A stretch of 64,000 bases of DNA from Allorhizobium pseudoryzae (lineage in GTDB: Bacteria > Pseudomonadota > Alphaproteobacteria > Rhizobiales > Rhizobiaceae). Under the pieces are notes generated by a model. That model saw only the letters and a program-made list of their open reading frames with translations. It had not been told where the DNA came from and did not search any database. The DNA lies in the NCBI RefSeq assembly GCF_011046245.1, contig NZ_CP049241.1:2558001-2622000 (forward strand). The letters are read 5' to 3'. Of the stretch, positions 1 through 64,000 are shown one piece after another (the stretch's first letter is position 1; the number at the start of each line of letters is the position of its first letter). The translations under genes and the position numbers were made by a program.

Positions 1-148
1 GGAAAGTCGTTTCGCTGAGATTCGTCCAGCGGGCAAAAGCGGCCATCTGCTCGTCCGTCAGGCGATCCGCGTCATGCACGACGGCAAGCGCATTGCCGCG
101 CGTCGGACAGGCCGAAAAGACATCGACCTGGGTGAAACGGGTGGACAT
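1..148 (-). CDS. PhzF-family isomerase-like protein, N-terminal part (runs off window)
   Basis: Only the first 49 codons are in the window. The start ATG at 148-146 follows a GAAGGA ribosome site. The peptide opens [19 protein letters not shown], continues with [12 protein letters not shown] and later NLSETTF. This is the standard N terminus of PhzF/DUF1256-like epimerases: a VDVF strand, a P-x-x-GNALAVV loop and the NLSETTF segment with the catalytic Glu region. Family members resemble diaminopimelate epimerase and act on small metabolites, but most have no known substrate. It is divergent from thyA. A second, complete PhzF homologue lies at 38.9 kb. The family assignment is firm; the function is unknown. 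Confidence 0.82.
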
Positions 149-251
149 GGCATTTCCTTCATCTGTCGGCGCGTGGCCCGGCCGCAACCAAGCGGCATCG
201 ATTGCATGGGGACGGGGAATTGGAGAGGCTGTCGTTTCCGGGCGCACGCGC

Positions 252-257
252 CTATAT
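252..257 (+). promoter_or_regulatory. candidate -10 element for thyA-folA
   Basis: CTATAT matches the rhizobial -10 consensus and lies 29 bases before the thyA ATG. The hexamer 17 bases upstream (CTGTCG, 229-234) is a weak -35, so the promoter is tentative. Confidence 0.35.
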
Positions 258-286
258 TACGCGGCGAGCAGAATCGGCAGGACCCA

Positions 287-1081
287 ATGAAACAGTATCA
301 TGATCTTCTTCGCCACGTGATGGAGACTGGCAGCGACCGCGGTGACCGCACGGGTACCGGTACGCGCTCCGTCTTCGGCTATCAGATGCGCTTTGATCTG
401 GCCGAGGGTTTTCCGGTTCTGACGACGAAGAAGCTGCACCTTCGCTCGATCATCCATGAACTCCTTTGGTTCCTGAAGGGCGAAACGAACATCGCCTACC
501 TCAAGGACAACGGCGTTTCGATCTGGGACGAGTGGGCCGACGAAAAGGGCGAACTCGGTCCCGTCTACGGTTACCAGTGGCGCTCCTGGCCGAAGCCGGA
601 CGGCGGTCATGTCGACCAGATCGCCAATTTGATCGAGAGCCTGAAGACCAATCCCAATTCGCGCCGGCATATCGTCTCGGCCTGGAACCCGGCGCAGGTG
701 GATGACATGGCGCTGCCGCCCTGCCACTGCCTGTTCCAGTTCTATGTCTCGGACGGAAAGCTCTCCTGCCAGCTCTACCAGCGCTCGGCGGACATCTTTC
801 TCGGCGTACCCTTCAACATCGCCTCCTATGCGCTGTTGACGATGATGGTGGCGCAGGTGACGGGCCTGAAGCCCGGCGATTTCGTCCACACGCTGGGCGA
901 TGCGCATATCTATGCCAACCACTTCGAACAGGCCGAACTGCTTCTGACGCGCACGCCAAAAAAGCTGCCGGTGATGGAGATCAATCCCAAGGTCAAGGAT
1001 ATCTTCGGCTTCACCTTCGAGGATTTCTCGCTCGTCGGCTACGAGGCAGACCCGCATATCAAGGCGCCGGTGGCGGTATGA
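287..1081 (+). CDS. thyA: thymidylate synthase ThyA
   Basis: ThyA methylates dUMP to dTMP using 5,10-methylene-tetrahydrofolate and releases dihydrofolate. From ATG 287 the protein is 264 residues, exactly the length of E. coli ThyA. The open frame extends further upstream, but that part is not ThyA-like. The catalytic Cys146 sits in [12 protein letters not shown]. The folate/dUMP motifs [30 protein letters not shown] and the dUMP site [18 protein letters not shown] are present. The stop overlaps the folA start (ATGA), so the enzyme that makes dihydrofolate is coupled to the one that recycles it. Confidence 0.97.
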
Positions 1082-1614
1082 GTTCGGTTCACGTTCCGGT
1101 CGTCCTGATTTCCGCCGTGTCGGAGAACAACGTGATCGGCCGCGATGGCGACATGCCGTGGAAGCTCTCGACCGATCTCAAGCGCTTCAAGCAGATGACG
1201 CTCGGCAAGCCGGTGATCGTCGGGCGCAAAACGCTCGACAGTTTCGGCGGCAAGCCGCTGCCCGGTCGTCCGCATGTGGTGGTGACGCGTGATCCGTCTC
1301 GTGTCGTCGAAGGTTGCCGGATGGCGGCTTCGGTCGATGAGGCCTTGGAGATCGCCCGGCAGATCGCATCGGAGAGCGGGGCGCCCGAGATCTGCGTGAT
1401 CGGCGGCGGCGAGATCTATGCCCAGGCGATCGGCGGCGCGGATGCGCTCTTGATCACCCATGTCGAGACCGTCATCGACGATGGCGATACCTTCTTCCCT
1501 GTGATCGATCCGGACGTCTTCGAGACGGTGGAGGAGGTTGCGGTGCCGGCGGGCGAAAAGGACAGTTTTCCCACCCGTTTCACCAGCTATCGACGCCGGA
1601 CTGCGGCAAACTGA
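1078..1614 (+). CDS. folA: dihydrofolate reductase FolA
   Basis: It reduces dihydrofolate to tetrahydrofolate with NADPH. The 178-residue protein has the classical chromosomal DHFR signature: [20 protein letters not shown] at the N terminus (substrate-binding loop with the Asp/Trp region), then [15 protein letters not shown] (NADPH site), [14 protein letters not shown] and DTFFPVI near the C terminus. It starts inside the thyA stop codon (4-base overlap), giving a bicistronic thyA-folA unit. Confidence 0.96.
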
Positions 1615-1656
1615 AACATTTCGTTACCTAACACCGGGAAGTGACGCCATCGCGCG

Positions 1657-1685
1657 TTGAAAGCGGCCGTGCGCATACCTATAAC
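1657..1685 (+). promoter_or_regulatory. probable promoter of hflKC
   Basis: TTGAAA (1657-1662) and TATAAC (1680-1685) are separated by exactly 17 bases in the folA-hflK gap, about 75 bases before the hflK start. Position and match suggest a housekeeping promoter. Dual heat-shock use is possible but not shown. Confidence 0.55.
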
Positions 1686-1759
1686 GGGGCATGACCCGAT
1701 TGCCGCAGTCGTGACGCGGCGCGTCGAGGGGTGGGAGTAGCTCGAACAAAGAGGTTTTG

Positions 1760-2890
1760 ATGCCCTGGAGCAATCAGAATGGCGGCGGCCCCTGGGGGGG
1801 CGGCGGCAATAATCAGGGGCCATGGGGCCAAGGGCCGAATCGCCCGCGCGGTGGCGGTGGCGGCAATGGCGGTGGTGGCAACGGAGGGCCGCCGGATCTC
1901 GAGGACATCATTCGCCGCAGCCAGGACCGGCTGCGCGGCGTGGTGCCCGGCGGATTCAACGGCGGCGTCTTCGCGATCATCCTGGTCGTGATCGCCGCAT
2001 TTTTCGTCTTCCAGTCGATCTACACCGTCCAGCCGGACGAGCGCGGTGTCGAGTTGCGCTTCGGAAAGCCCAAGGACGAGATTTCCGGCCCGGGCCTTCA
2101 CTTCCATTTCTGGCCGTTTGAAACGGTCGAGATCGTCAAGGTCACGGAACAGCAGATCAACATCGGTGCGCGCGGCAACGCCAATTCCACCGAAGGCCTG
2201 ATGCTCTCGGGCGACCAGAACATCGTCAACGTGCAGTTCTCGCTTCTGTTCACCGTGACGGATCCACGCGCCTATCTGTTCAACCTCGAAACGCCGAACG
2301 CCACGCTGCAGCAGGTCGCCGAAAGCGCCATGCGCGAAGTGGTCGGTCGCCGTCCGGCGCAGGATGTCTTCCGCGACAACCGCGAAGGCATTTCGACCCA
2401 GGTGCGCGACATCATCCAGGGCACGATGGATACCTATGGTGCCGGCGTTGCCATCAATGCCGTGCCGATCGAGGATGCAGCGCCGCCGCGTGAAGTGGCC
2501 GATGCCTTCGAAGAAGTGCAGCGCGCCGAGCAGGACGAAGACCGCTTCGTCGAGGAAGCCAACCAGTACGCCAACCAGAAGCTCGGTCAGGCCCGTGGTC
2601 AGGCGGCCCAGGTTCGCGAAGAAGCCTCCGCTTACAAGGATCGCGTCGTCAATGAGGCGACCGGTGAGGCACAGCGCTTCGTCTCCATCTACGATGCCTA
2701 CAAGGTCGCGCCCGACGTGACGCGTGAGCGCATCTTCCTGGAAACCATGGAGCAGGTCCTGAAGAATTCCAACAAGATCATCCTTGATGACAAGCAGCAG
2801 GGGGTCGTTCCCTACCTGCCGCTCAACGAGATGCTGCGTCAGAACCCTGCGCAGTCCGGTGCGGCAGCGAACCGGGGAGGCAATCCATGA
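1760..2890 (+). CDS. hflK: FtsH protease modulator HflK
   Basis: HflK is the SPFH/band-7 subunit that forms a membrane cage with HflC around the FtsH protease. The 376-residue protein has a glycine/asparagine-rich cytoplasmic head (residues 1-45), one membrane segment (about 70-90, AIILVVIAAFFVFQS), then the band-7 domain beginning TVQPDERGVELRFGKP, and a long Ala/Glu/Gln-rich helix. A TTG codon one position upstream (1757) is in frame, but ATG 1760 is better spaced from AGAGG. The hflC start overlaps its stop. Confidence 0.95.
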   Translation: MPWSNQNGGGPWGGGGNNQGPWGQGPNRPRGGGGGNGGGGNGGPPDLEDIIRRSQDRLRGVVPGGFNGGVFAIILVVIAAFFVFQSIYTVQPDERGVELRFGKPKDEISGPGLHFHFWPFETVEIVKVTEQQINIGARGNANSTEGLMLSGDQNIVNVQFSLLFTVTDPRAYLFNLETPNATLQQVAESAMREVVGRRPAQDVFRDNREGISTQVRDIIQGTMDTYGAGVAINAVPIEDAAPPREVADAFEEVQRAEQDEDRFVEEANQYANQKLGQARGQAAQVREEASAYKDRVVNEATGEAQRFVSIYDAYKVAPDVTRERIFLETMEQVLKNSNKIILDDKQQGVVPYLPLNEMLRQNPAQSGAAANRGGNP

Positions 2891-3858
2891 ACTCGAACCG
2901 TCTCCCCGTTCTCCTGATCGGCCTCGGCCTCGTTCTCTTTCTTGTTTATTCCTCGGTTTTCGTGGTGAACGAGAAGCAGCAGGCGATCGTTCTTCGCTTC
3001 GGCCAGATCCAGGACGTCAAGACCGAGCCCGGCCTCTACTTCAAGCTGCCCTTCGCCTTCATGGATGCCGACCGCGTCCAGTATGTCGAAGACCGGGCCC
3101 TGCGCCTCGACCTCGACAACATCCGTGTCCAGGTCCGTGGCGGCGCCTTCTATGAAGTCGATGCCTTCGTCGTCTATTCGATCACCGATGCCCGCCGGTT
3201 CCGCGAAACGGTCTCGGGTGACCAGGATTCGGCCGAAAGCCGCTTGCGCACCCGTCTCGATGCGGCGCTTCGCCGGGTCTACGGTCTGCGCGATTTCAGC
3301 GCAGCACTTTCCGACGAACGGTCCTCGATGATGCAGGAGGTCCGCAACGACCTGCAGGCGGCGGCCGAATCGCTCGGCCTCACCGTTCGTGACGTGCGCA
3401 TCCGCAGAACCGATCTCACGCGCGAGGTCTCGCAACAGACCTACCAGCGCATGAAGGCGGAACGTCTGGCGGAAGCGGAACTGATCCGCGCCCGCGGTAA
3501 CGAAGAGGGCCAGCGTCGCCGGGCGATCGCCGACCGCCAGGTGGTCGAGATTGTCTCGGAAGCCCAGCGCGATTCGGAAATCCTGCGAGGCGAGGGCGAT
3601 GCCGAGCGCAACCGCATCTTCGGCGAGGCCTTCTCGCGCGATCCGGGCTTCTTCGAGTTCTACCGCTCGATGCGGGCCTATGTCGCGGCCCTGTCCAACA
3701 CGGGAACCACCATGGTTCTGAGCCCCGATTCGCAGTTCTTCCGTTACTTCAACCAGAGTGCGGGTTCGAACGCTGCCGGGGCGACGGCGCCCGCGACACC
3801 CGCGGCACCCGCAGCACCGGCGGCCCCCGCCGCGGCGCCCCAGGCAACACAGCCCTGA
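2887..3858 (+). CDS. hflC: FtsH protease modulator HflC
   Basis: This is the partner SPFH protein of HflK. The 323 residues comprise an N-terminal membrane anchor (about 5-24, LPVLLIGLGLVLFLVYSSVFV), the band-7 domain (VNEKQQAIVLRFGQIQDVKTEPGLYFKLPF is the family opening), a charged helical stretch with ERLAEAELIRARGNEEGQ, and an Ala/Pro low-complexity tail of about 35 residues. Translation is coupled to hflK through an ATGA overlap. The degP-type gene that follows is a common third member of this block in rhizobia. Confidence 0.95.
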   Translation: MNSNRLPVLLIGLGLVLFLVYSSVFVVNEKQQAIVLRFGQIQDVKTEPGLYFKLPFAFMDADRVQYVEDRALRLDLDNIRVQVRGGAFYEVDAFVVYSITDARRFRETVSGDQDSAESRLRTRLDAALRRVYGLRDFSAALSDERSSMMQEVRNDLQAAAESLGLTVRDVRIRRTDLTREVSQQTYQRMKAERLAEAELIRARGNEEGQRRRAIADRQVVEIVSEAQRDSEILRGEGDAERNRIFGEAFSRDPGFFEFYRSMRAYVAALSNTGTTMVLSPDSQFFRYFNQSAGSNAAGATAPATPAAPAAPAAPAAAPQATQP

Positions 3859-3879
3859 GGCGACAGAGAACACGGGTGA

Positions 3880-3902
3880 GGGCGGCGAAAGCCGCCCTTT
3901 TC
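3880..3902 (+). terminator. intrinsic terminator after hflC
   Basis: GGGCGGC-GAAA-GCCGCCC is followed directly by TTTT. It is a strong GNRA-loop terminator 22 bases after the hflC stop, so the protease gene downstream needs its own promoter. Confidence 0.85.
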
Positions 3903-4024
3903 CATTGGAGGCCCCGAAGCTTCGCCTGCGATCTTCTGGGGGTCTCACGAAAAGGTAATTTCCACCGTCTTCATTCCGCCTTATGCTTGTCAAAAGGTGC
4001 CGTCTTTTCAACCGAGGATGCCTG

Positions 4025-5575
4025 ATGGTGAACTCCCTTCGATTGTCGTATCGACATTCCCTGGCAACCGTGATGGCGCTGACGCTGCTCGGAAGCACTG
4101 CCGCTCCCGCCTTCTCCCAGGGCGCCAAGCCTGCGCCTGCGCCCATTCCTTCAGCGCCATCCTCCATGTCGTCCGGACCGGCGTCCGTGGCCGATCTGGC
4201 GGAGGGGCTGCTCGATGCGGTCGTCAACATCTCGACCTCGCAGAGCGTCAAGTCGAATGGCAGCGGGCCAAAGCCCGTGGTTCCGGAAGGGGCGCCCTTC
4301 CAGGAATTTTTTGACGATTTCTTCGACGGCGACAACAATCAGCAGGGCAACCGCAAGGTCAATTCGCTGGGCTCCGGCTTCGTCATCGATCCGTCCGGTT
4401 ACGTGGTGACGAACAACCACGTCATCGAAGGCGCCGATGACATCGAGGTGATCTTCCCGAACGGCAACAAGCTGAAGGCAAAGCTCGTCGGTACCGACAC
4501 GAAGACTGACCTTTCAGTGCTGAAGGTCGAGCCGAAGGCGCCGCTGAAGGCCGTCAAGTTCGGCGATTCGAAGATCATGCGCATCGGCGACTGGGTCATG
4601 GCGATCGGCAACCCGTTCGGGCTTGGCGGTTCAGTGACGGTCGGCATCATTTCGGCGCGCGGCCGTAACATCAATGCCGGACCCTATGACAACTTCATCC
4701 AGACGGATGCGGCGATCAACAAGGGCAATTCCGGCGGTCCGCTCTTCAACATGAAGGGCGAGGTGATCGGCATCAACACGGCGATCATCTCGCCGAGCGG
4801 TGGTTCGATCGGTATCGGCTTTTCGGTCCCGACGGAGCTTGCGCAGAACATCGTCCAGCAGCTGATCGAGTTCGGCGAAACCCGCCGCGGCTGGCTCGGC
4901 GTACGCATCCAGCCGGTCACCGATGATATCTCCGCCAGCCTCGGCATGACGACGGCGCGCGGCGCGCTCGTCTCCGGCGTCATCAAGGGCGGTCCCGTCG
5001 ATAACGGCGTCATCAAGTCCGGCGACGTGATCCTGACCTTCGACGGCAAGCCGGTGAAGGAAATGCGCGACCTGCCGCTGGCCGTTGCCGAAAGCCCGGT
5101 CGGCAAGGAAGTCGATGTCGTCATTCTGCGTGACGGCAAGGAGCAGACCGTCAAGGTAACGCTCGGCCGGCTGGAAGACAGCGCCGATGCGGCGACCGAA
5201 GGCGAGGACCCGGCGCTGGCCGAAGGCGATCAGCAGAAGGACCAGACCGAGCAGGATCAGGCCAAGGCCGAAGCACCGGCGGAAACCTTCGGCATGAAGG
5301 TGGAAATGCTGAGTGACGAAAAGCACAAGAGCCTCGGCATCGCCGACAGCGTCGAAGGCGTCGTCATCACCGCCGTCACCCCCGGTTCACCCGCCGCAGA
5401 CAAGGGCCTGAAGGCTGGCGAGGTGATTGTCGAGATCGGCCAGGACTTCATGGAAACGCCCGGCGACGTCGTGGCGCGTTTCGAAGAGCTGAAGGGCGAG
5501 GGCCGCCGCAACGCGCATATCATGGTGGCGAACCCGGCAGGCGAATTGCGTTTCGTTGCGCTGCCGCTGGAATAG
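4025..5575 (+). CDS. periplasmic Do-type serine protease (DegP/MucD-like)
   Basis: This is a periplasmic quality-control protease of the HtrA family, 516 residues from ATG 4025. That start follows a CGAGGA site and gives a clean signal peptide ending APAFSQG; an in-frame ATG at 3983 would add 14 residues. The catalytic triad is visible as His132 (VTNNHVIEGA), Asp162 (KTDLSVLKV) and Ser236 (GNSGGPLFN). Two PDZ domains follow (about 285-370 and 425-510), separated by an acidic, Gln-rich linker. DegP and DegQ/MucD types cannot be told apart by eye. Confidence 0.93.
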   Translation: MVNSLRLSYRHSLATVMALTLLGSTAAPAFSQGAKPAPAPIPSAPSSMSSGPASVADLAEGLLDAVVNISTSQSVKSNGSGPKPVVPEGAPFQEFFDDFFDGDNNQQGNRKVNSLGSGFVIDPSGYVVTNNHVIEGADDIEVIFPNGNKLKAKLVGTDTKTDLSVLKVEPKAPLKAVKFGDSKIMRIGDWVMAIGNPFGLGGSVTVGIISARGRNINAGPYDNFIQTDAAINKGNSGGPLFNMKGEVIGINTAIISPSGGSIGIGFSVPTELAQNIVQQLIEFGETRRGWLGVRIQPVTDDISASLGMTTARGALVSGVIKGGPVDNGVIKSGDVILTFDGKPVKEMRDLPLAVAESPVGKEVDVVILRDGKEQTVKVTLGRLEDSADAATEGEDPALAEGDQQKDQTEQDQAKAEAPAETFGMKVEMLSDEKHKSLGIADSVEGVVITAVTPGSPAADKGLKAGEVIVEIGQDFMETPGDVVARFEELKGEGRRNAHIMVANPAGELRFVALPLE

Positions 5576-5605
5576 GCGTCGGATCACTCTCGAAGAGCGG
5601 GCCGC

Positions 5606-6190
5606 TCAGGCCTGCTCTTCGGCCACCTTCGGGTTGACGATGGCATAGGTCACATGCCGTTTCAGGTGCGGATGGGTGTCCGGCACCTTGGGGCTGTCGA
5701 AATCCATGTCCGGGCAGGCGAACATGCCGATCCGTTTCATCACGGCAGTCGAGCGATGGTTGGTCTCGACCGCAAATGAGACGACGGCGTCGAGCTTCAG
5801 GTCGTTAAATGCATAGGCGAGCAGCGCGTTCGCCGCTTCCGTGACGTAGCCATGACCCCAGAAGCGGGTCGCCAGCCGCCAGCCGATCTCGATCGTTTCC
5901 GGCGGGAAGATCCCCGGCATGTTGGCGGGAGCCAGTCCGCAAAAGCCGACGGCCTCACCGAGCGCCTTCACCTCGACGGCATAGAAGCCGAGGCCATCTT
6001 CGCGGATCATCGCATTGACGCGATCAAACAGCAGATCCGCCTCTGCGTAGGTGCGGCGGAACGGAAAGAACTCCATCACCTTCGGATCGGCGTTGATCTC
6101 GCGAAACAGGTTGCGGTCGGCTTCCGTCCAGCTGCGCAGCCTGAGCCGGTCCGTTTCGAGGATGATGCGGGGTTCCGGCTGTTCGGTCAC
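5606..6190 (-). CDS. GNAT N-acetyltransferase (RimJ/RimL type)
   Basis: This is a 194-residue acetyltransferase starting at GTG 6190. It begins with the RimJ/RimL hallmark ILETDRLRLRSWTEAD and carries EIGWRLATRFWGHGYVTEAANALLAYAF, which is the acetyl-CoA binding motif A of the GNAT fold, then a late strand with ETNHRSTAVMKRIGM. The substrate may be a protein N terminus or a small molecule and cannot be read from the sequence. Its start codon overlaps the serB stop by four bases, so it is probably co-transcribed with serB. Confidence 0.88.
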   Translation of the reverse strand: MTEQPEPRIILETDRLRLRSWTEADRNLFREINADPKVMEFFPFRRTYAEADLLFDRVNAMIREDGLGFYAVEVKALGEAVGFCGLAPANMPGIFPPETIEIGWRLATRFWGHGYVTEAANALLAYAFNDLKLDAVVSFAVETNHRSTAVMKRIGMFACPDMDFDSPKVPDTHPHLKRHVTYAIVNPKVAEEQA

Positions 6191-7077
6191 GGTGTCACGA
6201 TATCCGTCTTGCGATAGCCCTGGATATAGAGAAGGGCGGTCAGATCGCCATGGTCGATGCGCATTTTTGCCTGTGCCGCCACCGTCGGCTTGGCATGCAG
6301 CGCGACACCCGATCCGGCAAGCCCGATCATGCCGAGATCATTGGCGCCGTCGCCGACCGCCATCGCGTCGTCGGGCTGAATGCCGAGGCCGGCTGCAATC
6401 TCCTCCAGCGCATCCACCTTGGCCTGCTTGCCGAGGATTGGCTCGGCCACTTCGCCGGTCAGGATGCCGTCCTTTTCGATCAGGATATTGGCGCGGTTCT
6501 CATGGAAGCCCAGCATGTCGGCAATCCGGCTGGTGAAGACCGTGAAGCCGCCGGACACGAGAGCGGTGTGAAATCCCTTGGCGCGCATGGTGGCGATCAG
6601 CGCCGGGCCGCCGGAGGTCAGCGTGATGCGCTTGGCGATCACTTCGTCGACCACGGTGATCGGCAGACCCTTCAGAAGCGCCACGCGTTCCCGCAGCGCC
6701 GGTTCGAAGGCGATCTCGCCGTTCATGGCGCGTGCGGTGATGGCGGAGACCTTCTCCTTCAGACCCACCACGTCGGCCAGTTCATCGATGCATTCCTGGC
6801 CGATCATGGTGGAATCCATGTCGGCGATCAAAAGCTTCTTGCGTCGCGTGTCGGCGTCCTGCACCACGAGATCGATCGGCAGGCTGCCGATGACGGCGCG
6901 CAGCGTGTCCTCGACGGTCTTCGCATCGGTGCCGTCGCGCAGCGCGATGTCGCAGGCAACGCCATCCGCCAGCCAGTAGAGGCCGGCTGCCCTTGCGGCG
7001 TCTGCCGCCTTTTCTCCCAGCTTTCCATCGAGCACGGGGTTTGACGGATGGGCGATGAGCGTGGCAACCAGAGCCAT
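6187..7077 (-). CDS. serB: phosphoserine phosphatase SerB
   Basis: SerB makes L-serine from O-phosphoserine, the last step of the phosphorylated serine pathway. The 296-residue protein has an N-terminal ACT-like regulatory part (1-80) and a HAD phosphatase domain with DMDSTMIGQECIDELAD (nucleophile Asp in DxDxT), SGGFTVFTSRIADMLGF (motif II Ser) and VGDGANDLGMIGLAGSGVAL (motif IV). The true start is ATG 7077 behind GAAGG; the frame is open further but without family similarity. The start overlaps the divergent miaA start region. Confidence 0.96.
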   Translation of the reverse strand: MALVATLIAHPSNPVLDGKLGEKAADAARAAGLYWLADGVACDIALRDGTDAKTVEDTLRAVIGSLPIDLVVQDADTRRKKLLIADMDSTMIGQECIDELADVVGLKEKVSAITARAMNGEIAFEPALRERVALLKGLPITVVDEVIAKRITLTSGGPALIATMRAKGFHTALVSGGFTVFTSRIADMLGFHENRANILIEKDGILTGEVAEPILGKQAKVDALEEIAAGLGIQPDDAMAVGDGANDLGMIGLAGSGVALHAKPTVAAQAKMRIDHGDLTALLYIQGYRKTDIVTP

Positions 7078-7984
7078 GATGAAAAACCTTCGGACACATT
7101 GCGAGGCCATCCTGATAACCGGGCCAACGGCAAGCGGCAAGTCGGCGCTTGCGCTGGAGCTTGCGGATCGGCACGGCGGCGTGGTGGTGAATGCCGACAG
7201 CATGCAGGTTTATGACACGCTGCGGGTGCTGACGGCCCGCCCGTCCGACGCGGAGATGGCCGGCATCCCGCACCGGCTCTATGGCCATGTGCCGGCCACC
7301 ACGTCCTATTCCACCGGGGACTGGCTGCGCGATGTAGCCTTGCTCCTCGGCGAGCTTCGACAGGACGGGCGCCTGCCGGTCTTCGTCGGCGGCACCGGGC
7401 TCTACTTCAAGGCGCTCACCGGTGGTTTGTCCGACATGCCGGCGATCCCGGAGGACATTCGCGAGCGTCTGCGCCAGCGATTGATCGAGGAGGGGCCGGC
7501 GCTTCTCTATCGCGACCTTGCCGTCCGCGATCCGACGGCCGCCCAGCGCCTGCAGCCCAGTGACGGGCAACGGATCGTACGGGCCCTCGAAGTCATGGAG
7601 GCGACCGGCCAATCCATCCTCACCTTCCAGGAACGGCGCGGCCCCATGCTGATCGATCCGGAGCGGGCGGAGAAGATCGTCGTCCTGCCGGACCGGGCGC
7701 GTCTGCATCAGCGGATCGACCGACGTTTCGAGATCATGCTGGAGACGGGCGCGATCGCGGAGGTGGCGGCGCTTCAGGCACTTTCACCCGCACCGGAGAT
7801 GCCGGTGATGAAGGCGATCGGGGTGGCCGAGATTTCTGCGCTTCTGCAGGGCGAGATGAGCCGCGACCAGGTGATCGAGCGGGGTTCGGCGTTGACGCGG
7901 CAATATGCCAAGCGGCAGATGACCTGGTTTCGCAACCAGATGGACGAGACCTGGCAGCGCCACGATCCGTTTGCGACGGTGTGA
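7076..7984 (+). CDS. miaA: tRNA dimethylallyltransferase MiaA
   Basis: MiaA adds the isopentenyl group to A37 of tRNAs reading UNN codons. The 302-residue protein has the P-loop GPTASGKSALALELA, the DMAPP/tRNA segment NADSMQVYDTLRVLTARPS, GGTGLYFKALTGGLSDMP, and the tRNA-binding ALTRQYAKRQMTWFRNQ near the end. Candidate starts are ATG 7055, 7076 and 7079. The family N terminus favours 7076/7079, placing the start codon on top of the divergent serB ATG. No strong ribosome site precedes it. Confidence 0.95.
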   Translation: MMKNLRTHCEAILITGPTASGKSALALELADRHGGVVVNADSMQVYDTLRVLTARPSDAEMAGIPHRLYGHVPATTSYSTGDWLRDVALLLGELRQDGRLPVFVGGTGLYFKALTGGLSDMPAIPEDIRERLRQRLIEEGPALLYRDLAVRDPTAAQRLQPSDGQRIVRALEVMEATGQSILTFQERRGPMLIDPERAEKIVVLPDRARLHQRIDRRFEIMLETGAIAEVAALQALSPAPEMPVMKAIGVAEISALLQGEMSRDQVIERGSALTRQYAKRQMTWFRNQMDETWQRHDPFATV

Positions 7985-8035
7985 CGGGGAGTTCGTCCGT
8001 GACGGGTCACTCGACTGGGCCCTGCCTGTCATCCC

Positions 8036-10012
8036 TCAGTCCTTGTCGTAGAGGCTGCTGAGCGGCTTTTTCAACAGGCTTTCGCGCAACGATCCCCCAC
8101 GCCGCAAGGACAGTCCGCGGGCAGCTCCGGCCTCATCATGGGACAGGCCCGCCGAGTGAGACGGATCGCGGCGAATGATGCGGCTTTCCGATGGCGGCTG
8201 GTAAGGATCCGGCCGTGCGCCCGGCAACATGTCGGGGCGGTAGGGCTCCAGCGCCGGCTCGGCTGCCGCCGCGGCTGGGGGGCGCGCGGTCTCGCCCGTC
8301 AGTTCACGCCGCCAGCGCTCGAATTCCACGTCGCCTGCCGGCGCATCGGGCGCCAGGCGCGGCGGCAGGTCACTGCTCGACACGCTCTTCTGGAAGGCCG
8401 ATATGTCCGGGCCTGACACGGCGCGCATGCGGGCAATGACGGTGCGCAGATCGACATTGTCCGGGGTGATCTCGCTGCCCTTGTCGGACACGCCGTTCGC
8501 CTTCGGCAGCAGATCGTCCTCGACGCGGGAGAACTTCATGCGCATCGGCACGCTGATCGCCTCGCCGAAGGCGATTGCCTCGCCATTGCCGATCGACGAC
8601 AGGAAGCTGATCGTCGACAGCGACGAGTTCGGGATGGCCGAACGGATGATGTCCTGGTCGCTGTCATTGGCAAGCCGCATGGCAAAGACCGTCGAGCATT
8701 GCGAGAGAATGGTCTGGTCGAGTTCGCCCGGGCGCTGGGTGATGACGCCGAGCGAGACGCCGTATTTGCGGCCTTCCTTGGCGATGCGGGAGATTGCCTG
8801 GCGGGTCGGGAAAAATCCGAGCTCCCGGTCTGCCGGCACATAGCGGTGCGCTTCCTCGCACACCACCAGCATGTGAATTGCGCCCTCGCTCCACAGTGCC
8901 AGTTCGAAGGACATGCGGCAGAGGATGGAGGCGACCGAGTTCACCACTTCGGACGGGATTCCCGCCAGCTGGAAGGTGGAGATGGGCCTGTCGCCGCCCG
9001 GAATGCGGAAGATATGCGCGATCGTCTCCATGATCGTGTCGTTGATCGTGTTGTTGGAGAACATGAAGTGATAGCGCGGGTCGTTGATCGCCGATGTGAT
9101 GCGCACCTTGAGGGCGCGCAGCGCCGGCTTTTCCGCGCGCCCTTCCAGGCGTCCGATGCGCTCATCGATGAGCGCCAGCAGATCGGCCATGCGATAGGGA
9201 ACCGGCGTATCGGCGGTGACGGAGCTTTTTTCGCTGCTGCGCCGCATCAACCCATTGTCGTTGCCGCGGAAGGCGCGCTTGGCCTCGGGGATCACGTCGC
9301 GCAGCACGTCGAGTTCTTCGGCAACCGGCGGGCGGCCGCGGAACAGGACTTCGGCAAATTCCTCCAGTCGCATCAGCCAGAAGGGCAGGTCGAGCGTATC
9401 GGTATCGATCACGACGGCCTTGTCCGGAAAGGCGGCGGCAAATTCGTTGTGCGGATCCAGAATGAGGACGCGCAGCTTGGGATCGGACTCGATCGCCTTG
9501 TGCAGGAGGAGCGAAACGGCGGTGGACTTGCCGACACCGGTCGAACCGACAATGGCAAAATGCTTCGACAGCATGGACGGGATGTGGATCGTCGCGTCGA
9601 TCGAATCGTCCTGCGTCAGTTTGCCGATAACGCAGGTATCGGATTTTCCCGTGTCGTAGATCCGCATGAGGTCGGCGGAGCGGATGCGGTGGGCAATCGC
9701 GCCGAGATGCGGATAGTTGGAGATGCCGCGGGAAAATTCCTCGCGACCGTCCGGCCCGACATGCACTTCGCCGAGCAGTTCGACCTCGATCCGGAATTCG
9801 TTGTCGTGGCCTTCCAGCCACTCCTGCGAGCCGGTCGACATGGAGCAGGTCAGCGCCACGACACGGTTGCGTCCGACGCTGATGGAGATCAGCCGGCCGA
9901 CCGACCAGAGTTCGGTGAGATCCGTTGTGCCGCTTTCCGCGACGGCCGCGATCGTTGCCCGTGCGCCGCCGCAGGCCACCACGCGGCCCAGCATGCGGTT
10001 GCGCGGGTGCAT
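8036..10012 (-). CDS. HerA/DUF87-type ATPase with HAS-barrel
   Basis: This 658-residue protein is a HerA-like hexameric ATPase of the FtsK-HerA group, whose characterised members pump DNA in end-resection or defence complexes. An N-terminal beta-rich HAS barrel (about 1-115) precedes the Walker A GSTGVGKSTAVSLLLHKAI. The Walker B region is LVVCEEAHRYVP, and a sensor-like stretch is GVITQRPGELDQTILSQC. The last 120 residues are Pro/Arg-rich and low in complexity. There is no adjacent nuclease gene (NurA/Sir2 type). The start is uncertain: TTG 10072, with a better-spaced AGGGG, would add 20 residues. Confidence 0.85.
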   Translation of the reverse strand: MHPRNRMLGRVVACGGARATIAAVAESGTTDLTELWSVGRLISISVGRNRVVALTCSMSTGSQEWLEGHDNEFRIEVELLGEVHVGPDGREEFSRGISNYPHLGAIAHRIRSADLMRIYDTGKSDTCVIGKLTQDDSIDATIHIPSMLSKHFAIVGSTGVGKSTAVSLLLHKAIESDPKLRVLILDPHNEFAAAFPDKAVVIDTDTLDLPFWLMRLEEFAEVLFRGRPPVAEELDVLRDVIPEAKRAFRGNDNGLMRRSSEKSSVTADTPVPYRMADLLALIDERIGRLEGRAEKPALRALKVRITSAINDPRYHFMFSNNTINDTIMETIAHIFRIPGGDRPISTFQLAGIPSEVVNSVASILCRMSFELALWSEGAIHMLVVCEEAHRYVPADRELGFFPTRQAISRIAKEGRKYGVSLGVITQRPGELDQTILSQCSTVFAMRLANDSDQDIIRSAIPNSSLSTISFLSSIGNGEAIAFGEAISVPMRMKFSRVEDDLLPKANGVSDKGSEITPDNVDLRTVIARMRAVSGPDISAFQKSVSSSDLPPRLAPDAPAGDVEFERWRRELTGETARPPAAAAAEPALEPYRPDMLPGARPDPYQPPSESRIIRRDPSHSAGLSHDEAGAARGLSLRRGGSLRESLLKKPLSSLYDKD

Positions 10013-10079
10013 GGCATCACGCCGATCCTGCTCGCCGGCCGATAGGGAGTGGTGCAACTCGTGATTACGCAAACTGTCG

Positions 10080-10268
10080 CCCCTGTCATCGGGCTGGAAC
10101 TAAAGCACTCAAACGTAACCGAAATTTTTCGATAACGGAGGGACCATAAAGGGTGCGACTTAATAACTTCTTTCCGAGCCACGCTCAGAACGTCCGGTTT
10201 TGCGACAGTGCCTGCGGGTATGTCTGCCGAAAGATACGGCACAGCGTGACGTTTTGTTGCGCACTTGC
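10080..10268. other. intergenic region upstream of the ilvB leader
   Basis: The 230-base stretch before the leader promoter lies between the HerA-type gene and ilvB. It is AT-richer than its surroundings and contains no convincing gene. An open frame through it (from 10153) has no ribosome site and no recognisable composition. Confidence 0.5.
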
Positions 10269-10297
10269 ATTGACGTTTCGTAATTTTATGGCTAACA
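10269..10297 (+). promoter_or_regulatory. candidate promoter of the ilvB leader transcript
   Basis: ATTGAC (10269-10274) and CTAACA (10292-10297) are 17 bases apart, in the rhizobial CTTGAC-N17-CTATAT arrangement. The -35 is good and the -10 is weak. The start site would fall near 10304-10306, directly at the leader-peptide ATG (10307). Confidence 0.45.
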
Positions 10298-10306
10298 GTT
10301 CCCGCC

Positions 10307-10363
10307 ATGATCGTATCGAACGCACTTATCGTGGTGGGAAGGCGCATGGGCAGGACGGAGTAA
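10307..10363 (+). CDS. ilvB leader peptide (attenuator, 18 aa)
   Basis: The peptide reads MIVSNALIVVGRRMGRTE. Seven of its first ten residues after Met are Ile, Val, Leu or Ala, with the run Leu-Ile-Val-Val at codons 7-10, as expected for a branched-chain amino acid leader. Codon 13 onward overlaps the 5' arm of a hairpin (10342-10350), and a terminator hairpin with seven Ts follows before ilvB. No ribosome site precedes the ATG. With the candidate promoter just upstream the message would be nearly leaderless, as known for the rhizobial trp leader peptide. Confidence 0.75.
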   Translation: MIVSNALIVVGRRMGRTE

Positions 10364-10389
10364 CCGTCCGGCGATAGCCACCCATGCGC
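10342..10389 (+). promoter_or_regulatory. leader hairpin of the ilvB attenuator
   Basis: GCGCATGGG (10342-10350) pairs perfectly with CCCATGCGC (10381-10389). Nested inside is GGACGG-AGTAA-CCGTCC (10353-10369). A ribosome stalled on the Leu-Ile-Val-Val codons (10325-10336) would cover the outer 5' arm, whereas one at the stop codon would open the inner stem. Its exact role (pause or anti-anti-terminator) is inferred. Confidence 0.6.
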
Positions 10390-10395
10390 AAACCG

Positions 10396-10420
10396 AAGGC
10401 TCCTCAAGGGGCCTTTTTTT
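10396..10420 (+). terminator. attenuator terminator before ilvB
   Basis: AAGGCTCC-TCAA-GGGGCCTT forms an eight-pair stem (one G-U) with a four-base loop and runs into seven Ts ending at 10420. It lies between the leader peptide and ilvB, as an intrinsic attenuator should. Confidence 0.82.
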
Positions 10421-10475
10421 ATGCCTTCAATCTGGCTACGGCCTCGTGACAATCAGAGCAGACGGACTTTTTGAC

Positions 10476-12254
10476 ATGACGGGTACAGACAATCGGATGA
10501 CTGGGGCGGAAATCGTCCTGAAGGCCCTGAAGGACAACGGGGTCGAGCACATTTTCGGCTATCCGGGCGGCGCCGTGCTGCCGATCTATGACGAGATCTT
10601 CCAGCAGGACGACATCCAGCACATTCTCGTCCGTCACGAGCAGGGCGCCGGCCATGCGGCCGAGGGTTATGCCCGCTCCACCGGCAAGGTCGGCGTCATG
10701 CTGGTCACCTCCGGACCGGGAGCGACGAATGCCGTCACCCCGCTGCAGGATGCGCTGATGGATTCGATCCCGCTCGTCTGCCTGACCGGTCAGGTTCCGA
10801 CCTCGCTGATCGGCTCGGATGCCTTCCAGGAATGCGATACCGTCGGCATTACCCGCCCCTGCACCAAGCACAACTGGCTGGTGAAGGACGTCAACGAACT
10901 GGCCGCCACCATCCACGAAGCCTTCCGCATCGCGCAGTCGGGCCGTCCGGGCCCGGTCGTTGTCGATATCCCGAAGGACATCCAGTTTGCGACCGGCACC
11001 TATACGCCGAAGGCCGATCACGTGGCCCAGAAGAGCTACAAGCCGAAGGTCGAGGGTGACCTGAACGCGGTTCGTGCTGCCGTCGAACTGATGGCCTCGG
11101 CACGGCGTCCGGTCCTTTATACCGGCGGCGGCGTCATCAATTCCGGCCCGGAAGCCACGAAGCTCCTGCGCGAACTGGTCGAGCTCACCGATTTCCCGAT
11201 CACGTCTACGCTGATGGGCCTCGGTGCCTATCCGGCTTCGGGGAAGAACTGGCTCGGCATGCTCGGCATGCACGGTTCCTACGAGGCCAACATGGCGATG
11301 CATGACTGCGACGTCATGGTCTGCATCGGCGCGCGCTTCGATGACCGCATCACCGGGCGCCTCAACGCGTTTTCGCCGAATTCGCGCAAGATCCACGTCG
11401 ATATCGATCCGTCCTCGATCAACAAGAATGTCCGTGTCGATATCCCGATCGTCGGCGATGTCGGCCGGGTTCTGGAGGACATGGTTCGCCTGTGGCGGGC
11501 GCTGCCGAAGAAGCCGGAAAAGGCGCAGACGGCGGAATGGCACCAGCAGGTCGATCGCTGGCGGGCGCGCAATTCGTTCGCCTACAAGAACTCCCATGAT
11601 GTCATCATGCCGCAATATGCGATCCAGCGGCTTTACGAGGCCTCCAAGGGGCGCGAGACCTATGTGACGACCGAAGTCGGCCAGCACCAGATGTGGGCGG
11701 CACAGTTCTTCGGCTTCGAGGCCCCGAACCGCTGGCTGACCTCCGGCGGCCTCGGCACCATGGGGTACGGCCTGCCGGCGGCGATCGGCGTGCAGGTCGC
11801 CCATCCGGAAGCGCTGGTCATCGACATTGCCGGCGACGCCTCCATCCAGATGTGCATCCAGGAAATGTCCTGCGCCATCCAGTACGGCCTGCCGGTCAAG
11901 ATCTTCATCCTCAACAACCAGTACATGGGCATGGTGCGCCAGTGGCAGCAGCTGCTGCATGGCAACCGCCTGTCGAACTCCTATACCGAAGCGATGCCGG
12001 ACTTCGTCAAATTGGCGGAAGCCTATGGCGCAGTCGGCATGTATTGCGACGATCCGAAGGAACTGGACGACAAGATCGCCGAGATGATCGCCGTCAACCG
12101 GCCGGTGATCTTCGATTGCCGGGTCGCCAATCTCGCCAACTGCTTCCCGATGATCCCGTCGGGCAAGGCCCACAACGAAATGCTGTTGCCCGACGAGGCG
12201 ACCGACGAGGTCGTGGCGTCGGCCATCGACGCCAAGGGTCGGCAGCTCGTTTGA
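10476..12254 (+). CDS. ilvB: acetolactate synthase large subunit
   Basis: This is the TPP-dependent catalytic subunit of acetohydroxyacid synthase (also called IlvI in rhizobia), the first common step of Val, Leu and Ile synthesis. From ATG 10476 it has 592 residues. It shows MTGAEIVLKALKDNGVEHIFGYPGGAVLP, the catalytic Glu in RHEQGAGHAAEGYARS, FAD-domain sequence in the middle, and the TPP/Mg motif beginning GDASIQMCIQEMS and ending with NNQYMGMVRQWQ. GTG 10446 would add ten residues. The regulatory subunit ilvH lies 0.8 kb downstream, beyond a toxin-antitoxin pair. Confidence 0.96.
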   Translation: MTGTDNRMTGAEIVLKALKDNGVEHIFGYPGGAVLPIYDEIFQQDDIQHILVRHEQGAGHAAEGYARSTGKVGVMLVTSGPGATNAVTPLQDALMDSIPLVCLTGQVPTSLIGSDAFQECDTVGITRPCTKHNWLVKDVNELAATIHEAFRIAQSGRPGPVVVDIPKDIQFATGTYTPKADHVAQKSYKPKVEGDLNAVRAAVELMASARRPVLYTGGGVINSGPEATKLLRELVELTDFPITSTLMGLGAYPASGKNWLGMLGMHGSYEANMAMHDCDVMVCIGARFDDRITGRLNAFSPNSRKIHVDIDPSSINKNVRVDIPIVGDVGRVLEDMVRLWRALPKKPEKAQTAEWHQQVDRWRARNSFAYKNSHDVIMPQYAIQRLYEASKGRETYVTTEVGQHQMWAAQFFGFEAPNRWLTSGGLGTMGYGLPAAIGVQVAHPEALVIDIAGDASIQMCIQEMSCAIQYGLPVKIFILNNQYMGMVRQWQQLLHGNRLSNSYTEAMPDFVKLAEAYGAVGMYCDDPKELDDKIAEMIAVNRPVIFDCRVANLANCFPMIPSGKAHNEMLLPDEATDEVVASAIDAKGRQLV

Positions 12255-12264
12255 TCGACGGCAG

Positions 12265-12290
12265 GGGACAGGGTACGGTGATCCTGTCCC
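12265..12290 (+). terminator. hairpin between ilvB and the toxin-antitoxin pair
   Basis: GGGACAGG and CCTGTCCC form a perfect eight-pair stem with a ten-base loop, eleven bases after the ilvB stop. Only TT follows, so it could be a weak terminator or an mRNA stabiliser. Confidence 0.5.
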
Positions 12291-12312
12291 TTGTCCGGTG
12301 GAGGTTGGTGCC

Positions 12313-12633
12313 ATGGCCAGAGCAAGAATGAGCGAAGACGGCGCGGTGGTGATCCCGAAGTCGATGCGCGATGCGCACGGCTTGAGACCGGGCAGCGAGT
12401 TCGAGCTGATCGACGGCGGGGAAACGATCACCTTGCGTCCGCTGGAGACGGACTGGCTGGCCCCTCCCAATGGGCAGACGCTGACGATGGCGGAGTTTTT
12501 GGCGTCCATCCCTAAGTATGACGGTCCGCCGGTCGATCTGTCACCGGAAGCCATTCGTCACGCAATCGATCAGGCCGTCATCGAGGACTGGCAGAGGCTG
12601 GAGCGCCAGTGGGATGACGACAAGAACGGTTGA
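12313..12633 (+). CDS. AbrB/VapB-type antitoxin
   Basis: This 106-residue protein begins at ATG 12313, eight bases after GGAGG. Residues 1-45 form a SpoVT/AbrB swapped-hairpin DNA-binding domain (VVIPKSMRDAHGLRPGSEFELIDGGETITLRPL). The acidic C terminus (LSPEAIRHAIDQAVIEDWQRLE) is the likely toxin-binding tail. Its end overlaps the PIN-domain gene by 20 bases. The pair is read as a VapBC-like toxin-antitoxin module that would repress its own transcription, though it appears to sit within the ilvB-ilvH transcription unit. Confidence 0.85.
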   Translation: MARARMSEDGAVVIPKSMRDAHGLRPGSEFELIDGGETITLRPLETDWLAPPNGQTLTMAEFLASIPKYDGPPVDLSPEAIRHAIDQAVIEDWQRLERQWDDDKNG

Positions 12634-13015
12634 TACCAATATCCTTGTGCGCCTGCTGGTGCGTGACGACAGCGAGCAGTGGGCCGCCACGGCAAGGCTT
12701 GTGGCGGACCATCGTATCGTTGTCCTGCCAACCGTCCTTCTGGAAACGGCATGGGTCCTTCGAAGCCGGTTCCAGTTTGCGCGTGAGCAGATGGTGGCGC
12801 TGTTTCGTCAGATGGCGAGCACGCAGGCCGTTATTCTCGTCGAGCGGGAGAGCGTGCTGAAGGCCCTAGACGCATTTTCAAACGGCATGGACTTTGCCGA
12901 TGCCATGCATCTCTACCTGATGAACACCGGCGACACCTTCATCACATTCGATCGTGATCTGGTGCGGTTCGCCAACACACATCTCAATTCCGTCAGCGTC
13001 GAGCTGGCGCGCTGA
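12614..13015 (+). CDS. PIN-domain toxin (VapC-like RNase)
   Basis: This is a 133-residue PIN-domain protein, probably an RNase that stops translation when the antitoxin is lost. The acidic metal-binding residues are all visible: Asp7 (TVDTNILVRLL), Glu44 (TVLLETAWVL), Asp93/Asp96 (GMDFADAMHLYLM) and Asp113 (FITFDRDLVRFA). ATG 12614 lies inside the antitoxin gene and follows a GGAG. The longer open frame upstream is only the antitoxin read in another frame. The catalytic set looks intact, so it should be active. Confidence 0.88.
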   Translation: MTTRTVDTNILVRLLVRDDSEQWAATARLVADHRIVVLPTVLLETAWVLRSRFQFAREQMVALFRQMASTQAVILVERESVLKALDAFSNGMDFADAMHLYLMNTGDTFITFDRDLVRFANTHLNSVSVELAR

Positions 13016-13045
13016 ACAAGACCATCAGAGGAAACGGACAGACCC

Positions 13046-13618
13046 ATGAATGCACAGCTTCAACCCACCGGTTCGGCCTATTTCATCTCGCCGGAAACCG
13101 CGCGCCAGGAACGGCATACGCTCTCGGTTCTGGTGACCAACGAGCCGGGCGTGCTGGCTCGCGTCATCGGCCTGTTTTCCGGCCGCGGCTACAATATCGA
13201 AAGCCTGACCGTTTCGGAAACCGAGCATGAGGCGCATCTGTCGCGCATCACGATCGTGACGACCGGAACGCCCACGGTTTTGGAGCAGATCAAGGCGCAG
13301 CTCGATCGCATCGTGCCGGTTCACCGGGTCGTGGATCTGACGGTGCGCGCCAACCAGCTCGGCCAGGAACGGCCGATCGAGCGCGAAGTGGCCCTGGTCA
13401 AGGTGGCCGGATCGGGCGAAGGCCGTGCCGAGACCCTGCGTCTCGCCGATGCTTTCCATGCGAAAGTGGTGGATGCGACGGTTTCGCATTTCATCTTCGA
13501 GATCACCGGCAAGTCGTCGAAGATCGACCAGTTCGTCGCCGTCATGCAGCCGCTCGGGCTGATCGAGGTCTGCCGCACCGGGATTGCCGCGATGAACCGC
13601 GGCCCGCAGGGCATGTGA
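13046..13618 (+). CDS. ilvH: acetolactate synthase small (regulatory) subunit
   Basis: IlvH activates IlvB and confers valine feedback inhibition. The 190-residue protein has an N-terminal ACT domain (HTLSVLVTNEPGVLARVIGLFSGRGYNIESLTV) and a C-terminal ACT-like domain ending MQPLGLIEVCRTGIAAM. A ribosome site AGAGGAAACGG precedes ATG 13046. It follows the PIN toxin gene by 30 bases on the same strand, so ilvB-vapBC-ilvH may form one transcript unless the toxin-antitoxin pair brings its own promoter. Confidence 0.96.
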   Translation: MNAQLQPTGSAYFISPETARQERHTLSVLVTNEPGVLARVIGLFSGRGYNIESLTVSETEHEAHLSRITIVTTGTPTVLEQIKAQLDRIVPVHRVVDLTVRANQLGQERPIEREVALVKVAGSGEGRAETLRLADAFHAKVVDATVSHFIFEITGKSSKIDQFVAVMQPLGLIEVCRTGIAAMNRGPQGM

Positions 13619-13641
13619 TCGCTAATCTGTGATGAACCTTC

Positions 13642-13664
13642 AGGGGCGGCCGTCGAGCCGCCCT
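13642..13664. terminator. hairpin between ilvH and the aldo/keto reductase
   Basis: GGGCGGC-CGTCGA-GCCGCCC is a seven-pair GC stem between two converging genes. There is no long T tract on the plus side. It probably serves both genes. Confidence 0.6.
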
Positions 13665-13691
13665 TGTGCGGTCTGATGGTTCAAGGCCGTC

Positions 13692-14537
13692 TCACAACAT
13701 CTCCAGCGGCTGCTTGCGTGTCGGCGGCGGGAAGGCGGCGTCGAGGGCTGCCCAGTCCTCATCGCTGATATCGAGATCGATCGCGCCGTGGTTCTCCGTG
13801 ACCCGTGCCACGCTCGCCGTTTTGGGGATCGCCACCACACCGTCGCGGTCCAGCACGAAGGCCAGCGCCAGCTGCGCCGGCGTCGCCTGATAGGCCTTGG
13901 CGATGCGGATAAGCTCGGGATGGCGCAAAATCCGTCCCTGTTCGATCGGGGAATAGGCCATCACGGCCATCCGGCGCGCCTGGCACCACGGCAGGAGATC
14001 GAACTCGATGCCGCGGCGCGACAGGTTGAACAGCACCTGGTTGGCGACACAGTGGTCTCCGCCCGGCACCGCCATCAGTTCCTCCATGTCATCGATGTCG
14101 AAATTGGAAACGCCCCAGGCGCCGATCTTGCCGGCCCGTTTCAGGTCTTCCATGGCGGCAACCGTGTCTTTCAGCGGGTGCTCGCCGCGCCAGTGCAGGA
14201 GATAAAGATCGAGGCGATCGGTGCCGAGCCGCTTCAGGCTTGCCTCGCAGGCCTCCATCGTACCCTGCCGGCTGGCATTCCAAGGATAGACCTTGCTGAC
14301 CAGGAACACCTCATCCCGCCGCCCGGCGATCGCTTCGCCGGCCACGTCTTCGGAGGCACCGTCGCCGTACATCTCCGCCGTATCGATCAGTGTCATGCCC
14401 TGGTCGATCGCCGCCCTCAGCGCGGCCACTTCGTCGCTTCGGCGGGAAGGATCTTCGCCCATCTTCCAGGTGCCGATGCCGAGGGCCGGGATTTCCGGCC
14501 CGGAGGTGAGGGTGATGGTAGGCATGTCGTCATGCAT
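13692..14537 (-). CDS. aldo/keto reductase
   Basis: This is an NADPH-dependent aldehyde/ketone reductase of the AKR superfamily, 281 residues from ATG 14537 (AGGAG 11 bases upstream; ATG 14525 is the alternative). The TIM-barrel landmarks are present: [21 protein letters not shown] (catalytic Asp and Tyr), [10 protein letters not shown] (Lys), [12 protein letters not shown] (His), GVSNFD, and the cofactor loop [19 protein letters not shown]. The exact substrate is unknown. It converges on ilvH. Confidence 0.92.
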
Positions 14538-14639
14538 GAGATGTCTTTCTCCTCTGGCAGCCATAGACCGAAGATGTGACTTTGCCCGGGATGTGCAAGG
14601 CCCGCCGGCGTTCTGCTGCCGATTTGGCTCCGTTTGACC

Positions 14640-14837
14640 TCAGGACTTTTCCGCCGGTCCCTTGGCCCGCATCTGCGTTTCGTTGATCTTTTTGTACAGC
14701 CGGCGCACGCCTTCCTGATCCATGCCCAGCAGCGTCGAGCATTCGCTGGCGCTGCATCCGTGACCGAAATAATTGAGAGCGTTGAGGATAGCGGTGATGT
14801 CGGCATCGGTGACTTGCAGGGTGTTTGATCGTGTCAT
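14640..14837 (-). CDS. small hypothetical protein (65 aa)
   Basis: ATG 14837 is preceded by an ideal AAGGAG five bases upstream, so this is probably a real gene. The protein has two Cys (GCSASECSTLLGMD), a helical middle and a basic C terminus; a helix-turn-helix-like DITAILNALNYFGHGCSASEC pattern can be drawn only loosely. I do not recognise the family. It follows the secreted-protein gene at 14895 after a strong hairpin. A partner or immunity role for that protein is possible but speculative. Confidence 0.65.
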   Translation of the reverse strand: MTRSNTLQVTDADITAILNALNYFGHGCSASECSTLLGMDQEGVRRLYKKINETQMRAKGPAEKS

Positions 14838-14860
14838 TGTGGCTCCTTGTCGAAAGGGAA

Positions 14861-14884
14861 GCCGCCCGCGGCGGGGCGGGCGGC
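14861..14884. terminator. GC hairpin between two small minus-strand genes
   Basis: GCCGCCCGC and GCGGGCGGC pair perfectly over nine bases around a six-base loop. On the minus strand it lies ten bases after the secreted-protein stop and is followed by TTCCC, a weak terminator tract. Confidence 0.6.
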
Positions 14885-14894
14885 AGGGGGTAGA

Positions 14895-15338
14895 TCACTT
14901 CAGATCGTCAAAATAGGTCTTGCCGTCATCGGGCCGGAACGCGGTTCCGCAATCCTCCGGCAACGGATTGTAGATGATCACGGTTCCTGTCCGAGCATCC
15001 CAGTGCGCGGTGCGGCTGTTGGAAAGACCCCGTGAGACCGTCGGATTGTCAAGGATCTTGGTGAGGAACCCTGCAAAATCATCGGCACTCTCGAGCGTCG
15101 GGTCGGGGAAGGCCAACCCGTTGATGATGACGCCGTGGACGAACTCGTCCGAGTGTTTCGTGAAGGCGTGGCCGTGGGCGATCTTCGCGGCGACGTCCGC
15201 ATGGACGGCTGTATTGGCCGTGCAGGCGTTTTTTGCGTGCACCAGAGCGGGGCTCGCCGCGATCAAGGCAAGTCCGATCAGCCAGCTGGCTGCCAATTGC
15301 CGGACCAGTCGGACAAGGTTAAGGGTGATCGTCGTCAT
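14895..15338 (-). CDS. secreted protein with a toxin-like C-terminal domain (147 aa)
   Basis: A Sec signal peptide (about 1-35, ASWLIGLALIAASPALVHA) precedes a compact domain of about 110 residues. That domain has HAFTKHSDEF, then SRGLSNSRTAHWDARTG, then TVIIYNPLPEDCGTAFRP and a final KTYFDDLK. The His-x3-Lys-His start and the RTAxWDxxTGTVII...GTAFRP core remind me of small RNase-like toxin domains at the C termini of polymorphic toxins (BECR-type fold). That resemblance is from memory and unverified. Two Cys could form a disulphide. It is downstream of the two RhiA-like genes, behind a terminator. Confidence 0.6.
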   Translation of the reverse strand: MTTITLNLVRLVRQLAASWLIGLALIAASPALVHAKNACTANTAVHADVAAKIAHGHAFTKHSDEFVHGVIINGLAFPDPTLESADDFAGFLTKILDNPTVSRGLSNSRTAHWDARTGTVIIYNPLPEDCGTAFRPDDGKTYFDDLK

Positions 15339-15366
15339 GATGTCTGTCTCCTTTGGAGGGTGGGTG

Positions 15367-15385
15367 AAAACCCCGCGATGCGGGG
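15367..15385 (-). terminator. intrinsic terminator after the second RhiA-like gene
   Basis: On the minus strand CCCCGC-ATC-GCGGGG is followed by TTTT. It ends transcription from the RhiA-like genes before the secreted-protein gene. Confidence 0.75.
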
Positions 15386-15426
15386 CAGGACACCGGCACC
15401 GCCCTTGCCGGATCAGGATCAGGCCG

Positions 15427-16056
15427 TTACGGCCATCGGGTCTCTTCGCGCGTGCGGATGATGTTGTCTGGCCCCAGCACGACGGACAGGCTGGGCCGTG
15501 CGGCGCTGAATTCGATGCTGTGGCAATGGTCGAGATGGGCGCTGTTCAGCGCCTCTCCCGCCTCATAGTCACCGAAATGGATGCGATACCGATGCAGGGA
15601 GATCACGAACGCGGTGCTGACATTGGCGTGGAACGGGGCCGCCATCAGGGCATTGCCGCCGAGCGCGATGCCGTGCTGGACGGGATGATCGAAGCGCGCA
15701 TTCATTTGACGAATGGTGAGGCTGTCTGATGGCTGGCCAGCACGGGCCGGTCCGAATTTGGGTGCGCCGAACTCGTCGCTCCTGAGGTCGATGGCGTTGT
15801 CGCGATCCATATCGGCAGGGACATCCTCGCAAATGGTGAAGCGATGGCGTCCATTGAGTTCGGTCTGCTCGCCCCAGACAAAGCTCGTCGCCCGTTGCCA
15901 GCAGAAGGTAACGCGCGTTCCGGGGGCTGCCGCCCGGGTGCGCCAGGCAAGGCTGCGGATCTGCGCGGAGCCTTCGCTTCGGCCGGGGAACTGAAACAGG
16001 ATGAAATTGCCGTGCATGTGCGAGTGATTGGTGCAGGTCAGGCGGTAGTCCATCAT
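15427..16056 (-). CDS. RhiA-like protein, divergent paralogue
   Basis: The protein is 209 residues from ATG 16056 (GGAGG five bases upstream; the next codon is also ATG). It aligns end to end with the product of 16120-16728: YRLTCTNHSHMHGNFILFQFP, SLAWRTRAAAPGTRVTFCWQ, SFVWGE, DSLTIRQMN and the final FGDYEAGE. The family resembles RhiA, the abundant rhizosphere-expressed protein of Rhizobium leguminosarum with no known biochemical role. This copy has diverged much more than its neighbour and gained Cys and His residues. There is no signal peptide. Confidence 0.65.
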   Translation of the reverse strand: MMDYRLTCTNHSHMHGNFILFQFPGRSEGSAQIRSLAWRTRAAAPGTRVTFCWQRATSFVWGEQTELNGRHRFTICEDVPADMDRDNAIDLRSDEFGAPKFGPARAGQPSDSLTIRQMNARFDHPVQHGIALGGNALMAAPFHANVSTAFVISLHRYRIHFGDYEAGEALNSAHLDHCHSIEFSAARPSLSVVLGPDNIIRTREETRWP

Positions 16057-16083
16057 ACGATCCTCCGCGGTCTGCCGGCGGTC

Positions 16084-16111
16084 GGTGGCCGCGCGCTTTG
16101 GCGCGGCCACC
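16084..16111. terminator. hairpin between the two RhiA-like genes
   Basis: GGTGGCCGCGC and GCGCGGCCACC form a perfect 11-pair stem with a six-base loop, starting eight bases after the upstream gene. Without a T run it may set relative expression of the two genes by mRNA processing. Confidence 0.6.
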
Positions 16112-16119
16112 TTTGCCGG

Positions 16120-16728
16120 TCAGGAAACCGTGATCATGTTGTCGAGGTTGAGGACGGCATTGCGCGAGGTGCGGGCGCCGCCATAGGTGACTTCCACCGC
16201 GTTCGTGACGTCTTCCACGTCCATCACGTCACCGGTCTCGAAATTGCCGAAGATCACCCAGTAGTTCGGATGGGGGGTGAAGACGGCCGTCATGTTCGGC
16301 TGGGCCTGGACCGCGAAGGTGCCGGAACCGGCCATGCCGATGCCAACCGACGTTTCGTTCGGCTTGACGTTCGAGAGCTGCTTGATCGTCAGCGAACCGA
16401 GCGAGCCGCCGGCGCTGAGGCCGGAGAAGGTCGTCGCGCCGTAATCGTCCTTCTTCAGTTCGATCTGGTTCAGCGCGTTCGGGTCGGCCGGAATGACCTG
16501 CGAAGCGGCAAAATTGATGCCGGGTTTCAGGATGCCGGTTTCCGACCAGGTGAAGCTGTAGTCCAGCCCCCAGGTGAAGGTCACCCGCGTGTTGGGCGCC
16601 GTCGGACGGGCAAACCAGGCGAGCGAGAAGACATTGCCCGGCATGGTGGAGGGCAGCGGCTTCTGGAAGACGGCGAAGCTGCCGGACAGCTGGGATTCGT
16701 TGACGCAGGTGAGCGAATAGGTGGTCAT
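16120..16728 (-). CDS. RhiA-like protein
   Basis: The 202-residue cytoplasmic-looking protein is rich in beta-strand pattern. Motifs recalled from RhiA are [73 protein letters not shown] and FTPHPNYWVIFGNFETGDV. RhiA is expressed in the rhizosphere under quorum control in R. leguminosarum; here the nearest regulator is an AraC-type protein encoded upstream on the same strand. The ribosome site is AAAGG. A 350-base leader region with a large hairpin precedes it. The function is unknown. Confidence 0.7.
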   Translation of the reverse strand: MTTYSLTCVNESQLSGSFAVFQKPLPSTMPGNVFSLAWFARPTAPNTRVTFTWGLDYSFTWSETGILKPGINFAASQVIPADPNALNQIELKKDDYGATTFSGLSAGGSLGSLTIKQLSNVKPNETSVGIGMAGSGTFAVQAQPNMTAVFTPHPNYWVIFGNFETGDVMDVEDVTNAVEVTYGGARTSRNAVLNLDNMITVS

Positions 16729-16774
16729 GAGTTTAACCTTTCTGTTGCGGTGGGTCCGCCCTGAGCGCGGTGGG

Positions 16775-16814
16775 GAGCCGGCGCCTTGCCGGGGGAGGCA
16801 AACGGCGCCGGCTC
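16775..16814. repeat. long nested hairpin upstream of the RhiA-like genes
   Basis: GAGCCGGCGCC (16775-16785) pairs with GGCGCCGGCTC (16804-16814). Inside it TTGCC (16786-16790) pairs with GGCAA (16797-16801) around GGGGGA, leaving a two-base bulge. It lies 47 bases before the RhiA-like start. The rest of 16815-17076 holds no credible gene and is probably promoter and 5' leader. Confidence 0.7.
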
Positions 16815-17076
16815 ATCCGTCTCCGGCTGGTCGCGGGCGGTGGTTCCAGCGGAGAAGGATCTGCATGCGCGCCGAAAGCTGTCCGGCGCGGAATTCTGGT
16901 CGGGCGGCGCGTCTCCGCCGCATGTGGCTGTGTGGTCTTTTGTCTTTTGGAGTGCGCGGCTCTTGCCGAACCGCTGCATCTCGTCTGGACTGGTGTGGAG
17001 ACTAGCCATGCCGCCCGGCAGCGTCGGCGGACGTGCGTTCCAAAAACTTGCACCAGCGTCCCAAACCGCCCATTCG

Positions 17077-18159
17077 TTAGGTGTCGCGCAACTGCTCCAG
17101 CCAGGTGAGGAGACGGTCCGCCGGGGGAGGCGCGCCTGCACCGCTCTGTCCGCGAGCGGCTGGCCCTTTCGTGCCGGCGCCCTTGCGAAAGGCGCGCGGC
17201 GTCGTGCCGTAAGTGGTCTTGAACATCCGGCTGAAATGGGCTTCGTCGGCAAAGCCGGCTGCATAGGCAATCTCGCCGATGCTCCGGTTCAACAGGGTGG
17301 GGTCCGAAAGATCGACGAGGGTGCGGCGCAAGCGCCGGCGGCGGATATAGGTCTCCACGCCGCCGGCACTGTCGAACTGGCGAAACAACTGGCTGCGCGA
17401 CAGCCCAAAGCGCGTCGCGATCTTGGCCGGGACGAGATCCGGGTCGTCGAGATGGTCCTCGATGAAGCGGCGGACGTCGCGGCCGCGCCGCTGCGTATCG
17501 CGTCCGGTGGGTTCACCGTCCGCCGCGGCCAGGCAGAAGGCGAGCGGCGTGCGCAGGACTGCCGCCAGAGCGGAGGCTTCCGCGCGGTTGGCATAGGCCG
17601 GCATGCGGATCAGCATCTGTGCGAGGTCGATCAGAAAGCGCGCCGCGAGCTTTTCGCCGCGCAGCAGGCGAAGCGTCGATACAGCGGGCGGCGCGACGGA
17701 GGCGGGCAGAAACATGCGCGGCAGGATCAGATGGATGGCCTCACCCGGTTCCATGCTGAAGGCGAGTTCCGTGCGCAGGTCGATGATTGCGACATCGCCC
17801 GGCCGCAGCAGCCGCGGCTGTGGCCCGCGAAATCCAATCGATCCCTGCAAAGGGATCGTCACCACCAGGTGATCGAGATCATCGAGGTTCAGCCGGATCG
17901 GGGTTCGCCGGAACCGGCCCACTAGGCCGGTGGCATGACAGACGAGGAAAAAGCCGAAATGGTGAACGGTGAGGGTGTCTCCCTCCGTCCGGGGAGGGTG
18001 AAAGGGATGCGGGCGCCAGTCGAACAGTGTGGAGACGAGCGACTGCCAACCCGCTGCATCTCTGGTGTCCGCACGGGCTCCCACGTCGCCCGCGGCAATC
18101 CGGTCCATCGGCTCGGACGCAACAACAGACGCGGTGCTGGTCGGACCGTGTGATCCCAC
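17077..18159 (-). CDS. AraC-family transcriptional regulator
   Basis: The 360-residue protein has an N-terminal sensing half (cupin-like, about 60-190, of the AraC-binding-domain-2 type) and a C-terminal double helix-turn-helix: RFGLSRSQLFRQFDSAGGVETYIRRRRLRR and SIGEIAYAAGFADEAHFSRMFKTTYGTTPRAFR. The start is GTG 18159 behind GGGGA; ATG 18108 would remove 17 residues. It lies between the RhiA-like genes (same strand, 350 bases on) and the divergent nitrile hydratase operon. Either could be its target; the divergent layout favours the operon. Confidence 0.88.
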   Translation of the reverse strand: MGSHGPTSTASVVASEPMDRIAAGDVGARADTRDAAGWQSLVSTLFDWRPHPFHPPRTEGDTLTVHHFGFFLVCHATGLVGRFRRTPIRLNLDDLDHLVVTIPLQGSIGFRGPQPRLLRPGDVAIIDLRTELAFSMEPGEAIHLILPRMFLPASVAPPAVSTLRLLRGEKLAARFLIDLAQMLIRMPAYANRAEASALAAVLRTPLAFCLAAADGEPTGRDTQRRGRDVRRFIEDHLDDPDLVPAKIATRFGLSRSQLFRQFDSAGGVETYIRRRRLRRTLVDLSDPTLLNRSIGEIAYAAGFADEAHFSRMFKTTYGTTPRAFRKGAGTKGPAARGQSGAGAPPPADRLLTWLEQLRDT

Positions 18160-18354
18160 AGATGTCCCCGGAAGAGAAACTTGTGGAGGAATATAATCTT
18201 AATAATTTCCGATTGTATAGGATTAAATGCAATCAACCTATGGTGATGTGGGGCGGGGTCGAGGGGAGAAGCATTCCATCTCTCTCGGGCGTGGCTGCAG
18301 CTTGACCGGTTGGCCGTTCAGTGCTGTCTAGGTGTGAACAACCGGAGGATTGCG

Positions 18355-18993
18355 ATGAGCGGCCACCACGCCCACGACCATGAGCATGACCACGCGCATG
18401 ACAACCACTATTCCGACATGCAGGCCCGCGTGCGGGCGCTCGAAACGCTGCTGACCGAAAAGGGGCTGGTGGACCCGGCGGCAATCGATGCGATTGTCGA
18501 GACCTATGAAACCAAGGTCGGCCCGCGCAACGGCGCCCGCGTCGTGGCGACTGCCTGGAGCGATCCGGATTTTGCCGACTGGCTGACGCGTGATGCGACC
18601 GCGGCGATTGGAAGCCTCGGTTACACCGGCCGCCAGGGCGAGCATATGCGGGCGGTGTTCAATACCCCGGAAACCCACCATCTCGTGGTCTGCACGCTGT
18701 GCTCCTGCTATCCCTGGTCCGTGCTGGGCCTGCCGCCGGTCTGGTACAAGGCGCCGGCTTACCGTTCGCGGGCCGTTCTCGATCCGCGCGGCGTGCTCGC
18801 GGAGTTCAACCTCTCTCTGCCGGAAACGACGAAGATCCGCGTGTGGGATTCCACCGCAGAACTCCGTTATCTCGTGGTGCCCATGCGCCCGTCGGGGACC
18901 GAGGGCTGGACGGTCGAGCAACTGGCCGACCTCGTTACCCGCGACAGCATGATCGGCACCGGTCTTGCCCTTCAGCCGGAGGCAGCGCGATGA
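18355..18993 (+). CDS. nthA: nitrile hydratase alpha subunit, cobalt type
   Basis: Nitrile hydratase converts nitriles to amides. The 212-residue alpha subunit carries the metal-binding claw [10 protein letters not shown] at residues 113-118 (Cys113, Cys116, Cys118, Ser117). Thr at the second position marks the cobalt rather than the iron class. [19 protein letters not shown] and the C-terminal [19 protein letters not shown] are typical. The N terminus is strikingly His/Asp-rich (seven His in residues 4-18) and may help cobalt loading. ATG 18355 follows CCGGAGGATTGCG. It is the first of three overlapping genes. Confidence 0.95.
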
Positions 18994-19649
18994 ACGGTCC
19001 GCATGATCTCGGTGGACAGATGGGCTTCGGGCCGGTCGCGCCGGAGCCGCACGAGCCCTATTTCCATGCCGAATGGGAAAAGCGGGCGCTGGGGCTGACC
19101 CTCTCCTGCGGTGCCTTCGGGGCCTGGACGATCGATGAAAGCCGGCATGCCCGGGAAAATATTCCGCCTGCGGCTTATCTTTCGGCCAGTTACTACGAGA
19201 TCTGGATCCGGGCGCTGGAAACGCTGTTGGCCCGCCACGGTTTCGTCACGCCTGATGAACTGAAGACAGGCCGTCTTGAGACGCCGGGCGCTCCACCAAA
19301 GCGGGTACTCACGGCGGAAATGGTGGCGGGTGTGCTTTCGCGTGGCGGTCCCTGCGACCGACCAGCCGAGGCGGCGCCAGGCTTCGTGGTGGGCCAGACG
19401 GTGCGGACGAAGAACCTCAACCCCGCCACCCATACCCGCCTGCCGCGGTATGCGCGGGCCAAGACGGGGATGATCGAAGCGGTGCAGGGCTCCTTCGTCT
19501 TTCCCGACGATAATGCGCATGGTCGCGGCGAAAACCCGCAATGGGTCTATACCGTCGTGTTCGACGGCCCGGAAATATGGGGCGAGGGGAGCGACCCGAC
19601 GCTCTCGGTCTCGATCGATGCCTGGGAGAGTTATCTTGAGCCAGTGTGA
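18990..19649 (+). CDS. nthB: nitrile hydratase beta subunit
   Basis: The 219-residue partner of NthA begins [25 protein letters not shown], the standard beta-subunit N terminus. It has [24 protein letters not shown] in the helical half and a C-terminal SH3-like barrel ([23 protein letters not shown], then [14 protein letters not shown]). ATG 18990 overlaps the nthA stop (ATGA), ensuring balanced subunits. The alpha-beta gene order is the reverse of the beta-alpha order of classical Rhodococcus cobalt enzymes. Confidence 0.95.
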
Positions 19650-20028
19650 CACATCGCCGTCGCTGATCCAGTCGCCCGGCCTTCCACGCTCCGCGGACGG
19701 TGCGCCGGTGTTTGCGGAACCCTGGCAGGCGCAGGCGTTTGGCCTGACCGTACATCTGCATGAACAGGGCCTGTTTTCCTGGGGCGAATGGGCGGCGCAC
19801 CTGTCGCACGAGGTGCACCGGACGGAGCGCGCCGCCGATGGATCGGATTATTTCGAGGCCTGGGTTGCGGCACTCTCCCATCTTCTTGCAGAAAAGGGCG
19901 TTGCGGACGAGGCGAGCGTTCTTGCCCTGCAGGAAAGCTGGCAGCGCGCCGCGGAGGCCACGCCGCACGGCCAGCCGATCGAACTGGCCAACGATCCGAT
20001 GCGCCGGGCCTCACAGCAATCCGGCTGA
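19636..20028 (+). CDS. nitrile hydratase activator (P14K-type)
   Basis: This 130-residue accessory protein inserts cobalt and drives alpha-subunit maturation. Its body, EPWQAQAFGLTVHLHEQGLFSWGEWAAHLSHEV followed by SDYFEAWVAALSHLLAEKG, is the P14K/NHase-accessory signature and mimics the beta-subunit helical half. No ATG fits the frame. TTG 19636, seven bases after GGGAGA, is the likely start and lies inside nthB. The convergent anti-sigma gene ends 24 bases beyond its stop. Confidence 0.88.
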   Translation: MSQCDTSPSLIQSPGLPRSADGAPVFAEPWQAQAFGLTVHLHEQGLFSWGEWAAHLSHEVHRTERAADGSDYFEAWVAALSHLLAEKGVADEASVLALQESWQRAAEATPHGQPIELANDPMRRASQQSG

Positions 20029-20051
20029 GAAAAGACCCTCAGGCGAGAGCC

Positions 20052-20828
20052 TCAGGCAGGAAACTGCCGGTAGGTTTCCTCCGCAACCTGCCGCAACAGG
20101 TCACGTGACACTTCGCCGGTGACGGCATAACCGAAGCCGTTGTCGATCCAGTAGAAGGTGTCGACGGGTCCGTTGCCGGCGAACCGGAAACTCGTCTCGC
20201 GGTTGGAGTCGTTGCGTCCCACCAGCAGGGTCAGGCGCTGCCCCTTCTGGTCTTCGTACATGAAGAGTGCGCCGGCCTGGCCTTCGACGGGAACCAGTCG
20301 GCCACCGACGAGATGGAAGCCGAGGCCGGTCAGGTCCGGCACCTTCAGGTTGGCGCGCGACAGTCGTTTTCCGAGCCAGGCGGCGAGGTGAGCCTCGTCG
20401 GCGGCCGCAACTTCGACCGGGTGGCGGACTTCGCTGGCATAAATCAGGTAGGCGGCATGCGCTTCGTTTGGCAGGTCCATCTGCTCGGCCACCAGTTGCA
20501 GCTCGGATTGACCGGCAAGCGGCAGATAATGCCCGGCGGCCGTGCCGGCGGCAAACAGGGCAAGACCGGCCGCCACGTTTTTCCAGGAGGGCAGGGCGCT
20601 GTTCCGGCGGGTGCCAAGCAGGCGTGCGTCCGCTCCCGTCGTTCTTGCGTAGCCGGCAAAGGTGGCGCGGATGGCCGCACTCTGCGCCTGCCATTCCTCC
20701 ACACGCGCCTGATCGTCTGGATGAGTGGCCAGCCAGTGATCGACCGCCTCCCTTTGCTGCGGGGAAAGCTGTCCGTCGGCATAGGCGTGCAGGTCGTCTT
20801 CGCTCGGTCGGTCGGCGTGCACGGTCAT
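20052..20828 (-). CDS. transmembrane anti-sigma factor
   Basis: The 258-residue protein has an N-terminal anti-sigma domain with the ASD-like pattern DLHAYADGQLSPQQREAVDHWLATHPD (the usual zinc His-Cys2 set is not complete), a single membrane segment (about 102-120, NVAAGLALFAAGTAAGHYL) and a C-terminal periplasmic domain of about 130 residues. It should hold the sigma factor of the preceding gene at the membrane until a signal arrives. ATG 20828 overlaps the sigma stop codon by four bases. Confidence 0.87.
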   Translation of the reverse strand: MTVHADRPSEDDLHAYADGQLSPQQREAVDHWLATHPDDQARVEEWQAQSAAIRATFAGYARTTGADARLLGTRRNSALPSWKNVAAGLALFAAGTAAGHYLPLAGQSELQLVAEQMDLPNEAHAAYLIYASEVRHPVEVAAADEAHLAAWLGKRLSRANLKVPDLTGLGFHLVGGRLVPVEGQAGALFMYEDQKGQRLTLLVGRNDSNRETSFRFAGNGPVDTFYWIDNGFGYAVTGEVSRDLLRQVAEETYRQFPA

Positions 20829-21340
20829 TTCGGTCTCCTCAGCGGAACGATGTTTTCCGCTTTCATGTAGTCGCTCACCTTCTGCCTGGCGCGTGCCAGC
20901 CTGGACATTACCGTACCGATCGGCAGGTCGAGAAGCGTTGCTGTTTCGGCATAGGAGCAGCCTTCGACGACCACCAGCATCAGCACGGCGCGCTGTTCGT
21001 CCGGAAGGCTGTTGAGAGCGGCTTCCAGCCGCGTCCGCTCCAGGGGATCGGATACCGGATCCTGGGCGGCGACATCCTTGGCCTCCTCGATGTCCACGTT
21101 CGGGTGGCGGGTCCTTGAGCGCAGGCCGTTGCGGTGGCGATTGCAGATGATGGTGAGCAGCCAGCTGCGCAGGTTGAGGCCGCGCCATTGGCCACGGCGG
21201 CTCAGCGCCGCTTCGATACTGTCCTGCAACAGGTCCTCGCCATCGGCATCCGAGCGGGCAAGGCTGCGCGCAAAGCGCCTGAGCGCCGGAAGGAGGGCCA
21301 GCATCTGGCCCTCAAAGCTCTGGTCGTCCGGAAGGTTCAT
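20825..21340 (-). CDS. ECF-family RNA polymerase sigma factor
   Basis: The 171-residue protein contains sigma region 2 (LLPALRRFARSLARSDADGEDLLQDSIEAAL, then LRSWLLTIICNRHRNGLRS) and region 4 (LPDEQRAVLMLVVVEGCSYAETATLLDLPIGTVMSRLARARQKV). The start is ATG 21340 with a weak ribosome site. It lies 35 bases after the secreted-repeat gene and is translationally coupled to the anti-sigma gene, forming one minus-strand operon. Confidence 0.93.
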   Translation of the reverse strand: MNLPDDQSFEGQMLALLPALRRFARSLARSDADGEDLLQDSIEAALSRRGQWRGLNLRSWLLTIICNRHRNGLRSRTRHPNVDIEEAKDVAAQDPVSDPLERTRLEAALNSLPDEQRAVLMLVVVEGCSYAETATLLDLPIGTVMSRLARARQKVSDYMKAENIVPLRRPK

Positions 21341-21375
21341 GGCGCGCAGCCTAGCAGAGATTGCGGTGATCGGCC

Positions 21376-21759
21376 TCAAGGCTTCGCAAGATCCCAGACG
21401 CCGTTCACGCCGTCGCCCGTCACGTCGCCGGCCTTGGTGTCCTTGATCCAGAAATAGAGCGGCATGCCATCCTTGGCCCATTGTTTGGAGCCATCCTTGC
21501 GGGTGATGACGGAATAGCCGCCTTCCTCCTTGGCGCCTGCGGCCGCCATCAGCGGCGGCCAGTTGGCGGCGCACTTGTCCTCACAGTTGGAAACGCCCTT
21601 CATGTCCTTCCTGAAGGTGTAGAGCGTCATGCCGTTGTCCCCGGCCAGCACCTTGCCCTTGGCGGTATCGACGCTTTTGACCGGCGCGCCGGCGGCGAGG
21701 GCAGCGGTCGCGGATGCGCAGAGCACGGCCATTGCCGCAAGCCTACGAAGTGATGTCAT
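21376..21759 (-). CDS. secreted-repeat (COG4315-type) protein
   Basis: This 127-residue exported protein has a signal peptide (RRLAAMAVLCASATAALAAG). The two repeats of the 'secreted repeat of unknown function' family follow: GKVLAGDNGMTLYTFRKDMKGVSNCEDKCAANWPPL and KQWAKDGMPLYFWIKDTKAGDVTGDGVNGVWDL. Two Cys are conserved. In rhizobia this family often sits beside an ECF sigma/anti-sigma pair, as here, and is probably a target of that sigma factor. A GGAGG site precedes ATG 21759. Confidence 0.9.
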   Translation of the reverse strand: MTSLRRLAAMAVLCASATAALAAGAPVKSVDTAKGKVLAGDNGMTLYTFRKDMKGVSNCEDKCAANWPPLMAAAGAKEEGGYSVITRKDGSKQWAKDGMPLYFWIKDTKAGDVTGDGVNGVWDLAKP

Positions 21760-21805
21760 GTCTTGTCCTCCTGGTTCCTGTCCAAGGCCGTCATGCCCGG
21801 ACATG

Positions 21806-21837
21806 GGATAAGACACCGCGTCCCACCGTTTTATTCC
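21806..21837 (-). promoter_or_regulatory. candidate ECF promoter of the secreted-repeat/sigma/anti-sigma operon
   Basis: On the minus strand GGAATAAAA (21837-21829) is followed after 14 bases by GTCTTATCC (21814-21806), about 47 bases before the first gene. A GGAAT-type -35 is typical of ECF promoters. Autoregulation by the encoded sigma factor is inferred. Confidence 0.5.
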
Positions 21838-21893
21838 GTTGTTTATCGGTTTTTCTGGTTGCCTCTCCGGTTCGAATCCTGCCAAGTCCGCCC

Positions 21894-23018
21894 ATGCAAT
21901 TTGCTCCACAACAGGATGAGGCCCTCAAGGCCGTTTCGAACTGGCTGAAGGAAGGCCGCACCCCGGTCTTCCGGCTGTTCGGTTATGCCGGAACCGGCAA
22001 GACGACGCTTGCCCGGCATTTTGCCGAAAATGTCGATGGCGACGTGCTGTTTGCCGCCTTCACCGGCAAGGCGGCGCAGGTGCTGCGCTCGCGCGGGGCC
22101 TCCAATGCCAAGACCATCCATTCGCTGATCTACCGCCCGCGCGGCGAAGAGGCGGTGGAGGACGAAGAGACGGGCAAGACATCCGTCGCGCCGATGTTCT
22201 CCATCAACCGGCAGAGCCCGGTCGCCAAGGCGGCGCTGATCGTCATCGACGAGTGCTCGATGGTGGATGAGCAACTCGGCCGCGACCTGATGAGTTTCGG
22301 CACGCCGATTCTGGTGCTCGGCGATCCCGGCCAGTTGCCGCCCGTGTCCGGCGGCGGTTTCTTCACCGAACAGGAGCCGGATTACCTGCTGACGGACATC
22401 CACCGCCAGGCGCGCGACAATCCGATCATCCAGCTCGCCATGCATGTGCGCGAGGGCAAGGAGATCATGCACGGTGACTACGGGACTGCGCAGGTGATTT
22501 CCCGCAACGAGGTCAACCAGTCGCTGGTGCTGGAGGCGGACCAGGTGCTCGTCGGCACCAACAAGACGCGGCGGCGCTACAATCAGCGCCTGCGCGAGCT
22601 GAAAGGCTTTTCGCTGCCCTATCCGCAATCGGGCGACAAGCTGGTCTGCCTGCGCAATGATCCGGCCAAGGGTCTGCTCAATGGTTCGCTCTGGCAGGTG
22701 ATGAGCTCGTCGCGCGAAACCGTCAAACCCGGCATCAACCTGATGATCCGTCCGGAAGATGACGACATGGATCGGGGTGCGGCGAAGATCAAGCTTCTGA
22801 AGCAGGCCTTCGAGGAGGAGGGGGAAATCCCCTGGACCACCAAGAAGCGCTATGACGATTTCGACTTCGGTTACGCGCTCACCGTGCACAAGGCGCAAGG
22901 CTCGCAGTGGAACAAGGTCGTGCTGTTCGATGAAAGCTGGGCGTTTCGCGACACCCGCGAGCGCTGGCTCTATACCGCCATCACCCGCGCGGCGGAGACG
23001 ATCACCATCGTCCGGTGA
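21894..23018 (+). CDS. RecD/Pif1-like superfamily 1 DNA helicase
   Basis: The 374-residue ATPase has Walker A GYAGTGKTTLARHF, motif Ia FAAFTGKAAQVLRSRG, Walker B LIVIDECSMVDEQLG, motif III LVLGDPGQLPPVSGGG, and the C-terminal UvrD-like module with YALTVHKAQGSQWNKVVLFDES and RWLYTAITRAAETITIV. This is the minimal RecD2-type helicase core without the N-terminal domain of true RecD. The ATG is at 21894, in the ECF-operon divergent region, and the ribosome site is poor. Its role in repair is inferred from the family. Confidence 0.9.
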   Translation: MQFAPQQDEALKAVSNWLKEGRTPVFRLFGYAGTGKTTLARHFAENVDGDVLFAAFTGKAAQVLRSRGASNAKTIHSLIYRPRGEEAVEDEETGKTSVAPMFSINRQSPVAKAALIVIDECSMVDEQLGRDLMSFGTPILVLGDPGQLPPVSGGGFFTEQEPDYLLTDIHRQARDNPIIQLAMHVREGKEIMHGDYGTAQVISRNEVNQSLVLEADQVLVGTNKTRRRYNQRLRELKGFSLPYPQSGDKLVCLRNDPAKGLLNGSLWQVMSSSRETVKPGINLMIRPEDDDMDRGAAKIKLLKQAFEEEGEIPWTTKKRYDDFDFGYALTVHKAQGSQWNKVVLFDESWAFRDTRERWLYTAITRAAETITIVR

Positions 23019-23027
23019 CTGGTTCCG

Positions 23028-23534
23028 CTACCGGCGGAGCGAGGCGACCTGGGTGATCAAGTCACGGTCGCTCTTGCCCGAGGATTGCGCGATGTCGCCC
23101 ATCGACCGATCCGCGGCGGCTGCCGCAAACCCCTTCTCCTTTAGGACAGTGATCACCTCTTCCTCGGTCCGGCCGACCAGGCTTGCGATCTGCGCGGGTT
23201 TGGCGGCCGAAATCAGCTGCAGGATGGCGACCTGCGGCGGAGCGCCCTTCTGGCCGCTGCCGGATCCCAGCGGGATGAAAAAGGCGAGCGACGCCAGAAG
23301 CGACAGTCCGAGCGCGATCGCCATCGGCGCGCGCTTGAAATAGGCGGTCATTGGCCGCCAGTTCTTCCATAGGTGCAGCACGAACGGCAGGATCAGCACC
23401 ATGCTCAGCCATTCGTGGATGCCGTGGAAGGCGCCGGGCCCCCAGTGAAAGAAGAGAGCCACGCCGGAGATCAGCGAGACGAGGAAAAGACCGGTGATCA
23501 GCGGTGTCGCGTAGCGGAGAAAGAGGCTTGCCAT
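23028..23534 (-). CDS. DUF4405-type membrane protein
   Basis: This is a 168-residue membrane protein with three hydrophobic segments (about 8-30, 42-60 and 70-92) and His residues in FHWGPGAFHGIHEWLSMVLILPFVLHLWKNW, in the pattern of DUF4405 cytochrome-b561-like haem proteins. A soluble C terminus of about 75 residues (IASLVGRTEEEVITVLKEKGF) may be a small helical domain. It converges on the helicase gene. A haem-binding role is an inference from the spaced His pairs. Confidence 0.75.
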   Translation of the reverse strand: MASLFLRYATPLITGLFLVSLISGVALFFHWGPGAFHGIHEWLSMVLILPFVLHLWKNWRPMTAYFKRAPMAIALGLSLLASLAFFIPLGSGSGQKGAPPQVAILQLISAAKPAQIASLVGRTEEEVITVLKEKGFAAAAADRSMGDIAQSSGKSDRDLITQVASLRR

Positions 23535-23660
23535 GAGGTTCTGACTTCAGATTAGAATTGTTCTGAAGAAAACTTACGAGAGCAAAGCTCCGCCGTCACG
23601 TTACAAAACGGCAATCGTAGTCTTGCCATAATTCAAGTTTGCCGGACTGTCGCGCTATGA

Positions 23661-24341
23661 TCAGTGGGGCAGAATGCCGATCATCACCGCCTTGGCGGCT
23701 GCCTGGAACCGGTTGCTGGCGCCGAGCTTTTCCATCAGGTCGTCTTCCAGCCGCGCCAGCGCCTCCATGTCCATACCGAGCCGTTCGGCGAGGTCCCGTC
23801 CGCCGAAACCCTCCGTCATCAGGATGAGGCAACGCCGTTCGAGATCGGAGATGGAGGGGCGATGTTCGACCGGGACGCCCGCCAACACGTCAGTGCGCTC
23901 GATCAGGGTGCGGATCTGCTGAATCTGACGGTTGATCGAGGAGAGATCGGCGGTGATTTCCCGTTTGCGGGCCTCCAGCGCCCGTTGAAACAGGCTGTCG
24001 GCCTCGTCCTGGGTTCTGACGTCGCTCAGTTCCTCCATCAGGTCCTGGATGGCGGCAAGCGAAATGCCGATTTCGCGGCAGGCGCAGATCACCGCCATGC
24101 GGCGGATGTTTTCCGCGTCGTAGACTCGCATGGTGCCGAGCCGCTCCGCCCGGATCAGCCGCTTCTCCTCATAAAAATGCAGCGTGCGATGGGTGACGCC
24201 GAAGAGATCGGCCATGTCTGCGATGGGCAGGGGCGCATGGCGCGCCGCATCCGCCCGGGCAAATCGGGGCAGGAACACCATCGCCTCCTGCCGGCTGTCC
24301 CATGTGTCGCTGTTTTTGCCGTGAAAGAAATCCGATTGCAT
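23661..24341 (-). CDS. MerR-family regulator with a second HTH-like C terminus
   Basis: The 226-residue protein starts at ATG 24341 behind AGAGG. Residues 40-110 are a MerR DNA-binding domain (PIADMADLFGVTHRTLHFYEEKRLI), followed by a long coiled coil (about 110-165). The end, beginning LERRCLILMTEGFGGRDLAE and followed by RLGMDMEALARL and KLGASNRFQAAAKAV, follows the LuxR/GerE-type HTH pattern (E-R-E, GxxxxExAxxLGx, KLGAxNRxxA). No effector-binding Cys set is visible. It is divergent from pdxJ. Confidence 0.82.
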   Translation of the reverse strand: MQSDFFHGKNSDTWDSRQEAMVFLPRFARADAARHAPLPIADMADLFGVTHRTLHFYEEKRLIRAERLGTMRVYDAENIRRMAVICACREIGISLAAIQDLMEELSDVRTQDEADSLFQRALEARKREITADLSSINRQIQQIRTLIERTDVLAGVPVEHRPSISDLERRCLILMTEGFGGRDLAERLGMDMEALARLEDDLMEKLGASNRFQAAAKAVMIGILPH

Positions 24342-24432
24342 CTGCACCTCTCCCCGCATCGTCACCGGATCCAGTTTCCGGTCTTCTCTAGGTGTCCCTC
24401 CCTGGGACTGGCGTGATAGCCTTATACTTGTT

Positions 24433-24442
24433 CTAACGTTAG
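24433..24442. promoter_or_regulatory. palindrome in the MerR/pdxJ divergent region
   Basis: CTAACGTTAG is a perfect ten-base palindrome in the AT-rich 250-base gap between the MerR-family gene and pdxJ. It could be an operator; nothing else supports this. Confidence 0.3.
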
Positions 24443-24592
24443 CAACTTTTAATATAATTGAAACTGCGATTCTATCACCACAAGAATTCATAGAGGCTTC
24501 AGCATTTTGCATGCGTCGCGGTGCCGCGTGCCGTTGCCGCACCCTGCCGGTTTGTTCTAGACATTCACGTCATCTGCCGAAGGAACACCGCG

Positions 24593-25345
24593 ATGCCCGC
24601 CAAGCTTTCCGTCAATCTGAATGCCGTCGCCATGCTGCGCAATCGCCGCGATCTGCCGTGGCCGAGTGTTGCGCATCTCGGCCGGATCGCGCTTCAAGCG
24701 GGCGCCTATGGCCTGACGGTGCATCCGCGCCCCGACCAGCGGCATATCCGGTTTTCCGATCTTCCGGTGCTGCGGGCGCTGATCGACGATGCGTTTCCGC
24801 ACGCCGAGTTCAACATCGAGGGGTATCCGAGCGAGGATTTCCTGGCGCTGTGCGAACGCACCGAACCGGAACAGGTGACGCTGGTGCCGGACGACCCGTC
24901 CCAGGCCACATCGGACCACGGGTTTGATTTTCGCACCCAGGGGGAGATGCTGAAGCCGATCGTGGCGAGGCTGAAGGCGAAGGGCATGCGGGTTTCGCTG
25001 TTTGCCGATGGCGATGGCGACGAGGAGGCGGTCAAGCTTGCGAAGGCCACCGGCGCCGACCGCATCGAACTCTATACGGGCCCCTATGGCGGCTGCTTCG
25101 ATCAGCCGGACAAGGCGAAGGACATACTGGAGCTTTTGGGGCGGACCGCCGATGCGGCAAAGGCCGAAGGCCTTGGCGTCAACGCCGGTCATGATCTGAC
25201 GGTCGCCAACCTGCCGGCATTGGCCCAGCGCATCCCGCATCTCGCCGAAGTGTCGATCGGGCATGGGCTGACGGCGGATGCGCTGGAATACGGCATGGCC
25301 GAGACGGTGCGCCGTTTCCGCCGCGCCTGCGGCGAGACGATCTGA
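24593..25345 (+). CDS. pdxJ: pyridoxine 5'-phosphate synthase PdxJ
   Basis: PdxJ condenses deoxyxylulose-5-phosphate with 3-amino-2-oxopropyl phosphate to make pyridoxine 5'-phosphate, the last ring-forming step of DXP-dependent vitamin B6 synthesis. The 250-residue TIM barrel shows [16 protein letters not shown], the HPRPDQRHI catalytic-loop motif, [49 protein letters not shown] and [21 protein letters not shown] precedes ATG 24593. Confidence 0.97.
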
Positions 25346-25399
25346 CCGGTGGCAACCAAGACGTTCGCCACCGGCCTCTCTTGGCCGATCAGGCGGAGA

Positions 25400-26278
25400 T
25401 CAGCCGAGTGCTGATTTGTGCGCGGTGAAGAAGTCCGACACCGACTGCGGTCTGCGGCCGGTCAGCGCCTCGAAATCGCCGGTCACCAGGTTGAAATTGC
25501 CGGCGCGGATATTGGCCTCGGTCGAGACAACCAACTTCACGACAAAATCCGGCAGGCCGGCGGAAGAGGCGCCAGCCGCCAATTGCTCGTCATTAATCTG
25601 AACGACGGCCAGCGGCTTGCCGGCCGCTGTGGCGATGGCGGATGCGATCTGATCGGCGTTCAGGGCTTCCGGACCCGTCAGCGTCAGCGTGACATCGCCG
25701 GCCGGCGGATGAGCAAGGGCGGCGGCTGCCGCTGCGGCGCAATCGTCCCGGGAAATATGTCCCGTCCGTCCGTCGCCGCGGGAGGTAAACCACTGGCCCG
25801 TTTCCAGGTTGTGCTTCATGCTCATGAAGTAGTTGTCAAAATACCAGGAATTGCGCAGGATCGTATAAGCAAGACCGCTCGCCTTGATGGCCTCCTCGGT
25901 GCCCAGGTGATCCGGAGCAAAGCTGACGAGGGATTTGTCCGGGTTCGGCATGGATGTGTAGAGGATATGCTTGACGCCGGCCTTGACGGCTGCCGCAACG
26001 GCAGCCTTGTGCTGAGACAGCCGCTTGCCGGGTACCGCCAGTTCGTCCGTTGAAATCAGGAGCAGGCGGTCGATGCCGGCAAAGGCCTTTTCCAGGCTCG
26101 CCGGATCGTCGAAATCGGCGCTGCGCGTCTCGACACCCTTGTCGGCGAGGTCTGTCAGCTTGGCGGGATTGCGGCTGGCGGCGACGATCTGGTCAGCCGC
26201 GCCCTTGGAGGCGAGAAGGTTGGCCAGCACGGCGCGGCCCAACTGGCCAGAGGCGCCCGTCACGAGAAGTTTCGTCAT
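25400..26278 (-). CDS. NmrA/QorB-type NAD(P)H quinone reductase
   Basis: The 292-residue atypical short-chain dehydrogenase has a Rossmann start LLVTGASGQLGRAVLANLL, then SRNPAKLTDLADKGVETRSADFDDP, LLLISTDELAVPGKRLSQH, YTSMPNPDKS and YTILRNSWYFDNYF. This layout matches QorB (YtfG) quinone reductases. Like qorB, it is divergent from an HxlR-type regulator (qorR-like), and a palindrome lies between them. The substrate is inferred to be quinone or another electrophile. Confidence 0.88.
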   Translation of the reverse strand: MTKLLVTGASGQLGRAVLANLLASKGAADQIVAASRNPAKLTDLADKGVETRSADFDDPASLEKAFAGIDRLLLISTDELAVPGKRLSQHKAAVAAAVKAGVKHILYTSMPNPDKSLVSFAPDHLGTEEAIKASGLAYTILRNSWYFDNYFMSMKHNLETGQWFTSRGDGRTGHISRDDCAAAAAAALAHPPAGDVTLTLTGPEALNADQIASAIATAAGKPLAVVQINDEQLAAGASSAGLPDFVVKLVVSTEANIRAGNFNLVTGDFEALTGRRPQSVSDFFTAHKSALG

Positions 26279-26325
26279 CAGTCATGTCCTTCACTGGAGG
26301 CTGTCGAACGCAGCCTGGAAACCTG

Positions 26326-26340
26326 CTCTCAATTTGAGAG
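26326..26340. promoter_or_regulatory. candidate HxlR operator
   Basis: CTCTCAA-T-TTGAGAG is a perfect inverted repeat (7+1+7) in the 139-base gap between the QorB-like gene and the HxlR regulator. Its place fits an autoregulated, divergent operator. Confidence 0.6.
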
Positions 26341-26417
26341 TAGCGCTAAATTAAGAATTGACCGGGGGCTGTAAAGAAGGCAGTTTTGCGGGAGATCGTT
26401 ACCTCAAGGGAACTGCC

Positions 26418-26828
26418 ATGGACCAGCGCACGCCTCCCGAACTGTTGAATGTCGCCTCCTGCGAAAAACAGGACTGGAATGCCGACAATTGCCCGGTGCG
26501 CGACGTCATGATCCATATTGCCGGCAAGTGGGCAACGCTTCTGCTTCTCGCGCTGTCGGAAAAGCCCTATCGTTTCGGAGAACTGCGCCGGCTCGTGCCG
26601 GACATTTCGCAGCGCATGCTGACGCAGACGTTGCGTGACCTGCAGCGCGACGGTTATGTGGAGCGGACGGTGTTCCCGACCAAGCCACCGAGCGTCGAAT
26701 ACAAGATGACGCCGCTGGGTCATTCGCTGTATGCGCGCCTGGAAGGCGTGATGAAGTGGGCCGCCGCCCACCACCCAGACATCAAGGCGGCGCGCGAAAA
26801 ATTCGATGCGTCGGAACTCGCCGCCTGA
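26418..26828 (+). CDS. HxlR-family transcriptional regulator
   Basis: The 136-residue winged-helix protein starts at ATG 26418 after AAGGGA. The typical core [30 protein letters not shown] and [28 protein letters not shown] is present, followed by [16 protein letters not shown]. An N-terminal Cys ([14 protein letters not shown] contains two) could sense electrophiles or oxidants, as in QorR/YodB/HypR members. It is divergent from the reductase it presumably controls. Confidence 0.92.
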
Positions 26829-26843
26829 CCTGTCGGCTGCTGC

Positions 26844-27212
26844 TCAGCCCTCGGGTTTCGGCAGCGTCCTGTCGTTCTTGCACTTTGACAGCGGAAGTTG
26901 CTTGACCGAGCGGATTTCGGTGATGCGCATCTCCGCCGCATCGGTTTCGACCGACATGCAGGCACAGGCATACCCGTAATATCCATTGGTCTGCACGAAC
27001 TGTCCGGCCGAAAAATCCGGCATGTTGTCGATGCCGTCGGGTTCGAGGTCCGATCCTTGCGTGAGGATCGTCCAGGAGCCATCCCGATCATCCAGCCAGT
27101 AATTGCCCGGCGTCGGGTTTTGCACCCAGCCGCATCGGTTCTCCGCCATGGCGGGGGCTGCCAGAAGCCCGGTGCCGACTGCCACAGCCAGCGCAAGAAA
27201 TTTCAACTGCAT
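26844..27212 (-). CDS. secreted DUF4087-type protein
   Basis: The 122-residue exported protein has a signal peptide (FLALAVAVGTGLLAAPAMA), then ENRCGWVQNPTPGNYWLDDRDGSWTILTQG, GYYGYACACMSVET and a late Cys. The WLxDRDGxWxI pattern and four Cys match DUF4087. GGAGG precedes ATG 27212. It ends 15 bases from the convergent HxlR gene. The function is unknown. Confidence 0.8.
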   Translation of the reverse strand: MQLKFLALAVAVGTGLLAAPAMAENRCGWVQNPTPGNYWLDDRDGSWTILTQGSDLEPDGIDNMPDFSAGQFVQTNGYYGYACACMSVETDAAEMRITEIRSVKQLPLSKCKNDRTLPKPEG

Positions 27213-27325
27213 GATGGCCTCCGCCTCCGTTTCTTTCGTCTTCAATAAGATGTTGTTCCGATTCTTTCCAGAACTTCCAATTCCCCTCTTGACGTCTTCA
27301 AGCGGCCCGCTTAAACGGATGGAAC

Positions 27326-27341
27326 CGTACCGTACGGTACG
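27326..27341. promoter_or_regulatory. candidate TetR-family operator
   Basis: CGTACCGTACGGTACG is a perfect 16-base palindrome 80 bases before the TetR-type gene, in the gap shared with the divergent DUF4087 gene. Its size and symmetry are typical of TetR-family operators. Confidence 0.6.
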
Positions 27342-27420
27342 CAATACTGGCGTGCGCTGGAGCGCATGGACATGAGTATTGCGGCGATCATGTCCGGTGC
27401 CAAGAGGGAGGGTTTTCAAC

Positions 27421-28080
27421 GTGTCCGCCGAACTGTCCGAAATGCCGGAGTTTTCGCCACGCCAGAACGAGGTTCTGGAGCAGGCGCTCAAGCTTCTGGT
27501 GGATGGCGGCGAAAAAGCGCTGACGACCTCCGGCCTGGCACGGGCCGCCAATTGTTCGAAGGAAAGCCTCTACAAGTGGTTCGGGGATCGCGACGGTCTG
27601 CTGGCCGCCATGATCGCGCATCAGGCGAGCAAGGTGCGCACCTTCGAGCGCGGTTCCGCGCGGCTGACGCCGGATCTCTTGCGCGAGCATCTCGAAACCT
27701 TTGGTCGCGATCTTCTGGAGGTGCTGTCGGGCGAGGTCTCGCTGGCGCTCAACCGGCTGGCGGTCGGCCAGGCAAGCCGTGAAGGCTCCAAGCTTGGCCG
27801 TCTGCTGATCGAGCACGGCCGGCGCCAGATCGACCGCCGTGCCATCGGCCTGATGGAGGCCGGTCGGCGTGCGGGCCTGTTGCGGTTCCAGGATGCCGAT
27901 AGCGCCTACCACACACTTTACGGCCTCATCGTCTCGGATCTGCATGTGCGCATGCTGCTGGGCGAGCCGGGGCTGAAGGACAATCAACGCCAGGCGGCGA
28001 GGGCGGTCGAAGCCTTCCTCAAGCTGCATGGCGTTTCAACCGATACCGGGGGCGCCCAGCGGGCGTCTGCGGGCAGATAA
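27421..28080 (+). CDS. TetR-family regulator (AefR-like) upstream of ilvC
   Basis: The 219-residue protein begins at GTG 27421, after AAGAGGGAGG. Its HTH is LVDGGEKALTTSGLARAANCSKESLYKWFGDRDGLLAAMIAHQASKV. The C-terminal half (LLEVLSGEVSLALNRLAVGQASREGSKLG) is of the AefR/TetR_C_7 type. ilvC starts 39 bases after its stop on the same strand, so both may be co-transcribed and branched-chain synthesis may be tied to this regulator. A 16-base palindrome lies upstream. Confidence 0.88.
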   Translation: MSAELSEMPEFSPRQNEVLEQALKLLVDGGEKALTTSGLARAANCSKESLYKWFGDRDGLLAAMIAHQASKVRTFERGSARLTPDLLREHLETFGRDLLEVLSGEVSLALNRLAVGQASREGSKLGRLLIEHGRRQIDRRAIGLMEAGRRAGLLRFQDADSAYHTLYGLIVSDLHVRMLLGEPGLKDNQRQAARAVEAFLKLHGVSTDTGGAQRASAGR

Positions 28081-29139
<1,059 letters not shown>

Positions 29140-29229
29140 CGGCCGGTTACGATCCGGGCATGTTTTGCCAGCACGCCTTCGATGGCGTGGGATCGGCGAC
29201 CGCCGACGGATCGACGAGACAAGGATCAG

Positions 29230-29259
29230 GAAACGGCGGGGCTTCGGCTCCGCCGTTTC
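29230..29259. terminator. strong UUCG-loop terminator after ilvC
   Basis: GAAACGGCGGGGC-TTCG-GCTCCGCCGTTTC forms 13 pairs (one G-U) around a stable TTCG loop. It lies between ilvC and the convergent GNAT remnant and probably works in both directions. Confidence 0.85.
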
Positions 29260-29389
29260 AGTTGTCAGGCACGAGTTTCATCACCGTGAACTGCTGCCGG
29301 ATTTCGAAGCCAAGACGTTTATAGACCCGGATCGCCCCCATATTGCTGGCATAGGTATGCAGGAGGGGGCGCTCGCCGTGCTTCGACCC
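29258..29389 (-). pseudogene. C-terminal remnant of a GNAT acetyltransferase
   Basis: In the minus frame ending at TGA 29260-29258, the last 43 codons read GERPLLHTYASNMGAIRVYKR followed by LGFEIRQQFTVMKLV. This is the FR47/RimI-type GNAT C terminus, where the ASNxGAIRxYxxLGF helix binds acetyl-CoA. An in-frame stop (29392-29390) and the absence of any N-terminal GNAT sequence upstream show that the gene is truncated. The deleted part would have extended into what is now the diguanylate cyclase end (29498). The 29390-29497 stretch has no other gene. Confidence 0.72.
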
Positions 29390-29497
29390 TCAATCTGCAA
29401 CGGATCTCAGAGGGGATGGCCGTTATGCCGGTTTTGCCAGAAAGCCTGGAGAATTTTGATGGTGACCCGCGAGATGAGATCGGCTCGGGTGTCGTCT

Positions 29498-30700
29498 TCA
29501 CGCCTCAATGGTCGTGGCGGCTGCGTCTTCCTGCTCGACCCGGTTCCGTCCGAGCTGTTTGGCCCGGTAAAGGGCGGTATCGGCTCGTCTCACCAGGCGC
29601 AACGGGGTGTCCGTCGACCCTGGGCCAAGGCTTGAGACGCCGAGGCTGACGGTGATACGGGCGCTCGCTTCCGGCACGGGGATTTCAAGCGTCGACAGCT
29701 TTTCCCGGATGGTCTCCGCGAGCGTCAGGGCAGCAGTCGCGTCGGTGCGCGGCAGGATCATGACAAATTCCTCTCCGCCATACCGTGCCACCATATGCCC
29801 GGGCGGTAACGGCATGGCACGAAGTGCCGCGCCAATCGCCGCAAGACAGGCATCCCCCGCCTGATGACCATAGGTATCGTTGAACGGCTTGAAATGATCG
29901 ACGTCGAAGAGGATCACAGAATAGGGCAGCAGTTCGGCGTTCTGCCGCGGGTCATTGGCTTCCATGTACCGGTCGAGTGCGCGACGGTTGAAAAGACCCG
30001 TCAGAACATCGGTGAGGGCCGTTTTTTGGAGCCTCTCGTTGGCGAGGCGCAGTTCTTCATTGGTGCGCGCGATTTCCTGCAGGAGGGCGTCCTTTTCCGC
30101 TTCGACTTGCAGCTGTCGCAAACGGAAGCGGATCAGGCTTCGCATATGCCCCAACTGGAAGCCGGCAAACAGGATGGCTGCCGGTGCGATGATCCAGTCG
30201 CCATGATAAAGACTGACGCCTACTATCTGAACGATCAGAATGCAGGTCTGGCCGATCAGTGGCAAAGGCGCCATAAAAGCGCGGGCCGTGGCAGACTGAA
30301 TGATGACGCAGGCAATCGTCAGGATCAGGTATCGGTCGCTCGGTGACGTGCCGCGCAAAAGAAGCGTGATCGAGGCGCCCCAGGCGGTGCCGGAGGTGAG
30401 GGCCGAGATGATGAAAAAATTCATCCAGAAGGTCGGGTTCTGCCGCTTGGCGCGCCGGTAATACCATTGCCCGCCGGCCCATCGGAACAGAAGGTGAGCA
30501 TAAGCAACCGTGACGGCCGGTGCGGCATAGCTGCCGCCGCCATTCCAGATCGTAAATGCTGCCGTCAGACAAATGCCCGCCATGGCGATGACGTGCGGCC
30601 ATATCGAGAAAAGTTCGTCCAGCATCTGCCATTTGAGAGGCCCGGACGCTTCTCCCTTAAAGACGGTCGTCCTCAGTAGGTCAGACCATAATAACTGCAT
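29498..30700 (-). CDS. membrane diguanylate cyclase (GGDEF)
   Basis: The 400-residue protein makes cyclic di-GMP. Six hydrophobic segments (about 35-185) form a membrane sensor without recognised ligand motifs, followed by a coiled coil (VEAEKDALLQEIARTNEELRLANERLQ) and a GGDEF domain with the active-site GGEEF (MVARYGGEEFVMILPR), DVDHFKPFNDTYGHQAGDACL and ADTALYRAKQLGRN. No EAL domain or RxxD inhibitory site stands out. Its 3' end abuts the GNAT remnant. Confidence 0.93.
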   Translation of the reverse strand: MQLLWSDLLRTTVFKGEASGPLKWQMLDELFSIWPHVIAMAGICLTAAFTIWNGGGSYAAPAVTVAYAHLLFRWAGGQWYYRRAKRQNPTFWMNFFIISALTSGTAWGASITLLLRGTSPSDRYLILTIACVIIQSATARAFMAPLPLIGQTCILIVQIVGVSLYHGDWIIAPAAILFAGFQLGHMRSLIRFRLRQLQVEAEKDALLQEIARTNEELRLANERLQKTALTDVLTGLFNRRALDRYMEANDPRQNAELLPYSVILFDVDHFKPFNDTYGHQAGDACLAAIGAALRAMPLPPGHMVARYGGEEFVMILPRTDATAALTLAETIREKLSTLEIPVPEASARITVSLGVSSLGPGSTDTPLRLVRRADTALYRAKQLGRNRVEQEDAAATTIEA

Positions 30701-30848
30701 GATTTTTCTGGCGCTTTCCTAGTATGTCGTCAGCTTATACCGCAAGGCTGAATAAAGTCCTAGACAAGGAATCACGAAAGCTTCGGCTTCCCATCGCTCC
30801 CGCCGTTCTGCTAAATCGGGCGATGGTCACATGGCATAAAATCTCAAT

Positions 30849-30867
30849 AGGTCAGTATTGCTGACCT
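30849..30867. promoter_or_regulatory. inverted repeat upstream of the aminotransferase gene
   Basis: AGGTCAG-TATTG-CTGACCT is a perfect seven-base repeat 55 bases before the GTG start. It may be an operator or a small hairpin in the leader; no regulator gene lies beside it. Confidence 0.45.
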
Positions 30868-30921
30868 GTCGGTGTTTGTGCTAAGGATTCTGCCATAAGA
30901 TTGAAATAAGAGGAAACACCG

Positions 30922-32148
30922 GTGCTCGATTGGGATCATATATTTGCGACGCGCTCCTCGCGCATGCGCGCTTCCGAAATCCGCGAACTGCTCAAGCTCC
31001 TGGAGCGTCCGGACATCATTTCCTTCGCCGGCGGTATTCCGGACCCCGCGCTGTTTCCGGATGTGGCCTTCAAGGATGCCTATTCCGAGATCTTTTCGGG
31101 TTCTCAGGTCAACGCGGCGCTGCAGTATTCGGTCAGTGAAGGGTACAAACCCTTGCGCGAATGGCTGGTTGGCGAAATGGCGAAGATCGGCATTGACTGC
31201 AGCGTCGACAACGTCTTCATCACCTCCGGTTCGCAGCAGGCGCTGGATTATCTCGGCAAGCTCTTCCTGTCGCCGAAGGATACCGCGCTCGTCACCTGGC
31301 CGACCTATCTCGGCGCGCTGCAGGCCTTCAACGCCTACGAGCCGAACTACGACCAGTTGACACCGAACGGCAATCGCACGCCCGACGCTTACCGCGAAAC
31401 GGCGGCGAAGAACGGCGGCGCGGTCAAATTCGCCTATCTGTCGGCCGACTTCTGCAACCCGACCGGCGAGACCGTGGACCGCCAGGGCCGTGAGAAGGTG
31501 CTGGATCTGGCCGACGAACTCGACATCGCCGTCATCGAGGACGGCGCCTACCAGTCGCTGCGTTACAATGGCGAGCCGATCCCGCCGTTGCTGGCGCTGG
31601 AGATCGCCCGAAAGGGCGGCATCGAGAACACCCGCACCATCTATTCCGGCAGCTTCTCCAAGACGTTGGCGCCGGGTCTTCGCGTCGGTTTCGTCGTTGC
31701 CAACATGTCGGTCATCCGCAAGCTGGTTCTGATGAAACAGGCCACCGACCTGCATTCCTCGACGATCAACCAGATCGCCATCGCAACGGTGGCCGAGCGG
31801 ATCTTCGATGCGCAGGTGGCGAAGATCAAGGCCGCCTACAGCGCGCGGCGCGATGCCATGCTTGCGGCCTTGGCAAAGTACATGCCGGCCAGCACCAGCT
31901 GGACGAAGCCGGAAGGCGGAATGTTCATCTGGGTGACGCTGCCGGCCGGTCTCGATGGCGCGGAGCTTCTTGCCCGCTCGATCGAAACGGAAAAGGTGGC
32001 CTTCGTTCCGGGCCAGGCCTTCTTTGCCGATCGTTCCGGCGCCAACACGCTGCGGCTCTCCTTCTCCTGTGCCAACGAGGCAATGATCGAGGAAGGCATC
32101 CAGCGTCTCGGTCGCCTGATCCGCAATGCGGAGGTGAAGGCCGCCTGA
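30922..32148 (+). CDS. PLP-dependent aminotransferase (2-aminoadipate/LysN type, class I/II)
   Basis: The 408-residue fold-type I enzyme starts at GTG 30922 behind AAGAGGAAA. Motifs in order: IISFAGGIPDPALFPD, QYSVSEGYKPLREWLVGEM, ITSGSQQALDYLGKLFL, NPTGETV, DGAYQSLRY and the PLP lysine in GSFSKTLAPGLRVGF. The FAGGIPxPxxFP start and S(V)SEGYxPLR pattern belong to the multifunctional 2-aminoadipate/kynurenine/valine-pyruvate group (PLP-dependent, MocR-like catalytic part without HTH). The exact amino donor is unknown. Confidence 0.88.
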   Translation: MLDWDHIFATRSSRMRASEIRELLKLLERPDIISFAGGIPDPALFPDVAFKDAYSEIFSGSQVNAALQYSVSEGYKPLREWLVGEMAKIGIDCSVDNVFITSGSQQALDYLGKLFLSPKDTALVTWPTYLGALQAFNAYEPNYDQLTPNGNRTPDAYRETAAKNGGAVKFAYLSADFCNPTGETVDRQGREKVLDLADELDIAVIEDGAYQSLRYNGEPIPPLLALEIARKGGIENTRTIYSGSFSKTLAPGLRVGFVVANMSVIRKLVLMKQATDLHSSTINQIAIATVAERIFDAQVAKIKAAYSARRDAMLAALAKYMPASTSWTKPEGGMFIWVTLPAGLDGAELLARSIETEKVAFVPGQAFFADRSGANTLRLSFSCANEAMIEEGIQRLGRLIRNAEVKAA

Positions 32149-32197
32149 GGTCTCACCACTGAGCAGATGGCTTGCCATCGCCAATCTCTTCGCTTTC

Positions 32198-32237
32198 CCG
32201 GCGGGGCTGTGCCATAACAGAGGCATAGCCCCGCCGG
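32198..32237 (+). terminator. long hairpin after the aminotransferase gene
   Basis: CCGGCGGGGCTGTGCC pairs with GGCATAGCCCCGCCGG over 16 positions (one G-T) around an eight-base loop. It lies 50 bases after the stop. There is no T tract, so it may act as a transcript-end or stability structure. Confidence 0.55.
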
Positions 32238-32276
32238 CGCTTTCGCCATCCGGTGCGAAGGCAGGAGAACGATCTG

Positions 32277-33113
32277 ATGCAGGGCCTTTCCGACGATACA
32301 CGCCGCGTGCTGGGTGACATTGCCCGTCAATACGGGGTCAGCGAGGACGCGGCCCTTGCCATGCTGCTTGCAGTTCAGCGCGGGCAGGGCACCATGGCGC
32401 AGTTCAATATCGGCGAACTCGGCGGCAGCGGCCAGTGGATGCTGGGCGGCATGACCATGGTCGGCGACATGTTCAATTACGGGCTGAAGAACACGGTGGA
32501 CGGGCTCTGCAATGCCCTGTCGCAGGCTTTGTCGTCGGGGCGCATCCATCTGCCGAGCGTGGGCGGTGCCGCTTCGGCCTGGTGGCCGCAATGGCTGGGC
32601 TCTCCCTCCAGCACCGGCGCGCAAAACGACAGCGCCTATGCGGTGTTTCCGAGCCACCGGCGCCTTGCCATCAAGGACGGCGGCGGCGTGCATCTTTACG
32701 ACACCGGCGATCATTTCATCTCCGGCGTCGGCCAGCAGCAGGGCTCCAATACCGGGCTCACCTTTTCCAGCCAGTACGGATCGTTCTCGGTGAGCAGCCT
32801 GCGACACGTCGATGACGGGGCACCGTCTCCGACACCGGTGGCCGAAGTCGAGGCCGGCGGTTTCCGCAGTGACGGGTCACTTGCGGCAAGTCCGCAACCG
32901 GAGATGGCCGACACCGTTTCGATCGAGCCGACGGCCATCCCCGCCATTCAACCCCCGGCCTCTCCCACAGCACCGCCGGCAACTGCGGCGCCGATGGCCG
33001 ACAGCACGGCAATCCTCGCCCTGATCGAAAAGCTCGCGGCACTGCGCGAGGCCGGCATTCTGACGGATGCGGAGTTTACGGCGAAGAAGACGGAGCTTCT
33101 TTCCCGCCTCTGA
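32277..33113 (+). CDS. SHOCT-domain protein
   Basis: The 278-residue protein begins at ATG 32277 (AGGAG upstream). Residues 1-30 (LSDDTRRVLGDIARQYGVSEDAALAMLLAVQRGQGTMAQF) look helical. A Gly/Ser-rich middle (GDHFISGVGQQQGSNTGLTFSSQYGSF) follows, then a Pro/Ala linker (about 185-245). The final 32 residues are a SHOCT domain (ALIEKLAALREAGILTDAEFTAKKTELLSRL), a short oligomerisation/localisation motif. The overall function is unknown. No membrane segment or signal peptide is seen. Confidence 0.82.
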   Translation: MQGLSDDTRRVLGDIARQYGVSEDAALAMLLAVQRGQGTMAQFNIGELGGSGQWMLGGMTMVGDMFNYGLKNTVDGLCNALSQALSSGRIHLPSVGGAASAWWPQWLGSPSSTGAQNDSAYAVFPSHRRLAIKDGGGVHLYDTGDHFISGVGQQQGSNTGLTFSSQYGSFSVSSLRHVDDGAPSPTPVAEVEAGGFRSDGSLAASPQPEMADTVSIEPTAIPAIQPPASPTAPPATAAPMADSTAILALIEKLAALREAGILTDAEFTAKKTELLSRL

Positions 33114-33223
33114 CGCGTGGTGGGAGGGGTTTCTGCTATTCCTGCATTCCAAGATCGACTTTGTCACATCTCTGTTAGGCGGCCATGATTTAGCGGGGGC
33201 AACGTTCACGAGGAGTTTGCCCC

Positions 33224-34207
33224 ATGAAGACGCTTCTTTCCGCCCTGACCGCTGTTGTCGCCCTTGGTGCCCTGGCAACGTCTGCCACCGCTGCCGATCT
33301 CGTCATCTATACCAGCCAGCCGAACGAGGATGCGCAGGCGACCGTCGATGGTTTCAAGGCCGCCCATCCGGGCATCGATGTCGAGTGGGTGCGTGACGGA
33401 ACGACGAAGATCATGGCCAAGCTGATGGCCGAGATCGAGGCCGGCAATCCGGTCGCCGACGTGCTCTTGATCGCCGATACCGTGACGCTCGAGCGCCTGA
33501 AGCAGGACAAGCGCCTGCTGTCCTACACGTCGCCGGAAGCCAAGGCCTATGACGCCTCGCTCTTCGATGCGGACGGCTATTATTATTCGACCAAGCTGAT
33601 CACCACCGGCATCATGGTCAACACCCAGGCTTCGATGAAGCCCACCAGCTGGAAGGATCTGGCAAAGCCGGAGGCCAAGGGTCTCGTGACCATGCCGAGC
33701 CCGCTGACCTCGGGTGCCGCCCTCATCCATGCCCAGACGCTCACCGCCGATCCGGCGCTCGGCTGGGATTACTACCGGGCGCTCAAGGAGAACGGTGCGA
33801 CTGCCTCCGGCGGCAACGGTGCGGTGCTGAAGTCGGTCGCCTCGGGCGAAAAGGCCTATGGCGTCGTCGTCGATTACATGCCGATCCGCGAAAAGGCGAA
33901 GGGTGCGCCGGTGGAATTCGTCTTCCCGTCGGAAGGTGTCTCCGCCGTCACCGAACCCGTCGCCATCATGGCCGGCACCAAGCACCAGGATGCGGCCAAA
34001 AAGTTCGTTGATTACGTGCTCTCCGAAAAGGGCCAGGAGGGTTTCCTGAGGCTCGGTTACATCCCGGCCCGTAACGGCATGCCGGTTCCGGCCGGCTTCC
34101 CGGCCCGCGACACGATCAAGCTGATGCCGTTCAATGCCTCGGACGCGCTGAAGAACACCGAGAAGGATCTGAAGACCTTCTCCGAGATCTTCGGTGGCAA
34201 CGGCTGA
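33224..34207 (+). CDS. ABC importer substrate-binding protein (ferric iron type)
   Basis: This is a periplasmic binding protein of 327 residues with a clear signal peptide (LSALTAVVALGALATSATA). Opening LVIYTSQPNEDAQATVDGFKAAHPGIDVEWVRDGTTKIMAKL is the FbpA/AfuA-type fold, and FDADGYYYSTKLITTGIMVN and YMPIREKAKGAPVEFVFP follow. FbpA proteins use two Tyr (near YYYS here) to hold Fe(III). Some relatives bind thiamine, phosphonates or organophosphates instead, so the ligand is not certain. The permease starts 14 bases before its stop. Confidence 0.88.
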   Translation: MKTLLSALTAVVALGALATSATAADLVIYTSQPNEDAQATVDGFKAAHPGIDVEWVRDGTTKIMAKLMAEIEAGNPVADVLLIADTVTLERLKQDKRLLSYTSPEAKAYDASLFDADGYYYSTKLITTGIMVNTQASMKPTSWKDLAKPEAKGLVTMPSPLTSGAALIHAQTLTADPALGWDYYRALKENGATASGGNGAVLKSVASGEKAYGVVVDYMPIREKAKGAPVEFVFPSEGVSAVTEPVAIMAGTKHQDAAKKFVDYVLSEKGQEGFLRLGYIPARNGMPVPAGFPARDTIKLMPFNASDALKNTEKDLKTFSEIFGGNG

Positions 34208-35915
34208 TTTTTCGCGCGCCATGTCCCGTATTCTGACCTTGGGAAACAGCCAGCCGCGCTGGCTGTTTCCTTTTGTGCTCATTGTCCTGTTCCTCCTCAG
34301 CGTGCTGCCGCTTGGCCGGCTGGCCGCAACGGGCATCCTGTCGCTGATGCGCGGCGGCGGAGACGGGCTGCTGTCCGATCCCAGCCTCTGGGCGGCACTG
34401 TGGAACACGCTCGCCACCTCGTTTTACGGCATGCTGGTCTCGGTCCTGATCGGCGGAGCCTTCGCGCTGCTGCTGACGTTGTTCGACATCCGCGGCAAAT
34501 GGATGCTCGGCTTTCTCTTCATGCTGCCGATGATGATCCCGCCGCAGGTGACGGCGCTCTCCTGGGTCGGGCTGACGGGACCCTCCAGCACGCTACTGAA
34601 AGCGATTGGAATGGCGCCGCCGCTCGGCAGCCCGCAGCCGCTTTATTCCATTGGCGGGATTGCGCTTCTGCTCGGCGTGCAGAATGCGCCGCTTGTCTAC
34701 CTGGCGCTCCGGGCCGGGCTTCTGGCGCTGCCACGCGACGGCATCGAGGCGGCCCGCCTCTCCGGCGCCTCGGCGCTGCAGGTGCTCATGCACATCATCC
34801 TGCCGCTCGCACTCCCCGGTTTTGCCGCCGGTGCCGCCATGGCCTTCGTCTCGAATGTCGGCAATTTCGGCATTCCGGCGATCCTCGGCATCCCCGCCTC
34901 GATCTACACGCTGCCGACGCTGATCTATGCGAAATTCGCCAGTTTCGGCCCCAACACATTCGCGGACATCTCGTTGCTGTCTGGCCTGATCGCGCTCCTC
35001 TCCGTCGCCGGGCTTCTGGTGGAGGAGCGGGTGCTGCGCGGCCGCGATTACCGCATCATCGGGCTCTCCGGCCGCACCGCCGTGTTTCAGCTGAAAAGTT
35101 GGCGGCTGTTCTGCGAACTCTCCCTTTGGCTTGTGCTGCTGCTGATCCTCGTCCTGCCCTTTGCAGCGCTGGTCGCCAGTTCGCTGGCACCCGCCTATGG
35201 CGTGCCGCTCAGCCTGAAGACGGCGACCATCCATGCCTACGAAGAGGTGCTGCTGCGCCAGGCGGTGACGCAGACAGCGTTCCGCAACTCGATTGGGCTG
35301 TCGCTTGCCACCGCCTTTGGCCTGCTGCTGGTGACGGTGCTGATGGGCTATCTCGTTGCCCGCAGCGGGCGGCGGCTGGCAGCGCTGATCGGCGCGCTTG
35401 CGGATATTCCCTACGCGCTGCCGGGCATCGTGCTGGCGGTCGCCTGCATCCTCCTGTTTGCAGCACCTTTGCCGGTGTTCGGCGTGTCGATCTACGGCAC
35501 GATCTGGATTCTGCTGTTTGCCTATTGTTCCAGTTTCCTCGCCGTCAGCCTCCGGCCGATCGCCAGCGCCTTCCGCCAGCTCGATCCGTCTCTGGAAGAG
35601 GCTGCGCGGCTCTCTGGCGCCGGCTTTTTCCGGCGCATGCGGGACATCCTCTCGCCGCTGATTGCCCCGGCGGCGGGTGCGGCGGTGATCCTCGTCTTTC
35701 TCATTGCCTGCAACGAACTGACGGTCTCGGCGCTGCTCTGGTCGGCGGGCACGCAGACGCTTGGCGTTGCGATCTACAATCTCGATGACAGCGGCAGCTT
35801 CAACCTCGCTTCCGCGCTTTCGGTGCTGGTGGTGGGGATGGTGGTCGTCATGATGTTTCTTCTGGAACTCCTGGCGAACCGGCTGCCCAAAGGAGTGGTG
35901 CCGTGGCGCAGTTGA
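34194..35915 (+). CDS. ABC importer fused permease (FbpB type)
   Basis: The 573-residue inner-membrane protein has about 12 membrane segments and two binding-protein-dependent transport domains in one chain, as in FbpB/AfuB. Each half has an EAA loop: GIEAARLSGASALQVLMHIILPLALPG (first) and SLEEAARLSGAGFFRRMRDILSPLIAPA (second). GTG 34194 overlaps the binding-protein gene; ATG 34221 is a possible shorter start. It is the channel of the importer encoded by 33224-36934. Confidence 0.9.
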   Translation: MATADFSRAMSRILTLGNSQPRWLFPFVLIVLFLLSVLPLGRLAATGILSLMRGGGDGLLSDPSLWAALWNTLATSFYGMLVSVLIGGAFALLLTLFDIRGKWMLGFLFMLPMMIPPQVTALSWVGLTGPSSTLLKAIGMAPPLGSPQPLYSIGGIALLLGVQNAPLVYLALRAGLLALPRDGIEAARLSGASALQVLMHIILPLALPGFAAGAAMAFVSNVGNFGIPAILGIPASIYTLPTLIYAKFASFGPNTFADISLLSGLIALLSVAGLLVEERVLRGRDYRIIGLSGRTAVFQLKSWRLFCELSLWLVLLLILVLPFAALVASSLAPAYGVPLSLKTATIHAYEEVLLRQAVTQTAFRNSIGLSLATAFGLLLVTVLMGYLVARSGRRLAALIGALADIPYALPGIVLAVACILLFAAPLPVFGVSIYGTIWILLFAYCSSFLAVSLRPIASAFRQLDPSLEEAARLSGAGFFRRMRDILSPLIAPAAGAAVILVFLIACNELTVSALLWSAGTQTLGVAIYNLDDSGSFNLASALSVLVVGMVVVMMFLLELLANRLPKGVVPWRS

Positions 35916-36934
35916 TCCTCAACCACCTGTCGAAGGATTTCGGCACGGGCAAACCGGCCGTCACCGGCGTATCGCTGAAAATCCGCGAGGGTGGCTTTCT
36001 GGCGCTGCTCGGCCCGTCCGGCTGCGGCAAGACGACGGTGCTGCGCATGATCGCCGGCTTCGAGCAGCCGAGCGATGGCGAGATCTTTCTTGGCGAATGG
36101 CGGCTCGCGGATGTGAATGCCATGGTGCCGCCGGAAAAGCGCAACATGGCGATGGTGTTCCAATCCTATGCGCTCTGGCCGCATATGTCGGTGGCGGAAA
36201 ACGTCGGCTATCCCTTGAAGGTCCGCGGGCTGTCCCGCGATGCCCGCGACACCAAGATCCGCGCGGCGCTCGAGGCGGTGCGGCTGGACGCCTTTGCCGA
36301 TCGCCGACCGGCCGATCTCTCCGGCGGACAACGCCAGCGCGTGGCGCTCGCCCGCTGCCTCGTCACCGATCCGGACGTGGTGCTGCTCGACGAGCCGCTC
36401 GCCAATCTCGACCGGCATCTGCGCCAGGAAATGGAAGAGACGTTTCGCGAGTTTCACGTCCGCTCGCGTGCCACGATGATCTATGTGACGCATGACCAGG
36501 CGGAGGCCATGGCGCTGGCGACTGATGTGGCGGTGATGGCGGAAGGTAAACTTCTGCAGGTCGCCCCGCCGCAGGAGATCTATGCACGACCGGAAGGCCG
36601 CATCGTCGGCGGCTTGATCGGGCAGGGGGCGATTCTGTCTCTCCCTTGGCCGGATCAGGCCGGGCGTGAGGCGGACTGGTCGGTGATCCGCGAGATGGTT
36701 TCGCCGCAGGCGCTGTTCACCCAGTCTTTTGCCGATGTGCTGGTGCGGCCGCAGGATGTCATCCTTTCCGATGAAGGTCTGGATGCGGCGGTCGAATCCG
36801 CCGTCTTCGAGGGCGAACGGTATGCACTGCGTTTGCGACTGGACAACGGCCAGCGGCTGCGCGCCTTCAGTCGGCGTCCGCATGCCGTGGGCGACCGGGT
36901 GCGGGCGGTCATTCGCTCTGCTTGGCGGTTGTAA
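35903..36934 (+). CDS. ABC importer ATPase (FbpC type)
   Basis: The 343-residue cytoplasmic ATPase starts at GTG 35903 (AGGAG upstream), overlapping the permease by 13 bases. It has Walker A GPSGCGKTTVLRMIAGFEQPSDG, Q-loop FQSYALWPHMSV, signature LSGGQRQRVALARCLV, Walker B VVLLDEPLANLD and the switch His in YVTHDQAEAMAL. A C-terminal TOBE-like domain (about 235-343, VLVRPQDVILSDEG) is present. It forms a transporter with the two upstream genes. Confidence 0.95.
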   Translation: MAQLILNHLSKDFGTGKPAVTGVSLKIREGGFLALLGPSGCGKTTVLRMIAGFEQPSDGEIFLGEWRLADVNAMVPPEKRNMAMVFQSYALWPHMSVAENVGYPLKVRGLSRDARDTKIRAALEAVRLDAFADRRPADLSGGQRQRVALARCLVTDPDVVLLDEPLANLDRHLRQEMEETFREFHVRSRATMIYVTHDQAEAMALATDVAVMAEGKLLQVAPPQEIYARPEGRIVGGLIGQGAILSLPWPDQAGREADWSVIREMVSPQALFTQSFADVLVRPQDVILSDEGLDAAVESAVFEGERYALRLRLDNGQRLRAFSRRPHAVGDRVRAVIRSAWRL

Positions 36935-36984
36935 GACGGGATGGGAGCGCTATGCTTCCCCTCCCGACGCCTTGAAAGTCTGCC

Positions 36985-38091
36985 ATGCCGCTTCGCCTCG
37001 CCACCTTCAACATCGAAAACCTGATGGCCCGTTTCGATTTCTCCGGCTTCCGCAAGCAATGGCGGCAGGATCGCGTCGTCAAGATGTTCGGCGTCGAGGA
37101 CCAGGAGCTTTACCGCGATCTCGAACAGGCGCGGCTGATTTCCGAGACGGATGATACACGCCAGCTGTCCGCGCTCGCCATCGCCGAAACGGCAGCCGAT
37201 ATCCTCTGCCTGCAGGAGGTGGACGACATGGCCGCCCTTCAGGCCTTCGAGGAAAACTATCTCTATCGCATGCTGGGCTACGGCTATCGGCAAAAGATCC
37301 TCGTGGAAGGTAATGACAGCCGCGGCATCGATGTGGCGGTGATGATGCGCGACCGGACACGCGACGGTTTGCCCATCGAACTCGTCGATGTGCGCAGCCA
37401 TGCGACGCTGACGTACCAGGATCTCGATCTCTTCACGCCGCAGATCGCGCTCACCAACCAGCCGCAGGACCGGATCTTTCGCCGTGACTGCCTGGAAGTG
37501 GATGTGAAGATCGGCGGCAGGCCGCTGACGCTCTACGTCGTGCATTTCAAGTCGATGACCGGCTCGCGCGAGGAGGGTGACGCCCGCATGGCGACCATGC
37601 CGGTGCGCGAGGCCGAAGCGCGTGCCGTCCGCCACATCATCGAGCAGCGTTTCGACCGCAACCTGGCGAACCGAAACTTCGTTATCTGCGGCGACATGAA
37701 CGATTACCAGGAGCGGGTGAAGGTGATCGGTGACCGTCTCGACGGCTACCGGTTCGAGCCCGCGCGCGAAGAGGTGAGTGCGCTCGACATCTTCAGCCGC
37801 GACGGTTTTGCCGAGAACATCGTGCGCCGCCGCCCGGAGATGGACCGTTGGACGCTCTATCATGCCCGCGGGCCGCAGGAGCAGCATTTGTGCCAGCTCG
37901 ATTATCTCTGGCTGTCGCCAGCGCTGTCGCGCGCCAATCCGGACGCGGTGCCGCAGATCATTCGCAACGGCCAGCCCTATCGCACCGTGTTTCCGCCGGA
38001 CCAGGCGGTCGAGCGGTTTCCCCGCATCGGCTGGGACAGGCCAAAGGCGTCCGACCATTGCCCCGTGGTCGTCTCTCTGGAGATCCAATGA
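36985..38091 (+). CDS. endonuclease/exonuclease/phosphatase-family protein
   Basis: The 368-residue enzyme of the EEP fold opens LRLATFNIENLMARFD (metal-binding Asn), then ILCLQEVDDMAALQAFE (catalytic Glu), YVVHFKSMTG (His), FVICGDMNDYQERV (Asp-x-Asn) and ends with KASDHCPVVVSL (terminal His). All active-site positions are present. The substrate could be DNA, a phosphoinositide or another phosphodiester. It follows the ATPase gene by 50 bases and overlaps the next gene (ATGA), so it may belong to the transporter operon. Confidence 0.88.
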   Translation: MPLRLATFNIENLMARFDFSGFRKQWRQDRVVKMFGVEDQELYRDLEQARLISETDDTRQLSALAIAETAADILCLQEVDDMAALQAFEENYLYRMLGYGYRQKILVEGNDSRGIDVAVMMRDRTRDGLPIELVDVRSHATLTYQDLDLFTPQIALTNQPQDRIFRRDCLEVDVKIGGRPLTLYVVHFKSMTGSREEGDARMATMPVREAEARAVRHIIEQRFDRNLANRNFVICGDMNDYQERVKVIGDRLDGYRFEPAREEVSALDIFSRDGFAENIVRRRPEMDRWTLYHARGPQEQHLCQLDYLWLSPALSRANPDAVPQIIRNGQPYRTVFPPDQAVERFPRIGWDRPKASDHCPVVVSLEIQ

Positions 38092-38831
38092 TGGAACGAC
38101 ACGCGACCCAGCCGGTGGATAGCAAGGTCTTCGCCATTTCCGGCATCGACATGCGCGTTGAGCCAGGCCGGCATTCCTTCGAGATTGCCGAGGAGGCGGC
38201 GATTGCGGAAAACTGGCAGCGGGAACTCGCCGCCAATCCGGCGCTCTACAACGGCGAGATCGTGCTGCAGGAGGAGATAAAGCTGCACGGCGGCGTGGTC
38301 GAGGCGCGGGCGAGGATGAGCAATTTCGCGACGCTGTTGTGGTGGCGCAAACAGCCGCAGCCGACAAGCGGGCGGATGCTGGTGGCGAGCGCCGTGCCGA
38401 TATCCTCCGACGGTGCGGCGATTGTCATTCGGATGGCACCGCACACCGCCAATCCCGGCATGGTCTATTTTGCCGCCGGCTCGCTCGATGGCTCCGATCT
38501 CAGGCTTGACGGCACGGTCGATGTTCTGGGCAGCATGGGACGGGAGCTTTTAGAGGAAACCGGCCTGCGTGTGGACGATGCGAGCGCCGATCCCGTTCTC
38601 TATGCGGTCTCGGCCGGCGCCCGGTTCTACCTCTTCCGCTTCTACCGCTTTCCTTGGACGGCTGCCGAGATGTGCCGTCGCGTGGAGGCGCATATGGCGG
38701 TCGATCCAGACCCGGAAATCAATGCCGTCTATCCGCTGACCAGCGCCGACCTTTCGCTCCATCGGTATGACCGTCTTGCCCGGATCATCCTGCCCTTCTT
38801 TTTCGGGGACGAGACGAACAAGGCGGGTTGA
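38088..38831 (+). CDS. NUDIX-domain hydrolase
   Basis: The 247-residue protein starts at ATG 38088 within the preceding stop codon. The Nudix box is readable as GSMGRELLEETGLRV (G-x5-E-x7-REUxEExGU, with the first Gly and Glu less clear), followed by a mixed C-terminal region. The first 90 residues are not typical of Nudix and may be a family-specific domain. It is coupled to the EEP gene, suggesting paired phosphoester chemistry. The substrate is unknown. Confidence 0.82.
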   Translation: MMERHATQPVDSKVFAISGIDMRVEPGRHSFEIAEEAAIAENWQRELAANPALYNGEIVLQEEIKLHGGVVEARARMSNFATLLWWRKQPQPTSGRMLVASAVPISSDGAAIVIRMAPHTANPGMVYFAAGSLDGSDLRLDGTVDVLGSMGRELLEETGLRVDDASADPVLYAVSAGARFYLFRFYRFPWTAAEMCRRVEAHMAVDPDPEINAVYPLTSADLSLHRYDRLARIILPFFFGDETNKAG

Positions 38832-38906
38832 TGCACGGACCTGTCTCGGGCAGGTTGTCGCGCACGTCTGGGACAGCTGTGCGGAATGCCGCGGCGGGAG
38901 GTTTTG

Positions 38907-39824
38907 TTGGTTCTGCGTTACATGATCTACGATGTCTTTACCGACACCCGGCTTGCCGGCAATCCGCTCGCCGTCGTCTTCGGCGCGGATGCGCTTTCCG
39001 ATGAGACCATGCAGGCGCTGGCCGGCGAGATGAACCTGTCGGAAACCGTGTTTATCCGGACGGCGCAGAACCCGGCCCATGCGGCGCGCCTCAGGATTTT
39101 TACGCCGGCCCGCGAGCTTCCCTTTGCCGGCCATCCGACGGTGGGGGCGGCCATCGCGATTTCCGAACTCAACCACGCGGATCAGCATCCGGATTTCGAT
39201 ATCGTCTGCGTGCTCGAAGAAAATGTCGGCCCGGTCCGCTGCGCGGTCAAGCTGTCGGATACGGGTGCCAGCTTTGCGGAGTTCGACCTGCCGCGCAATC
39301 CCGTGCGCACCGATCTCAACCTCGACCGGCAAGGCCTTGCCGATGCGCTCGGCGTCAAGCTGTCCGATCTCGGCTTTGAAAACCATGTGCCGGCCATCTG
39401 GAGCGCCGGCGTGCCGTTTCTGATGCTGCCGCTGCACAACCTGGCTGCCGTCGAAGGCGTCGAGTTCGACGTGACCTTGTGGGAAAAGGCGGCGCCGCTG
39501 GTCGAGGGCCGGCTTGCCTCCGCCTATGTCTATTGCCGGGGCGGCGTGCACCATGCGGCGAAATTCCATGCCCGGATGTTTTCCCCCGACATGGGGATTG
39601 CCGAGGATCCGGCAACGGGGGGAGCGGCTGCAGCACTTGCCGGCGCCATCCACCAGTTCGACGCATTGCCCGACGGGCTCACCCCGATCCTCATCGAACA
39701 GGGCGTCGAAATGGGCCGTCCATCCTTCATTCATCTTCACATCGATGTGAAGGATGGAGCGATTTCCAAGGCGCGGATCGGTGGGCAGGCGGTCAAGCTG
39801 GCGAGCGGCGAACTCCACCTCTGA
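38907..39824 (+). CDS. PhzF-family isomerase-like protein
   Basis: The 305-residue protein is a full-length PhzF homologue: IYDVFTDTRLAGNPLAVVFGAD, NLSETVFIRTA (catalytic Glu), LRIFTPARELPFAGHPTVGAA, and the second half with MFSPDMGIAEDPATGGAAAALAG, the C-terminal active-site signature. Both halves of the diaminopimelate-epimerase-like fold are intact. The likely start is TTG 38907, five bases after GGGAGG; ATG 38922 would remove five residues, and an ATG at 38886 is out of place before the ribosome site. The reaction is unknown. Confidence 0.9.
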   Translation: MVLRYMIYDVFTDTRLAGNPLAVVFGADALSDETMQALAGEMNLSETVFIRTAQNPAHAARLRIFTPARELPFAGHPTVGAAIAISELNHADQHPDFDIVCVLEENVGPVRCAVKLSDTGASFAEFDLPRNPVRTDLNLDRQGLADALGVKLSDLGFENHVPAIWSAGVPFLMLPLHNLAAVEGVEFDVTLWEKAAPLVEGRLASAYVYCRGGVHHAAKFHARMFSPDMGIAEDPATGGAAAALAGAIHQFDALPDGLTPILIEQGVEMGRPSFIHLHIDVKDGAISKARIGGQAVKLASGELHL

Positions 39825-39891
39825 AATTTCTGTGATGAGAGGGAACCGGATTTCTGCTCCCCCGTTATAGGGCGCGAGCGGGAGAAGGACG

Positions 39892-39993
39892 ATGCAGCCC
39901 ATTATCGAGACGAGACGCCGAGTGGTCGGCCAGCCCTGCTGTCTGCGGTCAAAGCCGCTGTCCGCAGTGGTCACGACACGGGATCGATCTTGA
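39892..39993 (+). CDS. possible small ORF (33 aa)
   Basis: ATG 39892 follows GGGAGAAGGACG, and 33 codons encode MQPIIETRRRVVGQPCCLRS and a further 13 residues. Apart from the ribosome site nothing supports it. The rest of the 368-base gap (39825-40192) shows no gene. Confidence 0.25.
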   Translation: MQPIIETRRRVVGQPCCLRSKPLSAVVTTRDRS

Positions 39994-40192
39994 TGTCGTA
40001 GTCCTCAGACGACCGGCGGCCGCATTGAGGGCCGATGCCAGGCCTGCCAGAGCGGGCCTTCGACCATGCCGCCGCACCGGTCAGATCGCCATTCCGTATC
40101 ACCAGATTGTCGCCGTCTTGTTGGGGCCTATGGCCCGGCCGAATCCGCCGTAGAGGTGATTCGCAAGATGCATTTCATGCAGGAGTACCCAC

Positions 40193-40411
40193 ATGATCAG
40201 GAGTGAGAAGAGACCGAGCGAGGAGCCGTTGAACTCGGAGGATCTGGCGCGTTGCCAGCAGGTCTTCGAACGGCTCAAGGCCGATATCTGCCTCGACGAG
40301 GACCATGAGGAGATCAACCGCCTCGCCGCCATCACCATCGAGCTCTATCGCCAGGGCGTGCGGCGGGAAGACCAGTTGCGCGAGATGGTGGCGGCCGCCC
40401 GCGGTCACTAA
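40193..40411 (+). CDS. small hypothetical protein (72 aa)
   Basis: ATG 40193 is seven bases after AGGAG. The charged helical protein runs EPLNSEDLARCQQVFERLKADICLDEDHEEINRLAAITIELYRQGVRREDQL. I recall similar 70-residue proteins in rhizobia but no function. An intrinsic terminator at 40440 supports a real single-gene transcript. There is no signal peptide or membrane segment. Confidence 0.78.
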   Translation: MIRSEKRPSEEPLNSEDLARCQQVFERLKADICLDEDHEEINRLAAITIELYRQGVRREDQLREMVAAARGH

Positions 40412-40439
40412 AGAGTAGCTGCAGCTTTAAGCGAACGCA

Positions 40440-40471
40440 GGCGCGGCCTTTTTCCGAGGTCGCGCCTTTTT
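40440..40471 (+). terminator. intrinsic terminator after the 72-aa gene
   Basis: GGCGCGGCC pairs with GGTCGCGCC (one G-T) around nine bases and is followed by TTTTT. It begins 28 bases after the stop at 40411. Confidence 0.8.
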
Positions 40472-40509
40472 GATTCCCCGATGAAGGTGCGGCAGCGGTA
40501 AGACTTGCC

Positions 40510-40521
40510 GTTTACGTAAAC
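40510..40521. promoter_or_regulatory. palindrome upstream of the nitronate monooxygenase gene
   Basis: GTTTACGTAAAC is a perfect 12-base palindrome 72 bases before the start codon. The TTTACGTAAA core resembles operators of MerR-family LiuR-like regulators of branched-chain and fatty-acid catabolism; this is a recollection, not a match score. Confidence 0.4.
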
Positions 40522-40593
40522 TGCGGTTTATAACGAAGCCCACGAGGCTAGGCGCTTCTCGCGGGCGCCGATCATCATCCTGGGGAGGATTTC

Positions 40594-41532
40594 ATGCCGT
40601 TGCCGTCCAGCTTTTCTAACCTGCGCCTGCCCGCCGTTGCCGCGCCGATGTTTCTGGCATCGGGCCCGGATCTGGTGGTCGAGACCTGCCGGTCCGGCCT
40701 TGTCGGCACCTTTCCGGCACTGAACCAGCGCACGACCCAGGGCTTTGTCGATTGGCTGGCGGAAATCCGCGATCGGCTCGCCGGCCATGCCAATGCGGCG
40801 CCCTACGGGGTCAACCTCATCGTGCACCGTTCCAATCCGCGGATCGAGGCGGATCTGAAGGCGGTGGTGGACAACAAGGTGCCGCTCGTCATTACCTCGC
40901 TCGGCGCCGTGCCGGATGTGGTCAACGCGGTGCATTCCTATGGCGGCCTGGTGTTCCACGACGTCATCAGCCGTCGCCATGCGGAAAAAGCGGCCGAGGC
41001 GGGTGTCGATGGCATCATCGCGGTCTGCGCCGGCGCCGGCGGCCATGCCGGCACGCTCAGCCCCTTTGCCCTCATTCCGGAAATCCGCTCCTTCTTCGGC
41101 GGCACGATCCTGCTGTCCGGCGCGATGAGCACCGGCGCGCAGATTGCCGCGGCCCGGATGATGGGCGCTGATCTCGCCTATCTCGGCACCCGTTTCCTCG
41201 TCACGAAGGAAGCGATGGTGAGCGACGACCAGAAGCGCATGACCATGGAGGCGAAGGCCGGTGACATCATCTACACCGATGCGATTTCTGGCGTGAACGC
41301 CAATTTCCTGCGCCAGAGCATTGTCGCGGCCGGGCTCAATCCCGCCAATCTCGTCTCGCATGGCCCGATGGACATGGCGAACGAGGCGAAGGCCTGGAAA
41401 AATGTCTGGTCGGCCGGGCAGGGCGTTTCGGCGATCGACGACATTCCGGCCGCAGCGGACCTATGCGAGCGGCTGATCGCCGAATACCGGGCCGCGATGA
41501 GCCAGGCTCTCTCGGATCCCTTCACGCATTGA
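40594..41532 (+). CDS. nitronate monooxygenase (2-nitropropane dioxygenase family)
   Basis: The 312-residue FMN-dependent TIM-barrel enzyme has LPAVAAPMFLASGPDLVVETCRSG at the N terminus, NLIVHRSNPRIEADL, the catalytic His segment VFHDVISRRHAEKAAEAGVDGI, ICAGAGGHAG-like AVCAGAGGHAGTLSPFALIPEI (phosphate and flavin loop), SGAMSTGAQIAAARMMGADLAYLGTRF. These are typical of NMO/enoyl-reductase-II-like proteins. The physiological substrate may be propionate-3-nitronate or another compound. It is a single gene. Confidence 0.9.
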   Translation: MPLPSSFSNLRLPAVAAPMFLASGPDLVVETCRSGLVGTFPALNQRTTQGFVDWLAEIRDRLAGHANAAPYGVNLIVHRSNPRIEADLKAVVDNKVPLVITSLGAVPDVVNAVHSYGGLVFHDVISRRHAEKAAEAGVDGIIAVCAGAGGHAGTLSPFALIPEIRSFFGGTILLSGAMSTGAQIAAARMMGADLAYLGTRFLVTKEAMVSDDQKRMTMEAKAGDIIYTDAISGVNANFLRQSIVAAGLNPANLVSHGPMDMANEAKAWKNVWSAGQGVSAIDDIPAAADLCERLIAEYRAAMSQALSDPFTH

Positions 41533-41749
41533 CCGCACCGGTCTTTCGCCGGCGGTTTTCGCAGTCGCGGAAAAGTGAGGATCAATCTGTCCAGCGGGCC
41601 GTTGATGCGCCTTTTTCCGCTGCCCATATCCTTCTTCATGGCAGCAGGAACAGTGGCCGCTCGGCGGTTCGATCTTTTCGGGATCGGCCGCAGCCCGGTT
41701 GTCTCGGATGGTCCGCCTGCTGCCCGCCTGTCGAGAAGGAGTTTCTCAG

Positions 41750-41974
41750 ATGAAACGGATTGTTGCTCTTGCCGCTGTGGCTCTTCTGGGTGCCGGAACC
41801 ATTGCCTTTGCCACCGATCTCTCGCATGCCAGCGAAGGCCGACTGAGTATCCACTCGGTGGGCGATACCGTATCGCAGGTGGATCTGGTGCATGGCGAGC
41901 GCGTGGCGGAAACCTATCGTGTTCAGCCGGACCATACGCTGACGCTTGTGGCGCGGACGCCGATCAACGGCTGA
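41750..41974 (+). CDS. small exported protein (74 aa)
   Basis: ATG 41750 follows AAGGAG by eight bases. The product has a signal peptide (MKRIVALAAVALLGAGTIAFA) and a mature part of about 50 residues with RLSIHSVGDTVSQVDLVHGERVAETYRV. No known family is recognised. A terminator at 42011 follows. The 41533-41749 gap upstream shows no gene. Confidence 0.75.
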   Translation: MKRIVALAAVALLGAGTIAFATDLSHASEGRLSIHSVGDTVSQVDLVHGERVAETYRVQPDHTLTLVARTPING

Positions 41975-42010
41975 TGCCGAACGATGCCGATGATTGACTG
42001 CGATGATGAG

Positions 42011-42033
42011 CCCGCCGTTCCGGCGGGTTTGTT
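42011..42033 (+). terminator. terminator after the small exported protein
   Basis: CCCGCCG-TTC-CGGCGGG is followed by TTTGTTGTTT. It is seven pairs and starts 36 bases after the stop at 41974. Confidence 0.75.
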
Positions 42034-42078
42034 GTTTCTGGGAGCAGGGATGATCGGCTTCACGGAAAAGCGGACAGC

Positions 42079-42109
42079 AAAAAGCCCCCGAAGACGACGC
42101 CTGGGGGCT
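42079..42109 (-). terminator. terminator of the first DUF1127 gene
   Basis: On the minus strand AGCCCCC and GGGGGCT form the stem and five Ts follow (plus-strand AAAAA at 42079-42083). It lies 64 bases after the DUF1127 stop (42173). Confidence 0.78.
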
Positions 42110-42172
42110 GCATGCCGACTATTTCTGTGCTTCCGGCCCTCATCCGCAAATGGGGGAGCCGTTCTGCGATCC

Positions 42173-42316
42173 TTAGCGGAAGGAGCGCGACGCGATGTTA
42201 CGGATGTCGTAACGGGTCAGGCCGATGTCGCTGAGGGCCTGGTTGGAGAGGCTGCTCAGCTCGTTCATCGTGCGGCGATAGCTGATCCAGCTCTTTGCGA
42301 GACGAATCGGGTTCAT
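42173..42316 (-). CDS. DUF1127 small protein
   Basis: The 47-residue basic protein MNPIRLAKSWISYRRTMNEL continues with SSLSNQALSDIGLTRYDIRN. The short DUF1127 domain has the L-x-x-L-x-D-x-x-L-x-DIGLxRxDI signature. AAGGAAA precedes ATG 42316. DUF1127 proteins bind RNA or affect sRNA turnover in alphaproteobacteria such as Rhodobacter (CcaF1). A related DUF1127 gene and a cuckoo-like RNA lie upstream on the same strand. Confidence 0.9.
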   Translation of the reverse strand: MNPIRLAKSWISYRRTMNELSSLSNQALSDIGLTRYDIRNIASRSFR

Positions 42317-42507
42317 GGGGTGTTTCCTTGGATGTGTTGGCCAACCGATGTCTGATCGGTTGTGATGCGCTCTTATACAGCGTTGCATCCACTGTGTGCA
42401 CTGCAAAAGGCAGATCGCTGCTATGCAAATGTGCAATGTGATGCCGAAAAAAACATCTATGGCGATAAACTGGGCGTCGCCCGGGGAGGCATCCGAAAAG
42501 CGTGCAT

Positions 42508-42539
42508 AAAAAAACGCCCCCCGGCTGGGAGGCGTTTTT
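42508..42539. terminator. bidirectional terminator after the second DUF1127 gene
   Basis: AAAAACGCC (from 42508) pairs with GGCGTTTTT (to 42539) and encloses a GC-rich loop. On the minus strand it ends in six Ts. It lies 40 bases after the stop of the second DUF1127 gene. Confidence 0.8.
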
Positions 42540-42578
42540 GGCCGGGCGACCCGAAGGCCGCGGCAGGTCTGCGTTGGC

Positions 42579-42725
42579 TCAGAAACCAACGGCCGTGCGG
42601 GCAACGCGACGGATGTCACCGCGGCCGATGCCGAGGTCGGTCAGTTCGCGGTCCGACATGCGGCCGAGTTCAGTAACGGTCTGACGATACTTGCGCCAGT
42701 TGTTGAGCGAGCGTGCGATGTTCAT
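42579..42725 (-). CDS. DUF1127 small protein
   Basis: The 48-residue paralogue of the gene at 42173 reads MNIARSLNNWRKYRQTVTEL, then GRMSDRELTDLGIGRGDIRRVAR. The DUF1127 core L-x-x-M-S-D-R-E-L-x-D-L-G-I-x-R-x-D-I is complete and about ten positions match the first copy. AGAGGAAGACG precedes ATG 42725. The region 42726-42960 between it and the hairpin RNA has no gene and should hold its promoter. Confidence 0.92.
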   Translation of the reverse strand: MNIARSLNNWRKYRQTVTELGRMSDRELTDLGIGRGDIRRVARTAVGF

Positions 42726-42961
42726 GGTCGTCTTCCTCTTTGGTGTCTGTCGGAGCGGTCGTTTCCGTCTCTCGATCTCTTGAGGCTCAATATATGTTGC
42801 ACCGCGCAAATGAACAGCGCCTATCCCGTATGTCACCCATGCGCACAACGCATCGCTGGTTGATGGGTGTTAACCGGTATGGCGAAAAAATGAGCGGCAA
42901 GCCTGCGGCGGCGAGGAGAGCGTCGCCGGAGTGTCGAACCATGGGGTGGAGATGAGAGGGC

Positions 42962-43118
42962 CGTAAAAACAATAACGCTCACCGGGGGAGGAGGTCCGGT
43001 GAGCGTCATTTGTGATGACTGGCGATTGGGAGGAGGAGGGTCGCCAGTCTGATCGAGGTCCGCTGGGAGGAGGAGATGCGGTGCCTCGAATATGTGAAGC
43101 AGACTTTTCGTCCGCTGT
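42962..43118 (-). ncRNA. cuckoo/CcsR-like small RNA with three CCTCCTCCC hairpins
   Basis: Three perfect or near-perfect hairpins lie in tandem. On the minus strand, in transcription order: stem 43088-43054 (loop CTCCTCCTCCC), stem 43049-43017 (nine pairs, GACTGGCGA/TCGCCAGTC; loop CCCTCCTCCTCCC) and stem 43006-42975 (11 pairs, ACGCTCACCGG/CCGGTGAGCGT; loop ACCTCCTCCC). Each loop exposes an anti-Shine-Dalgarno CCTCC. This is the pattern of the cuckoo/CcsR family, which in Rhodobacter is co-transcribed with DUF1127. The last hairpin is followed by TTATTGTTTTT, a terminator-like tract. A promoter at 43126-43153 would give about 155 nucleotides. Confidence 0.72.
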
Positions 43119-43125
43119 TGTCCCC

Positions 43126-43153
43126 ATCATACATGCGACCGCGAAATTGTGCA
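43126..43153 (-). promoter_or_regulatory. candidate promoter of the hairpin RNA
   Basis: On the minus strand TGCACA (43153-43148) and TATGAT (43131-43126) are 16 bases apart. The predicted start is near 43118, just before the first hairpin. The known relatives use heat-shock or oxidative-stress sigma factors, which this match neither shows nor excludes. Confidence 0.4.
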
Positions 43154-43338
43154 GTGCAATGAATTCATGTGAGCCATACGTTACGCGCATGGCTCATCTG
43201 TCATGGTTAAAGCCTAGCTGAAGTTTATTAGAAAGTGGTAAATAGCGGCAACTTCCGGCATTCTGTCTGTCGCGCTCTGGAAAACCGTAAAAAGCCGGTG
43301 TGTGGAGGCGGAACGGGGCTGAAACTGTCATTTTTTCT

Positions 43339-43367
43339 TTGCGTGCGGAAAAAACGGTTGTTATAGA
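43339..43367 (+). promoter_or_regulatory. candidate promoter of tRNA-Leu
   Basis: TTGCGT (43339-43344) and TATAGA (43362-43367) are 17 bases apart, 55 bases before the tRNA. Between 43168 and 43338 I see no gene. Confidence 0.45.
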
Positions 43368-43422
43368 GACGCGCGCTCCGGGAGGCCTCTGCGCGAGGTG
43401 TTTTTCGACGCGGCTTTGGGGC

Positions 43423-43507
<85 letters not shown>

Positions 43508-43667
43508 GTTCCGCGGCAGCTTCTGCCGCAGGTCTGATCCGGCTGGCGGCCTCTCGCCCCAGCGCAAACGAGATTGCATCGAAGCCACGACCGGCGACAG
43601 GTTCCGGCGTCGTGCTCATGGAAACCACGGCTGTCTGAGCACCGCCGCATGATATGAAGGTATGACA

Positions 43668-45164
43668 ATGCAGGTTATCGAAACGCTCGCTGAAGGGCTG
43701 AAGCGCGAAATCAAGGTCGTAATCCCGGCCAAGGACATGGAACAGCGCATGAACGAGCGCCTGGCGGAAGCCAAGGACAAGGTGCGCATCAATGGTTTCC
43801 GTCCGGGCAAGGTGCCGGTTGGTCATCTGAAGAAGATGTACGGCAAGTCGATCATGGCGGAACTCGTCAATGAGATCGTCCGCGACCGTCCGAGCGCGAT
43901 CCTGTCCGAGCGTGGCGAAAAGTCGGCGACCCAGCCGTCGATCTCGATGACCGAAGACGAAGCCGAAGCGGAAAAGATCCTGTCCGCAGAAGCTGATTTC
44001 GAGTTCACGCTGTCCTACGAAGTCATTCCGCCGATCGAGCTGCAGCCGACCTCCGGCATCAAGGTGACGCGCGAAGTTGTTGACGTCTCGGAAGACGAAG
44101 TCAACGAACAGATCCTCAAGATCGCCGAAAGCGCCCGCGCCTACGACGCCAAGGACGGCGCTGCCGAAACCGGCGACCGCGTGACGATGAACTACCTCGG
44201 CAAGGTCGATGGGGTGGCCTTCGATGGCGGCGCTGCCGAAGATGCCGATCTCGTCATCGGTTCGAACCGCTTCATCCCGGGCTTCGAAGACCAGCTCGTT
44301 GGCGTCAAGGCTGGCGACGAAAAGACCATAACGGTCACCTTCCCGTCGGAATATCCGGCTGCGAATCTCGCCGGCAAGGAAGCCACCTTCGACATCACCG
44401 TCAAGGAAGTGGCTGCCCCGACCGAGACCGAACTCAACGACGAACTGGCTTCCAAGCTCGGTATCGAATCGCTCGACAAGCTGAAGGAAATCGTTCGCGG
44501 CCAGATTCAGGGCCAGTACGGCAACGTTACCCGCCAGAAGGTCAAGCGTCAGATCCTCGACCAGCTGGACGAGATGTACAAGTTCGAAACCCCGGCCGGT
44601 CTGGTTGACGCCGAGTTCGACAACATCTGGCGCCAGATCAACACCGACCTGCAGCAGTCGGGCAAGACTTTTGCCGACGAAGACACGACGGAAGAGGAAG
44701 CCCGCGAAGAATATCGCAAGCTGGCCGAACGTCGCGTGCGTCTCGGCCTCGTTCTCTCCGAAATCGGCGAGAAGGGCGGCGTGGAAGTGACCGAAGAGGA
44801 AATGCAGCGCGCGCTTTACGCCCAGCTGCAGCAGTTCCCGGGTCAGCAGAAGGAAATCCTGGATTTCTTCCGCAACACGCCGGGTGCCGCCGCTTCGCTG
44901 CGCGCGCCGATCTTCGAAGAAAAGGTTATCGACAAGCTGCTCTCCGAAATCGACGTGACGGACAAGACCGTCTCGAAGGAAGAGCTGATGGCTGACGACG
45001 AAGAGGGTGCCGAAGGCGCCGCCAAGTCGGAAAAGAAGAAGGCCGCCCCGAAGAAGAAGGCTGCCAAGGCTGAGACCGCCGAGGCTGCTGAAGGCGAAGA
45101 AGCCGCAGCCCCGAAGAAGAAGGCTGCTCCGAAGAAGAAGGCCGCCGAAGGCGACGCCGAATAA
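43668..45164 (+). CDS. tig: trigger factor
   Basis: The ribosome-bound chaperone and prolyl isomerase, 498 residues. [25 protein letters not shown] and the ribosome-binding signature GFRPGKVP open the N domain. A PPIase domain (about 160-245, [44 protein letters not shown]) and the helical C domain follow. The last 50 residues are a Lys/Ala/Glu low-complexity tail ([11 protein letters not shown]), common in rhizobial Tig. ATG 43668 is preferred to 43662, because GAAGG lies seven bases before it. Confidence 0.96.
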
Positions 45165-45186
45165 TCTTTGGTTGACGAGATTGCGG

Positions 45187-45216
45187 AAACCCCTGGCAGA
45201 AATGCCGGGGGTTTTT
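45187..45216 (+). terminator. intrinsic terminator after tig
   Basis: AAACCCCTGGCA-GAAA-TGCCGGGGGTTT is followed by TT. The GNRA loop and GC stem give a strong terminator 23 bases after the stop. Confidence 0.85.
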
Positions 45217-45417
45217 GCGTTGCGGAGGTTGAGTGGCAGCGCGTCCGACGTCAACAGCGCGCTGTGTCCGTCGCCCTGCTTCCGATACGCACGCACGCGG
45301 GACCTTGGAGTGGGGCCTTCCCGGACGCTCAGAGCACGATAAGGGACGGTTGCGCGGCAACCGTGGAGCGGCCAACCAAAAGCCGCTCTTGACGACGTCT
45401 GCGGGATGATATGGCTC

Positions 45418-45480
45418 GCTATTCGCTATTCGCTATTCGCTATTCGCTATTCGCTATTCGCTATTCGCTATTCGCTATTC
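45418..45480. repeat. (GCTATTC)9 heptanucleotide tandem repeat
   Basis: Nine perfect copies of GCTATTC fill 63 bases with no interruption. The array lies in a 475-base gap after tig, before the small minus-strand gene, and starts just after a GAGCGGC/GCCGCTC hairpin (45366-45388). Copy number is likely to vary between strains by slippage. It does not sit in a supported gene. Confidence 0.95.
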
Positions 45481-45599
45481 GCTCCGGAGAGGAGCTATGC
45501 GACCCGGCCTTGCCGGTGGCGGAGCTTGGCGTCCGTTTCGCTGGGCGCCAGTCCTGGAATCGAACGTTCTGTTCCGCGGCCGTCCCGAAGGATTGAGAC

Positions 45600-45658
45600 G
45601 GGGCTCACCAACTCTTGCGAGTAGGGGGTCCGCGAGCCCCTAACCGGCATCATGCCGG
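45600..45658. repeat. structured intergenic segment with two stem-loops
   Basis: GGGGCTC (45600-45606) pairs with GAGCCCC (45634-45640) and contains ACTC-TTGC-GAGT inside. A second perfect palindrome CCGGCAT-C-ATGCCGG (45644-45658) follows. The rest of 45217-45691 has no gene I can support. It may be a degraded repeat element or a structured RNA. Confidence 0.5.
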
Positions 45659-45691
45659 CTGCGCACAACTATCTCGCGCTCTTGCGCTTCC

Positions 45692-45943
45692 TCAAGTCCG
45701 AGGTGCGCTGAGGCCCGCCAAAGCTGCCTCCACCCTTAAGAAACCGTAAATGCCCGTATCGATCCGGCGCACTGTGTCTTCCATTTCCCAGCCGAAGGCC
45801 CAGGCCTCGTAGAGAACGTTACGTTCGTCCTCATGGCGACCCTCGACGTCCGAATCGGCATAGGGGTTGTCCGCGGCTGAAAGGCCAAGGATCCGGGCAT
45901 TTGACCCACGTTCCTGGCTGTTCAGGAGAGACTCGAAATTCAT
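45692..45943 (-). CDS. small protein, Rmf/CrpP-like pattern (83 aa)
   Basis: ATG 45943 is eight bases after AAGG. The protein contains SQERGSNARILGLSAADNPYAD, then NVLYEAWAFGWEMEDTVR. The G-x-x-A-R-x-x-G...NPY...W-x-x-G-W spacing recalls ribosome modulation factor/CrpP-type proteins. The match is loose and based on memory. No membrane segment is seen. The 278-base gap to the DUF6894 gene (45944-46221) contains no credible gene. Confidence 0.62.
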   Translation of the reverse strand: MNFESLLNSQERGSNARILGLSAADNPYADSDVEGRHEDERNVLYEAWAFGWEMEDTVRRIDTGIYGFLRVEAALAGLSAPRT

Positions 45944-46221
45944 GCACTTCACCTTCCAAGAGGAGGGCGTAATAAGTGTCCACCTGTCAGGTTACAAGTG
46001 TTCAAATGCGGGACGAACGGCTTTTCTCACACCGTCCGCAAGCTGACAAAAGCGAGATGAATCAAATTCTTCCTGCGTTAACGGGAAATGAAAGGAGGCA
46101 ATGCCGCAGGACGCGCTGCAAAGGTTGGTCCACCCTGGGGTGCCGACGAGGGCCGTGGCTCCAGAACGCACGGAACAATTGCCGTTAAAGGTGAGTTTCT
46201 ATCGGAAATCAGGATCTTGGC

Positions 46222-46539
46222 ATGCCCCTTTATCATTTCAGCCTGGGCAGCGATGCCGTGGCGACGACCGATGTGGCAGTCGTTGAACTGTCGTCCCCAC
46301 AGGCCGTTGTGGAGGAAGCGGGACGCATTCTCGCAGATATGGCGCGCGACGAGCTTCGCGGACGCGACCGCGCGTCCGTCTTTCTCATCGTGAAGGACGC
46401 TGAAGGGCATCCTGTTTTTGTCTCTAGCTTCTCGTTTGCCTCCGTCTGGCCTGACCCGGCCTCGGAGCCTACCACACGACCGGGCCCGCATCGGAAGGCC
46501 GGCGGGCCAGACGTCAGTTCTTCGCGTCGGGACGGTTAA
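46222..46539 (+). CDS. DUF6894-type small protein
   Basis: The 105-residue protein opens MPLYHFSLGSDAVATTDVAVVELSSPQAVVEEAGRILADMARDEL. The M-x-x-Y-x-F start, a D at position 17 and an RDxAxVxLIVxDxxGxxVFxxxF core (DRASVFLIVKDAEGHPVFVSSFSF) follow the DUF6894 family, common in rhizobia but without function. The C-terminal 30 residues are low-complexity. A terminator begins at its last codons. Confidence 0.72.
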   Translation: MPLYHFSLGSDAVATTDVAVVELSSPQAVVEEAGRILADMARDELRGRDRASVFLIVKDAEGHPVFVSSFSFASVWPDPASEPTTRPGPHRKAGGPDVSSSRRDG

Positions 46540-46582
46540 AGGCTCCTGGCCCCACCGGCAGGGCGGGGGCAGGAGCCTTTTT
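46538..46582 (+). terminator. terminator after the DUF6894 gene
   Basis: AAAGGCTCCTG and CAGGAGCCTTT form an 11-pair stem around a GC-rich loop and end in TTTTT. The stem starts on the stop codon of the gene. Confidence 0.85.
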
Positions 46583-46620
46583 CAGATTTCCGCAAAAGAC
46601 CAGCTTAACGGCGAGCAGGT

Positions 46621-48831
46621 TTATTCCGCGTCAAAACGCAGATAGATCGTCGAAAGCGGCGGAAGCGTCAGGATGATCGACTGGTCGCGGCCATGGGCCG
46701 GATGCGCCTCGCTCCATGCCTCCACGTTGCCGAGGTTCGATCCGCCATAGACGCCGGCATCGGTGTTGAGGATTTCCCGCCAGCGGCCGGCTTTCGGCAC
46801 ACCGACCCGGTAACCTGGGCGAGGGACGGGCGTCAGGTTGCTGATCGCGAGAATCAGACCCTCGCCATCGGCGGATTTGCGCAGCATGCCGAACACGGAA
46901 TTGGCGGCATCATCGCCAACCACCCATTCGAAGCCTTCGGGGTGCAGGTCGCCGTACTGGAGCGCGGGTTCCGCGGCATAAAGGCGGTTGAGGTCCGCGA
47001 TCAGGCGTTGAAGCCCGGCGTGGTCGGGGCGGTCGAGCAGGTCCCAGTGCACGGAGCCATCATGGTTCCATTCCGTGAGCTGACCGATCTCGCCGCCCAT
47101 GAACATCAGCTTTTTGCCGGGATGGGCCCACATGAAGCCGAAATAGGCACGCAGGTTTGCCATCTTCTGCCAGTGGTCGCCCGGCATCTTGCCGATCAGC
47201 GAGCCTTTGCCGTGCACCACCTCGTCGTGGCTGAGCGGCAGCATGAAGCGTTCGGAATAGGCATAGACCATGCCGAAGGTCATCATGCCGTGGTGGTATT
47301 GCCGGAACACCGGCTCCTTTTCCATGTAGTGGAGCGTGTCGTGCATCCAGCCCATGTTCCACTTGAAATCGAAACCGAGGCCGCCTTCCTCGACGGGCTT
47401 GGTGACACCCGGCCAGGCGGTGGATTCCTCCGCCACCGTGAACGCATGCGGGCAGCGCTGGTGGATGATGCTGTTCAGGTGCTTGAAGAACTCCACCGAT
47501 TCGAGGTTTTCGCGCCCGCCATACTGGTTGGGAATCCACTCGTCGGCATTGCGGGAATAGTCGCGGTAGAGCATCGAGGCCACCGCATCAACGCGCAAGG
47601 CATCGATATGGAAATGCTCCAGCCATTCGAGCGCCGAGGCCAGCAGAAAGCCTTTCACCTCGTTGCGGCCAAGATTGTAGATCAGCGTATTCCAGTCCTT
47701 GTGGAAGCCCTCGCGCGGGTCCTCGTGCTCGTAGAGCGCCGTGCCATCGAAGCGGGCGAGACCCCAGACATCCGTCGGGAAGTGTGCCGGCACCCAGTCG
47801 AGGATGACGCCGATGCCCGCTGCATGGCAGCGGTCGATGAAATAGGCAAAATCCTCCGGCGTGCCGTAACGGCCGGTCGGCGCAAACAGGCCGAGCGGCT
47901 GGTAACCCCAGGAGCCACCGAAGGGGTGCTCCATGATCGGCAGCAGTTCGATGTGGGTAAAGCCAAGTGTCTGCGCATAGGGCACCAGGCGCTGGCTGAG
48001 CTCCACCCAGTCGAGCGAGCGGTTGTTCTCCTCGGCGATCCGAAGCCAGGAGCCGAGATGCACCTCGTAGACGGAGATCGCCGCTTCACCGGATCGCCGG
48101 TCAGCGCCGCTTCGCATCCATTCGTCATCCGTCCAACGAAACGGCTGGCTGGAGGCAACGATGGAGGCGGTGGCAGGTGCGGCCTCGCTGGCGCGCGCCA
48201 CCGGATCGGCCTTCTGCGGCAGAACCGTGCCGTTGCGGTCGAGGATCTCGAACTTGTATCGGTCGCCGGGTCCGAGCCGCGGCACGAAAAGTTCCCAGAC
48301 GCCGGAGGATTGGCGAAGCCGCATGGGGTGGCGCCGTCCGTCCCAGGCATCGAAATCGCCGACGACGGACACGCGTCGCGCATTCGGTGCCCAGACGGAA
48401 AACCGCACGCCCGAGACGCCGTCGATCTCCATGGCGCGCGCACCCAGGGTGCGGCCAAGATCATAATGGGTGCCCTGGCCGATCAGATGCAGGTCGAGGT
48501 CGCCGAGCAGCGGGCCGAAGGAATAGGGATCCTCCGTCTCCTGCACCGCCTCCGGCCACTGGATGCGCAGACGGTAGCGGCTGCCGCTTTCGACAGCGGC
48601 GGCAAACACGCCGCCCGGGTGGATGGCGTGCATCTTGGTATCCACCCGACCCGTGTCGCGGTTGACGATCTCTACCCCCTCGGCTCCGGGCAGGAAGGTG
48701 CGGATGATCGTTGCACCCTGCACCGGGTGCGGGCCGAGGATTGAGAACGGGTCGCCGTGGCGGCCTTCGACCAGCGCGTTCAACGCCTCGCGGTCGATGC
48801 CGGTGGTCAGTTCGGAGCGTTCGATGTTCAT
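46621..48831 (-). CDS. glgB: 1,4-alpha-glucan branching enzyme GlgB
   Basis: GlgB adds alpha-1,6 branches to glycogen-like glucan. The 736-residue protein has an N-terminal CBM48 domain (about 120-210, [28 protein letters not shown]) and the GH13 barrel: [38 protein letters not shown] (nucleophile Asp), [10 protein letters not shown] (acid Glu) and [23 protein letters not shown] 48831 overlaps the preceding treS-maltokinase stop by four bases. It is the last gene of the GlgE-pathway operon. Confidence 0.96.
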
Positions 48832-51800
48832 GCGGTCTTCTCCGTCAGCCGGTCCACGATGGCGGCAAAGCCGCCGAGAGGGATGGGTAGCCATTTCGGG
48901 CGGTTGCGGGCCTCGTAGCCGATCTCGTAGGCGGCCTTTTCGAGGAGGTAGAGGTCGAGCATGCGGCGGCGGCGGTCCGGATCGACGGCAAGCGTCTCCG
49001 ATTGATCGACCGCAACGAGATAGCTCTCCAGGAAGGCCCGTTCCGCCTGTTCGGTAAAGCGGCGGATCAGGGTGGTGCGGTCCGGATTTTCCGTTTCCGT
49101 CACCGCTTCGTTTTCCAGATCCGCGGTTGCTGCCAGATAGCTCAGCGAGCGGAGGAGGCCGGCCACGTCGCGCAGAGGAATGGTCTTGGCGCGACGTTCC
49201 GACAGATCGCGGGCGGGCTCGCCCTCGAAGTCGATGATGAAGGCGTCCGCTTCCGCAACCAGGATCTGGCCAAGGTGGAAGTCGCCGTGATTGCGGATCA
49301 TCATTGCGCCTTCTGCGGACGTTGCGAGTTCGGCGGCAAGGTCCAACAATTCTTCGCGACGGGCAATGAGCGGCTCGGCCAGTGCGGCCGTCTCCGGATC
49401 GAACTCTCCGTTGGCATCGGCCAGGATCGACAGGGCCTTCTCGATCTGGCCGACGGCGCTCAACCGCCATAGTTCGACATTCTCGGCCTTTGCCGGCAGC
49501 GGGCGGAAATCCTCGTCGTCGGTGTCCTCCGCCAGCGCCGCGTGCAGTTCGCCCAGCCGTGTACCGATCGTGCCGGCCATAGTGACGAGCGGACGCAGCA
49601 TGTCGTCGACGGCCTCGTCCTCCGGCTGGGTCAGGCCGATATCGTCCAGTACCCGGCGCAGATTGGTGAGCATCCAGTTCCAGGCGTCGCCCTGGTTGCG
49701 GATGGCGCCCTGCACGAGGATGAGGGTGAAGCGCGAACCGTCGGGGGCAATGCGTGCCACCTCGCCCAAGAGCGGGGCGGTGTTCTTGTAACCCACCTTG
49801 GTCAGGTAACGGGTCATCTCCACTTCGGGATGCACGCCGGGGAAGATATGACGGATCAGCTTCACCATCGCCAGATCACCGATGATCAGCGAGCTGTTCG
49901 ACTGTTCTGCGGATAGCCAGCGGACCTCCATGTCGTCGCTCAGCGTCATGCAGTCCAGGTGATCGGAGCCGAGGAATTCGAGGGTGCCGGCGCGGCCGGA
50001 AATGACGGAACGTTCGCAAAGCCCGCGGATGACGCCTCGTGCCAGCCCCTCGATGGCAAACCCGTCCGTCAGGAAGCCCACCCGGCGACCCTGACGGATG
50101 CGGGCAAGCGCCAGCTGCTGGGCAAGGGCTGAGGGCTGTTGTTCATCCCAGACATGCGTGAGGGGCAGGAGATAGGTCTCGGTATGCCCCTCCAGTTCCG
50201 CCTCGAGTTCGCCCAGCATGATGTTGTGGGTAAAGCCCATCGGCGTTGCCGCGACCAGTTTTGCGCTCTTCAGCCGCTCCCCCTTGGAGCCGAACCAGCG
50301 GCGTTTGCCGAGATAGGCGGGCAGAACCTCGCGCGACAGCGTGACGGAGAGCCGCGGTTCGTCCACCAGTTCCGTCAGGTCGCGCCGGAAGACGAGCGTG
50401 GTGAGGTCCGGCAACTGTTCCGGCGGCTCGGTGCGCCAGGCCGGGCCGTCGGCCTCTGCGACCAGCTGGAACCAATAGAAGGAGAAAGGCGGCAGCGTCA
50501 GCAGATAGGTCAGCTGGCCAATCGGCGGGAATGGCGACATGCCGGTCAGCTCGATCGGCACACGACCCTGGAATTCGGACAGATCCAGCTCGACCGCCTG
50601 CGGCAGGCGGGAGAGGTTCGCGACACACAAAATGGTGTCGCCCTCATATTCGCGCAGATAGGCAAGGATCTTGCGGTTGCCGGGGGTGAGGAAACGCAGC
50701 GACCCGCGACCGAAAGCCGGGTGACGCCCACGCAAGGCCAGCATGCGGCGGGTCCAGTTCAGCAGCGAATGCTGGTCGACGCTCTGCGCCTCGACATTCA
50801 GCGCCTCGTAGCCGTAGAGCGGGTCCATCACCGGCGGCAGCACGAGACGGGCAGGGTCGGCGCGCGAAAAGCCGCCATTGCGGTCCGGCGACCATTGCAT
50901 CGGCGTGCGCACACCGTCGCGGTCGCCGAGATAGATGTTGTCGCCCATGCCGATCTCGTCGCCATAATAGAGGACGGGCGTGCCCGGCATCGAAAGCAGC
51001 AGGCCGTTCATCAGTTCGACGCGGCGGCGGTCACGCTCCATCAGTGGCGCGAGGCGCCGGCGGATGCCGAGGTTGATGCGGGCACGGCGGTCGGCGGCGT
51101 AGATGTTCCAGAGGTAGTCGCGCTCCTCGTCCGTCACCATTTCCAGCGTCAGTTCGTCGTGGTTGCGCAGAAAAATCGCCCACTGGCAGTTGTCCGGAAT
51201 TTCCGGCGTCTGGCGCATGATGTCGGTGATCGGAAAGCGGTCTTCCTTGGCGATCGCCATGTACATGCGCGGCATCAGCGGGAAGTGGAAGGCCATGTTG
51301 CATTCGTCGCCGTCGCCGAAATATTCGGATGTGTCCTCCGGCCACTGGTTGGCTTCGGCCAGAAGCACCTTGCCCGGGTGGGTCGCATCCAGCGCGGCGC
51401 GGATCTTCTTCAGGATGTCGTGCGTCTCGGGCAGGTTCTCGTTGATGGTCCCCTCGCGCTCGACCAGATAGGGGATCGCATCAAGGCGGAAGCCGTCGAT
51501 GCCGGTCTCTAGCCAGAAGCGCATGACGTTCAGGAGTTCGTCCAGCACCTGCGGATTATCGAAGTTCAGGTCCGGCTGGTGCGAATAGAAGCGGTGCCAG
51601 TAATAGGCGCCGGCGACGGGATCCCAGGTCCAGTTCGATTTCTCCGTATCGAGGAAGATGATGCGCGTTTCGGGGAATTTCTGGTCCGTATCCGACCAGA
51701 CGTAAAAATCCCGCTCCGGCGAGCCGGCCGGCGCATTGCGGGCCCGCTGGAACCAGGGGTGCTGGTCGGAGGTGTGGTTGATGACGAGTTCGATGATCAC

Positions 51801-52121
51801 CCGGATGCCGCGGGCATGGGCGGCGTCCACGAAGGCGCGAAACTCGTCCATCGTGCCGTAGTCCGGGCTGACATTGCCGTAATCGGCAATGTCGTAGCCA
51901 TCGTCCCGGCGCGGCGAAGGGAAAAACGGCAGCAGCCAGATCGCGGTGGCACCCAGCGAGGCGATGTGATCGATCTTTTCCGTCAGACCGGCAAAGTCGC
52001 CAATCCCGTCGCCATTGCTGTCATAGAAGGATTTGACATGCAGCTGATAGATGATCGAATCCTTGTACCAGAGCAGGTTCTGGTCGGTCTGTTGCGTCTG
52101 CGCGCTCTGCATCATGTCCAT
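48828..52121 (-). CDS. treS: trehalose synthase-maltokinase fusion (TreS-Mak)
   Basis: One chain of 1097 residues joins two enzymes. Residues 1-560 are trehalose synthase (GH13): [62 protein letters not shown] (nucleophile), [12 protein letters not shown] and [12 protein letters not shown]. About 600-1097 is maltokinase, with [25 protein letters not shown] (catalytic loop) and [16 protein letters not shown] (metal). It isomerises trehalose to maltose and phosphorylates it to maltose-1-phosphate. Start ATG 52121 is eight bases from GGAGG; ATG 52127 is too close. Confidence 0.95.
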
Positions 52122-52136
52122 GGTCATCTCCTCCCG

Positions 52137-55100
52137 TTACCGTACGCGCCAGATGGAAAAGGGCAGGTGCGGCTGAAGCCTCAGCCTCTGCCACTTGCCC
52201 GTCGCCACGAAAGTCTGGCCCGTGACGAGGTCTTCCAGGTTAAGCGCGCCATGGTCCGGGAGGTTCCATGACCAGAGCGGTATCTCGACATCGGCCTCCT
52301 GCACATGGTGCGGATCGAGGCTGACACCGACGAGCAGGACGTTCTCCCGCCCGGGGCTCGCCTTCTCGTAGAACATGATGTTGTCGTTCCAGGCGATCAG
52401 CTGCTTCAGGCCGAGATGCGAATGCAATGCCGGGTTTTCGCGGCGGATGCGGTTCAGCATCGCGATCTCGCCCTTGATGTGGCCGGGGCGGTCATAATCC
52501 CAGGCGCGGATCTCGTACTTCTCCGAATCCGCATATTCCTTGCGCTTGGCGTCCGGCCGTCCTTCGCAGAGTTCAAAGCCGTTATAGACGCCCCAGAGGC
52601 CGGAGAGGGTGGCGGCGAGTGCTGCCCGGATCAGATAGGCGGAACGCGGGGCGTTCTGCAGGAAATCCGGGTTGATATCGTGCGTGTTGACGAAGAAGTG
52701 TGGGCGGAAGAACTCCTTCGGTGCTTCCGTGGTGATCTCGCGCATATAGGTTTCCAGCTCCCACTTCGTGTTGCGCCAGGTGAAGTAGGTGTAGGACTGC
52801 GAGAAGCCGACCTTGGCGAGACGGTACATCACCTTCGGCCGCGTAAAGGCTTCCGAGAGGAAGACGACCTCGGGATGGCGGTTGCGGATGTCGGCGATCA
52901 GCCATTCCCAGAAGGGCAGGGGTTTTGTGTGCGGATTGTCGACGCGGAAGAGCTTTACTCCGTTATCGACCCACTTCTGCACCACGTCGCGCAGTTCCAC
53001 CCAGAGCGACGGCACCGCATCCTTGGCGTAGAAATCGACGTTGACGATGTCCTCGTATTTCTTCGGCGGGTTTTCGGCGTAGCGCACCGTGCCATCCGGC
53101 CGCCAGTCGAACCAGCCGGGATGATCCTTCAGCCAGGGATGGTCAGGCGAGGCCTGGATGGCGAGATCGAGGGCAATCTCCAGCCCATGCTCTTCGGCTG
53201 CTGCGACCAGCCGGCGAAAGTCCTCGAAGGTCCCGAGTTCCGGGTGGATCGCGTCATGGCCGCCATCCTCCGAGCCGATGCCATAGGGGCTGCCCGGATC
53301 ATTGGGACCCGCGGTCAGCGAATTGTTGCGGCCCTTGCGGTTCGTTTTGCCGATCGGATGGATCGGCGGGAAATAGAGGACGTCGAAGCCCATCTCGCGA
53401 ATGGCGGGGAGCCGTTGGATCACGTCGTCGAAGGTGCCGTGGCGGTTCGGATCACCGCTCTGCGAGCGGGGGAAGATCTGGTACCAGCTGGCAAAACCCG
53501 CCTCCCGCCGCTCGGCATCGAGCGGGATTGCTTGCGAGCGGACGCGGTGTGGGCGTCGGTCGGCCTTTGCCATCAGAGCAAAGGTCTCCGGCGCCAGAAG
53601 CATGACAACGCGCTCGCTCTCTGCTGCCTGGTCAAGTTGCGTCAGAAGATCCTGCAGCGCCTCAGCCGTGTAGCCTGACGCGGAGTCAAGGCTTGCGCGG
53701 ATGAGGTTTACGCCTTCCTGCAATTCGAGCTTAAGGTCGAGCCGCGCCTCGTGCTTCTTCGACAATTCGTAGCGGAAGATCTGGAAGGGATTGCGCCAGG
53801 TTTCGACGGCAAACTCGTAGCGCCCCATGCGGCGCGGGGTGAACTCCCCCCGCCAGCGGTCGTTCTCGATCAAGCGCATCGGCACTTCGGTCCAGTCCGC
53901 CTCGTCAGCGGCCCGGAAGACCAGGGCGGCGGAGATCGGATCGTGGCCGTCACCGAACACATCGGCTTCGACGGTTACCGTCTCGCCGACGATCCGCTTG
54001 ACCGGAAAGCGCCCGTCATCGACCGCGGGCGTAATCGCCTCAATGGCAAGCCGGGGGGAGGCAGCCGCCTCCATCACGTCCTCTGCCGGAACCGCGTCGC
54101 GGATGGCGGGCGAAGCCGTGCCTTCCAGCAGGCGCAGTTCTCCCGGTTGCAGGCGCAGGGCTGCGGGAATGGTGTCGGACTGCGGCTGGTCTGCTGGCTT
54201 CAGCGGCAGAAAGGCGGAAGCTGCCTCGCGCAACGCATTGAGCGGCGCCGGCGCGCTGCGACGCAGGTCGCGGTTGACGACGACAAGGCGCACGCTGCGG
54301 GCCCTGCGTCGATCCTCGCTATCGGCCTGCATGAGCGCGAGGGCCGGGCTCTGGGTGCTGGCAATCAGCTGCAGCGGCTTTTGGGAAAACGCGTCAGCGG
54401 TGCCTTGCAGCCGCCCATTGGTGGCGCGGATTTCGGCCGACAGGTCAAAGGTCTGGCGTTCGGCAAGGCCGCGCAATCCTTCGCCATCTCCGAAGGTCGG
54501 ATCCAATGGTGCGGTCGCACCATATTCGAAGCCGATCGGGATCATCAGGCCCTGGCCGAGCGTCGCGGAGAGATGCAATGCCTGACGGGCGCGGCGCATG
54601 CGGATCTCGGTGCTGTCCATGCCGTGCGCCAGGCGCCGCGCAAACGGCGCCTCGGGAAAGGTGATCTGAAAGGCGAAACGGCGCTGGATCTCGTATTCCT
54701 CCATAAACCAGCGGCTTTCCAGATCCCACCAGGCGAGCGAGGAAAAGCAGCCATGGAAGCCAAGATCGGGCAGGCGACGGCGGAGGTCGAAACTCGTGCC
54801 CGGGGTCCAGGCGAGGAAAACGCACGTCGGATTTCGGTCGGTCGCGATCTTGATCAGCTGACGCCAGGTCTCTTCCGGCACCCGATCAAGCCCGAGGCAG
54901 CGGAAACCGGCCACTCCGGCCTCGACCATCCGCTCCAGCCGCGGACCCCAGGCTGCCAGCATCCGGTCGGCGGTACCGGCATCTTCGGCCATGACCTGTC
55001 GGCTGGATCGGTCGTTGGGGGAGAGACGAGGATCGGCCAGCACGGAAGACGGCGCATCCTCATCGACGGCCTCCCGGTCGAGGACGAGATCGACCATCAG

Positions 55101-55397
55101 CCGCAGACCGTGCGCCTTTGCCATCTCGCAGAGCCTGCGGAGCCCCGCGTCCACATCTTCGCCCAGGCCATAGGCCGGGTCGAGCCGGTCGGCGTCGCGG
55201 GCCACAAACACGCTGCCCCCTGTTGGTCGGGCGACAAGCGGCGCGGTCAAAACCGTATCGAAGCCGAGATCGCTTGCGTGCCGGAACATGCCTTCCCAGG
55301 CCGTACCGTCGCCCAGCATCAGCGGGTGGACGTAATAGAGCCTCGGCGCAGGAGACGGGGTCGTGATCCGGGACGGCAGCGGTTCGGCGACATTCAT
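52137..55397 (-). CDS. glgE: GlgE maltosyltransferase with an extra N-terminal GH13-like domain
   Basis: GlgE transfers maltose from maltose-1-phosphate to growing alpha-1,4-glucan. Its family usually has 650-700 residues, but this chain has 1086. The C-terminal 640 (from about residue 447) hold the GlgE N domain and the catalytic barrel: LDLAIQASPDHPW, KLFRVDNPHTKPLPFWEWLI (nucleophile), VVFLSEAFTRPKVMYRLAK, FFVNTHDINPDFLQ. Residues 20-400 also follow a GH13 pattern (GFDTVLTAPL, RLMVDLVLDREAVD), but the nucleophile motif reads GFRCLGLDRVP (164-174), with Leu168 where Asp is expected. ATG 55397 follows AAGGAGG. Confidence 0.92.
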   Translation of the reverse strand: MNVAEPLPSRITTPSPAPRLYYVHPLMLGDGTAWEGMFRHASDLGFDTVLTAPLVARPTGGSVFVARDADRLDPAYGLGEDVDAGLRRLCEMAKAHGLRLMVDLVLDREAVDEDAPSSVLADPRLSPNDRSSRQVMAEDAGTADRMLAAWGPRLERMVEAGVAGFRCLGLDRVPEETWRQLIKIATDRNPTCVFLAWTPGTSFDLRRRLPDLGFHGCFSSLAWWDLESRWFMEEYEIQRRFAFQITFPEAPFARRLAHGMDSTEIRMRRARQALHLSATLGQGLMIPIGFEYGATAPLDPTFGDGEGLRGLAERQTFDLSAEIRATNGRLQGTADAFSQKPLQLIASTQSPALALMQADSEDRRRARSVRLVVVNRDLRRSAPAPLNALREAASAFLPLKPADQPQSDTIPAALRLQPGELRLLEGTASPAIRDAVPAEDVMEAAASPRLAIEAITPAVDDGRFPVKRIVGETVTVEADVFGDGHDPISAALVFRAADEADWTEVPMRLIENDRWRGEFTPRRMGRYEFAVETWRNPFQIFRYELSKKHEARLDLKLELQEGVNLIRASLDSASGYTAEALQDLLTQLDQAAESERVVMLLAPETFALMAKADRRPHRVRSQAIPLDAERREAGFASWYQIFPRSQSGDPNRHGTFDDVIQRLPAIREMGFDVLYFPPIHPIGKTNRKGRNNSLTAGPNDPGSPYGIGSEDGGHDAIHPELGTFEDFRRLVAAAEEHGLEIALDLAIQASPDHPWLKDHPGWFDWRPDGTVRYAENPPKKYEDIVNVDFYAKDAVPSLWVELRDVVQKWVDNGVKLFRVDNPHTKPLPFWEWLIADIRNRHPEVVFLSEAFTRPKVMYRLAKVGFSQSYTYFTWRNTKWELETYMREITTEAPKEFFRPHFFVNTHDINPDFLQNAPRSAYLIRAALAATLSGLWGVYNGFELCEGRPDAKRKEYADSEKYEIRAWDYDRPGHIKGEIAMLNRIRRENPALHSHLGLKQLIAWNDNIMFYEKASPGRENVLLVGVSLDPHHVQEADVEIPLWSWNLPDHGALNLEDLVTGQTFVATGKWQRLRLQPHLPFSIWRVR

Positions 55398-55588
55398 GGG
55401 GGATCTTCCTCCTTGACGGGTGTGCCTTGGCCTAACGCCAAGGGGAGGGGCAGGTTCCCGCAGAAGGCCCTGGCGATCGGGGGCGGCCGTCGAAACCTGG
55501 CTCAAAGAGGACGATCGACAGCGCCCGTCGGACGCCGCTGCGACGCGGCGGACGGCGGCCTGCGACCTCGTTCAGATGTCGGCGGGCT
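55398..55588. other. intergenic region upstream of glgE
   Basis: This 190-base gap should hold the glgE operon promoter; the operon reads away from it. No clear -35/-10 pair or operator stood out on the minus strand. Confidence 0.4.
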
Positions 55589-55810
55589 TCAGTGCAGCTG
55601 TGCCTCGTCCACGGCATCCTTGAAGCTGGTGCGGGCATCGTCCGCCGGCTGGCGGCCGTCGAGGGCTGCAAGGCAGGTGCGGTGAGCCTGGGCAAAACTC
55701 ATCGTCTTGCGCGCCGGCCATTCCCGGTCCATGAAACGGATCGCCTCCAGCGGATTGCGGATCGCACGTCCGCCCGCGCGGACCGGCTTTTGCCATTGTG
55801 CCTCGTGCAT
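55589..55810 (-). CDS. DUF982 protein (73 aa)
   Basis: ATG 55810 follows GGGAGGAAGAC, a very good ribosome site. The protein MHEAQWQKPVRAGGRAIRNP continues LEAIRFMDREWPARKT and ends with AHRTCLAALDGRQPADDARTSFKDAVDEA. The W-x-x-PV...I-x-x-PxEAxxxL/M-x-x-xWP...C-x-x-AL-x-G...AR-x-x-F pattern is DUF982, a family expanded in rhizobia with unknown function. It lies on the same strand as the glgE operon, upstream of it. Confidence 0.85.
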   Translation of the reverse strand: MHEAQWQKPVRAGGRAIRNPLEAIRFMDREWPARKTMSFAQAHRTCLAALDGRQPADDARTSFKDAVDEAQLH

Positions 55811-55908
55811 GTCTTCCTCCCGATCGTGTGCCTGATGATGCAGGCAACTGCCGGGCGACGATAAAGTTCCAGAGCAGGCGCTTGGAGGCGATCTCGGAAA
55901 GGCGCGTC

Positions 55909-57804
55909 TTAGACGTTTACGACCTTGCCGGCATCCGTATCGTCATTGGTCCCATCGTCGCTCTGCACGCGGTTGCGGCCTGAACCCTTGGCACGGTAAA
56001 GGGCCGCGTCGGCGGCATTGAACAGCATGTGGGCGGTATCGGGCGTGATCTCGTCCGTGCCGGTGGTCGCCGTACCGATGCTGATGGTGGCGTATCCCCA
56101 CGGAAGGTTGCGCTCGTGCGGATACCGCAGCGAAGCGATGGTGCGACGGATCTTTTCGGCGGTTGCCCGCGCGGCATCGGCATCGGCCCGTTCGAGGAGG
56201 ACGGCGAATTCTTCTCCCCCGTAGCGGGCGACGAAATCATCGCGGCGCACGGCGGAACGCGTGGCCGTCGCGACGGCTTTCAGGCAATCGTCCCCGCTCG
56301 CATGGCCGTAGGTGTCGTTATAGAGCTTGAAGCGATCCACGTCGATGATGAGGAGCGAGAGAGGTGTGGCGTTGTCGCGCGCCGCCTGCAGGCGCGTCGT
56401 CAATGCCGTGTCAAAGGCGCGGCGGTTGGCAAGGCCGGTCAGCGTGTCGGTATTGGCAAGCGCGTCCAGTTCGTCGTGGCGCAACTTGCGCCGCGTCACG
56501 TCTCTTGTGATCGCGACGAAGCCGCGCAGTATTCCATGCGCCTCGAGCCGGGTCAGCGTCGTCTCCAGCCAGGCCTCGCTGCCATCCGGTCGAAGGTAGC
56601 GGGAGACGACCCGGTTGATCTCGGAGCCGTCACGCTTGAAGTCGACGAATTTTTCGGTGGTCGTAAGGCGGTCCTCGCGCGCGAGGTGATCGAAGACGCG
56701 TGTGCCAACCAGATCGACCGGGCGACAGCCCAACACATCGACGGCGGCGGCCGAGACATATTCGCGGACACCGTCAACGCTGAGGCGTTCGATGAGATCG
56801 CCGGAGGCATCGGCGAGCAGTTGCAGTTCCTGTTCACGTTGGCGCAACGTCGTCATGCTCGCATGATGGAGTTTTGCCTGCCGGTACCAGCGCAGGCTGG
56901 GCGCTACGGCTGCCACCATCAGGGCGATGCCGATGAACCAGCGGTCGCGGCTGTCATACGCCCATTCTTGTGCGATACTGTCCTGCAAAATGCCGAGCGT
57001 GATCGAGACCGGTGGGTGGCTCGACGCGAAACTTGCCGTGCGGCGCGATCTGTCATCGAGCGACCAGGCTCGGGTCGTCACAGGGGTGGAAAGCTGGTCC
57101 TGCAGATCTGCCTGGACAGGTGGCAAGCTGACCTTTTCCCCGATCCGGTTCGCAAACTCGCTTGTCGCCGCCAGAAGCGTCCCGTCTGTGTGCACCACAA
57201 CGGCGCTCGCACTGCCGAAGGCGCTCATGTAACGTTCCAACAGCGTATTGAACCGGTCGATCGCGAGATGTGCGACGACCACACCGGCAAACGCTCCGGA
57301 CGGATCGTTGAGCCGCTTGGTGATGGTGACGATATGTTCGCCGCTCAGGCGACTGACGATCGGCGATCCCAGCAGAGGTTCATCGGATGCAGTGGTCGCG
57401 TGATACTGGAAGTAGGCGCGATCGGCAAATGTCCGGTGCATGTCGGCATTGGTGACCGTCGTCGCAATCAGATGTCCATCCTTGCCAATCACGTGGATGT
57501 TGCGCAGGTCGGGCGCGTGCTTCGACAATTCCGCGATGATGTGATCGAGCCGCGTGCCCACCTGATCCACACCGCCATAGGCCTTGATTTCACCCGTCAG
57601 CCCGAGAAGAACGATATCGGCCATCTCGATGCTATCCACGACATCGTTGCCGATCGAAAGGGCCGCGTGGCGCAGGCCGTTGTCGAGACCCTGCAGATGC
57701 GCCGATTTGTTGCTGCTTTCTGCCCACAGCGCAAGCGCCGCCACGGCCAGAATGCCCGCCAGCATGACGAGCAGGGTCGTGAAGGGATTTTTCGGCTCGT
57801 TCAT
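55909..57804 (-). CDS. sensor diguanylate cyclase (double CACHE-type, PAS, GGDEF)
   Basis: The 631-residue protein has an N-terminal membrane helix (12-29), an extracytoplasmic dCACHE-like sensor (about 40-285, LRNIHVIGKDGHLIATTV, RAYFQYHATTASDEPLLGSPIVSRLSGEHIVTITKRL), a second membrane segment (about 292-310), a PAS domain with PAC (about 330-455) and a GGDEF domain with the active GGEEF site (VARYGGEEFAVLLE) and DVDRFKLYNDTYGHASGDDCL. It should make c-di-GMP on sensing an extracellular ligand. GAGGA abuts the ATG with almost no spacing, so the start is a little uncertain. Confidence 0.93.
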   Translation of the reverse strand: MNEPKNPFTTLLVMLAGILAVAALALWAESSNKSAHLQGLDNGLRHAALSIGNDVVDSIEMADIVLLGLTGEIKAYGGVDQVGTRLDHIIAELSKHAPDLRNIHVIGKDGHLIATTVTNADMHRTFADRAYFQYHATTASDEPLLGSPIVSRLSGEHIVTITKRLNDPSGAFAGVVVAHLAIDRFNTLLERYMSAFGSASAVVVHTDGTLLAATSEFANRIGEKVSLPPVQADLQDQLSTPVTTRAWSLDDRSRRTASFASSHPPVSITLGILQDSIAQEWAYDSRDRWFIGIALMVAAVAPSLRWYRQAKLHHASMTTLRQREQELQLLADASGDLIERLSVDGVREYVSAAAVDVLGCRPVDLVGTRVFDHLAREDRLTTTEKFVDFKRDGSEINRVVSRYLRPDGSEAWLETTLTRLEAHGILRGFVAITRDVTRRKLRHDELDALANTDTLTGLANRRAFDTALTTRLQAARDNATPLSLLIIDVDRFKLYNDTYGHASGDDCLKAVATATRSAVRRDDFVARYGGEEFAVLLERADADAARATAEKIRRTIASLRYPHERNLPWGYATISIGTATTGTDEITPDTAHMLFNAADAALYRAKGSGRNRVQSDDGTNDDTDAGKVVNV

Positions 57805-57999
57805 TCCTCGGTGGTTCCAGCCTGGCGTGAGGATCGCGAGCGTATCGTGATTGCGTTAGCAACTGCTGAATTTGGGCCTGTTGTTGCCCGGCCAGGCGCC
57901 GGGCTGCAATATCACGATAAACGGGCCGTTAAAAACAACTCCGAAAACCCTTTGGCAACCTCCTCGTCCGATGATGCGCTGCATCAGGATGGGACGGTC

Positions 58000-58683
58000 A
58001 TGGCACAGGCAACGGCAAGCAAGGGACGGCGCCCGCGGCGCAAGGCAGGACGCAGTCGACAGGCGAGCGGGAAAGGTCGCACCTGGCCCTGGCTATTGGC
58101 ACTGGTCGCAACGGCGGGCGCAATCGCGGCTTTCGAGCACAAGCAGGAGGTCATGCGCTGGCTTCCAACGGGGGTGCTGCCCTTATCGAAAAGTCAGGCG
58201 ACAGCGGACAATAGCGCGGCGTCAGCCCGGTCGGACAGTGCCCATACGCTGCCGGTTCATCCGGTCCAGCCTGTGGCGCGTCCAGCGGCCGTTCCGGCAA
58301 AACCGGAGCCGGGCGAGATGACCGGCAAGGGCTTTACCGGCACGTTTTATTTCTGCGGCACCTCCGGTCTCGATAACTGCGTCCAGAGCGGAGATCTGTT
58401 CTGGTTCCGCAAGCAGGCCATCAACCTTGCCGACGTCGTGGCGCCGGAAACTGAAAAGGCCCGGTGCCAGGCGGAACGCGACAAGGGCTTTGCCGCCAAG
58501 GTCAGGCTGCGCGATCTCCTGAATGCCGGCGCCTTCGAGCTCGTCGATTGGCCCAACAGCGACGAAGATCCGCGCGGGCGCAAGCTGCGTGTAGTGATGC
58601 GCAACGGCCAGTCGATCGGTGCGCAGTTGATCCGCGAAGGCCTCGTTCACGGCGTGTCGGACATGGGCAAGGGATGGTGCTGA
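58000..58683 (+). CDS. membrane-anchored thermonuclease-like (SNase) protein
   Basis: The 227-residue protein has a basic N terminus (KGRRPRRKAGRSRQ), one membrane segment (about 36-49, WLLALVATAGAIAAFEHK), a Pro/Ala linker, and an SNase-like OB-fold domain from about 110 (FYFCGTSGLDNCVQSGDLFWFRKQAINLADVVAPET, KVRLRDLLNAGAF, GRKLRVVMRNGQSIGAQLIREGLV). Extra Cys suggest disulphides. Catalytic Arg/Glu positions of staphylococcal nuclease are only partly visible, so nuclease activity is uncertain. The domain is of the type often annotated thermonuclease family. Confidence 0.78.
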   Translation: MAQATASKGRRPRRKAGRSRQASGKGRTWPWLLALVATAGAIAAFEHKQEVMRWLPTGVLPLSKSQATADNSAASARSDSAHTLPVHPVQPVARPAAVPAKPEPGEMTGKGFTGTFYFCGTSGLDNCVQSGDLFWFRKQAINLADVVAPETEKARCQAERDKGFAAKVRLRDLLNAGAFELVDWPNSDEDPRGRKLRVVMRNGQSIGAQLIREGLVHGVSDMGKGWC

Positions 58684-58814
58684 GCAGGGGTGCCGGGTGT
58701 CTCGCGCGGGGAATCAACTCGAAGTCTCTGAACCTTGTTTAGAATTTGGGAACCACTTCAGGCGATTGTTGCGAGGAGTTCAGTGATTCGAAGATGTGTG
58801 TATCAGGAGAGAGT

Positions 58815-59075
58815 ATGACGCTTGCACATTTCCCAGCCGACAGACGGACGGCAGATATTCGGCGGTGTGCGCAGGCGCTCCTTTCCCTTCACGGAGAAGA
58901 GGCAAACCTCTTCTGGCGCCAGGAAATGGCCGGTTTTGCCCGCACGCTGAGCGCCCAGGGCGCTGAGCCTGCCGAAATCTCCCACCAGGCGGCACTGTTC
59001 ATGAATGCCGTGCAGATGGAACTGCAGCAGCTGTTTGCGGAAGACGATCCGGAAGCGCTGGACGCCTGGGCCTGA
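58815..59075 (+). CDS. DUF6074-like small protein (86 aa)
   Basis: ATG 58815 follows AGGAGAGAGT. The cytoplasmic helical protein reads DIRRCAQALLSLHGEEANLFWRQEMAGFARTLSAQG and ends with FMNAVQMELQQLFAEDD. The H/L-x-G-x-x-A-N-x-FWR core recalls DUF6074, a family of small rhizobial proteins. No function is known. A strong terminator follows at 59108. Confidence 0.75.
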   Translation: MTLAHFPADRRTADIRRCAQALLSLHGEEANLFWRQEMAGFARTLSAQGAEPAEISHQAALFMNAVQMELQQLFAEDDPEALDAWA

Positions 59076-59107
59076 CAGGCTCAACCACACGCATTTTGCA
59101 CCACGCG

Positions 59108-59134
59108 AGCCGTCGCCGAAAGCGACGGCTTTTT
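59108..59134 (+). terminator. terminator after the DUF6074-like gene
   Basis: AGCCGTCGC-CGAAA-GCGACGGCT runs into TTTT. The nine-pair stem lies 33 bases after the stop. Confidence 0.88.
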
Positions 59135-59231
59135 CATGCCGTGAAGGCTGATTCGGTCAGGCGGCGAAATCGGGCGGACGGAGGGGGATCTGCTCGGGAA
59201 AGAAGGCGGCAACCGCTATCGAAGTTCTGGT

Positions 59232-59252
59232 AGCCTGAGTATATCTCAGGCT
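59232..59252. repeat. inverted repeat downstream of tRNA-Lys
   Basis: AGCCTGAG-TATAT-CTCAGGCT is a perfect eight-pair hairpin 42 bases beyond the 3' end of tRNA-Lys (minus strand). It may mark the end of the tRNA transcript. Nothing else is visible in 59135-59293. Confidence 0.45.
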
Positions 59253-59293
59253 TATCAGCGCCTTGCGATTGTTCTTTTGAGTCACCGGTTAAG

Positions 59294-59369
<76 letters not shown>

Positions 59370-59414
59370 GTCCGTTTGGCTTCCGTTTGTCTCGGCGCCG
59401 CCGGTGTGATGGGG

Positions 59415-59443
59415 CGTATAAAGGGGAAGTTTCGGCTTGTCTA
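59415..59443 (-). promoter_or_regulatory. candidate promoter of tRNA-Lys
   Basis: On the minus strand TAGACA (59443-59438) and TATACG (59420-59415) are 17 bases apart, about 45 bases before the tRNA. Confidence 0.55.
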
Positions 59444-59630
59444 GCGTCCGGACAAAAAAACTTTCGACTGTTTTCGCCGCTCTGCATTGCCGCGCTGCGG
59501 AAACCCCTGGAATTAAGGCTTTTGCGGTGCAAAACGGCCTGACAAAAAAATGCGAGACCGGTCGCACCTTTACAGTCTGACCGGCGGCAGCCATCTAGTG
59601 ACAGCTATTTTTGTCGGGAGGATGAAGGCC

Positions 59631-60122
59631 GTGAGCATCGAAAGCGATATCGTGCGGATTGGCGAACAGGAAAAGGCCCTCCGCTTCGAGCGGTTTGATC
59701 TGGGGGCAGCCTGGTCGGTGGGGCAGCATATCCACGGCGTCGCTGCCGCCGCCGGGCATATCTTGTCGATCGATGTGCAGATCAACGGAATGCAGGCGTT
59801 CTTTGCCGCCATGCCTGGCGCGCGGCCTGATTTCGAGCACTGGATTCGCCGCAAGCGGAACATCGCCTTGCGGTTTTTGCGTTCCAGCTACGGTGTCGGC
59901 TTGGAGCTTGCCCAGCAGAAGACGACGCTTGAGGAGAAATGGGGGCTGCCCACTGCCGATTACGCCTCGCATGGCGGCAGCGTTCCAATCCTGGTCGAAG
60001 GCGTCGGCTGTATCGGTGCGGTCACCGTGTCCGGCCTTCCGCAGAGGGACGACCATAATCTCGTCATCGAGTCACTGGCGGTGCACCGCGGACTCGATCC
60101 GCAGAGGCTGAGGCACCCTTAA
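59631..60122 (+). CDS. UPF0303 family protein
   Basis: The 163-residue protein begins at GTG 59631, nine bases after GGGAGG. The ATG at 59622 is directly against that site, so GTG is chosen and gives MSIESDIVRIGEQEKALRFERFDLGAAWSVG, as in UPF0303 proteins. ILSIDVQINGMQAFFAAMPG, DFEHWIRRKRNIALRF and VGCIGAVTVSGLPQRDDHNLVIESL are the family core, related to the HbpS/GlcG haem-degrading-like fold. The function is unknown. Confidence 0.87.
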   Translation: MSIESDIVRIGEQEKALRFERFDLGAAWSVGQHIHGVAAAAGHILSIDVQINGMQAFFAAMPGARPDFEHWIRRKRNIALRFLRSSYGVGLELAQQKTTLEEKWGLPTADYASHGGSVPILVEGVGCIGAVTVSGLPQRDDHNLVIESLAVHRGLDPQRLRHP

Positions 60123-60148
60123 ATCATCCTGCGGCATCGGTTACATGC

Positions 60149-60177
60149 AAAAAGGGCCGCCGATGGGCAGCCCTTTC
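60149..60177. terminator. terminator between UPF0303 and GlsB-like genes
   Basis: AAAGGGC and GCCCTTT form a hairpin around CGCCGATGGGCA between converging genes. On the minus strand it ends in five Ts, so it mainly serves the GlsB-like gene. Confidence 0.7.
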
Positions 60178-60199
60178 CGGTCATTTGTCTGGCGATCCT

Positions 60200-60451
60200 T
60201 TACCGCCTGATCATGCGGGCGACGGCGATGAGGATACAGGCCCCGATAAAGCCGGCAATCAGATAGCCAATCCAGCCGCCAAGCACGATGCCGAAGATAC
60301 CGAGGATGGCGTTGGCGATGATGGCGCCGACGATGCCGAGGATGACATTCATCAGAATGCCCATGTTGCTTTTCATGAACTGCTCAGCGAGCCAGCCGGC
60401 AATACCGCCGATGATGATTGCTGCAATCCAGCCGATACCTGCACTTTCCAT
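60200..60451 (-). CDS. GlsB/YeaQ/YmgE-type stress membrane protein
   Basis: The 83-residue protein has three membrane helices. Opening MESAGIGWIAAIIIGGIAGWLAEQFMKSNMGI, then NVILGIVGAIIANAILGIFG and WIGYLIAGFIGACILIAVARMIRR is the Gly-rich transglycosylase-associated/GlsB signature. ATG 60451 follows GGGAGTAAGG. This small family is induced by acid or oxidative stress in other bacteria. The exact role is unclear. Confidence 0.92.
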   Translation of the reverse strand: MESAGIGWIAAIIIGGIAGWLAEQFMKSNMGILMNVILGIVGAIIANAILGIFGIVLGGWIGYLIAGFIGACILIAVARMIRR

Positions 60452-60644
60452 AACCTTACTCCCTCTGTTCCAATGTCGGCCAGTCAACGGGTAAAGGGCG
60501 GCATTGTTCCCATCGTTGAACCACCGTCATAGTTCTGCCCGGAGTTTTGCGTTGATGAGCCGCCCGGCTGACCGAGGGTTGTCCGGCTTTTCTTTCTCAC
60601 CGCTTGTCGGTATCTGGTGATGTTCCTCTCGAAGGTCTCTCGTT

Positions 60645-63143
60645 GTGCGGATCCTATCGTTGCGCTCCTTTCCTGCCGCTGTTGCCGGCCTGCTTCTGCT
60701 CTTCATTTCGTCCGTTGCCGTGCCGGGGGTCGGGGCGAGCCTCATCCCATCCGCCAAAGCGCAAACGACACCGGTCGCGCAGCCTGCCAATCCGGAATCT
60801 CTCACTGCCCGTGCGAGGGTGCTGGCGGCGGAGGCGCGCAAGAAGCTTGACCTCCTGACGGCGCGGGCCGGGGCGAATAATGTCGAGGATATCCAGCTTG
60901 CGGAGGTGAAGGCGGAAGCCGACGATCTGGTCGCCCAGATTTCCAGCTTTCTGAGCGAGACCAAGCAGCGACAGGATCAGATTCAGGCGCGCCTGAAGGA
61001 ACTCGGCGAGCCGCCAAAGGACGGCCAGCCGGCAGAAGCCGCCGTGGTGACGGAGGAACGAAACCGCCTGACCGCCGAGCGGACGGAAATCACCGCGATC
61101 AGCAGCGAGATGGGGCAATTGGCAAGCACTGCCCGTGGCCTGTCCGACAAGATCACCGAGCAGCGCCGCCGACTGTTCTCCGCCACCATCCTGAAACACA
61201 CCGACCTCTCGCCTGCCGTCTTTTCCGATGCCGCGTCGGCCTTCCTCTCGGAAATCAAAGCTTTCGGCGATACGATGGCGAGCTGGCTGAGCTTTGCCTG
61301 GAAGTTCAAGAAGCTGTCTTTGCTCGGCGCGGTCATCCTGTCGATGGGGGCGGCCCTGCTGTTTCTCGCCGGCGGTTACCGCCTGTTCGGCAAGATGGTG
61401 ACGCGTGACCTCGCGATGGAAAATCCGCCCTACATCACGCGGCTCTCCTTTGCCTTCTGGTCCCTCATCATCCAGACGATGTCGCTGTCGGCCTTCCTGC
61501 TTTCCACGTTTTTCTTCCTTGCTAGCTTCAACGTGCTGAGACCGGATATCGCGCCGATCGTCGCCTCCTTCCTCGGCACGATCTGGGTGGTCTTCTTCGT
61601 GGCGAGGCTCGCGGGGCTGATCTTTTCGCCGGCCCATCCGCACTGGCGCCTGATCCGGCTGTCGAACCGCGGCGCGCGCCGCCTCTACCGGCTGACGATG
61701 CTGATGGCGGTCATCAACAGTCTGGACTACTGGCTGTCGGAAATCAGCGAGGCACTGAATTCACCGGTCGCGCTGACCATCACCAGAAGCGTCGTCGCCA
61801 CGGTGTTGATCGGGGTGATCCTCATCCTGATGTCGTTCATGAAGCCGGTTCTTGCCGAGGATAAGGACCCGCATGCGCAAGGCAGGCCCTGGCCCAGGGG
61901 TTTTCCGTTGTTGCTGCGGCTGGCCGGTGGCGTGCTGATCCTGGCCGTTCTGTCGGGTTATGTGGGGCTTGCTCGTTTCGTCGCCATGCAGATCGTGCTG
62001 ACAGGCGCCATCGTCGTTACGATGTATATCGGCGTTCTCTCCGGCCGGGCCGTCGGCAAGCAGGGGGCGTTCACCAAGACCGCCGTCGGGCGCTATCTCG
62101 CCGGGCGCTACAGGCTCAGCGAGATCGCTCTCGACCAGATCGGCCTTGGGGCCGGCCTCGGCATCTACGCCGTGGCGCTTCTCTTCGGACTTCCACTGAT
62201 CCTGCTGACCTGGGGCTTCCAGATCCAGGACATCCAGGCCGGGGCTGTCCGGCTGTTCACGCAGATCTCGATCGGCAGCATTTCCATCTCCCTGATCGGC
62301 ATTCTCGTGGGCATCCTGCTGTTCGTGGCCGGTTACTTCGTCACCCGTTTCGTCCAGAGCTGGATCGATCGAAACGTCATGGCCCGCGGTCATGTCGATA
62401 CGGGCGTGCGCAACTCCGTCAAGACCGGGATCGGTTACATCGGGGTGGCGGTCGCCGTGATCATCGGCGTATCGGCCGCCGGCATCGACCTGTCCAGCCT
62501 GGCGCTCGTGGCAAGCGCGCTCTCGGTCGGCATCGGTTTCGGCCTGCAGAACATCGTCTCGAACTTTGTGTCCGGTCTCATCCTGCTCGTCGAGCGCCCC
62601 TTCAAGGTGGGCGACCATGTCGTGACGGGCACGACGGAAGGCATCGTCAAGCGCATCTCGGTGCGCGCGACCGAGATCGAGACGTTCCGCAAGCAGACGA
62701 TCATCGTGCCGAATTCCGACCTCATCAATGCCTCGGTCGGCAACTGGACGCACAAGAACCGCATGCAGCGGTCGGAAATTCCGGTTGGCGTGAGCTATGG
62801 CTCGGATGCGCGAAAGGTCATGGCGATCCTGCTCGATATCGCCATGACGACACCGAATGTGCTGCACAATCCCGAACCGCATGTGGATTTCATTGGCTTC
62901 GGCGGCTCGTCGCTCGATTTCGAACTGCGGTTCCACCTGGCCGATATCAGCGAGGGGATTGCGACACGTGCGGCCGTCCGCGTCGAGATCCTGCGCCGCT
63001 TTGAGGAAGAGGGCATCGAAATTCCCTATCCGCATCAGGACGTCAATATCACCGGAACCGTGTTTACCGTGCCGGCAAGGGAAAAGGCGCGTGCACCCGT
63101 GGAGAACGCCACAAACACCGCCGAGGGAGAGATGAACGCCTGA
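60645..63143 (+). CDS. large mechanosensitive channel (DUF3772-MscS)
   Basis: The 832-residue protein starts at GTG 60645 with a signal peptide (about 1-38, LRSFPAAVAGLLLLFISSVA). A periplasmic coiled-coil DUF3772-type domain (about 50-190, ETKQRQDQIQARLKELGEPPKD) follows, then about 11 membrane helices. The MscS pore helix is SSLALVASALSVGIGFGLQNIVSNFVSGLILLVERPFKVGDHV with beta domain GTTEGIVKRISVRATEIETFRKQTIIVPNSDLI. It should release solutes on hypo-osmotic shock. The C terminus adds a short Ala/Glu tail. Confidence 0.92.
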   Translation: MRILSLRSFPAAVAGLLLLFISSVAVPGVGASLIPSAKAQTTPVAQPANPESLTARARVLAAEARKKLDLLTARAGANNVEDIQLAEVKAEADDLVAQISSFLSETKQRQDQIQARLKELGEPPKDGQPAEAAVVTEERNRLTAERTEITAISSEMGQLASTARGLSDKITEQRRRLFSATILKHTDLSPAVFSDAASAFLSEIKAFGDTMASWLSFAWKFKKLSLLGAVILSMGAALLFLAGGYRLFGKMVTRDLAMENPPYITRLSFAFWSLIIQTMSLSAFLLSTFFFLASFNVLRPDIAPIVASFLGTIWVVFFVARLAGLIFSPAHPHWRLIRLSNRGARRLYRLTMLMAVINSLDYWLSEISEALNSPVALTITRSVVATVLIGVILILMSFMKPVLAEDKDPHAQGRPWPRGFPLLLRLAGGVLILAVLSGYVGLARFVAMQIVLTGAIVVTMYIGVLSGRAVGKQGAFTKTAVGRYLAGRYRLSEIALDQIGLGAGLGIYAVALLFGLPLILLTWGFQIQDIQAGAVRLFTQISIGSISISLIGILVGILLFVAGYFVTRFVQSWIDRNVMARGHVDTGVRNSVKTGIGYIGVAVAVIIGVSAAGIDLSSLALVASALSVGIGFGLQNIVSNFVSGLILLVERPFKVGDHVVTGTTEGIVKRISVRATEIETFRKQTIIVPNSDLINASVGNWTHKNRMQRSEIPVGVSYGSDARKVMAILLDIAMTTPNVLHNPEPHVDFIGFGGSSLDFELRFHLADISEGIATRAAVRVEILRRFEEEGIEIPYPHQDVNITGTVFTVPAREKARAPVENATNTAEGEMNA

Positions 63144-63328
63144 CGTTCGAGGCTGGGTGATGTGCTGCCAAAGTCCGGCGCAAAATCGGCTCCGTCGCGG
63201 CAAAGCTTCGCCCATGTCGTAAACAGGCGTTTGGACACTCGACGGGAATTGCATAGTCCGCTCGAATAGAATGTCACCGCCCCGGCACAGGTCTTGGCAG
63301 GCGGGTCGTACCAGAGGGGTCGAGAGCG

Positions 63329-64000
63329 ATGAAGACACAGGCGCGGGCAGTGGTGATCGGAGGCGGCGTCGTCGGCGTATCGACGCTCTATCACCTGGCG
63401 AAAAAGGGCTGGAGCGATGTCGTCCTGATCGAACGCAAGGAGCTGACCTCCGGTTCGACCTGGCATGCGGCGGGCCTGCTGCCACTGTTCAACCTCTCTT
63501 ATTCCGTCGGTCAGCTGCACAAGTATTCGGTCCGCTTCTACGAGGAACTGCAGCAAGAGACCGGCATGAATGTCGGTTTCTCGAAAGTCTCCAACATCCG
63601 TCTCGCCCGCACCAAGGACCGCTGGGACGAGTACATGTATTATGCGGGTATTGCCGAGACGATCGGCGTCAAGGTCAACATCCTGACGCCGGATGAGGTG
63701 AAGGAGATCTGGCCGCTCTGTGAGACGGATGGCCTGCTCGGCGCGATCCAGCATCCGGACGATGGCTACATCCAGCCCGCCGATTTGACCCAGGCGCTCG
63801 CCAAGGGTGCGCGCGACCGCGGCGCCACGATCTACCGCAACACCACCGTGACCGGCATCGAGCAACGCGCCGATGGCCAGTGGAAGGTGACGACCGACAA
63901 GGGCGAGATCATCGCCGAGCACATCATTTCCTGCACCGGTTCCTTTGCCCGCAAGACCGGCGAGATGGTCGGCATCAATATCCCGGTCATCCCGGTCGAG
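63329..64000 (+). CDS. FAD-dependent sarcosine/dimethylglycine dehydrogenase-like enzyme, N-terminal part
   Basis: The 5' 224 codons are in the window. ATG 63329 follows GAGGGGTCGAGAG. The protein opens KTQARAVVIGGGVVGVSTLYHLAKKGWSDVVLIERKELTSGSTWHAAGLLP: a Rossmann dinucleotide motif, then the SGSTWHAAG flavin-attachment region typical of dimethylglycine/sarcosine dehydrogenases. GAIQHPDDGYIQPADLTQALAKGARDRGA is the family middle. Such proteins usually end in a GcvT aminomethyl domain, outside the window. The methylamine substrate is not determinable here. Confidence 0.88.
   Translation, partial: MKTQARAVVIGGGVVGVSTLYHLAKKGWSDVVLIERKELTSGSTWHAAGLLPLFNLSYSVGQLHKYSVRFYEELQQETGMNVGFSKVSNIRLARTKDRWDEYMYYAGIAETIGVKVNILTPDEVKEIWPLCETDGLLGAIQHPDDGYIQPADLTQALAKGARDRGATIYRNTTVTGIEQRADGQWKVTTDKGEIIAEHIISCTGSFARKTGEMVGINIPVIPVE

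Follow-up and report, generated by a model that had tools for sequence, protein, structure and literature searches.

An ar14 (NfeR1-type) small RNA of Allorhizobium pseudoryzae and its two DUF1127 neighbours, likely activated in parallel by LsrB/VtlR

In Sinorhizobium meliloti, the small RNA (sRNA) NfeR1, formerly candidate C14 and later SmelC397, is reported to be encoded on the minus strand between SMc02051 and tig. Published accounts describe its gene as bound and activated by LsrB and repressed by NtrC, with an LsrB motif that reads TGCA-N6-GCAT. NfeR1 is described as silencing ntrB and ABC-transporter mRNAs, in that any of its three redundant loops pairs with the ribosome-binding site. 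Comparable anti-Shine-Dalgarno (aSD) loops are carried on two to four hairpins by SmelA075, SmelA099 and the 'cuckoo' RNAs, SmelA099 being a four-core RNA. In Rhodobacter sphaeroides, RNAs of the aSD type (CcsR1-4) adjoin the DUF1127 gene ccaF1 at the CIN1 locus, where the DUF1127 gene is reported to lead and to be co-transcribed with them from an RpoHI/RpoHII promoter. DUF1127 proteins reportedly bind RNA and help in sRNA maturation in Rhodobacter, and a DUF1127 protein of Agrobacterium is reported to act on the sensor PhoR. Finally, the VtlR regulon of Brucella and Agrobacterium is described as one in which a single LysR-type regulator activates both sRNA and small-protein genes. VtlR is reported to activate DUF1127 genes in Brucella and, in Agrobacterium, atu1667, an ortholog of BAB1_0914 and BAB2_0512. 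The published motifs are GCAT-N3-TG-N3-T for LsrB/VtlR in Brucella and Agrobacterium, and CAATGCAGCCATGCA for VtlR in Brucella.

The locus that we describe here lies in the window, that is, the whole stretch of 64,000 nucleotides of A. pseudoryzae DNA that was analysed. On its minus strand, the minimum free energy (MFE) fold places three stem-loops in series at 43089-43053, 43049-43017 and 43010-42971 (119 bases in total), each of them a covarying helix. The initial annotation had proposed these three tandem hairpins and given their stems nine to eleven pairs; this holds for hairpin 1 (10 pairs with bulges) and hairpin 2 (9 pairs), whereas hairpin 3 has 15. The loops of hairpins 1 and 2 contain CTCCTCCTCCC, and that of hairpin 3, ACCTCCTCCC, contains CCTCCTCCC. 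The energy of the fold is -65.3 kcal/mol, compared with -33.6 ± 3.5 kcal/mol in 200 dinucleotide shuffles (z -9.0), none of which folded as well. Moreover, the segment 42970-43094 is a full-length match to the Rfam family ar14 (RF02344, model positions 1-123 of 123), with 99.4 bits against a gathering cut-off of 58.8 (E 1.1e-18). As judged by its sequence and predicted fold, this RNA is a previously undescribed member of the ar14/'cuckoo' sRNA family. The cuckoo/CcsR pattern tied to DUF1127 genes that had been suggested for it is right as to the repeated CCUCCUCCC-hairpin kind and the DUF1127 partners, and wrong as to CcsR, the Rfam family being ar14. The CcsR model (RF02791) scores 21.5 bits, far short of its cut-off of 65.3, and on this score we reject membership of that family; the remaining weak Rfam hits nearby, 6C RNA among them, also fell below their cut-offs and were taken as chance. 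Two more ar14 copies in the genome exceed the cut-off, and neither has a DUF1127 gene within 1.5 kb in either direction.

Downstream on the same strand lie the two DUF1127 genes that had been noticed beside the hairpins, and Pfam agrees with their naming. The first (42579-42725, 48 aa, its end taken from the open reading frame list) matches PF06568 with E 1.9e-16 and the second (42173-42316, 47 aa) with E 3.7e-14; 251 bases separate the ar14 match from the first, and 663 from the second. On the plus strand, a tRNA-Leu(TAG) at 43423-43507, common to relatives, and tig (trigger factor, Pfam match) at 43662-45164 provide positional anchors. Hairpin 3 passes directly into the T-rich TATTGTTTTT, and given this direct run it looks like the terminator itself; the T-rich tract (42962-42970), an unpaired tail in the fold and the terminator-like tract first pointed out ahead of the DUF1127 genes, is the predicted 3' end of the RNA. 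Hairpin 3 is thus predicted to double as an intrinsic terminator. An intrinsic-terminator scan, which found 4 sites compared with 2.0 ± 1.8 in shuffles, listed none at hairpin 3 on the minus strand and placed a terminator-like site between the two DUF1127 genes (42517-42532, minus strand). The DUF1127 genes themselves are not obvious targets of the sRNA: the aSD loop forms weak duplexes with their ribosome-binding sites, at -8.5 and -4.4 kcal/mol where a perfect site reaches -21.2. Separately, one of five sites tried, the ribosome-binding site GGGGAGGA of a nitronate-monooxygenase-like gene (40594-41532, plus strand), pairs with the aSD loop at -14.1 kcal/mol, and this gene is a candidate target.

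We scanned named relatives for trigger factor and took the best 80 of 221, the nearest being Rhizobium sp. CSW-27 (94% identity). A strict three-core pattern finds the ar14 RNA at 52 of these best 80 tig loci, and with the window this makes 53 tig-locus RNAs. The pattern misses RNAs whose core has changed; nine of the 28 loci scored as lacking the RNA have one or two cores upstream of DUF1127 genes, and another of the 28 (L060) ends too early to be judged. Across the 52 ar14-bearing loci, the spacings between loop cores are 25-33 and 33-40 nt and differ by single bases. Counting the window, the 53 RNAs have 159 loop cores, of which 149 leave at least 7 of their 8 bases unpaired. For alignment and covariation, 25 of the 53 RNAs were picked for spread. 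Their loop cores are invariant or nearly so, and double-sided changes occur in 17 of 28 pairs against 9.2 in shuffles, none of 500 shuffles reaching 17, which upholds the early remark that the stems differ while the loops agree. This count is the sturdiest measure of covariation. In the same alignment, paired cells make up 97.7% against a shuffled mean of 87.8% and the covariation score is 0.388 against 0.188, figures to be read with two points in mind: the slid control is generous to the structure because the structure was derived from the same alignment, and the shuffles overstate significance because the aligned sequences are related. Rfam's ar14 cut-off was passed in 37 of 60 relatives (36 of the same genus or the own genome, and one other) and in 40 of 41 genomes drawn from the family.

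Ahead of the RNA lies a predicted -10 hexamer, TATGAT (43126-43131, minus strand), whose position is conserved; one such site was found, with 0.7 expected by chance. The RNA probably starts near 43119, about seven bases after this hexamer, and would then carry an extra 5' hairpin of 7 pairs (43098-43116 on the minus strand in the MFE fold) that falls outside the Rfam model. Over the 51 tig-locus RNAs with a TTGCACTGCACA-type element, the predicted start lies 26-146 nt (median 75) from the first aSD core. The 5' stretch varies much in sequence and length among the tig-locus RNAs, and its folding has a median z of -2.2, with z below -1 in 42 of 50 folded, as measured against 60 single-base shuffles each, a weak control. 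This extension may have begun as the leader of a DUF1127 gene that has since been lost, a suggestion to which we return below.

The three genes have similar sequences in front of them, all on the minus strand. Before the sRNA, a TTGCACTGCACAA element of the T-N11-A form (43147-43159) overlaps the predicted -35, TGCACA, and elements of this kind are present in 51 of the 53 ar14 promoters at tig loci, window included. An LsrB/VtlR-like box, TGC-N7-GTATGGCTCACAT (43167-43189), follows further upstream, with two mismatches to GCAT-N3-TG-N3-T. The first DUF1127 gene has the box GCATGGGTGACAT (42830-42852), an exact match to that consensus, and a -10, TATATT (42789-42794), predicted from the alignment footprint. 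The second has a related box with one mismatch, TGC-N6-GCATAG (42421-42435), a promoter element recognised by alignment, TTTTGCAGTGCACA (42395-42408), and a -10, TATAAG (42372-42377), again predicted from the footprint. From the GCAT/GTAT half to the predicted -10 we count 48 nt for the RNA, 48 nt for the first DUF1127 gene and 49 nt for the second. In upstream alignments each gene is preceded by a conserved block, which reads CATGC-N7-GCATG-N-CT-NN-CATG then ATTGCACTGCACAA for the RNA, ATGC-N7-GCAT-N-GGTG-N-CAT for the first DUF1127 gene, and TGCACA-NN-TGCAT-N-GCAGTCGC then TTTGCACTGCACA for the second.

The two strands of the 64-kb window together hold nine exact copies of GCAT-N3-TG-N3-T, among them the one before the first DUF1127 gene; that single match is therefore weak and only its conservation counts. 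The published consensus was not derived from our alignments, and its count on the family loci is an independent test. Of the 40 family loci, 15 carry it in the zone 40-200 nt ahead of their first DUF1127 gene, with about 0.8 expected over all 40 zones; elsewhere in the same 40 loci there are 21 matches in 166,504 bases, and the reversed pattern gives 0. An exact LsrB-type box also precedes the four-core RNAs described below in 13 of 17 loci, about 75 nt ahead of the first core. A relaxed box pattern and a stricter form were additionally drawn from, and counted on, the same alignments (L042-L121). The relaxed box is present in 39 of 53 ar14 promoters and 50 of 80 first-DUF1127 promoters at tig loci (the window counted in both), compared with 0.0024 expected per 200-base zone and no match to the reversed pattern; its median distance to a -10-like hexamer is 49 nt for ar14 (n 32) and 48 nt for the first DUF1127 gene (n 46). 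It is missing in the other 14 ar14 promoters, including those of the near relatives L042-L046 and L048, and in the other 30 first-DUF1127 promoters, and it occurs in only 12 of 40 family loci. The stricter form is found in 15 of 53 ar14, 46 of 80 first-DUF1127 and 0 of 61 second-DUF1127 promoters. Genome-wide, a 23-base pattern with seven free bases, as seen in the alignments, has four matches in 5.4 Mb, two of them outside the window sites, and none when reversed; since it was written to fit both window sites, their matching proves nothing and only its rarity is shown. Another copy of the promoter block, TGC-N7-GCATGGCTCACATG, lies on the plus strand at L149 (G000:C1:3089234-3089256, G000 being the window's genome), and the fourth genome match of the 23-base pattern is on contig C3. 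A pattern with six free bases, TGC-N6-GCAT-RG, was set aside as too loose after 65 window matches with up to one mismatch against 37 ± 6 expected; combined with a -10 it has two matches genome-wide, one of which is the second DUF1127 promoter.

The genome encodes an LsrB that matches 9hh1, the structure of A. tumefaciens LsrB, with 643.5 bits over 300 residues; it has three cysteines, whereas four are described for Agrobacterium LsrB. The lsrB gene is clustered with a trxB-like gene and two copies of abcR. AbcR1/AbcR2 (ar15) are, like the window RNA, aSD-bearing sRNAs of the LsrB/VtlR circuit, and here they sit beside lsrB, but they form a separate family with two aSD motifs and Hfq binding. 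Extra ar15/AbcR-type copies above the family cut-off are found at L123 and L124 (G000 contigs C5 and C3), the one on C5 with a GCATAGCTGCGTT box upstream. The window also holds, at 10309-10430 on the plus strand, the Rhizobiales sRNA Atu_C8 (RF02502), which scores 111 bits where 50 is the cut-off. Upstream of it, 37 nt from the end of the site, is a loose resemblance to TGC-N6-GCAT that does not match the LsrB consensus.

With C14 reported between SMc02051 and tig, and with the order ar14, ar14, DUF1127, DUF1127 at the Sinorhizobium tig loci L093 and L111, the window locus is the positional counterpart of nfeR1; its RNA, too, has tig as one neighbour and a small gene as the other. The two RNAs have in common three CCUCCUCCC-loop hairpins with variable stems and a terminator-like third hairpin, and they differ in the extra hairpin predicted here between the promoter and the first aSD hairpin. 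The putative promoter block of the window RNA is related to the LsrB box of nfeR1 and departs from the published motif at two positions. Two tandem ar14 copies ahead of the DUF1127 pair, as in L093, L111 and L115 (Shinella), are reminiscent of the neighbouring S. meliloti RNAs reported as SmelC397 and SmelC398. The loop motif and the modular hairpins recur in SmelA075, SmelA099 and the 'cuckoo' RNAs; the window RNA has three hairpins, while the four-core form is found at other same-genus loci. As in the VtlR regulon, an sRNA gene and small-protein genes would answer to one LysR-type regulator, but in that regulon AbcR is the sRNA and the reported genes lie at several places, whereas here ar14 and the two DUF1127 genes are adjacent. 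With CcsR1-4 and ccaF1 the locus shares aSD-type RNAs that adjoin a DUF1127 gene, and in the wide sense of the CIN1 association it has two DUF1127 genes nearby on the same strand. In the Rhodobacter locus, however, the DUF1127 gene leads, whereas the window RNA does not stand directly behind such a gene: it lies ahead of both, with its own promoter block and a terminator-like end.

How common is this order? At the tig loci, every DUF1127 hit is downstream of the RNA and on the same strand in all 52 ar14-bearing loci, and at least one DUF1127 hit is found in 79 of 80 loci (the sequence of L060 being short). Among 14 Agrobacterium-named loci, the strict three-core RNA is missing in 11, of which 10 have two DUF1127 hits. 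A survey of 36 genomes of the same genus, the own included, used 150 listed ar14 matches and 129 DUF1127 matches. The RNA is followed by two DUF1127 genes in at least 27 of the 150, corresponding to 27 of 36 genomes; one DUF1127 gene precedes ar14 at 203-261 nt in 18 of the matches listed; 105 of them have no DUF1127 gene within 1.5 kb; and none of the listed pairs is on opposite strands. Given these 105 matches and the 11 Agrobacterium-named loci without the strict RNA, the association of ar14 with DUF1127 is not obligatory. We fetched 18 loci of the preceded type (L127-L144), and all 17 that match the pattern have four aSD cores, like SmelA099; the remaining one, L137, gave no three-core match, carries its three cores further apart and does not enter the box count above.

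In a survey of the family (41 genomes from 41 genera; 139 ar14 matches and 84 listed, mostly best-scoring, DUF1127 matches), the picture is different. DUF1127 matches left unused in either survey can only hide further links. A DUF1127 gene lies within 1 kb of ar14 in at least 38 of the 40 genomes with a listed ar14 match, and in at least 28 of these 40 only 28-42 nt separate the end of the DUF1127 domain from the RNA behind it, a distance that leaves little room for a separate RNA promoter. This close arrangement is that of the published CIN1 association. Only one of 48 ar14/DUF1127 clusters has its members on opposite strands, among the matches listed. The order that the initial annotation had found unusual is therefore the usual one among relatives (52 of 80 tig loci, 27 of 36 same-genus genomes), and it is indeed changed with respect to Rhodobacter and to most of the family genera sampled, so that the remark has substance as an evolutionary point. 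Composite arrangements are present in four family genomes among the matches listed; in G072 it reads DUF1127-29-ar14-240-DUF1127-412-DUF1127, and its leading DUF1127 gene stands behind the same promoter block that precedes the RNA in loci of the window type. Within the flanks retrieved, the same tRNA-Leu(TAG) as in the window accompanies 17 of 40 family loci (12 DUF1127-first, three composite and two of the window type), and through this common tRNA both gene orders are seen to occupy the same genomic place.

These comparisons suggest that the RNA-first order of the window is probably derived within the family. The locus would have arisen from a CIN1-type operon at the same tRNA-Leu, in which ar14 stood close behind DUF1127, and separate promoters alike in geometry would have replaced co-transcription. 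A bolder version, which we put forward tentatively and would bet somewhat against, is that an ancestral DUF1127-ar14 operon was dismantled to give the nfeR1 locus of Rhizobium and its relatives: with the loss of its leading DUF1127 gene, the LsrB promoter came to drive the RNA, three parallel LsrB-type promoters of almost the same geometry now serve the three genes, and the leader is left over as the 5' hairpin domain. If so, this domain could be where DUF1127 proteins or RNases act. A further observation concerns L004 (G000:C1:2534225-2534414, minus strand), about 24 kb before the window start, where a small open frame ends in ...LDDDSLKALGTSREELNRKGATRYVF, which by eye resembles a diverged DUF1127 tail; the first of two aSD cores follows about 20 nt past the stop, with no Rfam match above the cut-off. 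L004 may be a CIN1 pair of the usual gene order that has diverged.

Taken together, we consider it likely, with a probability of roughly three in four, that the locus encodes a minus-strand ar14 (NfeR1-type) sRNA, predicted to stop the translation of many mRNAs through its loops, and that LsrB/VtlR activates this sRNA and the two DUF1127 genes in parallel. By analogy with S. meliloti, Agrobacterium and Brucella, the LysR-type LsrB/VtlR would bind and activate the promoters of the sRNA and of both DUF1127 genes. Three separate transcripts are predicted, one for the RNA and one for each DUF1127 gene, the RNA beginning near 43119 and ending in the T tract behind hairpin 3. Any of its three loops complementary to Shine-Dalgarno sequences might then silence ABC-transporter and other mRNAs, as proposed from the same three organisms; an NfeR1-like mechanism is the best guess, given the same loops and a related promoter block.

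The conserved blocks could instead be read by a regulator other than LsrB, such as OxyR or another LysR-type protein, in which case the RNA and the DUF1127 genes would answer a different signal. T-N11-A boxes are described as generic for LysR-type proteins, and the boxes of the sRNA and of the second DUF1127 gene deviate from the exact LsrB consensus. Against this, the first DUF1127 gene has a box that fits LsrB/VtlR exactly, 15 of 40 family loci show the same consensus ahead of their first DUF1127 gene, and LsrB is reported to bind and activate the corresponding sRNA promoter in S. meliloti; we hold such a regulator to be rather unlikely. That the RNA and DUF1127 share one transcript, from which the RNA is cut and then matured with the aid of the DUF1127 protein, as in a CcsR/CIN1-type operon, would suit the loop motif, the gene partners and the 28-42 nt spacing in at least 28 of 40 family genomes, but the score far under the CcsR1 cut-off, the leading position of the RNA, its own conserved promoter block and the terminator-like hairpin before the DUF1127 genes make this very improbable for the window.

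The hairpins might also act in cis, as leader or attenuator, on the first DUF1127 gene, which lies on the same strand with its domain 251 bases from the ar14 match; leader attenuation does control a DUF1127 gene of S. meliloti. We give this even less credit, since a conserved DUF1127 promoter block stands between the RNA and the gene, DUF1127 pairs are kept in 10 of the 11 Agrobacterium-named loci without the strict RNA, and most same-genus ar14 copies, among the matches listed, have no DUF1127 neighbour. Finally, an open frame of 106 codons exists at 42870-43190 on the minus strand, and the hairpins could be incidental to a protein-coding stretch. This reading we reject, as the frame has no Pfam match, the loop-core spacings shift by single bases over the 52 tig loci and the RNA covariation is strong.

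The RNA family, its link with DUF1127, the control of NfeR1 by LsrB and that of DUF1127 genes by VtlR are already in print. In the open literature searched, to which the paper defining cuckoo/CIN1 does not belong, we found no paper that names both NfeR1 and DUF1127. What is added here, by computation from sequence, is a putative promoter geometry common to the three genes, the two gene orders at one place and the predicted 5' hairpin. Should the LsrB boxes not be functional, the window RNA would be one more ar14 gene. If they are functional, the long-noted partnership of aSD RNAs with DUF1127 would amount to a conserved regulon that persists when the order of its genes changes, kept by close, operon-like spacing in most of the family genera sampled and by matched promoters here. 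This would join the activation of NfeR1 by LsrB, that of DUF1127 genes by VtlR and the handling of CcsR RNAs by CcaF1, and the role of DUF1127 proteins in the action of these RNAs would become directly testable in a soil bacterium.
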